Source: Actinomycetota bacterium (GTDB lineage: Bacteria; Actinomycetota; Acidimicrobiia; Acidimicrobiales; MedAcidi-G1). From it: a stretch of DNA of 33,049 nucleotides. The stretch spans positions 1 through 33,049 of the forward strand of contig JACNLA010000043.1 in NCBI GenBank assembly GCA_014381745.1, read 5' to 3'. Of this stretch, positions 1 to 33,049 are shown one piece after another (within the stretch, counting starts at the first letter, position 1; each line of letters opens with the position of its first letter). A program made the translations under genes and the position numbers. A model generated the notes under the pieces. The model was not told the DNA's origin. It made no database searches and was given only the letters and a program-made list of their open reading frames with translations.

Positions 1-387
1 GTGGAGCTGGGGGGAATCGAACCCCCGTCCGTCAATGTGTGACCGAGCGCGCTACGACCATTCCCGAGATTGCGGCTTACGGCAGCCACACCGCCGGGTC
101 GGGTGGACCACTAGGGCCCGGCCGCAGGGTCTTTCCCCCATGTCAGCGGTCTTTCACGCCGTCAGCGGTCTGTCCCAGCTGTCTCCACCGCTTCTGTTGC
201 CGGGTTGCGGTGGACCGACCCCGCGTGCCGTTGCCGGTCGCAGTGACTCTCAACTACCTGACCAGGTCAGGCAGCGAGAGCGAGATCGTCCGTGTTGGCG
301 TCTCTTTGGGTGCCCCGTTTAGGGAGTCTGGGCAACTCCGGTCGCACGACACGTCCACTGCCATCGGCGTCGAAACCGATCAGCCCC
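1..387 (-). ncRNA. ssrA: tmRNA (transfer-messenger RNA)
   Basis: Read on the minus strand, the 5' end at 387 is GGGGCTGATCGGTTTCGAC, the classic tmRNA opening. The 3' end at position 1 carries the tRNA-like T arm (GGTTCGAATC) and the acceptor strand CAGCTCCAC, which pairs with the 5' GGGGCTG. If CCA is encoded, its last two bases lie just outside the window. The tag reading frame is at 267-299: GCC resume codon, encoded tag ANTDDLALAA, TGA stop. tmRNA with SmpB rescues stalled ribosomes and marks the product for proteolysis; smpB is 1.4 kb away on the same strand. No TANNNT box lies just upstream. A TTGACA at 442-447 (minus) has no partner -10 at normal spacing, so the promoter is not identified. 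Several open frames across this region are artefacts of the RNA gene. Confidence 0.97.
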
Positions 388-532
388 GTGGTGTGTGCGA
401 CAACCCAGAGGGCCGCCGCAACGTGCAGTCTGATGCTCAGTTGTCAAGAATCTGCACTTCAAGGCTACCGGTGAGGCGTGACAGGAAGTCCCGGAGCATG
501 TGAGGAGTTGCAGATCAGGTAAGAATCCGCCG

Positions 533-1804
533 ATGGATGACAGTCGGGCAGCCTCCTTTCAGTTCGTTCCATCCGGTGACGTGCCGCCGGTCGTGGAGAG
601 GGCCGAGGGCTGCACCCTCTACTTTGGTGACGGCAGCGAGGTGATCGACGCCGGTGGTGGTGCGGTTGCAGTGAACATCGGCCATGGTCGGACAGAGGTG
701 GCCGAAGCCGTTGCACATGCAACCCAGAGGGTTTCGTATGTGATTCCCCCATGGGTGACAGAGGAGCGGATCGCTCTCGTCGAGGCCCTCAGGGAGCGGT
801 GGCTACCCCCGGAACTAAGCCAGGTGGCCCTCGTGAGCGGTGGATCTGAGTCCGTTGACTCGGCGATTCGCCTGGCCATCAGCCACCACACGTCCGCGGG
901 GCGGCCGGAGCGCTGGAAGGTCATCGGGCGTGAGACCTCCTATCACGGTACGACCATGACCACGCTCGCAGCCGGGGGGCATCGATCACGGCGGCGCGGC
1001 TTCGACCACATCCTGACCGACTTCCCCAAGATGCCGGTGGCAGACGCCGAGGGCCTCGAAAAGGTCATCGAATCGGAGGACCCGGAGACGATCGCAGCTG
1101 TGATTGCGGAACCGGTGATCGGTGCGGCCGCCGGTGCCGTCCTCCCACCGGAAAGATGGTGGAGCGACGTAAGGGAAATTTGTGACACCCACGGAATCCT
1201 GCTCATCGCCGATGAGGTCATGACCGGCTTCGGTCGCACGGGGGAGAAGTTCGGTGTCGACCACTGGGGGGTGGTGCCCGACATCATGGTCGGCGGCAAG
1301 GGTCTCTCTGGTGGCTATGCACCCCTCGGCGGCGTGTTCGCATCCGAGAAGGTGGTGGCCCCGATTGCCAGGGCCGGCTCAGGAATGATGTTCTTCACCT
1401 TCTCAGCCCACTCGGCCGCATGTGCCGCAGGCGTGGCCGCCCTCAAGATCCTCGAAGACGAGGAACTTGTCTCGGCGAGCGCCTCAAAGGGCGCCGAGTT
1501 CCTGGAGTTGCTGGGACCCCTCGGAGGCCACCCCCATGTACGTGAGGTGCGAGGCCTGGGCCTGATGATCGGCATCGAGCTCGTCGAGGACAAGGAATCG
1601 GGTCGCCCCTACGGCCCGACCACCGGCATGGCTGGGCAGGTGGTCGGCGAGGCGTTGAGGCGTGGGGTGTGGGTTTATCCGGCCGGTGACGGCAATGCGC
1701 CGGATTCACTTCTTATCGGACCACCATTTACGATCACGACGGCTGAGATGGAGACCACGGTGAAGGTGGTTGGCGAGGCGATCTCGGCCGTTTGCGGCGA
1801 CTGA
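533..1804 (+). CDS. Class-III PLP-dependent aminotransferase
   Basis: A fold-type I aminotransferase of about 423 aa. The cofactor-binding motif LLIADEVMTGFGRTG is followed by the PLP lysine in VGGKGLSGGYAPLGG (Lys near residue 256), the usual class-III spacing; SGGSESVDSAIRLA upstream is the phosphate-binding region. The family transfers amino groups from omega-amino acids, diamines or similar donors to a keto acid; the substrate cannot be told from sequence. I chose ATG 533 because the protein then begins just before the conserved start of the fold and a near-consensus -10 (TAAGAA, 520-525) sits 7 nt upstream. A GTG at 500 would add 11 unconvincing residues. The gene lies between ssrA and smpB on the opposite strand, so it is not part of trans-translation. 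Confidence 0.9.
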   Translation: MDDSRAASFQFVPSGDVPPVVERAEGCTLYFGDGSEVIDAGGGAVAVNIGHGRTEVAEAVAHATQRVSYVIPPWVTEERIALVEALRERWLPPELSQVALVSGGSESVDSAIRLAISHHTSAGRPERWKVIGRETSYHGTTMTTLAAGGHRSRRRGFDHILTDFPKMPVADAEGLEKVIESEDPETIAAVIAEPVIGAAAGAVLPPERWWSDVREICDTHGILLIADEVMTGFGRTGEKFGVDHWGVVPDIMVGGKGLSGGYAPLGGVFASEKVVAPIARAGSGMMFFTFSAHSAACAAGVAALKILEDEELVSASASKGAEFLELLGPLGGHPHVREVRGLGLMIGIELVEDKESGRPYGPTTGMAGQVVGEALRRGVWVYPAGDGNAPDSLLIGPPFTITTAEMETTVKVVGEAISAVCGD

Positions 1805-1816
1805 GCGGCGGGATCT

Positions 1817-2287
1817 TCAGCGGCGTCGTCTGCGGGCCATCGCCTTCTCGGCCTCTCGGTCTGCTTCCCTGCGCACGAGTGCCTGGCGTTTGTCGTGCAG
1901 GTCGCGCCCCCGGGCGAGGGCAACCTCCACCTTGGCTCTGCCTCCGCTGAAGTAGAGGGAGAGTGGGATAAGGGTCAGGCCCTCTCGTTGCATCCGGTCC
2001 GTAATCCGGTGGATCTCCTTGCGGTGCAGGAGCAGCTTCTTGGGACGGTCCGGGTCGTGGCCCATGGCTTCGCCGGTCATTGCATAAGGGGCAATGTGAA
2101 GGCCGACCAGCCAGAGCTCGCCCGTTTCCTCCCGGGCAAACGCCTCAGAGATCTGCACCTTTGACTCGCGCAGGGACTTGACCTCGCTGCCCTTCAGCAC
2201 GAGGCCTGCCTCCCAGGTGTCGAGCAGGTCGTAGTTGCGTCGAGCCCGGCGGTTGCTGGCGACCACCCGGTCGCGTGCATCGCTCAC
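1817..2287 (-). CDS. smpB: SsrA-binding protein SmpB
   Basis: 156 aa, the normal SmpB length. It begins with the conserved ASNRRARRNYDLLDTWEAG segment, continues with GSEVKSLRES and the HDPDRPKKLLLHRKEI stretch, and ends in a basic lysine/arginine-rich tail (EKAMARRRRR), the part that becomes helical in the ribosomal A site and mRNA channel. SmpB binds the tRNA-like domain of tmRNA and is required for trans-translation. The start is GTG 2287; on the minus strand TACGCT lies 7 nt upstream, so the message is probably leaderless. It is divergent from the JAMM gene, whose leaderless promoter is in the same 55-nt gap. Confidence 0.97.
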   Translation of the reverse strand: MSDARDRVVASNRRARRNYDLLDTWEAGLVLKGSEVKSLRESKVQISEAFAREETGELWLVGLHIAPYAMTGEAMGHDPDRPKKLLLHRKEIHRITDRMQREGLTLIPLSLYFSGGRAKVEVALARGRDLHDKRQALVRREADREAEKAMARRRRR

Positions 2288-2294
2288 GAGGTTG

Positions 2295-2300
2295 AGCGTA
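2295..2300 (-). promoter_or_regulatory. -10 box of smpB (leaderless)
   Basis: TACGCT on the minus strand, ending 7 nt before the GTG start of smpB. This is the TANNNT-N6-8-start geometry. No good -35 is visible. Confidence 0.6.
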
Positions 2301-2329
2301 CCGGCGGCCCTGCACCCGGCTGACGGGGT

Positions 2330-2335
2330 TAGCCT
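2330..2335 (+). promoter_or_regulatory. -10 box of the mec-like gene (leaderless)
   Basis: TAGCCT ending 7 nt before GTG 2343. It decides the start of the JAMM gene against an upstream start at 2235 that would run through the smpB promoter and its 5' end. Confidence 0.6.
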
Positions 2336-2342
2336 CCCCGGC

Positions 2343-2783
2343 GTGCCGGAGGAGATTCTTACCTTGACGCCAGATGTCCATCAGGCGATGATCGACCTTG
2401 CGGTCCGTCATGACCCTGACGAGTCCTGTGGCCTGTTTGCCGGGCCGCCCGGGAGCATGTACGTCGATACGTTCTTCCCGATAGCGAACGTGGCTCCGCC
2501 TGAGCGCCGCCCCGAGATCTACACGCTTGACGGCGTGGGTCAGCTGGATGCCGAGAACTCTGCCGATGCCGCCGGCTTGTCCATCCTGGGTGTGATGCAC
2601 AGCCACACCCACACCCTGGCGTACCCGTCGCCCACAGATATTGCCGATGCTGCCCGATTCGACGAGTTCGGGGTGTGGGTATTCCTGATCGTGTCCCTAG
2701 AGCATCCTGAGCCGTACATGCGGGCGTTCCGTATCAGCGGCGATGTGATCAAAGAGGTATCGGTGGCGGTGGAGTCCGGCTAG
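2343..2783 (+). CDS. mec: Mov34/JAMM metalloprotease, Mec-like
   Basis: 146 aa. It has a complete JAMM zinc-protease motif: glutamate in DESCGLFAG (Glu27), then HSHTHTLAYPSPTD with His86, His88, Ser96 and Asp99 in the canonical HxH-x7-SxxD spacing. In Mycobacterium the homologue Mec releases cysteine from the C terminus of the sulfur carrier CysO, in the order mec-cysO-cysM. Here cysM follows directly and no CysO-like gene (ThiS/MoaD fold ending in GlyGly) lies between. Start GTG 2343 is supported by a -10 box 7 nt upstream; an alternative TTG at 2364 has a good GGAGGAG 9 nt before it but would cut into the first beta strand. Function is inferred from the motif and the cysM neighbour. Confidence 0.85.
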   Translation: MPEEILTLTPDVHQAMIDLAVRHDPDESCGLFAGPPGSMYVDTFFPIANVAPPERRPEIYTLDGVGQLDAENSADAAGLSILGVMHSHTHTLAYPSPTDIADAARFDEFGVWVFLIVSLEHPEPYMRAFRISGDVIKEVSVAVESG

Positions 2784-2786
2784 AAT
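2781..2786 (+). promoter_or_regulatory. Possible -10 box for cysM
   Basis: TAGAAT begins with the TAG stop of the mec-like gene. A start site about 7 nt downstream would give cysM a leader of roughly 55 nt. Alternatively cysM is simply cotranscribed with mec. Confidence 0.35.
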
Positions 2787-2847
2787 CCTGACTGAACTGG
2801 TCGTGTTTACGATCGGGCAGGCAGAACACAGGCAGGGAAGCGGGCCA

Positions 2848-3810
2848 ATGGCCGTCTACTCCTCGGTAATCGACCTCATCGGCGACACGCCGATAGTCGA
2901 CGTGAGCGTGCTCAGCCCCAGCCCCGACGTTCGGATACTCGCCAAGCTTGAGGGCCAGAACCCGGCGGGCTCCGTCAAGGACCGCATCGCCCGAGCGATG
3001 ATCGCCGACGCAGAGGCCGACGGAACCCTCACCCCCGGACGCACGATCATCGAGCCGTCATCGGGAAATACGGGCATTGCCCTTGCCATGATCGCCCGGA
3101 TCCGCGGCTATCCGCTCAAGATCGTGTTGCCCGAGAACGTGTCGCCCGAGCGGCGTTCGATGCTCGAGATCTTCGGAGCAGAGATCATCTCCTCGCCGGG
3201 AGGCGAGGGCTCCAACGGAGCTGTGCGGCTGGCCCAGGAGTTGGCCGATCAAAACCCCGACTGGGTCTTCCTCTACCAGTACGGCAACGAGGCGAACCCC
3301 CGCGCCCACTACGAGACCACCGGCCCAGAAATCCTGGCTGACGTACCCGACATCACCCACTTCATCGCAGGCCTCGGCACCAGCGGAACCCTCATGGGTG
3401 TAGGCAGCTACCTCAAGGAGAACCGGCCCGGAGTGCAGATCCTCGCAGTAGAGCCACCTGCCGGCGAGATCGTCCAGGGGCTCCGCAGCCTCGAGGACGG
3501 TTTCATCCCCCCGGTGTTCGAAAAGTGGGGAGGGAACGACCTGCTCGACGGAAAGCGGATAGTAAGACCCCGCGAATCGATCGAATCGGCCCGGCGTCTC
3601 GCCGACAAGTGCGGAATCTTCGCCGGCCTCTCCGCTGGAGCAGCCCTTGCCGGTGCCCTCAGAGTTGCCGAGCGGGTCGCCTCCGAGGACGGCCAGGCTG
3701 TGATCGTGTTCCTCGTCAGCGACGCCGGCTGGAAATACCTGTCGACGGGCGCATGGACCGGAGACATAGACGAGGTGGCGGCCAGCGCCGAGTCCACCAT
3801 CTACTTCTAG
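2848..3810 (+). CDS. cysM: CysM-type cysteine synthase (probable O-phosphoserine sulfhydrylase)
   Basis: 320 aa, close to mycobacterial CysM (about 323). The PLP lysine is Lys44 in NPAGSVKDRIARAMI, followed by the substrate loop EPSSGNTGIALAM and the glycine-rich GLGTSGTLMGVG phosphate site. The C terminus DAGWKYLSTGAWTGD is typical of the actinobacterial CysM that uses O-phosphoserine and a thiocarboxylated CysO rather than O-acetylserine and sulfide. The arginine I recall as Arg220 of the mycobacterial enzyme, linked to phosphoserine preference, appears kept in the GLRSLEDGF segment (alignment from memory). ATG 2848 follows a GGGAAG; an in-frame GTG at 2803 would add 15 unlikely residues. 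It follows the JAMM gene on the same strand. Confidence 0.9.
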   Translation: MAVYSSVIDLIGDTPIVDVSVLSPSPDVRILAKLEGQNPAGSVKDRIARAMIADAEADGTLTPGRTIIEPSSGNTGIALAMIARIRGYPLKIVLPENVSPERRSMLEIFGAEIISSPGGEGSNGAVRLAQELADQNPDWVFLYQYGNEANPRAHYETTGPEILADVPDITHFIAGLGTSGTLMGVGSYLKENRPGVQILAVEPPAGEIVQGLRSLEDGFIPPVFEKWGGNDLLDGKRIVRPRESIESARRLADKCGIFAGLSAGAALAGALRVAERVASEDGQAVIVFLVSDAGWKYLSTGAWTGDIDEVAASAESTIYF

Positions 3811-3833
3811 GCTGCACTCCGAGCCATACCTAA

Positions 3834-3848
3834 GCCCGTGCATCGGGC
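3834..3848 (+). terminator. Small GC hairpin between cysM and rph
   Basis: GCCCG-TGCAT-CGGGC, a perfect 5-bp stem with a 5-nt loop just before the rph ribosome-binding site. There is no T run, so it is at most a weak terminator or a leader structure. Confidence 0.3.
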
Positions 3849-3866
3849 GACGAACCAGGAGGACCT

Positions 3867-4589
3867 GTGCGACCAGACGGACGCGTCAACGACGAGTTGC
3901 GCCCACTTCACTTCGAGCGTGACTACACCGAGATGGCCGACGGCGCCTGCCTGGTCAGCTTCGGCCGCACCCGGGTGCTCTGTACTGCATCGGTGGGCGA
4001 CGGCGTGCCCCGCTGGCTAAGAGACACAGGGCGTGGCTGGGTAACGGCCGAGTACTCGATGCTCCCGGGCTCCAGCAGCGAGAGGATCAGGCGCCGGGTG
4101 TCGGGTCGCGACCAGGAAATCCAGCGTCTGATCGCGAGGTCGCTGCGGGCCGTCGTGAACCTGGATCTGTTGGGTGAGCGTGAGGTGACGGTCGACTGTG
4201 ACGTGTTGCAGGCCGACGGCGGCACGCGGACCGCCTCGATCTGTGGTGGATACCTTGCCCTCCACGATGCCATGACCCGCCTCGTAGTGGCAGGTGAGAT
4301 TCCAGAGCACCCCCTAACCGACGAGTTGGCGGCCATCTCGGTCGGAATCATCGACGGCGAGGCCCGCCTCGACCTCCCCTACGTGGAGGACTCCACGGCC
4401 GAAGTTGACTTCAACGTCGTAATGACCGGAGCCGGCCACTTCGTCGAGGTGCAGGGAACCGCCGAGGGTGAGTCCTTTGACCGCTCCCAGTTGGATTCAC
4501 TCGTCGACCTCGCCGCCGGTGGAATCGCCGACATTGTCGCCATGCAACGGGCACTCCTAGCCGATCCGCCAGCCGCCCGGGCAACCTGA
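3867..4589 (+). CDS. rph: Ribonuclease PH
   Basis: 240 aa, the usual size. It opens with [20 protein letters not shown] and contains the family hallmarks [14 protein letters not shown], the [20 protein letters not shown] stretch, and the phosphate-site region [19 protein letters not shown]. RNase PH trims the 3' ends of tRNA precursors by phosphorolysis and works as a hexameric ring. Start is GTG 3867 behind a strong AGGAGGA at 3857-3863, one of the few clear Shine-Dalgarno starts here. rdgB follows 7 nt downstream; rph-rdgB is a common actinobacterial pair. Confidence 0.96.
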
Positions 4590-4596
4590 CCGGTTG

Positions 4597-5202
4597 ATGC
4601 CCGCTCAGCGGCTTGTGCTGGCCAGCGCCAACCCTGACAAGGTGGCCGAGTTGAGGCTGCTGCTCAACGGTGTTGTCGAGGTTATGCCCCGCCCAACTGA
4701 CCTTGCCGAGGTGGTCGAGAACGAGGAAACGCTCGAGGGAAACGCCAGGTTGAAGGCTGCGGCGGTGTGTCGTGCAACCGACTGCGCCGCCATTGCAGAC
4801 GACACGGGCCTCTTCGTAGACGCCCTTGGAGGCCGGCCCGGCGTCAGGTCCGCCCGGTTCGCCGGCGACGACGCCACCTATGCAGACAATCTGGCCAAGC
4901 TCCTGGAGGAACTTGCGTCAACGCCACCTGAAAGGCGCTCGGCACGGTTCCAGACGGTGGTAATGGTGAAGTATCCGGATGGAAGAGAGCTGACAGCAAC
5001 AGGAACCGTCGAGGGCCACATCGCAGAATCTCCGACCGGCGGTGGAGGCTTCGGCTACGACCCCGTGTTCGTGCCCGTTGAGGGCGACGGCAGGTCGTTT
5101 GCCGAGATGGGAGACGACAAGCACCGGTTCTCCCACAGAGGAAGGGCGCTCCGGGCAATAGTGCCGATGCTCGACATCACACCGGCAGAATCCGCGGGCT
5201 AG
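4597..5202 (+). CDS. rdgB: XTP/dITP pyrophosphatase (Ham1/RdgB family)
   Basis: 201 aa. It has the N-terminal nucleotide-binding signature LASANPDKVAELRLLL, the metal/catalytic segment AIADDTGLFVDALGGRPGVRSARFAG, GGGGFGYDPVFVP and the C-terminal KHRFSHRGRAL. The enzyme hydrolyses ITP, dITP and XTP to monophosphates, keeping deaminated purines out of DNA and RNA. ATG 4597 is preferred to an in-frame TTG at 4594. It is almost certainly cotranscribed with rph. Its TAG stop lies inside a CTAG shared with the stop of the convergent GGDEF-EAL gene. Confidence 0.95.
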   Translation: MPAQRLVLASANPDKVAELRLLLNGVVEVMPRPTDLAEVVENEETLEGNARLKAAAVCRATDCAAIADDTGLFVDALGGRPGVRSARFAGDDATYADNLAKLLEELASTPPERRSARFQTVVMVKYPDGRELTATGTVEGHIAESPTGGGGFGYDPVFVPVEGDGRSFAEMGDDKHRFSHRGRALRAIVPMLDITPAESAG

Positions 5203-7634
5203 TTCAACGAGACCGGTGCCTGTTCCCAGGTGTTCCCGAGGAAGCGGTCGAACTCGGCGTCAGTTACCGCTTCAGAGAAGTGGAACCCCTGGGCAAGGTC
5301 ACAGCGCAGTTTCTGCAGGTGCTCCAACTGGGAGCGTGTCTCGACGCCCTCGGCGACGACCTGAAGGCCTAGACCCTGAGCGAGGGCGACCGTGCCGGTG
5401 ACTATCGCCGTGTCGTCGTCGTCGGTTCCGAGGCCCGACACGAAGGACCGATCGATCTTGACGAAGTCGATCGGGAAGCGTTTGAGATAGGCGAGTGACG
5501 AGAACCCTGTGCCGAAGTCATCGAGGCCGATGCGAACACCGAGGGCGGTGAGATCGCCGAGCACCTTTTCGGTTACCGGGTTTGCGGCGATGAGGGCCGA
5601 TTCGGTGAACTCCAGCGCCACCTGTGACGAAGACAGGCCGTTGGCGTCGATGGCCTCACGAACCATCACCGGAAATGCGGGGTCCGCCAGTTGTCGTGCA
5701 GACACGTTGACGGCGATGCTGAGATCCTCGCCGCCACGGCCGGCCCACGATGCAAGACGGCCAAGGGCAATGGAGACCACCCTGCTGCCGAGTTGGGCGA
5801 TCAGCCCGCTGTCCTCGGCGATGTCGATGAACTGGTCGGGCATCAACAGCTCGCCGCCCGTCCCACGAATCCTTGCCAGAGCCTCTGCACCGGTCACCGA
5901 ACCATCGGCGATACGGACTATCGGCTGGAAGTGGACCTCGATGCGGTCCTCGTCGAGGGCCATCCGTAGTTCCTGCTCAACCGAGTGGCGTCGGACCGCC
6001 TGAGCCCGAAGGTGGTCGTCGAACAACTCGGCACGGTCACGTCCCTGGTCCTTGGCCCTGTACATGGCGGTGTCTGCGTCGCGGAGGAGATCCTCAGGTG
6101 CCTCTTCTCCGTAACCGATTGCCACACCGATGCTGGTGGTGACAACGGTTGATTCGCTGCCGAGCTGGATGGGTCGCCCAAGCGATGCCCTCACGCGTTC
6201 GGCGGCTACAAGAGCGTCAGTTGTACGCAACATGTCGCCGATCAACACGACAAACTCGTCGCCTCCCAGCCTGGCGACGGTGTCTCCGGGTCGGACGGTC
6301 TGAGACAGTCGATGGGCCGCCTCACGCAACAGGTCGTCACCGGAGCCGTGTCCAAGCGAATCGTTCACGACCTTGAAGCGGTCCAGGTCCAGGAACAACA
6401 CGCCAACCATTCGGTCGTGACGCGCTGCACGGTGCAGTGCGTCCCCCAGCCGGTCGAGCAGGAGGGCCCGGTTGGGTAGCCCCGTCAACTCATCGTGAAA
6501 GGCGCGCTCCTCCAACTCTGCGGCAACCTCGACACGTTCTGTCACATCACGGGCGTTTACGACCACTCCGTCCACGGCCGGGTTCCCAAGCAGGTTCGTG
6601 GCAACTATCTCCATGTAGCGCCAACCGCCTCCGGCATGGGCAACGCGTGCCTCAAAGGCCGGGGACATGCCCGGCGTGGCCAGAACCTCTGCGGTTCGCT
6701 CAGCCAGGCCCTCGTGGTCCTCGGGATGCACCAGGTCGAGGACCGGCACGCCCTCCAACTCGAATGCTTCGCGGCCCAGTACACGGGCAACTGCCGGGCT
6801 GGCGTACACGATGTCGCCAGTGTCGCTCACAACCAGAACCAGATCGGATGCGTGCTCGACCAGTGCAGCAAGCCGGATCTCTGAGGCCTCGACACGTTGC
6901 TGAGCGGCGTGCAGGTCCGTCAGGTCACGTCCGACCATTGAGATGGCGTCGACGACTCCGTCGGCATCTCGATGCGCCACCAGGAGAGCCGACATGGGAA
7001 GCGTTCCGCCGCTCCGGCGAGCCAGCCTCACCTCTCCACTCCAGGTGCCCGAGGTCCGGACAGCAGGCAGGGCGGTAGCGGCCAGACGAGCCTGTGACCA
7101 GCCGTCGAGGTGGTCGAGGAGCGCGCTGCCGGTGATGTCGCCTCCACCCATGTGGCGACGCATGGCATCGTTTGCCCAGACGACGCTCCGGCCCAGCGGG
7201 TCAAGAATGGCGACCAGGTCGGGGGTGGCCTCGAGCACCCTGGTCAACTCGTGGGCGCGTCGGGACTCATCGACCTCGGCTGTGATGTCGCTGATGCTCA
7301 ACAAAGCGCCGCTGCCCGAGCCGTCCATGGTTGGCAGGGGCGTCGTCGTGAGGTCCACCCAGCGCAGAGCCCCGGCCCTGGTGCTGAGGCGGAGCCGTCC
7401 ACGCAGGGCCGTACCGCCCGCCAGCGAGAGCTGAAGATCTGACACAAACTCGTCGCGACCATCGAGGTCGACGCACTCAGTCCACTTCGAGGACCCCTGC
7501 TGCTCAGGAGAGAACCCGGTCATGGCCACCCATCTGTGGTTTGCGTACCGGGGTTGCCCGTCGGGGCCCAGCAGGGCCATGCCGACGGGGGCAGCGTCGA
7601 TGAGAGCACGCAGGGTGGGGTCAACCTCGATCAC
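5199..7634 (-). CDS. Three-PAS GGDEF-EAL cyclic-di-GMP regulator
   Basis: 811 aa. Three PAS sensor domains (about 5-120, 130-245 and 255-370) precede a GGDEF diguanylate cyclase domain (about 375-540) and an EAL phosphodiesterase domain (about 555-800). The GGDEF motif is intact at 457-461, with the RxxD inhibitory site (448-451) exactly five residues before it; FLDLDRFKVVNDSLGHG is present. In the EAL half, AEALAR (583-588), DDFGTGFSSL (705-714) and AEGVET are intact, so both activities look possible. No transmembrane segment is evident, so it is probably cytosolic; PAS ligands are unknown. The GTG start at 7634 is only 1 nt past the tRNA-Leu discriminator, so the gene is either cotranscribed with the tRNA or leaderless after 3' processing. 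Met19 is an alternative start but would cut into PAS1. Confidence 0.95.
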   Translation of the reverse strand: MIEVDPTLRALIDAAPVGMALLGPDGQPRYANHRWVAMTGFSPEQQGSSKWTECVDLDGRDEFVSDLQLSLAGGTALRGRLRLSTRAGALRWVDLTTTPLPTMDGSGSGALLSISDITAEVDESRRAHELTRVLEATPDLVAILDPLGRSVVWANDAMRRHMGGGDITGSALLDHLDGWSQARLAATALPAVRTSGTWSGEVRLARRSGGTLPMSALLVAHRDADGVVDAISMVGRDLTDLHAAQQRVEASEIRLAALVEHASDLVLVVSDTGDIVYASPAVARVLGREAFELEGVPVLDLVHPEDHEGLAERTAEVLATPGMSPAFEARVAHAGGGWRYMEIVATNLLGNPAVDGVVVNARDVTERVEVAAELEERAFHDELTGLPNRALLLDRLGDALHRAARHDRMVGVLFLDLDRFKVVNDSLGHGSGDDLLREAAHRLSQTVRPGDTVARLGGDEFVVLIGDMLRTTDALVAAERVRASLGRPIQLGSESTVVTTSIGVAIGYGEEAPEDLLRDADTAMYRAKDQGRDRAELFDDHLRAQAVRRHSVEQELRMALDEDRIEVHFQPIVRIADGSVTGAEALARIRGTGGELLMPDQFIDIAEDSGLIAQLGSRVVSIALGRLASWAGRGGEDLSIAVNVSARQLADPAFPVMVREAIDANGLSSSQVALEFTESALIAANPVTEKVLGDLTALGVRIGLDDFGTGFSSLAYLKRFPIDFVKIDRSFVSGLGTDDDDTAIVTGTVALAQGLGLQVVAEGVETRSQLEHLQKLRCDLAQGFHFSEAVTDAEFDRFLGNTWEQAPVSLN

Positions 7635-7635
7635 G

Positions 7636-7717
7636 TGCGGACGGAGGGACTCGAACCCCCACGCCTCTCGGCGCCGGCACCTAAAGCCGGTGCGTCTACC
7701 AGTTCCGCCACGTCCGC
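7636..7717 (-). tRNA. tRNA-Leu (anticodon UAG)
   Basis: On the minus strand the acceptor stem is GCGGACG/CGTCCGC with discriminator A. The D-arm region is GGAACTGGTAGACGC. The anticodon stem CCGGC/GCCGG encloses TTTAGGT, with anticodon TAG at 7681-7683. There is a long type-II variable arm and the T loop TTCGAGT. Length is 82 nt without CCA, which is not encoded. It reads CUN leucine codons. A -10 box TAGGCT sits 8 nt upstream. Confidence 0.97.
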
Positions 7718-7725
7718 AGGGGGCC

Positions 7726-7731
7726 AGCCTA
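7726..7731 (-). promoter_or_regulatory. -10 box of tRNA-Leu
   Basis: TAGGCT on the minus strand ends 8 nt before the first base of the mature tRNA. It may also drive the GGDEF-EAL gene that begins at the tRNA 3' end. Confidence 0.55.
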
Positions 7732-7758
7732 CGTCGCGCCCCGGCCCGCTGGACCGAC

Positions 7759-7787
7759 CTCGGCGCCAGAAGCAGGCTGGGGCCGAG
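7759..7787 (-). terminator. Hairpin downstream of clpP
   Basis: CTCGGC-G-CCAG / CTGG-G-GCCGAG forms 10 bp with one G-G mismatch and a 7-nt loop, placed just after the clpP stop and before the tRNA-Leu promoter. It lacks a strong T tract, so terminator function is inferred from position and stability. Confidence 0.45.
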
Positions 7788-7797
7788 AGAGTGACGT

Positions 7798-8394
7798 TCA
7801 GCGCATCTCCCCGCGCCGTGCGATCACCTGGTCGATGATTCCGTACTCACAGGCCTCGTCGGCGGTGAACCAGCGGTCCCGATCACTGTCGGTCTCGACG
7901 GTTTCGACGGTCTGCCCGGTGTGTTGGGCGATGCGCTCCTGGAGAAGCTTCTTTGTGGCTCCCATCTGCTCGGCCTGGATGGCGATGTCAGAGGCGTCGC
8001 CGCGTACCCCGCCGAGGGGTTGGTGCATCATGATCCGGGCGTGGGGGAGGGCGTAGCGCTTCCCTGGTGCACCTGCACAGAGCAGGAACTGACCCATCGA
8101 CGCACCCAGTCCCATACAGATTGTTCCGACCTCGGGGCCTACGAACTGCATCGTGTCGTAGATGGCCATGCCGGCGGTAACCGAACCGCCGGGGGAGTTG
8201 ATGTAGAGCCAGATCGGCTTGTCGGGGTCCTGGGCCTCGAGAAACAGCATCTGGGCGATGAGATAGTTGGCGACGTCGTCGTTGACGTCGGTGCCAAGGA
8301 ACACGATCCGGTCCTTGAGGAGACGGTTGAAGACGTCGAAGCGGGCCAGGTCGGGGCTGTCGGCCTCAGAGACCGTGTGAAGAGGTGTATCCAT
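7798..8394 (-). CDS. clpP: ATP-dependent Clp protease proteolytic subunit
   Basis: 198 aa, a full-length ClpP. The catalytic triad is readable: Ser99 in [11 protein letters not shown], His124 in [11 protein letters not shown] and Asp173 in [13 protein letters not shown], with the same His-Asp spacing as E. coli. ClpP forms a double heptameric barrel fed by ClpX or ClpC, neither of which is in the window. Actinobacteria usually have two clpP genes side by side; only one is here. tmRNA-tagged proteins are a plausible substrate. ATG 8394 has TACCCT 8 nt upstream, fitting a leaderless message. Confidence 0.96.
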
Positions 8395-8402
8395 GGTTGG
8401 GC

Positions 8403-8408
8403 AGGGTA
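8403..8408 (-). promoter_or_regulatory. -10 box of clpP (leaderless)
   Basis: TACCCT on the minus strand ends 8 nt before the clpP ATG. Confidence 0.6.
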
Positions 8409-8459
8409 GCGGTGTGCCGAGAAGGCCCGGTGGCTTGCACCCGTGGATTCAGGCGTGGT

Positions 8460-9131
8460 TCAGGACCTGGCTGCCTCGGCCCGATGCCTGAGGTCGGTGA
8501 CCGCATGTTCCAGACCTTCGGGGTCCCGGTAGAGGGCACTACCCGAGACGAACACGTTGGCTCCGGCGGATGTCACACCGGCGACCGTGTCGGGTCCGAT
8601 GCCACCGTCGACCTCGATGTCGCAGTCAAAGCCCTCAAGTAGGGCCGATACCGCCGCGACCTTGGGTTCCATCGAAGAGATGTAGGCCTGACCGCCAAAG
8701 CCGGGGTTCACGGTCATGACGAGGACGATTCCGAGAAGGTCCCGCACGTGGGTGATCACGTCTGCCGGGGTGTGGGGGTTCAGGGCCACACCCGGGGTGG
8801 CTCCCAACTCGGCGATGTGGGCGAGCGTGCGATGCAGGTGGGTGCAGGCCTCGGCGTGCACCAGCAGGATGTTGCAGCCTGCCTCCACGTAGCGGTGGAG
8901 CAGCTGGTCTGGCTCCGCAACCATGAGGTGGGCCTCGAAGGGGACATCCACATGTGGCCGGATCGAGGCGATCACATCGGGGCCAAAGGTCAGGTTCGGT
9001 ACGAACACGCCGTCCATGACATCCCAGTGGATTCGGTCAACGCCTGCCTCCTCTAGTGCAACGCACTCCTCGCCCAGCCTGGCGAAGTCGGCTGGCAGGA
9101 CAGATGGGGCAATCTTGACCGGTCTGGACAC
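8460..9131 (-). CDS. rpe: Ribulose-phosphate 3-epimerase
   Basis: 223 aa TIM-barrel enzyme. It starts PVKIAPSVLPADFARLGEE and has IHWDVMDGVFVPNLTFGP (metal-binding His and Asp), FEAHLMVAEP, VMTVNPGFGGQAYI, EVDGGIGPDT and the final phosphate-binding GANVFVSGSALY. It interconverts ribulose 5-phosphate and xylulose 5-phosphate in the pentose phosphate pathway. The frame stays open upstream to 9314, but that stretch is antisense-like sequence inside aceK. GTG 9131 gives the family-typical N terminus and has TAGGGT 7 nt upstream, a -10 box made from the aceK stop codon. Confidence 0.95.
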   Translation of the reverse strand: MSRPVKIAPSVLPADFARLGEECVALEEAGVDRIHWDVMDGVFVPNLTFGPDVIASIRPHVDVPFEAHLMVAEPDQLLHRYVEAGCNILLVHAEACTHLHRTLAHIAELGATPGVALNPHTPADVITHVRDLLGIVLVMTVNPGFGGQAYISSMEPKVAAVSALLEGFDCDIEVDGGIGPDTVAGVTSAGANVFVSGSALYRDPEGLEHAVTDLRHRAEAARS

Positions 9132-9138
9132 GGCGGCG

Positions 9139-9144
9139 ACCCTA
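9139..9144 (-). promoter_or_regulatory. -10 box of rpe built on the aceK stop codon
   Basis: TAGGGT on the minus strand: the TAG is the aceK stop (9142-9144), and the box ends 7 nt before the rpe GTG. It supports a leaderless rpe transcript inside an apparent aceK-rpe operon. Confidence 0.55.
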
Positions 9145-10923
9145 GTCCGCTGCCTCGGTTGTCCGGCGACGAAATCGGAGGCGTTCGGGATACGGGTAGA
9201 AGTCCGGCAGGTCGCCGTGAGCCAGCTCTTCCTGCACCCCGCTCCAGTAGTCAGCTGTGAACAGGTCGCCGTGAACCTCGCAGAACTTCTCCCAGATCGA
9301 GTCCGGGACATCACGCGGGAACCGCATGAACGTCGGGAACTGTTCAGGGAAGACGTCGCCGGGTTCCACGGCGAACCAGACCTGAGAGGACATCTCCAGT
9401 TCGTGGTCGTCTGATTCGGGGATCACCCGGAACCTGCATTCCTCTAGCAGGGTCAACTCGTCGTAGTCGTAAAAGACCACGCTGCCGTGGCGGGTGACAC
9501 CGAAGTTCTTGGTGAACAGGTCGCCGGGGAACACGTTGGCGACAGCGAGGTCCTTGATGGCGGCGCCCCAGTCGAGTGCCGCTGCCTCGGCCTTGTCGGC
9601 CGACATCTCTCGCAGGTAGAGGTTCAACGGGTACACCTGCCGTTCCGTGTAGACGTGTTTGATCACGACCTGATCGCCCTTGACCCGTACAGATCCGGCA
9701 GCCTCAGATAGCAACTGCTCGAGCAGGTCCGGGTCGAACCTGTCCCGGTCGAACGAGAGGTTCTCGAACTCCTGGGCATCGACCATTCGGCCCACCCTGT
9801 CGTGGTTGTAGACGAGGTTGTAGCGCCGCATTACTGCATCGCGGGTGGTGTTCTTTGGTGGGTCGAAGTGGTCCTTGATGATTTTGAACACCACGTTGAA
9901 CGACACCAGGGTGAACACCGACATGACCATCCCGGGGGTTCCCCGTGCCAGCACGAACTTGTCGTTGGAGTTCTCCAGGTGCCGGTAGAGGGACCGGTAG
10001 AGGCTGGTCTTTCCGTGTTGGGGGAAGCCGATGGCGGTGTGTAGTTCGGCCAGGGACTTCATGGGCAGCAGCGACTTGAGAAAACCCACAAGTTCGGCCG
10101 GGTTGGGCCATTCCACGAAGAAGTAGGACCGGGTAAAGCTGAACAGGCGGCTGACCTGCAGCTCGGTCAGAAGCAGGCTGTCGACCCTCATTCCGTCGTC
10201 GCCATGAATGATCGGAAGGACAATCGGCGCAATTCGGTTGAGTTGCCTCAGGCGACCGATCAGGTAGGCGCCCTTGTTCCGGAAGAAGACCGGCTTGAGC
10301 ATGTCGACGCTGTCCACCTCGAGGCCGTCCCATGCCTCGAGGAGAAACGAGTCCAGCCTGGCGGCCACCCGCCTGGCGTCACCTTCAAGATCCACCCATG
10401 GGGCGTCAAACTCGTAGGACTCCAGAATCGACACGATCAGGGCGGCTGAGTCACGGGTGCGGGTCACGGATGTGAACATCTCAGCCGAGGCCTCACCGCG
10501 GGGCACGCTCGTGGCTCCGAACCAGCGGAGCTCCACATCGTTGTCCACGCCGATGGTTGTGAACACCCGTCGGGTTACAGAGTTGAAGTAGGTCTCGGCC
10601 AGCACCATGTCGGAGCGTTCGGCGATGCGGTGTTTGAAGTGCCCTCGTGCCGACCGCCACTCGCCGCGCCGGTCCGGTTGTTCTCCGAGGAGGTCCTCAA
10701 CGAGGCCGACGGTCTTCCAGACATGTTCGTTGTGGAGGTTGAGGCGTTCGGTTGCGTCGGCTTCCTGGAGGGACCACTCAAGTTTCTCGAAGTGGCTGCG
10801 GGCGCGCCTTGAGATGAGGTTGAAACCGGCTATGTAGTCAACGAAACCGGAGTGGATCGTGTCGGCGATTCGGCGTGCGGCTTCGGTTTCCTGAGAGTCC
10901 AAGTTGTGGCCCTCCAGGCCCAT
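9142..10923 (-). CDS. aceK: Isocitrate dehydrogenase kinase/phosphatase (AceK)
   Basis: 593 aa (E. coli AceK is 578). The AceK-specific run is clear: ARGTPGMVMSVFTLVSFN, then VFKIIKDHF, the HDRVGRMVDAQEFENL segment, VANVFPGDLFTKNFGVTRHG and VVFYDYDEL. Asp468 (in PGDLFTKNF) and Asp486 (in FYDYDE) line up with the kinase residues Asp457 and Asp475 of E. coli AceK, with identical spacing. The enzyme phosphorylates and dephosphorylates isocitrate dehydrogenase and so switches carbon between the TCA cycle and the glyoxylate shunt. No aceA, aceB or icd is nearby; downstream is rpe, and a divergent PLP gene starts 33 nt away. AceK is mainly proteobacterial, so its presence here is notable. ATG 10923 has no obvious promoter box. 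Confidence 0.93.
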   Translation of the reverse strand: MGLEGHNLDSQETEAARRIADTIHSGFVDYIAGFNLISRRARSHFEKLEWSLQEADATERLNLHNEHVWKTVGLVEDLLGEQPDRRGEWRSARGHFKHRIAERSDMVLAETYFNSVTRRVFTTIGVDNDVELRWFGATSVPRGEASAEMFTSVTRTRDSAALIVSILESYEFDAPWVDLEGDARRVAARLDSFLLEAWDGLEVDSVDMLKPVFFRNKGAYLIGRLRQLNRIAPIVLPIIHGDDGMRVDSLLLTELQVSRLFSFTRSYFFVEWPNPAELVGFLKSLLPMKSLAELHTAIGFPQHGKTSLYRSLYRHLENSNDKFVLARGTPGMVMSVFTLVSFNVVFKIIKDHFDPPKNTTRDAVMRRYNLVYNHDRVGRMVDAQEFENLSFDRDRFDPDLLEQLLSEAAGSVRVKGDQVVIKHVYTERQVYPLNLYLREMSADKAEAAALDWGAAIKDLAVANVFPGDLFTKNFGVTRHGSVVFYDYDELTLLEECRFRVIPESDDHELEMSSQVWFAVEPGDVFPEQFPTFMRFPRDVPDSIWEKFCEVHGDLFTADYWSGVQEELAHGDLPDFYPYPERLRFRRRTTEAAD

Positions 10924-10942
10924 CTGGCAGATACGACCCCAC

Positions 10943-10948
10943 TAGCGT
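10943..10948 (+). promoter_or_regulatory. -10 box of the SufS-like gene (leaderless)
   Basis: TAGCGT ends 8 nt before ATG 10957, inside the 33-nt divergent gap with aceK. Confidence 0.55.
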
Positions 10949-10956
10949 GCCCGAGG

Positions 10957-12129
10957 ATGACAGACCTAAGCGACATGAGGCGGCGATTTCCCGGTTTGGT
11001 CGGCGGTTGGAGCCGCTTTGACGGCCCGGCCGGCACCCAGGCGGTGGACGTCTCCATCGAGGCAATGGCCGAATGGCAGCGCAGCGGAAATAACGCCAAC
11101 AGCCATGGTGCATTCCCCGCGTCGCAGGCCTGTGATGCCCTGACCGAGCAGGTGAGCGGCACCGTCGGCGAGCTGCTTGGAGCAGATCCGGCCGGAATGG
11201 TCTTTGGCCCGAGCACCACAGCCAACATGATGGCCCTCACCCGGGCTATCGCCGCAGACCTGGTTCCCGGCGACGAGATCGTGTGCACGACCCTTGATCA
11301 TGATTCGAACGTGTCCCCGTGGCTGCTCGCTGCCCGCGACAGCGGTGCGACCGTGCGAATGGCCGAGATGGACCCCAGTACCGGTCGCCTAGGCGCAGAT
11401 GCGGTCATTGACCTGATCGGTACGTCAACCAGATGGGTGGCGGTGACCGGGGCCTCAAATGCCGTCGGAACGATTCCAGACACAGCGGCCGTCACCGCCG
11501 CCGCCCACGCTGTAGGCGCACGGGTGGTGGTCGACGGGGTGCACCTCACCCCGCATCGCCGAATCGACGTCGAGGCCATCGGCTGTGACGTGTTCACCAC
11601 CTCGTCGTACAAGTGGTACGGACCACACGCCGGGATCATGTGGGTCGAGCCGGACCTGCTCGACTCGCTTGCCGCCTACAAGGTGAGGCCTGCACCGGAC
11701 TCCGGGCCGGGGCGACTCGAGTACGGCACCCCCTCGTGGGAGGCCATGGCCGGAATCGACGCTGCCGCACGCTTTCTCCTGGACACGACCATGGATGCGA
11801 TCATCGAACACGAGGAATCCGTATTCGGACGCCTGCTGACCGGCCTGCACGAGATTCCCGGCGTGAGGGTGGTCGGCCCGGCAGATCTCGCTGACCGGGC
11901 CCCGACGACCATGTTCCTCGTCAATGGCTTCACGCCGTTACAGGTGGCCGGAAGGCTGGCCGATGAGAGGGTGGCGGTCTGGGACGGCCACAACTATGCG
12001 GTAGAGGCGATGGCGCCTTTCGGGTTGGATGCCGAGGCGGGAGCTGTTCGGGCCGGTGTGTGTGCCTACATCGGCGACGATGACGTGGACCGTCTCCTTG
12101 CTGCCGTGGACGCACTGGGCGGCGACTGA
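10957..12129 (+). CDS. Cysteine desulfurase-like PLP protein lacking the catalytic Cys
   Basis: 390 aa, class-V aminotransferase fold, resembling the VC1184-type cysteine desulfurase-like family. The PLP lysine is Lys219 in FTTSSYKWYGPHAG; VVVDGVHLTPHRRIDV supplies the cofactor-contacting Asp and His. In true desulfurases such as SufS the mobile loop reads GHHCA; here it is GHNYA, with Tyr347 in place of the cysteine. Other cysteines are not in this loop. Desulfuration is therefore unlikely by the normal route, whereas E. coli CsdB/SufS can act on selenocysteine without this Cys. The next gene, 46 nt downstream on the same strand, is selD, so a role as selenocysteine lyase or selenium donor is a reasonable inference. 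ATG 10957 is set by the TAGCGT box; the frame is open to 10852 but runs into aceK. Confidence 0.85.
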   Translation: MTDLSDMRRRFPGLVGGWSRFDGPAGTQAVDVSIEAMAEWQRSGNNANSHGAFPASQACDALTEQVSGTVGELLGADPAGMVFGPSTTANMMALTRAIAADLVPGDEIVCTTLDHDSNVSPWLLAARDSGATVRMAEMDPSTGRLGADAVIDLIGTSTRWVAVTGASNAVGTIPDTAAVTAAAHAVGARVVVDGVHLTPHRRIDVEAIGCDVFTTSSYKWYGPHAGIMWVEPDLLDSLAAYKVRPAPDSGPGRLEYGTPSWEAMAGIDAAARFLLDTTMDAIIEHEESVFGRLLTGLHEIPGVRVVGPADLADRAPTTMFLVNGFTPLQVAGRLADERVAVWDGHNYAVEAMAPFGLDAEAGAVRAGVCAYIGDDDVDRLLAAVDALGGD

Positions 12130-12134
12130 TCGCG

Positions 12135-12140
12135 TACCCT
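12135..12140 (+). promoter_or_regulatory. -10 box upstream of selD
   Basis: TACCCT in the gap after the SufS-like gene. Initiation at about 12147-12150 would begin a transcript at or just before ATG 12150 of a 9-codon open frame and give selD a leader of about 26-29 nt. Confidence 0.45.
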
Positions 12141-12149
12141 TCGACCACG

Positions 12150-12179
12150 ATGATGCTCAGATCGAAAGGGGGTGGATGA
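12150..12179 (+). CDS. Possible 9-codon upstream ORF of selD
   Basis: ATG ATG CTC AGA TCG AAA GGG GGT GGA TGA encodes MMLRSKGGG. Its stop at 12177-12179 overlaps both candidate selD start codons (12176 and 12179), and its last codons form the purine-rich site AAAGGGGGTGG that would serve as the selD ribosome-binding site. Translation would couple the two frames. It may be chance; there is no conservation evidence available here. Confidence 0.25.
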   Translation: MMLRSKGGG

Positions 12180-13204
12180 TGCGACGACTTACACAGTTCA
12201 GTCACGGCGCTGGTTGAGGCTGCAAGCTCGCCCCCGGCGAGTTGGCGCACGTTGTGCGCCACCTGACCCCGGCAGACACCCCTGACCTTCTGGTTGGGAT
12301 GGACACCGGCGACGATGCCGCTGTCTGGCGGATCTCCGACGACAGGGCACTTGCCCTTACCGCCGACTTCATCACGCCCGTGGTCGACGATGCGCGCGCC
12401 TGGGGGCGTGTTGCAGCGGCCAACGCTGTCTCAGACATCTACGCCATGGGGGGCACGCCCCTGATGGCCCTCAACCTCGTGTGCTGGAACAGCGACGAAC
12501 TCTCGGCTGATCTGCTGGTCGAGGTACTTCAGGGTGCCCAGGAGATCGCCTCAGAGGCCGGCTTCGTGATTGCCGGTGGACACACCGTTGATGACCCTGA
12601 ACCCAAGTTCGGCCTGGCCGTCATGGGAGAGGTCCATCCCGACAGAATGCTCACCAACACGGGTTTCCGACCCGGAGATGCCCTGGTCCTCACCAAGCCA
12701 TTGGGGATTGGCGTTATCACCACCGCCATCAAGTCCGGAGATGCCCCGCCCGACGTCGTTGAGGCGGCAATGCAGTCCATGACACGCCTCAACGCCGATG
12801 CGGCAGCGGTCGCCGTCGCAGCCGGAGCAACCGGCGCAACAGACATCACGGGTTTCGGCCTGCTCGGACACCTCGGGAGGGTTGCAATCGAGTCAGCCGT
12901 CGACCTTTCAATCAGTGCGGCAGACGTTCCGCTGCTGCCGGGTGCCCGTGAGCTGGCCGAGGCCGGTTCGATGCCCGGCGGAAGTCGTCGCAACCTGGAA
13001 TGGGCCGACCAGATCCTCGACAGGGGAGACCTGTCTGACCTGGACGTGCTGCTCCTGGCTGATGCACAGACCTCGGGAGGCCTGGTGTTCTCAGCATCCC
13101 CGGCAGCTGCTTATGAAGCTGTTGCCCAGCTCGCCGCAACGGGCCACACGGCGGCCGTGATCGGCGAGGTGCTAGCTGGCACCGGCCGAATCCATCTGTC
13201 CTGA
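12176..13204 (+). CDS. selD: Selenophosphate synthetase SelD, a selenocysteine-containing selenoprotein
   Basis: 342 aa if the in-frame TGA at 12215-12217 is read as selenocysteine. Upstream of it the frame encodes RRLTQFSHGAG, then U, then GCKLAPGEL: the catalytic N-terminal loop of SelD, with Sec14 and Lys17 matching Cys17 and Lys20 of E. coli. Starting after the TGA (for example TTG 12242) would remove the active site. The rest is standard SelD: GDDAAVWRISDDRALALTADF metal/ATP site, NAVSDIYAMGGTPLMALNLV, GGHTVDDPEPKFGLAV, ATDITGFGLLGH and ADAQTSGGLVF. The enzyme makes selenophosphate from selenide and ATP for Sec-tRNA and selenouridine. ATG 12176 follows AAAGGGGG. Two hairpins just after the UGA include a SECIS candidate. 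It may share an operon with the Cys-less SufS-like gene. Confidence 0.95.
12227..12261 (+). promoter_or_regulatory. Candidate bacterial SECIS element of selD
   Basis: Two adjacent perfect hairpins follow the UGA. The first is CTCGCC-CCC-GGCGAG (12227-12241). The second is TGGCGCAC-GTT-GTGCGCCA (12243-12261), 8 bp with a 3-nt loop starting with G. There are 33 nt between the UGA and the second loop. As I recall, the bacterial SECIS consensus asks for a G in the first two loop positions and roughly 16-37 nt from the UGA; the second hairpin satisfies both. SelB binding is inferred. Confidence 0.65.
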
Positions 13205-13216
13205 CCCCGGCTGGGT

Positions 13217-13233
13217 CCCGGCGACGAACCGGG
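13217..13233 (+). terminator. Weak hairpin after selD
   Basis: CCCGG-CGACGAA-CCGGG, a 5-bp stem just past the selD stop and immediately before the promoter of the carboxyltransferase gene. No T run. Confidence 0.3.
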
Positions 13234-13236
13234 AAC

Positions 13237-13242
13237 TACCGT
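13237..13242 (+). promoter_or_regulatory. -10 box of the carboxyltransferase gene (leaderless)
   Basis: TACCGT ends 6 nt before ATG 13249. Confidence 0.55.
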
Positions 13243-13248
13243 CGTCTC

Positions 13249-14856
13249 ATGCCTGACGAGATGGAGTGGGATCCCGAGTTGGCCGAACTGCGTGCCCGTG
13301 AGGAAATGGCAGAACGCATGGGTGGTGAGGAAAAGGTCGCCAGGCAGCACGACCGCGGAAAGCTCGACATCAGACAGCGAATCCAGAAGTTGCTGGATCC
13401 CGGCTCCTTCCATGAGATCGGCAAGATCGCAGGCAGCGCCACCTACGACTCCGACGGCGAGCTGGTTGATCTGGCACCTTCCAACTTTGTCTTCGGTCGC
13501 GGTCGCATCGCTTCAAGACCCGTCGTTCTGGCTGGCGACGACTTCACCGTCAGGGGAGGCGCCGCGGATGCATCCATCGTCGCCAAGCAGATTGCAGCCG
13601 AACAGATGGCACGAGAGCTGCGCCTCCCGATTGTCCGCCTGATCGACGGCACCGGCGGGGGTGGTTCGGTCAAGACCCTCGACACCAAGGCCGAGGAAAA
13701 GGGCACGAACATCGACGGTGCAATCGGCAGGGGAGCCCGGACCTACGTGCCGCTGAACCCGGCATGGGACCACGTGGTGGCCAACCTGGCAACGGTTCCG
13801 ACGGTCGCCCTCTGCCTCGGTCCGGTAGCGGGTCTTGGTGCGGCACGGGCAGTGAGCAGCCACTACTCGGTGATGGTGAAGGGTCTGTCGCAGTTGTTCG
13901 TGGCGGGCCCACCGGTGGTGAATGCTCTTGGTGGCGAGCAGGTCGACAAGGAGAGCCTCGGCAGCAGTCGGCTACACACCCGCAACGGCGCCGTCGATGA
14001 CGAGGTCGCCTCCGAGGACGAGGCGTTCGAGCGGACACGACAGTTTCTGTCCTACCTTCCATCTTCGGTTCACGAACTTCCCGAGCGCGGACCGGCCACC
14101 GACGACCCGGACCGGACGGACCGCTCCCTCGTGGGGGTCGTGCCGAGAGATCGACGCAAGGTCTACAAGATGCGCACGGTTATCGAATCTGTGGTTGATG
14201 CAGGCTCGTTCTTTGAGATAGGGAAGGGTTGGGGCCGTTCGGCCATCTGTGGTCTGGCGCGCCTCGACGGCTGGCCGGTGGCTGTGTTGTCAAACGATCC
14301 CTACCACTACGGGGGAGGCTGGACGGCCGACGCAGCCGACAAGGTGACCCGGTTCGTGGATCTGGCCGAGACGTTCCACCTCCCCGTCGTTCACCTGGTG
14401 GACAACCCGGGATTTGTCATCGGAAGCGAGGCCGAGAAGGCCGCAACCATCCGCCACGGAGCCCGAACCCTGGCTGCCATTCATCAGGCGACTGTGCCGT
14501 GGTGCACTGTCATTATCCGCAAGGTGTTTGGCGTGGCAGGTGCCGGGCATACAGCCGGCAACCGCTTCCTGTACAGGTATGCCTGGCCTTCGGGGGACTG
14601 GGGCTCGCTGCCGGTGGAGGGTGGTGTGGCGGCTGCCTACCGGTCAGAACTGGAGGCCTCCGACGACCCCAGGGCGCTCATAGCCGAGATAACAGAGCGC
14701 CTGAACTCCGTACGGTCGCCGTTCAGGACCGCAGAGGCATACCTGGTTGAGGAGATCATCGATCCTGGCGACACCAGGCCCCTTCTCTGTGAGTTTGCCA
14801 ACCTGGCTGCGCCACTGCGCACAGCCGGCCCGGCAGGTGCCCCCTACAGGCCCTAG
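13249..14856 (+). CDS. Acyl-CoA carboxylase carboxyltransferase (beta) subunit
   Basis: 535 aa, the usual length for the biotin-dependent carboxyltransferase (PccB/AccD-type). It has two crotonase-like halves. The N half has the acyl-CoA-side segment RLIDGTGGGGSVKTL, LCLGPVAGLGAARAVSSHYSVMV and the oxyanion region GPPVVNALGGEQVD. The C half has VAVLSNDPYHYGGGWTADAADKVTRFVDL, LVDNPGFVIGSEAEK and KVFGVAGAGHTAGN. It moves CO2 from biotin to an acyl-CoA (propionyl, acetyl or longer; the sequence does not settle which). The partner biotin carrier is encoded convergently right after it, but no biotin carboxylase (alpha) gene is in the window. The TAG stop shares a CTAG with the biotin carrier stop. 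Confidence 0.9.
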   Translation: MPDEMEWDPELAELRAREEMAERMGGEEKVARQHDRGKLDIRQRIQKLLDPGSFHEIGKIAGSATYDSDGELVDLAPSNFVFGRGRIASRPVVLAGDDFTVRGGAADASIVAKQIAAEQMARELRLPIVRLIDGTGGGGSVKTLDTKAEEKGTNIDGAIGRGARTYVPLNPAWDHVVANLATVPTVALCLGPVAGLGAARAVSSHYSVMVKGLSQLFVAGPPVVNALGGEQVDKESLGSSRLHTRNGAVDDEVASEDEAFERTRQFLSYLPSSVHELPERGPATDDPDRTDRSLVGVVPRDRRKVYKMRTVIESVVDAGSFFEIGKGWGRSAICGLARLDGWPVAVLSNDPYHYGGGWTADAADKVTRFVDLAETFHLPVVHLVDNPGFVIGSEAEKAATIRHGARTLAAIHQATVPWCTVIIRKVFGVAGAGHTAGNRFLYRYAWPSGDWGSLPVEGGVAAAYRSELEASDDPRALIAEITERLNSVRSPFRTAEAYLVEEIIDPGDTRPLLCEFANLAAPLRTAGPAGAPYRP

Positions 14857-15077
14857 TCGGACTCGATCACCGCCACCGGATCGTCTTCGATCACGCGGTC
14901 GCCCTCGGCCACACACATTTCTGTGATGGTTCCGCCTACCGGGGCGTCGACGGGGATCTCCATCTTCATTGACTCCAGAACCATCACGGGATCACCGGCG
15001 GCGATCGTGTCGCCAACTGCGGCGATGATCTTCCACACGGTGCCCGTTACCGGTGATTCGACTTCGGTTCTGGCCAT
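14853..15077 (-). CDS. Stand-alone biotin carboxyl carrier protein
   Basis: 74 aa: a single biotinyl/lipoyl hammerhead domain with nothing else. The biotin acceptor is Lys38 in VLESMKMEIPVDAP, and VESPVTGTVWKIIAAVGDTI and EGDRVIEDDPVAVIES form the two half-barrels. It would shuttle carboxybiotin between a biotin carboxylase and the neighbouring carboxyltransferase. The frame is open further upstream to 15266, but the hammerhead begins at ATG 15077, and longer versions would overlap the GNAT gene. No clear promoter box. Confidence 0.9.
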   Translation of the reverse strand: MARTEVESPVTGTVWKIIAAVGDTIAAGDPVMVLESMKMEIPVDAPVGGTITEMCVAEGDRVIEDDPVAVIESD

Positions 15078-15147
15078 CAGTTGAGTCCACCAGATCGAAA
15101 CGACCGTTGCCACCACGGGGCCAGAGGCGCTGCGGCATGATGGGTCC

Positions 15148-15672
15148 GTGGGCAGTTGTCCGACGATTGAGACCGAGCGTCTCACAATGCGTGCATTCAG
15201 ACACGGCGATCTGGACGCGTACTTCGCCCTGTTCAGCACGCCACAGGTCCGCTCGTCGCTGTACATCCCGGAGTCCTTCGACCCGGAGCAGGCATGGGCC
15301 CAGATGGCCCTGTTCCTCGGTCAGTGGGAACTTCGCGGAGCTGGGCTCTGGGCTCTTGAGGAAAAGGAAACCGGAAGGCTTGTGGGGAGGGCCGGCCTCT
15401 ACCACCCCGAACGCCCCGACTGGCCCGGCCTTGAGGTGGGTTGGGCGCTACACCCTGATGTGTGGGGGCTCGGGTACGCCACAGAGGCAGGCGCCAGGGC
15501 TGTCGAGTACGGCTTTGATGAGGCAGGAGCGGAGCGGCTGTTCAGCTGCATCCTTCCAGAGAACAAACGCTCTCAGGCTGTGGCCCGACGCCTCGGTTTC
15601 AACCTGCTTGAAGAGCGGGTTCTATCTCACTTCCCCGAAAAGCCCCACGGCATCTGGTTTCTGGACCGCTGA
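15148..15672 (+). CDS. GNAT-family N-acetyltransferase (RimJ/RimL-like)
   Basis: 174 aa. It opens with IETERLTMRAFRHGDLDAYF, the start seen in RimJ/RimL-type acetyltransferases. The acetyl-CoA site is VGWALHPDVWGLGYATEAG (Q/R-x-x-G-x-G/A region in WGLGYATEA), and the family ending ENKRSQAVARRLGFNLLEE follows. It probably acetylates an amine of a protein N terminus or small molecule; the substrate is unknown. GTG 15148 is the only sensible start; it is divergent from the biotin carrier. Confidence 0.85.
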   Translation: MGSCPTIETERLTMRAFRHGDLDAYFALFSTPQVRSSLYIPESFDPEQAWAQMALFLGQWELRGAGLWALEEKETGRLVGRAGLYHPERPDWPGLEVGWALHPDVWGLGYATEAGARAVEYGFDEAGAERLFSCILPENKRSQAVARRLGFNLLEERVLSHFPEKPHGIWFLDR

Positions 15673-15689
15673 GGCTCGGTCAGCGAAGC

Positions 15690-16763
15690 TCAGCCAGCCG
15701 GTATCTGGCTGTCCACTCCGGGGCCCACTGCCCGGAGGTGGCTGCAGCCGTTGACCAGGTCCGACTCAAGGGTCTCGGCGCCTGACACGACGGTGGTGGC
15801 GTCGGCGGCCAGGACCCCTTCGCCGGCCCAGGTGTCAAACACGTAGATGGCTCCCGTGGAGGGTCGAAGCAGCGCTGGTGTCGGCAACCCGTCGCAACCG
15901 GCTCCGTCTGGTGCCGACCAGTCGCCGACCACGACCACGTCTCCGACGGCTCCCAACTGGAAGCGCTGCCCATCGTGTTCGATGACCGGTCCATCAGGTG
16001 AGACGGTTGGGGCTGGGGGCGGCGTGATCGTCGCCCGCTCACCTCCACGGACTGCCAGCACCCCGACAGCGACCGCAGCCAGCCCGGCTACTGCGACCGA
16101 CACCCTTCGCAACCTGCCTGTTCCACGCCCGGTTCTGGTGACCCTGGCCCTGATGCTCTGGTCAAGGTCGGTGGGACTCTCTTCGACTACGTCATCGGTG
16201 GTCTCTTGTTGGAATGAGTGGCTCAGCTCGGCTAGTCGGGCCGCCATGTCGCCGGCTGTCTCGTGACGCACGGGTCGACATGCCTTGTTGAGGCGTCGCC
16301 GCCTCTTCAGCTCGGTCCCGTCGTCGGAGGGCCTGAGCTGTCCGTGGGCACCCAGGAGCAGTGAGCCCAGGGCCTTCACATCGTCGTCGGGGGTTTCGCC
16401 GGGGCTGACGACCCTGGCGCTCGTGAAGCCGCTCAGCACGGGCATTCCGGCCTGATCAACGAGCACCACATCGGACCGCAGGTCTCCGTGGGCGATGCCT
16501 GCCCTGTGTACTTCTGCAATGGTACGTGCGAGGGCCGAGCCCAGGCGACAGAGCGCAACGGCGTCCACGACGGGATGTGCTGTCATGTCGGGATGGTCTG
16601 CCTCGCCGAGCTTCATTTCGGCCATGTTGCCCCTCCGCGAAAAGCCGAGCAGTACCACGACGCCCGGCAACTGGACGTCGGCCAGGATCTGGGCCTCGTG
16701 TTCCATCTGGTCGGCGGCAACCGGGTCGGCGGCCTGCCTGATGGTTTCGTTGGTGTCGCTCAA
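15690..16763 (-). CDS. Membrane-anchored pseudokinase
   Basis: 357 aa. A protein-kinase-like domain (about 10-190) begins at the alpha-C region (EHEAQILADVQLPGVVVLLGF); the glycine-rich loop and beta-3 lysine are missing. The catalytic loop reads IAHGDLRSDVVLVD instead of HRDLKxxN, and the DFG triad is replaced by SGF, so phosphotransfer is unlikely. DDDVKALGSLLLG corresponds to the kinase DVYSLG helix. A single transmembrane segment (VSVAVAGLAAVAVGVLAV) follows a basic stretch, and the external part contains VGDVVVVGDW and TPALLRPSTGAIYVFD, which resembles one VCBS/FG-GAP-type repeat. Start TTG 16763 has AAGGA 7 nt before it; that site overlaps the stop of the upstream CpaE-like gene, indicating translational coupling. 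Function unknown; the two genes look like a pair. Confidence 0.75.
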   Translation of the reverse strand: MSDTNETIRQAADPVAADQMEHEAQILADVQLPGVVVLLGFSRRGNMAEMKLGEADHPDMTAHPVVDAVALCRLGSALARTIAEVHRAGIAHGDLRSDVVLVDQAGMPVLSGFTSARVVSPGETPDDDVKALGSLLLGAHGQLRPSDDGTELKRRRRLNKACRPVRHETAGDMAARLAELSHSFQQETTDDVVEESPTDLDQSIRARVTRTGRGTGRLRRVSVAVAGLAAVAVGVLAVRGGERATITPPPAPTVSPDGPVIEHDGQRFQLGAVGDVVVVGDWSAPDGAGCDGLPTPALLRPSTGAIYVFDTWAGEGVLAADATTVVSGAETLESDLVNGCSHLRAVGPGVDSQIPAG

Positions 16764-16773
16764 CGGTGGGTCC

Positions 16774-18039
16774 TTACGGGTTCTCTGTGCCGAGTGAGCC
16801 GGCAGCAACCGGGACGACCCCGCCATCGTCGACTCGACCGGCCAGCAGGTCGAGGGCGGCGAGAACCTCCCGTGCCAGGAGGCCTGCCATGTCGTCACCA
16901 CCGCCGGGTGGGCCAGTTAGCACGAGTGGCCCGTCGACACCGGATGGGGTGGTTCGGGCCAGTTGACGGGCCTCTCGTCTGGCCCGTCGTCGGCTGCCGC
17001 TGGGCTCGGCAGTCAGGATGGGCAGCAGTCGGGCAGGGGGGATGCCGGCATTGTCAAGGTTGGAGAGCACCCTCTCCATGGATCGTGTGCCGTGCTTACC
17101 GGTGATTCCAACCACGACCACGATGTCGGCGAGGGACATGACGATTCGACAGGGTTCGCCAGGGGTGGATGGACCGAGGGTCTGTCCGGGCGGGGTCAGG
17201 TCGATGAGAGGGTCAACATCGACGACCGTGATCAGATGGTGGCGACGGATGTTGACAAGCGTGGCCCTAAGGCTGGGGCCACCGATGGACGGCCAGTCGC
17301 GACGACGGCGAAGGCCCGGCAGCAATCCGTAGGACCTTCCAGCGGGTCGGACCGTGAGCCGCTCAAGGGCGGTCCTGTCAAGGTCGCCGCCACGGTGGGC
17401 ATGGGTTACCTGTTGCAGGTCGGGTCCCACATGGTCGTCCGTGAGGCCGTGGAGGAACGCCTGATCGGCTTCGAGGCATGCGTCAACGAGCAGAACCGAC
17501 CCGCGGAGCCTTGGATCGTCCCCGAGGCCGGAGGCAATGCAACGGGCCAGCTCTGAGGTGCCCGTGTCGCCCGCTCCGGTGACGGCCACAATCCTGCCGG
17601 CCCAGCCGTGAGCCGTGGGCTCCGGTGGCCCGACGCCGAGGTCGAGGTGGTCTGTGGTCGGGATTGGAGAGGCGTGGTGCCGTAGAACGTCGGTGAAGCT
17701 GCTGACGGGGAGGTCGTAGGCGACCACCGTGGATGCACCCAGGAGTCGCCACCTGGCGGGGTCGTCGCTGTCTCCGACCACGACTACAGGACAGTCGGCC
17801 GAGGTGGCCCTGCTGATCAACTCCCGGTCGAGCCCCACCGTTCTGTGGTCAACGAACAGGGCCGAGAAAGTGCGGCCGGTGCCCAGTCTGTTGAACAGGT
17901 CTGAAATGTCGGAACACAGGATGAACTCGGAGCGGGGTTGCGAGTCGGCAAGGCGCGCCACGATGGTCGTGGTCCAGGTGGGGGTTCCTGAGGCCAGTCC
18001 GAGGAGCACATGGCGCTGCCCGTTCACCGTGTCGACCAT
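16774..18039 (-). CDS. CpaE/MinD-like protein with degenerate P loop
   Basis: 421 aa. The N-terminal part (about 10-125) looks like the receiver-like domain of CpaE/TadZ proteins. The second part is a MinD/ParA-like fold (about 145-400): IVAVTGAGDTGTSELARCIA takes the place of the deviant Walker A, but both lysines are lost (KGGxGKT becomes GAGDTGT). VLLVDACLEADQAFLHGL matches the VDxDLxxPxL segment, and HHLITVVDVDPLIDL sits where Walker B would be. ATP hydrolysis is doubtful; such CpaE-like proteins can act as localisation factors in pilus or secretion systems, but no pilus genes are in view. ATG 18039. The stop TAA forms part of the ribosome-binding site of the pseudokinase gene 10 nt downstream. 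Confidence 0.7.
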   Translation of the reverse strand: MVDTVNGQRHVLLGLASGTPTWTTTIVARLADSQPRSEFILCSDISDLFNRLGTGRTFSALFVDHRTVGLDRELISRATSADCPVVVVGDSDDPARWRLLGASTVVAYDLPVSSFTDVLRHHASPIPTTDHLDLGVGPPEPTAHGWAGRIVAVTGAGDTGTSELARCIASGLGDDPRLRGSVLLVDACLEADQAFLHGLTDDHVGPDLQQVTHAHRGGDLDRTALERLTVRPAGRSYGLLPGLRRRRDWPSIGGPSLRATLVNIRRHHLITVVDVDPLIDLTPPGQTLGPSTPGEPCRIVMSLADIVVVVGITGKHGTRSMERVLSNLDNAGIPPARLLPILTAEPSGSRRRARREARQLARTTPSGVDGPLVLTGPPGGGDDMAGLLAREVLAALDLLAGRVDDGGVVPVAAGSLGTENP

Positions 18040-18104
18040 ACCGGAGGGTCGCCGGCTACTCCAGAGAGAGGGTCATTCATGCTGCAAACGATAGGAGAAT
18101 GATC

Positions 18105-18110
18105 TAGGAT
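18105..18110 (+). promoter_or_regulatory. -10 box of the small HTH gene (leaderless)
   Basis: TAGGAT ends 7 nt before ATG 18118. Confidence 0.6.
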
Positions 18111-18117
18111 CGCCGAC

Positions 18118-18357
18118 ATGGCACAGGACATGACAGATTCACCCGGGGCGACTTCGGAGTCTGAGTGGTTGAGCACCGAAGCTGCGGCGCGACGACTTGG
18201 TGTGAATCCCAGGACCATCTACAACTTCATCAACGAAGGCGATCTAAAGGCCTACCGGTTCGGCAGGGTCATCCGCCTCAAGTCGGTTGATGTGGCCGCC
18301 TTCGAAGTGGCATGCCAGATCCAACCGGGCACGCTCGCCCATCTGGTTCAGGAGTAG
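18118..18357 (+). CDS. Small excisionase/MerR-type helix-turn-helix protein
   Basis: 79 aa. A winged-helix DNA-binding domain of the excisionase/MerR class (as in BldC-like actinobacterial regulators) occupies about residues 16-62: WLSTEAAARRLGVNPRTIYN is the helix-turn-helix and DLKAYRFGRVIRLKSVDVAAF the wing. There is a single cysteine, so it does not look like an Fe-S sensor. No integrase or mobile element is near, so it is unlikely to be a phage excisionase. It lies just upstream of sufD on the same strand, with the 32-bp dyad between, and divergent from the CpaE-like gene (79 nt apart). It could regulate either neighbour; the target is not shown. Confidence 0.8.
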   Translation: MAQDMTDSPGATSESEWLSTEAAARRLGVNPRTIYNFINEGDLKAYRFGRVIRLKSVDVAAFEVACQIQPGTLAHLVQE

Positions 18358-18381
18358 GAATCAGGAGCTGACGCGGCGCTT

Positions 18382-18413
18382 GGGAATACTCCTACGACGG
18401 TAGGGTTATTCCC
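18382..18413 (+). promoter_or_regulatory. 32-bp operator-like dyad and promoter of sufD
   Basis: The dyad is GGGAATA, CT, CCTAC, GACG, GTAGG, GT, TATTCCC; all arms share the centre 18397/18398, with 12 of 16 position pairs complementary. It contains the -10 box TAGGGT (18401-18406), which ends 7 nt before GTG 18414. A bound dimer would occlude RNA polymerase. The same core, CTCCTA-N6-TAGGG, occurs upstream of the minus-strand sufC. Likely an Fe-S or oxidative-stress regulator site; the protein is not identified. Confidence 0.65.
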
Positions 18414-19769
18414 GTGGACGGGACCGCACTGCGGGATCCGTCCCACACATCCTGCCGACCAAGCCCGCCCCGAGGTCCCGTGCCGAACGCCTTCAATCCT
18501 TCCGTGTCGGCAGCACTTCCCGGTTACCAGTGGTTGTCGGATCTCCGCATTGAGGCTGCTGAGGGTCTTGATGGCGTTGCCCCGCCGAGCGCCGACGAGG
18601 AGGTCTGGAGGTATTCGCGAATCAGAGACCTTGACCTTGAGCAGCTTGGGCCCCTCGTAAGCCAGGTTGAGTCAACTGGCCCGTCTGCCATCTGGCCGCA
18701 ACCGGGAACAACTGCAGCAACCCTCTTTCTGCGAAACGGTTGGCTCGAGGATGCAACAATCTCCGCCGAGGCCGAAGCACTGGGGGTGACGGTCGGACGG
18801 CTCTCAGACAACGAGAACGGTTCCAGGTATCTCGGCTCCGTTGAGGGCGCCCCCGCAGACCTTTTCGGCCACATGAACCGCGCCTTCGGACCGGAACCGT
18901 TGGCAGTGGTCGTTCCTGACGGGGTCCGGCTGGATGCACCGATCGTCATCCTCGTGCACACGGACGCCGATTCGGCAGCGGTGTTTCCGCGCCTGTTTGT
19001 GAGCTGTGGTGCCGACTCAGATGCCACCGTGGTGGAACAACACACATCAGCTGACGTCAGATCCATGGTCGCACCGGTGCTGGAGGCAGCCGTCGGAAAC
19101 GATGCCAGGTTGCGACACGGCCTAGTTCAGGATCTCGGTAAAGAGGTGTGGCAACTCTGCCACCAGACCTTCCAGGTCGGCCAGAATGCAACTCTGGATT
19201 CCTTCGTGGCCGGCATGGGTGGGTGTTATTCCCGAACACGAACCGACTGCCGTCTAATGGGCAGGGGAGGCCATGCCAGTCTCACCGCCGCCTACCACGG
19301 AGAGGGCGAGCAGACCCACGACTTCCGGACCTTCCAGGAACACGTCGCACCGGACACGACCTCTGAACTCCTGTTCAAGGGAGCCCTCGACGGCGCATCC
19401 AACTCCGTCTATTCGGGTCTCATCCGGGTGCACCCTGAGGCGGTTCGCACCCGCGCCTACCAGACCAACAGGAACATCAAGCTGTCGCCCGACGCATGGG
19501 CACAGAGCGTTCCCAACCTCGAGATAGAGACCGATGACGTGATGTGCAGCCATGCCTCGACCGTGTCGCCGGTGGACCAGGATCAACTCTTCTATCTGGA
19601 GAGCCGAGGGGTACCCACCACGATCGCCGAGAGGCTTCTGGTGGAGGGATTCTTCGGAGAGGTCATCGACCGGGCCCCGACAGCGGCTGTTGGTGAAGCA
19701 CTTCGGAGTGTTCTGGTGGAGCGCCTGGATCGACGCTTACGTAACGCCGTTGCGGGTGAAGCGGCATGA
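18414..19769 (+). CDS. sufD: Fe-S cluster assembly scaffold protein SufD
   Basis: 451 aa from GTG 18414, or 429 from GTG 18480. The beta-helix SufB/SufD family is clear; it is SufD rather than SufB because of EEVWRYSRI near the N terminus and CSHASTVSPVDQDQLFYLESRG near the C terminus (His380, matching the essential His of E. coli SufD; SufB has VEHEATTS there). SufD acts with SufB and the ATPase SufC to build and pass on clusters. No sufB is in the window. The leaderless promoter inside the dyad points to GTG 18414, although the first 22 residues look unlike the family, so 18480 remains possible with a 66-nt leader. The stop overlaps the next start as ATGA. Confidence 0.92.
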   Translation: MDGTALRDPSHTSCRPSPPRGPVPNAFNPSVSAALPGYQWLSDLRIEAAEGLDGVAPPSADEEVWRYSRIRDLDLEQLGPLVSQVESTGPSAIWPQPGTTAATLFLRNGWLEDATISAEAEALGVTVGRLSDNENGSRYLGSVEGAPADLFGHMNRAFGPEPLAVVVPDGVRLDAPIVILVHTDADSAAVFPRLFVSCGADSDATVVEQHTSADVRSMVAPVLEAAVGNDARLRHGLVQDLGKEVWQLCHQTFQVGQNATLDSFVAGMGGCYSRTRTDCRLMGRGGHASLTAAYHGEGEQTHDFRTFQEHVAPDTTSELLFKGALDGASNSVYSGLIRVHPEAVRTRAYQTNRNIKLSPDAWAQSVPNLEIETDDVMCSHASTVSPVDQDQLFYLESRGVPTTIAERLLVEGFFGEVIDRAPTAAVGEALRSVLVERLDRRLRNAVAGEAA

Positions 19770-20080
19770 GCAGCGTCCGCGTCTGTTCTCTGGCAGACCT
19801 TCCAGACGGGACGGCCCGCAAGGTCGACGTCGACGGTGAGCCGGTGGCGTTGGTCCGGATCGGCGAGCGGATCATGGCGGTGGCCGACACGTGCAGCCAC
19901 GCCGAGGTATCCCTCTCAGAGGGCGAGGTCGTGGTCGATGAATGCGCAATCGAGTGTTGGAAGCACGGCAGCCTCTTCTCGTTGGAGACCGGCGAGGCCC
20001 TGACCCTGCCGGCCACGCAGCCGGTGATCGTGTTCACTGCACGCATCGAGGGTGACGACATCATGGTGGATGAGCGATGA
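19766..20080 (+). CDS. Rieske-type [2Fe-2S] ferredoxin in the suf unit
   Basis: 104 aa soluble Rieske domain. The ligand motifs are C-x-H (Cys43, His45 in DTCSHAEVSL) and C-x-x-H (Cys64, His67 in IECWKHGSLF), as in the small ferredoxins of bacterial dioxygenases. No membrane anchor or signal peptide is seen. It overlaps sufD and sufC by ATGA on both sides, so all three are translated together; a job as electron donor or cluster acceptor in SUF assembly is inferred from that. Confidence 0.92.
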   Translation: MSSVRVCSLADLPDGTARKVDVDGEPVALVRIGERIMAVADTCSHAEVSLSEGEVVVDECAIECWKHGSLFSLETGEALTLPATQPVIVFTARIEGDDIMVDER

Positions 20081-20886
20081 CCGTCGACCGGGTGCTCCGA
20101 ATAGAAGGACTCTGCGCCAAGGCCGGCGACACACACATCCTGAGCGGCATCGACCTTGAGATTCGTCCCGGTGAGGTCCACGCAGTGATGGGGCCCAATG
20201 GATCTGGAAAGTCCACCCTTTCGCATGTCCTGATGGGCAGGCCCGGTTACGAGGTGACGGCCGGCTCGGCAACCCTTGATGGTACGGACCTGTTGACGCT
20301 CGCTCCATGGGAGAGGGCACAGGCGGGCCTGTTCCTGGCCCTCCAGCATCCGACCGAGGTGCCAGGTGTGAGCCTGGAGTCGATGCTGGTAGAGGCGGCA
20401 CGGGCCGGCAACCGGGACACGACCGGAGTCCGGGAATCGCTGGTCGCCGAGGCCGAGAGGATCGGATTCGATGAAAAGTTCCTGGATCGACCCGTGAACG
20501 TGGACCTCTCGGGTGGTGAGAAGAAGCGGAACGAGGCCCTCCAACTATCGGTGATCCGACCCCTCTACGCGGTTCTGGATGAGATCGACTCGGGCCTGGA
20601 CGTGGATGCGCTGGCGGCAGTGGCCAGGCGCGTTCAGGACGCCACGGATGAGACAGGGCTGGGGGTGCTGGTGATCACGCACTTCAGTCGCCTGCTCGAG
20701 GTGCTCGAGCCAGATCGCGTACACGTGCTCTCCAATGGGCGGATTCACACCTCGGGAGGACCCGAGTTGGCTGAACGGCTCGAAGCCGAGGGCTATGTGG
20801 GAATCCTCGGGGAGTCAGCTGCCGCACCAGAGGTGGCTGTAAGCCTGGGTCTGGGCGAGGACCCGTTCGCCGACCCTCTGGCCTAG
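20077..20886 (+). CDS. sufC: SufC-type ATPase, first copy
   Basis: 269 aa ABC ATPase. Walker A GPNGSGKST at 39-47, Q loop in FLALQHPTEVPGVSLESML, signature LSGGEKKRNEALQ at 144-156 (the GGEKKRNE form is diagnostic of SufC), Walker B LYAVLDEIDSGLDVDAL and switch histidine in VLVITHFSRLL. It would power the SufBCD scaffold. A tail of about 20 residues after EGYVGILG is longer than usual. It ends the sufD-Rieske-sufC unit and stops 1 nt from the end of the convergent sufU. It differs substantially from the second sufC at 22654-23415. Confidence 0.93.
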   Translation: MTVDRVLRIEGLCAKAGDTHILSGIDLEIRPGEVHAVMGPNGSGKSTLSHVLMGRPGYEVTAGSATLDGTDLLTLAPWERAQAGLFLALQHPTEVPGVSLESMLVEAARAGNRDTTGVRESLVAEAERIGFDEKFLDRPVNVDLSGGEKKRNEALQLSVIRPLYAVLDEIDSGLDVDALAAVARRVQDATDETGLGVLVITHFSRLLEVLEPDRVHVLSNGRIHTSGGPELAERLEAEGYVGILGESAAAPEVAVSLGLGEDPFADPLA

Positions 20887-20887
20887 G

Positions 20888-21361
20888 TCAGCTGGCGGAA
20901 GCCGATTCGTTGAGGCCCTGATCAAGCGTGTTCCAGGCCAGCGTGGCGCACTTGATGCGAACTGGGAACTTCACCACCCCGCGCAGGGCCTCGAGGTCTC
21001 CGAGACCGACCGCAGGCTCCTGTGCCTCACCGGTGCTGTCTCCGCCGAGGTCGTCGCCGTGGATGGACATCATCGCCTTGAACGCCCTGATCACCTGATG
21101 GGCCTCATCGACGGTCTTGCCCATCACCGCCGTCGTCATCATGGAGGCTGACGACTGGCTGATCGAGCAGCCCTGGCCCGAGATGCTGACGTCGCGGATC
21201 GTGTCGTCGTCGACATGCAGGAACACCTGGATCTCGTCGCCGCACAGCGGGTTGAAACCCTCGGCCATGTGGGCGGGCGGGGTTTCCAGCTCGCCACGGT
21301 TTCGCGGGTTGCGGTAATGGTCGAGGATGATTTCCCTGTAGAGGTCTTCTAGTCCTGCCAC
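20888..21361 (-). CDS. sufU: SufU sulfur-transfer protein
   Basis: 157 aa, IscU-like fold of the SufU type. Zinc/sulfur ligands are Cys40 and Asp42 (NPLCGDE), Cys65 (GQGCSIS) and Cys138 (IKCATLAWN); the insert of about 18-20 residues between the last two, typical of SufU and absent in IscU, is present. SufU takes sulfur from SufS. GTG 21361 has GGAG 7 nt upstream. It is the last gene of sufC-sufS-sufU, 27 nt after sufS. Confidence 0.94.
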   Translation of the reverse strand: MAGLEDLYREIILDHYRNPRNRGELETPPAHMAEGFNPLCGDEIQVFLHVDDDTIRDVSISGQGCSISQSSASMMTTAVMGKTVDEAHQVIRAFKAMMSIHGDDLGGDSTGEAQEPAVGLGDLEALRGVVKFPVRIKCATLAWNTLDQGLNESASAS

Positions 21362-21388
21362 TTTGCTGCTCCAGGGTTCGGTGGGGGG

Positions 21389-22657
21389 TCAGTCCGGTTG
21401 GTGGGAGAAGAAATCGCCGGCTTCTGCCAGCCCGTCCGACAGTAGGTCCACGTCGGATTCATCGTTGTATATGTAGAGGGAGGCCCGTGCAGTTGCACCC
21501 ACGCCGAGCAGCTTCATGAGCGGCTTGGCACAGTGGTGGCCGGCCCTCACGCAGATGCCACGTTGGTCGAGCACCTGGCTGAGGTCGTGAGGGTGGACGT
21601 CTCTGTAGCAGATGGACAGGACCCCTCCCCGTTTGGTGGTGTCGACAGGGCCGTGGATTATCAGATCATCGCCGTGGCGTTCCCTGAGGGTTCGAAGCGC
21701 GTAGTCGGTGAGCGCCACCTCGTGGGCACGTACGGCGTCCATTCCGATGGCCTCGAGGTATGTGATGGCAGAGCCGAGGCCGATGATCTCGGCGATTGGT
21801 GGGGTGCCTGCCTCGAACTTCCACGGCAGCTCGTTTGGGACGAAGCCTTCACGGGTGACGTTCAGGATCATCTCGCCGCCACCCAGGAACGGGGGCATTG
21901 CATCAAGCAGTTCGGTACGTCCCCAGAGCACCCCGACTCCCGTGGGCCCGCACATTTTGTGGCCGGTGAAGGCCATGAAGTCGCAGTCCCATTCGGTCAC
22001 GTCGGTCGGCATGTGGGGTACGGCCTGGCTGGCGTCGACCAGGCAGAGGGCACCTGCGCCGTGGGCGGCGTCGGCCAGTTGGCGTACCGGTGTGAGCGTT
22101 CCGAGCACGTTCGATGCGGCTGAGAAGGCAAAGAGGCTGACCCCGTCGAGCATCTGGTCCAGGTCCGTGAGGTCCAGTCGGCCGTCGTCTGTGAGGGGCA
22201 GCCAGCGGATCTCGACACCACGCTCAGCGGCCAACTGCTGCCAGGGCACGATGTTGGCGTGGTGTTCGAGGGCGGTGATGAGGATTGCGTCGCCTTCAGT
22301 CAGGTTGGCCCGTCCCCACGAATAGGCGACGAGATTTATGGCCTCAGTAGCGTTCTTGGTGAAGATGATCTCGCTGCTTGACGGTGCGCCTATGAACCGT
22401 TGAACGGCTTCTCTGGCGTCCTCCATGGCTGAGGTGGCCTGTTCGGCGATGTGGTAGGCGCCACGGTGAACGTTGGCGTTGATTTCCTCGTAGTACCGAT
22501 CGAGGGTGTCGAGCACCTGGCGGGGTTTCTGTGAGGTGGCGCCAGAGTCCAGGTACACGATCGGCTGGCCGTTGACCTCCTGTTTCAGCAGCGGGAAGTC
22601 TGCCTTTATGGCGGCAGTGTCGAGAGACATGTCGATGCTGTCAGGGGGAGGGGTCAT
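21389..22657 (-). CDS. sufS: Cysteine desulfurase SufS
   Basis: 422 aa group-II desulfurase. PLP lysine Lys234 in FTGHKMCGPTG, cofactor His in ALEHHANIVPWQ and catalytic Cys376 in RAGHHCAKPL are all present, in contrast to the SufS-like protein at 10957-12129. It releases sulfur from cysteine as a persulfide and hands it to SufU. The ATG overlaps the sufC stop by 4 nt (ATGA), so expression is coupled. Confidence 0.96.
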   Translation of the reverse strand: MTPPPDSIDMSLDTAAIKADFPLLKQEVNGQPIVYLDSGATSQKPRQVLDTLDRYYEEINANVHRGAYHIAEQATSAMEDAREAVQRFIGAPSSSEIIFTKNATEAINLVAYSWGRANLTEGDAILITALEHHANIVPWQQLAAERGVEIRWLPLTDDGRLDLTDLDQMLDGVSLFAFSAASNVLGTLTPVRQLADAAHGAGALCLVDASQAVPHMPTDVTEWDCDFMAFTGHKMCGPTGVGVLWGRTELLDAMPPFLGGGEMILNVTREGFVPNELPWKFEAGTPPIAEIIGLGSAITYLEAIGMDAVRAHEVALTDYALRTLRERHGDDLIIHGPVDTTKRGGVLSICYRDVHPHDLSQVLDQRGICVRAGHHCAKPLMKLLGVGATARASLYIYNDESDVDLLSDGLAEAGDFFSHQPD

Positions 22658-23415
22658 CGGAACGCCTCGTAGCCGTCCCTTTCGAGGCGTTCGGCGATCT
22701 CGGCTCCGCCCTGTTCGACTATCTGGCCGTTCACGAGGATGTGGACGACGTCGGGCTCCAGGTGGCGTAGCAACCTCTGGTAGTGGGTGATTGCCAGAAC
22801 GCCCAGATCGGGTCGTGCAGCACGCACCTCTGAGACACCGTTGGCGACCACCTCGAGTGCGTCGATGTCGAGGCCGGAGTCGGTTTCGTCAAGGATTGCC
22901 ATCTCGGGTTCGAGGATGGCCATCTGCAGGATCTCGTTGCGCTTTTTCTCGCCGCCTGAGAACCCCTCGTTTACGTACCGGTCGGCGAATGCCGGGTCCA
23001 TGCCGAGACGGTCCATCCAGTCCATTATCGCCAGGCGCAGCTCAAGCACCGACAGGTCTATTCCCTTTCGGGCCGACAGGGCCTGGCGCAGGAAGTTGAT
23101 GACCGATACGCCGGCTATCTCCAGTGGGTACTGGAAGGCCAGGAAGATGCCCGCCTTGCCGCGCACATCGGTGGACCAGTCCGTGATGTTGTCGCCACGG
23201 AAGCGGACCGAGCCTTCGGTCACCAGGTATTCGGGGCTTCCGAGCAGAACCGATGCGAGGGTCGACTTGCCTGAACCGTTGGGTCCCATGAGGGCATGAA
23301 CCTCGCCGGCGCCGACCACCAGATCGACTCCCCGCAGGATTGGCGTGCCATCGACGGTTGAGGCATGCAGGTTCGATATCTCGAACAGGGGGGTGGTGTC
23401 TGCTCCTGAACTCAT
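22654..23415 (-). CDS. sufC: SufC-type ATPase, second copy
   Basis: 253 aa, canonical SufC length. Walker A GPNGSGKST at 44-52, FLAFQYPLEIAGVSVINFLR Q loop, FSGGEKKRNEILQMA signature, MAILDETDSGLDIDAL Walker B and ITHYQRLLRHL switch His. It heads sufC-sufS-sufU. ATG 23415 has TAGGCT 6 nt upstream. Of the two copies it looks the more typical; which one serves SufB/SufD cannot be told from sequence alone. Confidence 0.94.
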   Translation of the reverse strand: MSSGADTTPLFEISNLHASTVDGTPILRGVDLVVGAGEVHALMGPNGSGKSTLASVLLGSPEYLVTEGSVRFRGDNITDWSTDVRGKAGIFLAFQYPLEIAGVSVINFLRQALSARKGIDLSVLELRLAIMDWMDRLGMDPAFADRYVNEGFSGGEKKRNEILQMAILEPEMAILDETDSGLDIDALEVVANGVSEVRAARPDLGVLAITHYQRLLRHLEPDVVHILVNGQIVEQGGAEIAERLERDGYEAFR

Positions 23416-23421
23416 CCCGCA

Positions 23422-23427
23422 AGCCTA
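23422..23427 (-). promoter_or_regulatory. -10 box of sufC-sufS-sufU (leaderless)
   Basis: TAGGCT on the minus strand ends 6 nt before ATG 23415. A second candidate, GATAAT, overlaps the dyad further upstream. Confidence 0.5.
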
Positions 23428-23439
23428 CGACCCTGTCCC

Positions 23440-23465
23440 ATTATCCCTATGCCCGTAGGAGTAAT
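23440..23465 (-). promoter_or_regulatory. Operator-like dyad upstream of sufC-sufS-sufU
   Basis: On the minus strand: ATTA, CT, CCTA, N6, TAGG, GA, TAAT. It matches the sufD site at 19 of 26 positions with the same arm spacing (ATA-like outer arm, CTCCTA, N6, TAGGG, TAT-like outer arm). It covers the -35 region relative to the TAGGCT box. Confidence 0.6.
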
Positions 23466-23484
23466 TGCCGTGGGAGAAGCACGG

Positions 23485-24099
23485 CTACCAGCCTCTCCTG
23501 ACCCACTCGTCGAGGTTGGGCGACTCGGCTGAGATGCTGGTGTCATCGCCGTGACCGGGCATCACGATTGTGTCCGGATCAAGGGCGGCGAACAGTCGCC
23601 GGTCAATCGACTCGATGATGGTGTCGAAGTCTCCGCCCTCAAAGGTTGTGGCACCGGGGCCACCCGGAAACAGGGTGTCACCCGAGAACACCACCGGCGA
23701 ACCCTCCAGCCTGAAACAGATCGAACCCGGGGTGTGGCCAGGTGTGCAGATGGTGTGGAGGGAGAGGCGACCAACCTTTATGACGGTCTCATCTTCGAGC
23801 AGATAGTCGTAGCTGGGGAGCATTGCGGCATCGGCTGCGGTTACACCAACCTTGTAGCCGGCATCGCGTACAGCCGGCACGGCCTGGATGTGGTCCCAGT
23901 GGCCATGGGTTTCGAGCACGGTTCGCACGTCGAGGGCCCGGCACAACTCCAGGAGCTTCTCGTGTTCGTTGGCGGCGTCCAGCAACACCGACTCGCCGGT
24001 CTGTCGACAGCGGAGGACGAAGACGTTGTTCTCGTACGGCCCGACGACCAGCTTATGGATCTCAGCCTGCGTGTCGCTGTAGTGGAGGGTTGCTGTCAT
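23485..24099 (-). CDS. Metallo-beta-lactamase-fold hydrolase (glyoxalase II-like)
   Basis: 204 aa. Zinc ligands: HGHWDH at 65-70, His in TPGHTPGS, Asp in FSGDTLF and His in VMPGHGDD, a complete dinuclear site. Length and motif order fit small glyoxalase II-like hydrolases; substrate unknown. ATG 24099 begins the fold (TATLHYSDTQAEIHKLVV); the frame is open 12 codons further. A CACAAT lies 6 nt upstream, a weak leaderless -10. It is not clearly part of the suf unit, which has its own promoter. Confidence 0.85.
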   Translation of the reverse strand: MTATLHYSDTQAEIHKLVVGPYENNVFVLRCRQTGESVLLDAANEHEKLLELCRALDVRTVLETHGHWDHIQAVPAVRDAGYKVGVTAADAAMLPSYDYLLEDETVIKVGRLSLHTICTPGHTPGSICFRLEGSPVVFSGDTLFPGGPGATTFEGGDFDTIIESIDRRLFAALDPDTIVMPGHGDDTSISAESPNLDEWVRRGW

Positions 24100-24214
24100 A
24101 GGTCCATTGTGTCGGATGCAGCGGCCCGGAGCCACGCCTGCCGGATGTGGCCGTGCACACGGTCGGCTGGTAGAACAACAGCGTTGGTGACCGAATGACC
24201 AAGGAGCACGTCAG

Positions 24215-25330
24215 GTGAACTTCGCATTCAGTGAGGAACAGGAGCAACTGCGCGAGTTCGTGCGTCAGTTCCTCGAGAACTACTCCCCTGAAACCACTGT
24301 CAGGGAACTCATGGAAACCGAGGACGGTTACGACCCGGAGACCTGGTCCATGATGGCCGAACAACTCGGCCTCCAGAGCCTCATCATCCCCGAGGAACAC
24401 GGCGGGCAGGGCTTCGGTTACGTGGAGTTGACGGTCGTTATGGAAGAGATGGGCAGGGCCCTGCTGTGCGCGCCGTTCTTCTCGACCGTCGTGCTGGCAG
24501 CGAACACCCTCATCCACTCCGGCGACGAGGCCGCAGCAGCCGACATGCTGCCTGGCATCGCCAGCGGCGAGACTATCGGGACGCTGGCATTCACCGAGGA
24601 AAGTGGCCTCTGGGGCGAGGACGGCATCCAGATGTCGGCGGCTCGAGACGGTGACTCCTGGAGCCTCACGGGAACCAAGATGTACGTCCTCGACGGACAT
24701 GTCGCCAACCTGATCCTGGTGGCGGCTCGTACCGACGCCGGTGTATCCCTTTTCAGGGTCGACGCCGACGCCTCGGGTCTCACCCGGACAGCGCTGGCCA
24801 CGATGGATACGACCCGCAAGCAGGCCCGCCTCGACTTCGACAACGTTTCAGGCACCCTCATCGGCACTGACGGTGGCGGATGGGCAGTGCTTGAGAGGGT
24901 CCTTGACCTGGCAGCGGTGGCCCTTGCAGCCGAGCAGGTCGGCGGAGCACAGATCTGTCTGGATACCGCCGTGCAGTACGCCAAGGACCGCGTCCAGTTC
25001 GGGCGCCCGATAGGCAGCTTTCAGGCAATCAAGCACAAGTGCGCCGACATGCTCCTCGAGGTCGAGTCGGCCAAGTCGGCTGCCTACTACGCCGCATGGT
25101 GCGCCGCCGAGCTGAACGACGAGCTGCCGTCGGTGGCGTCGTTGGCCAAGGCCTACTGCTCCGAGGCGTACTTCCACACGACCGCCGAGAACATCCAGAT
25201 CCACGGCGGCATCGGCTTCACATGGGAGCACTCGGCGCACCTCTACTTCAAGCGTGCCAAGAGCTCGGAACTGCTCTTCGGTGACGCCACCTACCACCGC
25301 GAGCTCCTGGCCCAGCGCATAGGCATCTGA
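24215..25330 (+). CDS. Acyl-CoA dehydrogenase
   Basis: 371 aa flavoprotein with the three usual domains. Helical N domain (NFAFSEEQEQLREFVRQFLE), beta domain with GTLAFTEESGLWG and LTGTKMYVLDG (FAD contact region), and the C-terminal four-helix domain with YAKDRVQFGRPIGSFQAIKH and HGGIGFTWEHSAHLYFKRAKSS. It oxidises an acyl-CoA to the enoyl-CoA. Chain length cannot be assigned; the WEHxAHLYxKRA ending is common in actinobacterial steroid or branched-chain side-chain ACADs as well as fatty-acid ones. GTG 24215 has AAGGAG 9 nt upstream. No partner genes nearby. Confidence 0.9.
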   Translation: MNFAFSEEQEQLREFVRQFLENYSPETTVRELMETEDGYDPETWSMMAEQLGLQSLIIPEEHGGQGFGYVELTVVMEEMGRALLCAPFFSTVVLAANTLIHSGDEAAAADMLPGIASGETIGTLAFTEESGLWGEDGIQMSAARDGDSWSLTGTKMYVLDGHVANLILVAARTDAGVSLFRVDADASGLTRTALATMDTTRKQARLDFDNVSGTLIGTDGGGWAVLERVLDLAAVALAAEQVGGAQICLDTAVQYAKDRVQFGRPIGSFQAIKHKCADMLLEVESAKSAAYYAAWCAAELNDELPSVASLAKAYCSEAYFHTTAENIQIHGGIGFTWEHSAHLYFKRAKSSELLFGDATYHRELLAQRIGI

Positions 25331-25372
25331 GAACTGAACCTCTGAGGGCTCCCGGGCTGGCATGATCAGGCG

Positions 25373-25834
25373 GTGACCTGGCTCTTTTTGATAGTCGGCC
25401 TTCTGCTCGTTGTTGCAGTCGGCTTTGTTGCCGTCGGATCGGCAGTCGGTCGTCTTGAGGCAACCGTTCCACCTGCGGTCTTCGAGGTGGAAGATGTCGT
25501 CGACTGGGTCGCCGAGCGTCTGCCAGACGAGGCTGCGGGGCAGCTCAGCCGCACGAACGTGGTGACGATTGTGGGCTGGTATCTGGACTACTTCAGGTCT
25601 GTGGGTCTTGCCACCGAACATGGCCAGGAACTAGGTGAGGCCGCCATTGATGCTGAAGCAGGGCGAGTGGTGGCACACCTCGGCGACGCTCTCGACTCCC
25701 TCGTTGCCCGAGGCATGGAGGAGCCGGAGCCACTTGAGGCCATCTCGGTTGCTGTGGTCGTAGACCTGCTCGGCGTGTACATGGTTGAGATGGGTGCGGT
25801 CGGTGGGGCCGCTGGATCTGAGGGTGGCGGGTAA
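25373..25834 (+). CDS. Hypothetical membrane-anchored protein
   Basis: 153 aa, family not recognised. Residues 3-26 form a strong hydrophobic helix (LFLIVGLLLVVAVGFVAVGS), probably an uncleaved signal anchor. The rest is acidic: VFEVEDVVDWVAERLPDEAAGQL, a middle stretch with LDYFRSVGLA, and a C-terminal hydrophobic helix (ISVAVVVDLLGVYMVEMGAV). GTG 25373 has CATGAT 6 nt upstream, a possible weak -10. The TAA stop forms part of the -10 box of the next gene. Confidence 0.65.
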   Translation: MTWLFLIVGLLLVVAVGFVAVGSAVGRLEATVPPAVFEVEDVVDWVAERLPDEAAGQLSRTNVVTIVGWYLDYFRSVGLATEHGQELGEAAIDAEAGRVVAHLGDALDSLVARGMEEPEPLEAISVAVVVDLLGVYMVEMGAVGGAAGSEGGG

Positions 25835-25837
25835 CGT
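25832..25837 (+). promoter_or_regulatory. -10 box of the GDP-fucose synthase gene (leaderless)
   Basis: TAACGT uses the TAA stop of the preceding gene and ends 6 nt before ATG 25844. Confidence 0.5.
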
Positions 25838-25843
25838 CGCTTC

Positions 25844-26794
25844 ATGATCGACCGCGACGCACCGGTCTTTGTGGCCGGACACCGGGGGCTGGTCGGCTCG
25901 GCTGTTGTCAGGCGATTGGGTGCGGCCGGATTCAGTGACCTGCGAACGGTCGGCCGGGAGGAACTCGACCTACGCGACCAGGCCGCTGTCGAAGCCTGGT
26001 TCAGGGCCGAGGAACCCCGCTACGTGTTTCTCGTAGCTGGCACCGTCGGCGGAATCCAGGCAAACAGGACACGGCCCGCTGAGTTCCTCTACGACAACCT
26101 GATGATCCACGGCACCGTCGTGCATGCCAGCCATCTCGTAGGCGTGACAAAGCTGCTCTACCTGGGGAGTTCGTGCATCTACCCCCGCCTCGCTGATCAG
26201 CCGATCGTGGAAGAGGCACTACTTGAGGGCCCTCTTGAACCCACCAACGAGGGCTACGCCCTTGCAAAAATCGCCGGCATCAAGCTCTGCGAGAGCTACC
26301 GCCGCCAGTACGGCTCAGACTTCGTGTCGGCCATGCCCACCAACCTCTACGGTCCCGGCGACAACTTTGACCTTGACAGCGGCCACGTTCTTCCTGCACT
26401 GATGCGCCGCTTCCATGAGGCACACGAGGCCGGCGCGGGGGAGGTGCCAATCTGGGGTACCGGTTCGGCACGCAGAGAGTTCCTCCACGTAGATGACCTC
26501 GCCGACGCCTGCCTTCACATAATGGACAACTACTCGGGGGCCGGGCACCTCAACGTTGGAACCGGTGTCGACATCTCCATCAGGGAACTGGCCGAGATGA
26601 TCCGCGACCTCGTCCACCCTGCGGCGGAGTTGGTCTTTGATGCCACTAAGCCAGATGGAACGCCCCGGAAGGTGCTTGACGTGTCCAAGTTGACAGATCT
26701 GGGTTGGATCGCCGACACCCCACTCGACGACGGGCTGGTTTCAACCTACGAGTGGTTCAGGCAGGCCATGGCGGACGGCACAGCACGACTTTGA
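25844..26794 (+). CDS. fcl: GDP-L-fucose synthase-like NAD(P)-dependent epimerase/reductase
   Basis: 316 aa short-chain dehydrogenase of the extended class. Cofactor motif GHRGLVGS at 12-19, LVAGTVGGIQANRTRPAEFLYDN, Ser110 in YLGSSCIYPR, and Tyr138/Lys142 in EGYALAKIAG. The MPTNLYGPGDNFDLDSGHVLPAL and REFLHVDDLADACL stretches are characteristic of Fcl/WcaG, which converts GDP-4-keto-6-deoxymannose to GDP-L-fucose for surface polysaccharides. No gmd gene is adjacent, so the exact sugar is inferred from similarity only. Confidence 0.9.
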   Translation: MIDRDAPVFVAGHRGLVGSAVVRRLGAAGFSDLRTVGREELDLRDQAAVEAWFRAEEPRYVFLVAGTVGGIQANRTRPAEFLYDNLMIHGTVVHASHLVGVTKLLYLGSSCIYPRLADQPIVEEALLEGPLEPTNEGYALAKIAGIKLCESYRRQYGSDFVSAMPTNLYGPGDNFDLDSGHVLPALMRRFHEAHEAGAGEVPIWGTGSARREFLHVDDLADACLHIMDNYSGAGHLNVGTGVDISIRELAEMIRDLVHPAAELVFDATKPDGTPRKVLDVSKLTDLGWIADTPLDDGLVSTYEWFRQAMADGTARL

Positions 26795-26803
26795 GGTCCG
26801 CCC

Positions 26804-27391
26804 CTACTGTTGCTTTGTCTTGCCGGCGGCCTTCTGGGCCTTCTTCCACTCACGAACCGTGGCCAGGGCCTCGGGCCCGTTGATGTCGGCGACAGATCTG
26901 GGTGTGTCATCGGCGAATGGTCCGGCTGCCTCCTGCCATCCGTCGGGCTTCACACCCATGCGTTTGGCCAGCACGGCGGTAAAGATCATGGCCTTCTCGT
27001 CGCCGTAACCGGGAAGGGCAACCAGACGCCTGCGCAACTCGGCTCCGGACCCGGCGGTTTCCCAGAGGCGGGCAGCGTCGCCGTCGTAGTTGTCTACGAC
27101 GTGTTGGCACAGCGCCTGAATGCGCTTGGCCATCGACCCTGGAAAGCGGTGCACAGCAGGCTTGGCCCGACAGGTGGCGTCGAGCTTGTCGGGGTCCATG
27201 GCCGCCACCGTGGCGGCATCGAGTGACCCAAGCCGATCAAGCAGGGTCGCGGGACCGCGAAACGCCCATTCCATCGGAACCTGCTGGTCCAGGAGCATGC
27301 CGATGAGCAGCGCCAGAGGGTCGGTGTTGAGGAGGCCGTCGGCATCCGGGTCGCCGGTGACGGCGAGCGTTCCTGTGAGTGGTGGTGTCAT
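26804..27391 (-). CDS. HhH-GPD superfamily protein (putative base-excision DNA glycosylase)
   Basis: 195 aa. A helix-hairpin-helix is visible as LVALPGYGDEKAMIFTAVLAKRMG, after LLIGMLLDQQVPMEWAFRGPATLLDRLG, which matches the helical HhH-GPD fold. It lacks the four-cysteine Fe-S motif of EndoIII/MutY, and no lysine is obvious at the usual catalytic place in the hairpin, so activity is uncertain. A similar family is widespread in actinobacteria and described as uncharacterised HhH-GPD. ATG 27391 has TAGGTT 6 nt upstream. Confidence 0.8.
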   Translation of the reverse strand: MTPPLTGTLAVTGDPDADGLLNTDPLALLIGMLLDQQVPMEWAFRGPATLLDRLGSLDAATVAAMDPDKLDATCRAKPAVHRFPGSMAKRIQALCQHVVDNYDGDAARLWETAGSGAELRRRLVALPGYGDEKAMIFTAVLAKRMGVKPDGWQEAAGPFADDTPRSVADINGPEALATVREWKKAQKAAGKTKQQ

Positions 27392-27397
27392 CTGGGG

Positions 27398-27403
27398 AAC
27401 CTA
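27398..27403 (-). promoter_or_regulatory. -10 box of the HhH-GPD gene built on the aceE stop codon
   Basis: TAGGTT on the minus strand: TAG is the aceE stop (27401-27403), and the box ends 6 nt before ATG 27391. Confidence 0.5.
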
Positions 27404-30160
27404 CTTCTCGGAGCGTCCGATGCCGTGTCCCGTGGCCGGTACCGAGTCGTGGCGCCCGGGGTCGGGAAGATCAACGTCGATTCCGTGGAGGGCTATCGCC
27501 TCAGCTACAACCGATGATTCGACAGCGCCCGTCTCGGCGAGGGCAGACAGGACGGCGACGACCACATGACCGGCATCGACCTCGAAGAAGCGGCGCAGGG
27601 CCTCGCGGGTGTCGCTGCGTCCGAAGCCGTCGGTTCCAAGAACGTGGAATGGCCTTGGAACCCATCTGGAAACCTGGTCGGGGACGGCCTTCATGAAATC
27701 TGTAACCGCAACCACAGGTCCGTCACCGTCAGCTAGCAGCCTCGTCACCAACGGGTCGACCCGGTCACCTTGTGGGTGTAGGCGGTTGTGGCGCTCGACC
27801 TCGAGAGCCTGTTCGCGAAGTCTCTTGTACGAGGTAGCGCTCCACAGGTCGACGCCGACACCCCAGCGGTCCGCCAGCTCCTCAGCAGCAGTCATTGCCG
27901 CAAGGTGGGCTGGCCCGGAGAACAGAAGCGTCGCCGAAATGGGTCGTTCCGGTGCATCGGTCATCTTGTAGAGGCCGGCGACGATGTCGGCAGGGGTGAC
28001 GTGGTCGGGACGCGGAGGCATCACGTGGGGCTCGTTGTAGACCGTCACGTAGTAGAAGATGTCCTCGTTGGCCTCAGGGTCCTCGTTGCCGTACATGCGC
28101 TGCAGCCCGTCGTCGACGATGGCCGCCAACTCGTAGGCGAACGCAGGGTCGTATGACTGGCATGCGGGAACGGTCGACGAGAGAACATGGCTATGGCCGT
28201 CAAGGTGCTGGAGACCCTCGCCGGCGAGGGTGGTGCGGCCGGCAGTGGCACCCATGAGGAAGCCGCGGGCCCTGGAGTCGGCAGCTGACCAGATGAGGTC
28301 GCCGACACGCTGGAAGCCGAACATGGAGTAGAAGGTGAAGAACGGAACCATCGGCACGCCCAGGTTGGCGTAGCTGGTGCCGGCAGCGATGAAGCTGGAA
28401 AGCGAGCCGGGCTCCGTGATTCCCTCTTCGAGGATCTGCCCGTCGGTGTCCTCGCTGTAGGAAAGCAGGAGCTCATGGTCGACTGGCTCGTAGAGCTGCC
28501 CGAAAGGTGCATAGATGCCGAACTCGCGAAACAGCGAGTCCATGCCGAAGGTACGTGCCTCGTCGGGAACAATGGGAACCACCCTCGGGCCAAAGGAGTC
28601 GTCTCGCAGAAGGTCGCGTAGAAGGCTGGTGAGAGCCATGGTGGTTGAGACCTCGCGTCCTTCGGACCCCTTTGAGAGGCCCATGAATACCGACGGGTCG
28701 GGCAGGGTCGCAGGGCGGCGGTTGCGTATCCGCCGCTTGGGAACGCTGCCGCCCAGGGCCTGGCGACGCTGCATCATGTACTCGAACTCGGGGCTTCCCT
28801 CGGCGGGTCTGAAGTAGGGCGCCCGGTCTTCCTGGAGGGCCGATTCGGGAATCTCCTCTTCGAGGTGGAGGCGTTCACGCAGGTCGAGAATCTGGGACGA
28901 GGTCATCTTCTTGATCTGGTGCGTGGCGTTGCGGGCCTCGAAGCCTTCGCCCAAGGTCCAGCCCTTGATGGTCTTGGCAAGGATCACCGTGGGGGCTTCG
29001 TTTTCCTCGGTGGCTGCCCGGTACGCGGCGAAGACCTTCTGGTAGTCATGGCCGCCACGGGGAAGGTCGCCGAGCTCGTTATCGCTGAGGTGGTCGACCA
29101 TGGCACGTAGGCGGGGGTCAGGGCCAAAGAAGTGCTCGCGTACGTAGTCGCCGCCTTCGACGGCCAGGCGCTGGTACTCGCCGTCGACGGTGGTGTTGAA
29201 CTTGTTGAGCAGAACCCCTTCCAGATCCTTTTGGATGAGCTCGTCCCATGCTGATCCCCAGATGACCTTGATCACGTTCCAGCCGGCGCCCCGAAAGACA
29301 CCTTCGAGCTCTTGAATGATCTGGCCATTACCGCGGACTGGGCCGTCGAGGCGCTGAAGGTTGCAGTTGACGATCCAGATGAGGTTGCCGAGGCCCGAGC
29401 GGCCGGCGAGGGAGATGGCACCGAGGGTTTCGGGCTCGTCGCACTCACCGTCACCGAGAAATGAGAAGATTCGTGATCGGGAGGTGTCATCGATGTGGCG
29501 GTGTTCGAGGTACTTGTTGAAGCGTGCGTGGTAGATGGAGTTGATGGGGCCAAGACCCATTGAGACCGTCGGGTACTCCCAGAAGTCGGGCATGAGACGC
29601 GGATGCGGATAACTGGATAGGCCCTTGCCTGAGATCTCCATGCGGAACCTGTCCAGGTGGTGGTCCTCGAGACGGCGTTCGAGGTAGGCCCTGGCGTAGA
29701 CGCCGGGTGCAGCGTGACCCTGGAAGTAGATGTGGTCGCCGGGTTGGCCGTCGTCCTTGCCGCGGAAAAACCAGTTGAAGCCAACTTCGTAGAGCGATGC
29801 CGAGGAGGCGAAGGTGGAGAGGTGGCCGCCGATGCCGTCGGAGGTCTTGTTGGCATTAATGACCATGGCTGCGGCGTTCCATCGGATGAATGCACGTATC
29901 CGGCGCTCGATGTGCTCGTCGCCGGGGAACCACGGCTGATCGGCCGTGGCGATGGTGTTCACGTACGGCGTCCAGGTGGGCGGGGCGTTTCCGACGTTCA
30001 GCTCGCCGGCACGTTCCATCAGGCGGGCCAGCATGAAGCGTGCCCGGGAACGCCCGGCCCGGTCCACGAGGGCGTCAAAGGAGTCGATCCATTCCCGGGT
30101 CTCTTCCGGGTCGCCGTCTGGAAGTTGGTGGGTGAAACCGTCGATCACGTCAATGATCAT
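27401..30160 (-). CDS. aceE: Pyruvate dehydrogenase E1, homodimeric type
   Basis: 919 aa, the single-chain AceE form used by actinobacteria and enterics. Thiamine diphosphate motif GDGECDEPE (starting at 236) through NCNLQRLDGPVRGNGQ (265 onward); catalytic-site histidine region YFQGHAAPGVYARAYLE; C-terminal transketolase-like half with EEGITEPGS. It decarboxylates pyruvate and passes the acetyl group to a lipoyl E2; no E2 or E3 genes are in the window, as is common for actinobacterial aceE. ATG 30160 is preferred; an in-frame start at 30187 would add nine residues. Confidence 0.96.
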   Translation of the reverse strand: MIIDVIDGFTHQLPDGDPEETREWIDSFDALVDRAGRSRARFMLARLMERAGELNVGNAPPTWTPYVNTIATADQPWFPGDEHIERRIRAFIRWNAAAMVINANKTSDGIGGHLSTFASSASLYEVGFNWFFRGKDDGQPGDHIYFQGHAAPGVYARAYLERRLEDHHLDRFRMEISGKGLSSYPHPRLMPDFWEYPTVSMGLGPINSIYHARFNKYLEHRHIDDTSRSRIFSFLGDGECDEPETLGAISLAGRSGLGNLIWIVNCNLQRLDGPVRGNGQIIQELEGVFRGAGWNVIKVIWGSAWDELIQKDLEGVLLNKFNTTVDGEYQRLAVEGGDYVREHFFGPDPRLRAMVDHLSDNELGDLPRGGHDYQKVFAAYRAATEENEAPTVILAKTIKGWTLGEGFEARNATHQIKKMTSSQILDLRERLHLEEEIPESALQEDRAPYFRPAEGSPEFEYMMQRRQALGGSVPKRRIRNRRPATLPDPSVFMGLSKGSEGREVSTTMALTSLLRDLLRDDSFGPRVVPIVPDEARTFGMDSLFREFGIYAPFGQLYEPVDHELLLSYSEDTDGQILEEGITEPGSLSSFIAAGTSYANLGVPMVPFFTFYSMFGFQRVGDLIWSAADSRARGFLMGATAGRTTLAGEGLQHLDGHSHVLSSTVPACQSYDPAFAYELAAIVDDGLQRMYGNEDPEANEDIFYYVTVYNEPHVMPPRPDHVTPADIVAGLYKMTDAPERPISATLLFSGPAHLAAMTAAEELADRWGVGVDLWSATSYKRLREQALEVERHNRLHPQGDRVDPLVTRLLADGDGPVVAVTDFMKAVPDQVSRWVPRPFHVLGTDGFGRSDTREALRRFFEVDAGHVVVAVLSALAETGAVESSVVAEAIALHGIDVDLPDPGRHDSVPATGHGIGRSEK

Positions 30161-30219
30161 GCCAGCACCGGCATGACACCGCACCACGACAGGTCAGCGG
30201 TTGGCTGGGCCGTCCCGGT

Positions 30220-30225
30220 TAGTGT
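30220..30225 (+). promoter_or_regulatory. -10 box of rnhA (leaderless)
   Basis: TAGTGT ends 8 nt before ATG 30234; it sets this start over the in-frame GTG-like start at 30201. Confidence 0.55.
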
Positions 30226-30233
30226 CGCCGCCG

Positions 30234-30677
30234 ATGTCTCAGCCGACCACCACCGTGTACACCGACGGCGCCTGTTCGGGAAACCCGGGACCCGGTGGGT
30301 GGGCCTGGGTGGTTCCCGACGGGCCGTACGCCGCCGGATTCGACCCGGGGACCACGAACCAGCGCATGGAGCTGATGGCGACGCTTGAGGCGATGCGGTC
30401 CCTTGAGGGTCCGCTTCACGTGGTCAGCGACTCGACGTACGTTGTCCACTGCTTCCGGGACCGCTGGTGGGAGGGATGGTTGCGTCGGAGCTGGAAGAAC
30501 AGCCAGCGAAAGGACGTGGCGAACCGCGATATCTGGGAACCTCTGATCGAGCTCTACCGGGAGCGTGGCGACGTGACCTTTGAGTGGGTGAAGGGCCACT
30601 CAGGTGACAGGTGGAATGACGAAGCTGACCGGTTGGCTGTTGAAGCCGGGTCGCTCCAGGCCGACCTGCGGGGCTGA
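30234..30677 (+). CDS. rnhA: Ribonuclease HI
   Basis: 147 aa. The four acidic catalytic residues are in place: Asp11 in YTDGACSGNPGPGGWAW, Glu46 in TNQRMELMA, Asp66 in VVSDSTYVV and Asp132 in the WNDEADRLAVE segment; the basic handle (WLRRSWKNSQRKDV) and the KGHSGD histidine loop are also seen. It cleaves RNA in RNA-DNA hybrids. It is divergent from aceE with 73 nt between the starts. Confidence 0.96.
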   Translation: MSQPTTTVYTDGACSGNPGPGGWAWVVPDGPYAAGFDPGTTNQRMELMATLEAMRSLEGPLHVVSDSTYVVHCFRDRWWEGWLRRSWKNSQRKDVANRDIWEPLIELYRERGDVTFEWVKGHSGDRWNDEADRLAVEAGSLQADLRG

Positions 30678-30734
30678 GGGACTGCGTCGGGTTCGGGGTC
30701 CGGCGGGTGCGTGCACCGGTGGTGCCGGAAGGCG

Positions 30735-30740
30735 TAAGGT
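30735..30740 (+). promoter_or_regulatory. -10 box of the structured intergenic element
   Basis: TAAGGT, 58 nt after the rnhA stop. Initiation would fall near 30747, just before the anti-16S sequence at 30753. -35 not evident. Confidence 0.4.
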
Positions 30741-30957
30741 CTGGACACCGAAAGAAGGGAGGTGGTCCAGATTAGTAGCAGATCTTGTGGGACTTCGGAG
30801 GTGGGCGGCCGCTAGGCGGCGCTGGACCACCCGGCGATAACACGCCGACCACCCCCGGACACCGATCGTCGACACTGGTCCCCGTCGACGCGACAGGTCG
30901 GATCCGGGAATACCAGAACAGTATCTATGGCGTGAGGGCGTGCTTTGGCACGCCCTC
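30741..30957 (+). ncRNA. Possible small RNA or structured leader with 16S-complementary 5' region
   Basis: This 321-nt gap (30678-30998) has no convincing long gene. From a TAAGGT box it holds AGAAGGGAGGTGGTCCAG (30753-30770), which could pair over 18 nt, counting two G-U pairs, with the 16S rRNA 3' end expected for actinobacteria. Ten bases of it (30761-30770) are perfectly complementary to 30822-30831, closing a large hairpin that would hide the site. A second GGAGGTGG lies at 30798-30805. The segment ends with a strong hairpin at 30934-30957. It could be a regulatory RNA, a leader of the 67-aa gene, or carry a 14-codon frame starting with ATT at 30771 (ISSRSCGTSEVGGR, stop 30813-30815). 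I do not recognise the family. Confidence 0.4.
30934..30957 (+). terminator. Strong hairpin, terminator-like
   Basis: GAGGGCGTGC-TTTG-GCACGCCCTC, a perfect 10-bp stem with a 4-nt loop. No T run follows, but it sits just before the promoter of the 67-aa gene and would end the upstream RNA. Confidence 0.6.
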
Positions 30958-30984
30958 CGTCATGTTCACGGCCGGGTCAGTCGC

Positions 30985-30990
30985 TAGCCT
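30985..30990 (+). promoter_or_regulatory. -10 box of the 67-aa gene (leaderless)
   Basis: TAGCCT ends 8 nt before ATG 30999. Confidence 0.55.
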
Positions 30991-30998
30991 CGGCCTAC

Positions 30999-31202
30999 AT
31001 GGACAGACCTTCGGCTTTTGCAGAAAATCGCTTTCTCGGCGACAAGCGGACCCAGCAGGTCTACGACCTGGACGAGGTTGCCGATGAGGAGGCCATGGCC
31101 ATCGTGCTAGACGAGTTGATGGCTGCCGAGACCTTTTTGTGTTTCGGTCCTGACACCCTGGCTGAGGCCAGAAACCGCGGCTACCGCCTCAGGAGCATCT
31201 AG
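30999..31202 (+). CDS. Small conserved-looking acidic protein of unknown function
   Basis: 67 aa with no membrane segment or known motif that I can name. Distinct blocks are [21 protein letters not shown] at the start and [21 protein letters not shown] at the end, with an acidic middle ([13 protein letters not shown]). Similar short proteins with a FGPDTLxEAxNRG ending seem familiar from actinobacteria, but I cannot assign a function. ATG 30999 is set by TAGCCT 8 nt upstream; a longer frame from 30945 would cross the promoter. Its TAG stop shares a CTAG with the aconitase stop. Confidence 0.75.
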
Positions 31203-33049
31203 CCGGCGCCGGTTTCTTCAGGGTGGCGGGCCTGGTGTCTTATCAGGTTGAGGGCGCTGCCGGCGCGGAACCATTCGATCTGGGCCGGAGACATGGTGTG
31301 GTTGGCGGCGATTCGGGTGGTGGTGCCGTCCTGGTGTGAGATGGAAACGTCGACCGGGGAACCGGGGGCAAGGTCGGCCAGACCGGTGATCGAGATGCGG
31401 TCGTGCTCACCGACCTTGTCGTAGTCGGCCGGGTCGGCAAACGTGAGCGCAAGGACGCCCTGCTTCTTCAGGTTGGTTTCGTGGATTCTGGCGAATGAGC
31501 GGGCCATGACTGCCAGTGCTCCACGGAACCTGGGTTCCATGGCGGCGTGCTCACGGGATGAGCCCTCACCCATGTTCTCGTCGCCGATGGCAACCCAGGG
31601 GATGCCGGCCTCGTGGTACCGCCTGGCGATCTCGGGGTAGGGGCGTGTCTCACCGTCGGTGATGTCGAGGCCGGTGCCGACGGCGTCGGTGAAGGCGTTG
31701 ACGGCACCCATGTAGAGGTTCCCGGAGATGTTCTCGAGATGGCCCCGGTAGCGCAGCCACGGGCCGGCCATGGAGATGTGGTCTGTCGTGCACTTGCCCT
31801 GTGCCTTGACGAGCACGGCCAGGTCGGTGAAGTCCTCGCAGTTCCAGGCGGCAAAGGGGGCGAGAACCTGAATGCGGTCGCTGTCGGGTGACACGGTGAC
31901 GTTCACGCCGCTGCCGTCCTCGGGTGGGGCGAGGAACGTGGGCGCGCCGGGATCGAAGCCGTCGGCCGGCAACTCCTCGCCGACGCCGACAGATAGGCGC
32001 ACGTGTTCACCTGCATCGTTGACGAGGGTGTCGTTGGCGGGGTCGAAGTCGAGTTTCCCGGCAAGGGTGAGAGCGATGACCGTCTCTGGTGAGGTGACAA
32101 AGGCGTGGGTGGTGGAATAGCCGTCGTTGCGCTTGGGGAAGTTGCGGTTGTAGCTGGTGACGATGGAGTTGGGCACCCCGTCGTCGAGATCCTGGCGGTC
32201 CCACTGGCCGATGCATGGGCCGCAGGCGTTGGCCAGAACCGTCGCCCCAAGTGCCTCGAAGTCGGCCAGGAGGCCGTCGCGTTCGATGGTGGCCCTGACC
32301 TGTTCGGACCCGGGGGTGATGAGGAGGGGAGCCTTGGCTGTGAGGCCCTTGGCTACAGCGTCGCGTGCAATGCCGGCGGCCCGTGTGATGTCCTCGTAGC
32401 TGGAGTTGGTGCACGAACCGATGAGGCCTGCGCTCACAGCGAGGGGCCAGCCGTTTGCCTCGGCCTCGGCGCCCAGGTCGGCGACCGGACGGGAGAGATC
32501 CGGGGTGTGGGGTCCGTTGATGTGTGGTGACAGGGCGGACAGGTCGATGTGGATGACCTGGTCGAAGTAGGTGTCTGGATCGGCCTCGACCTCGTCGTCG
32601 GCCCGCAGGTGTTCGGCCACGGCGTCGGCGGCATTGGCCAGAGCTTCGCGGCCTGTGGCCTTGAGGTAGCGGGCGATGGAGTCGTCGTAGCCGAACAGGG
32701 AGGTGGTGGCACCGATCTCGGCGCCCATGTTGCAGATCGTGGCCTTGCCGGTGGCTGAGAGGCTTCGTGCACCTGGGCCGAAGTACTCGACCACGGCACC
32801 GGTGCCGCCCTTTACGGTCAATATGTCGGCCACCTTCAAGATGATGTCCTTGGGTGCCGTCCAGCCGCTCAGCTCACCGGTCAGGTGGATTCCGATGAGC
32901 TTGGGCCACTTGACATTCCAGGGGTTGCCGGTCATCACGTCGACGGCGTCTGCGCCACCGACGCCGATGGCGACCATTCCGAGGCCACCGGCGTTGGGGG
33001 TGTGGCTGTCGGTGCCGATCATCATCCCGCCGGGGAAGGCGTACTGCTC
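31199..33049 (-). CDS. acn: Aconitate hydratase, mitochondrial-type (5' end outside window)
   Basis: 616 aa of the C-terminal part; the frame runs off the window end, missing roughly 130-150 N-terminal residues. It begins [22 protein letters not shown]. The [4Fe-4S] cysteines are in [11 protein letters not shown] (one) and [11 protein letters not shown] (two). Further family marks are [22 protein letters not shown], the [15 protein letters not shown] active-site loop and the swivel domain to the end. Wording such as [15 protein letters not shown] and [19 protein letters not shown] follows mitochondrial aconitase (about 750-780 aa) rather than the longer bacterial AcnA common in actinobacteria. 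It interconverts citrate and isocitrate. It depends on Fe-S assembly, the task of the suf genes here. Confidence 0.95.

Follow-up and report, generated by a model that had tools for sequence, protein, structure and literature searches.

Organization of the selD locus

The window analyzed here, by which we mean the whole 33,049-nt stretch of DNA, contains a selD gene preceded by a cysteine desulfurase-like gene, and the features that bear on selD expression are as follows.

10852..12129, plus strand: cysteine desulfurase-like gene adjoining selD, candidate selenium donor (TIGR01976, 365.3 bits; cut-off, 352.35)
12166..12172, plus strand: Shine-Dalgarno-like purine-rich stretch AAAGGGGG, 5' of the ATG codons (from sequence)
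12176..13204, plus strand: selD, selenophosphate synthetase with predicted selenocysteine (Sec) (matches to TIGR00476 and PDB 3u0o)
12215-12217, plus strand: in-frame TGA, predicted Sec codon at the catalytic position (aligned to the Cys of 3u0o)
12224..12226, plus strand: catalytic Lys codon AAG, three residues past Sec (HGAGUGCK; K invariant in the alignment)
12227-12241, plus strand: helix 1, UGA-proximal hairpin (CTCGCC-CCC-GGCGAG) with a proposed spacer role (fold, pairing, covariation)
12243-12261, plus strand: helix 2, putative SECIS hairpin TGGCGCAC-GTT-GTGCGCCA with a G-U apical loop (pairing, covariation, loop invariance)

The selD product, scored with a C placed at the UGA position, matched TIGR00476 with 374.6 bits (cut-off, 125) over profile positions 1 to 310 of 311, and its best match in the PDB was 3u0o, a selenide, water dikinase (E = 2e-76). 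The enzyme is accordingly predicted from its sequence to make selenophosphate from selenide and ATP. The TGA at 12215-12217 shares its frame with two ATG codons, at 12176 and 12179, and with the SelD open reading frame, which ends at the stop codon 13202-13204; from these ATG codons the frame reads (M)MRRLTQFSHGAG-TGA-GCKLAPGELAHVVRHL. Residue-by-residue alignment placed the TGA opposite the first Cys of HGAGCGCK in 3u0o, and in the motif RLTQFSHGAG-U-GCK the U aligned with Cys17 of E. coli SelD, confirming the original prediction of an in-frame UGA at the catalytic position. The N-terminal loop keeps the three-residue spacing between the catalytic Cys/Sec and Lys that the SelD family requires, as had also been proposed, but the accompanying numbering (Sec14/Lys17) probably needs revision. 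In four genus relatives (L031, L035, L042, and L044), the first ATG position reads ACC and the second reads ATG, so that translation more likely starts at ATG 12179 than at ATG 12176, which would make the residue Sec13. The Shine-Dalgarno-like stretch is kept as cgaaagggggtgg in genus relatives.

The association of the cysteine desulfurase-like gene with selD makes its product a candidate selenium donor to SelD. Genes of pfam00266, or cysteine desulfurase-like genes, have been noted near (orphan) selD before (PMC5029168).

Conservation of the in-frame UGA

A TGA lay inside the gene in all 43 full-length SelDs of the same taxonomic family, and in each of the 30 family loci that were read it occupied the same codon. 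TGC in relatives, named at the outset as a sign of sequencing error, occurred in none of these 43 genes. Upstream of the TGA, the columns of the 30 loci had mean entropies of 0.12 bits at first, 0.08 bits at second, and 0.88 bits at third codon positions, and this third-position-biased change indicates that the stretch before the TGA is translated. Synonymous-biased change flanks the TGA on both sides in family SelDs. Downstream, most relatives have CTG where the window has TTG 12242, so that a start at this codon is not conserved.

TGA forms were common among class- and phylum-wide SelDs, and Cys forms were also present: the 173 SelD genes aligned at the Sec site comprised 94 with TGA, 52 with TGC, and 27 with TGT, many of the Cys forms stemming from other phyla. 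The named relatives of this SelD belong to Acidimicrobiales and related Actinomycetota, the closest being that of JAAZXC010000051.1 (Acidimicrobiales bacterium bin111s; 77%) and others including those of MedAcidi-G2B and MED-G01, from which we assign the organism presumptively to the class Acidimicrobiia.

Within Pseudonocardia, we observed a Sec-SelD with the hairpin present (L134) and Cys-SelDs without it (L132, L136, L137, L138, and L140), a mix that could reflect a recent switch or a transfer. Such Cys-SelDs of related actinobacteria share the enzyme and the motif with the SelD described here but carry a Cys codon (TGC or TGT) in place of the TGA and keep neither of its two hairpins.

A SECIS hairpin conserved with the UGA

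Folded alone, helix 2 forms 8 bp at -13.0 kcal/mol (z = -3.8), and 1 of 200 shuffles was equally stable. This 8-bp hairpin with a GTT loop had been placed 33 nt after the UGA; the hairpin stands as described, and the 33 nt proved to be the distance to its apical loop, the stem beginning after 25 nt. Rules given for bacterial SECIS elements call for a loop of 3 to 9 nt and an upper stem of 4 to 16 bp; a G within the first two loop positions, often as G[G/U]; a UGA-to-apical-loop distance of 16 to 37 nt; and a minimum free energy at or below -7.5 kcal/mol (PMC13188914). Helix 2 agrees with all four (3-nt loop, 8-bp stem, G first, 33 nt, -13.0 kcal/mol), in line with the fit to the bacterial SECIS rule that was originally predicted.

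Comparative analysis of 85 distinct TGA forms revealed that 91% of helix 2 cells were paired and that 51 cells had changed on both sides, compared with 14.5 in shuffles; the covariation value was 0.278, as opposed to 0.114 in shuffled and 0.022 to 0.111 in slid controls. On a tree built from the remainder of the selD gene, 18 compensatory double changes mapped to helix 2, compared with 0 to 3 in controls in which the partner was slid by 1 to 6 bases. Loop positions G37 and U38 were invariant in the 85 sequences, and the loop read GTN in 94 of 94. The same columns in 38 Cys-SelDs of related bacteria, controls drawn partly from different clades, were 38% paired with no excess over shuffles. Furthermore, with the loop position fixed, the stem averaged 6.3 bp in TGA forms, compared with 2.3 bp in synonymous-codon shuffles and 0.75 bp in Cys forms, and within one family (f34) it spanned 4 to 7 bp in TGA forms and 0 to 1 bp in Cys forms. 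The contrasts with Cys forms and with synonymous shuffles tie helix 2 to the UGA and not to the protein sequence alone. We infer that helix 2 is bound by SelB. Distal hairpins were weak in some Sec-SelDs (L112-L114, L142, L143, and L146).

A second hairpin between the UGA and the SECIS element

Helix 1, which the original prediction had overlooked, sits between the UGA and the SECIS hairpin, immediately 5' of helix 2. Its cells were 86% paired in the 85 TGA forms as opposed to 46.5% in Cys forms, and 8 compensatory double changes mapped to it on the tree, compared with 0 to 3 in the slid controls. The helix 1 loop reads CCN in 84 of 94 sequences and thus mostly lacks the G typical of SelB elements. 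The sequences had 5.2 pairs in helix 1 against 4.0 expected from shuffling of synonymous codons, and a median of 18% of shuffles per sequence were as good; this test is weak because the amino acids already favor pairing. With helix 1 largely dictated by amino acids, the case for it comes from covariation and the contrast with Cys forms, which support helix 1 as a structure.

Subtracting the 15 nt of helix 1 from the 33 nt between the SelD UGA and the loop of helix 2 leaves 18 nt. Counted by eye, the UGA-to-apical-loop distance is likewise 18 nt in the formate dehydrogenase gene (FdhA) and in one AhpD-like gene of this genome, and it is 24 nt in the other AhpD-like gene; in E. coli fdhF, folded for comparison, the distance is 18 nt. 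The agreement of the remaining 18 nt with FdhA, one AhpD-like gene, and fdhF suggests that helix 1 is a folded spacer that holds the working distance. The SECIS elements of fdhF and of the genome's own FdhA are small hairpins with G-U-rich loops, like helix 2, and SelD matches their 18 nt if helix 1 is treated as folded. Unlike SelD, however, both fdhF and FdhA have 11 nt between the UGA and the hairpin and no other hairpin in between. Compared with the bacterial SECIS consensus (the bSECISearch model, per PMC13188914), all four rules of which are shared by helix 2, SelD adds, between the UGA and the SECIS, another hairpin that covaries and has a CCN loop.

The Sec-SelDs of other actinobacterial classes and of Clostridia that we examined mostly had one proximal G-loop hairpin, with the loop at about 16 to 20 nt. 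Acidimicrobiia had the distal layout, as did some Bacilli (Alkalibacillus L165 and Cytobacillus L271) and some other actinobacteria (L250-L252 and L270). In two SelDs of other actinobacterial families (L221 and L263), a proximal hairpin and a distal one were present together, each with a G-containing loop, and these genes are possible intermediates between two SECIS layouts. We tentatively propose, at slightly under even odds, that Sec-SelD genes come in two layouts, either a proximal G-loop hairpin or a distal hairpin together with a nonrecognized spacer hairpin that restores the 18 nt. Helix 1 could instead have no spacer role and be a decayed proximal SECIS or a by-product of coding, with helix 2 alone mattering. 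Helix 1 occupies the same place as the single proximal G-loop hairpin of most other actinobacterial Sec-SelDs examined, and its weak result in the synonymous-codon test also suits this account, yet helix 1 still covaries despite a loop that is CCN in most sequences and fails the G rule; we regard the account as a serious contender that is nevertheless rather more probably wrong than right. If the two-layout proposal is true, bacterial SECIS elements would include a spacer-hairpin class, and the wide spread of their spacings (16 to 37 nt) would be accounted for in part. The covarying helix 1 thereby offers a testable answer to how SECIS spacing can be wide despite SelB reaching one fixed A site. 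A full-text literature search returned nothing useful on a two-hairpin layout or on the spacing of bacterial SECIS elements.

Selenocysteine machinery and other selenoprotein genes

The genome is a 2.19-Mb draft assembly of 44 contigs that is 95.9% complete. The selA, selB, and tRNA-Sec genes expected elsewhere in the genome were all found on one contig (C16). The selA (394.5 bits) and selB (260.1 bits) genes are adjacent, and SelB has elongation-factor domains and a C-terminal SelB winged-helix domain. The tRNA-Sec, with anticodon UCA, scored 67.5 bits against a cut-off of 47 and was also called by ARAGORN. Thus, selD shows the hallmarks of a bacterial selenoprotein gene: a UGA at a Cys position kept in relatives and SelA, SelB, and tRNA-Sec encoded in the genome.

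The expectation of further selenoproteins was likewise borne out, as at least three more UGA-interrupted genes were detected, encoding FdhA and two AhpD-like proteins; these genes were sought family by family, and the counts are lower bounds. In FdhA, on contig C37, the UGA lies in SCNRT-U-HAPSVVGL, at the known Sec site of FdhA. The Sec-containing alpha subunit seems to be split (L212 and L217; G000:C37:3103-4968 and C37:442-591, both on the minus strand), and the N-terminal iron-sulfur part of FdhA matches a separate frame beyond a NuoE/F-like gene. The two AhpD-like genes (PF02627), on contigs C6 and C22, have their UGA in CHY-U and CFY-U.

G000:C6:53026-53244, plus strand: AhpD-like gene L275, in-frame TGA in CxxU motif
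G000:C22:324243-324368, minus strand: AhpD-like gene L276, in-frame TGA in CxxU motif

G-loop hairpins were present 3' of the TGA in both genes, which probably encode further selenoproteins. The CxxU pattern is known for AhpD-like selenoproteins of marine metagenomes (PMC2398784). With at least four selenoprotein genes, this genome is now available for correct annotation.

When the SelD SECIS was cast as a covariance model and searched against its own genome, only SelD was significant (next match, E = 0.44), and the model thus did not reveal the other selenoproteins. Neither the window nor the 30 kb around selAB yielded another convincing case when scanned, with a crude coding-bias filter, for frames interrupted by TGA. 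A family search of the genome did not find ybbB, so that a selenouridine trait is unsupported.

A model for Sec incorporation into SelD

The conserved UGA, the Sec machinery, the further selenoprotein genes, and the covarying hairpin together support the prediction that SelD is a selenoprotein. We consider it very probable (about 0.96) that selD encodes a selenophosphate synthetase with a catalytic Sec at UGA 12215-12217, decoded via SelB on helix 2, and we predict that Sec is present in the SelD protein. In our model, SelB carrying Sec-tRNA-Sec would be held on the G-U loop of helix 2 as the UGA reaches the ribosomal A site, helix 1 would fold away to put the SelB loop at an effective 18 nt from the UGA, and Sec would be inserted in place of termination. 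The selenophosphate produced by SelD would in turn feed SelA for Sec-tRNA-Sec synthesis. Since SelA needs selenophosphate from SelD, SelD would depend on its own product.

Other explanations of the TGA fare poorly against these data. Were UGA read through by ordinary suppression or under a reassigned code, without Sec, the complete Sec machinery, the location of the UGA at known Sec sites in all other UGA genes found, and the conservation of the G-loop hairpin only with UGA would all be unaccounted for; we found no evidence that supports such readthrough and judge it highly unlikely. Code reassignment in particular was rejected, as UGA is also the genuine stop at the 3' end of this selD and of the selD of many relatives. 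Even less credible is that translation of SelD begins exclusively at the internal TTG 12242 or at another downstream start, with the upstream frame a relic. Automated calls had been predicted to start at this TTG, and a mechanical open reading frame caller does begin there in this window, although the public annotation of one Bacilli Sec-SelD includes the N-terminus before the TGA. A product begun at the TTG would lose the catalytic Cys/Sec and Lys, and the invariant catalytic motif lies upstream of this codon amid mainly third-position changes in the 30 relatives, most of which have CTG in place of the TTG. The draft state of the 44-contig assembly could favor a sequencing or assembly error, or a pseudogene, but the 43 of 43 full-length family SelDs with TGA come from other assemblies, many more TGA forms exist in the class, and the remaining frame is intact and conserved, so that we assign this explanation a negligible chance. 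Conservation of the TGA and translation of the stretch upstream of it thus lead us to reject error, decay, and an internal start alike, in favor of Sec insertion at the UGA.

Sec-containing SelD has been described in bacteria (PMC4561486, PMC13188914, and PMC2398784) and forms a long-known, widespread selenoprotein family, as the original prediction acknowledged for some bacteria. Known bacterial Sec-SelDs resemble the one described here in having Sec at the same catalytic-loop site, a SECIS just 3' of it, and Sec machinery in the genome. The difference lies in the fixation of the Sec form throughout an Acidimicrobiia family. None of the papers covered by our literature search dealt with selenocysteine and selenoproteins in Acidimicrobiia, although such work may exist outside them. 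The Sec-SelD gene itself is therefore of a kind already known, and the two-hairpin layout would be a new SECIS variant if its function were shown. As judged from sequence, the enzyme that activates selenium is encoded in selenoprotein form throughout this actinobacterial family, and selenium supply would consequently feed back on the cell's own selenium machinery.

Other genes in the window

A full-length gene for an AceK-type isocitrate dehydrogenase kinase/phosphatase, an enzyme typical of Proteobacteria, lies at 9142-10923 on the minus strand (NF002804, 653 bits; cut-off, 488). By eye, we also recognized a SUF iron-sulfur cluster at 18414-23415 in which one SufC-like ATPase gene lies on the plus strand (20077-20886) and another on the minus strand (22654-23415). 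A tmRNA gene with the tag ANTDDLALAA occupies positions 1-387 on the minus strand.
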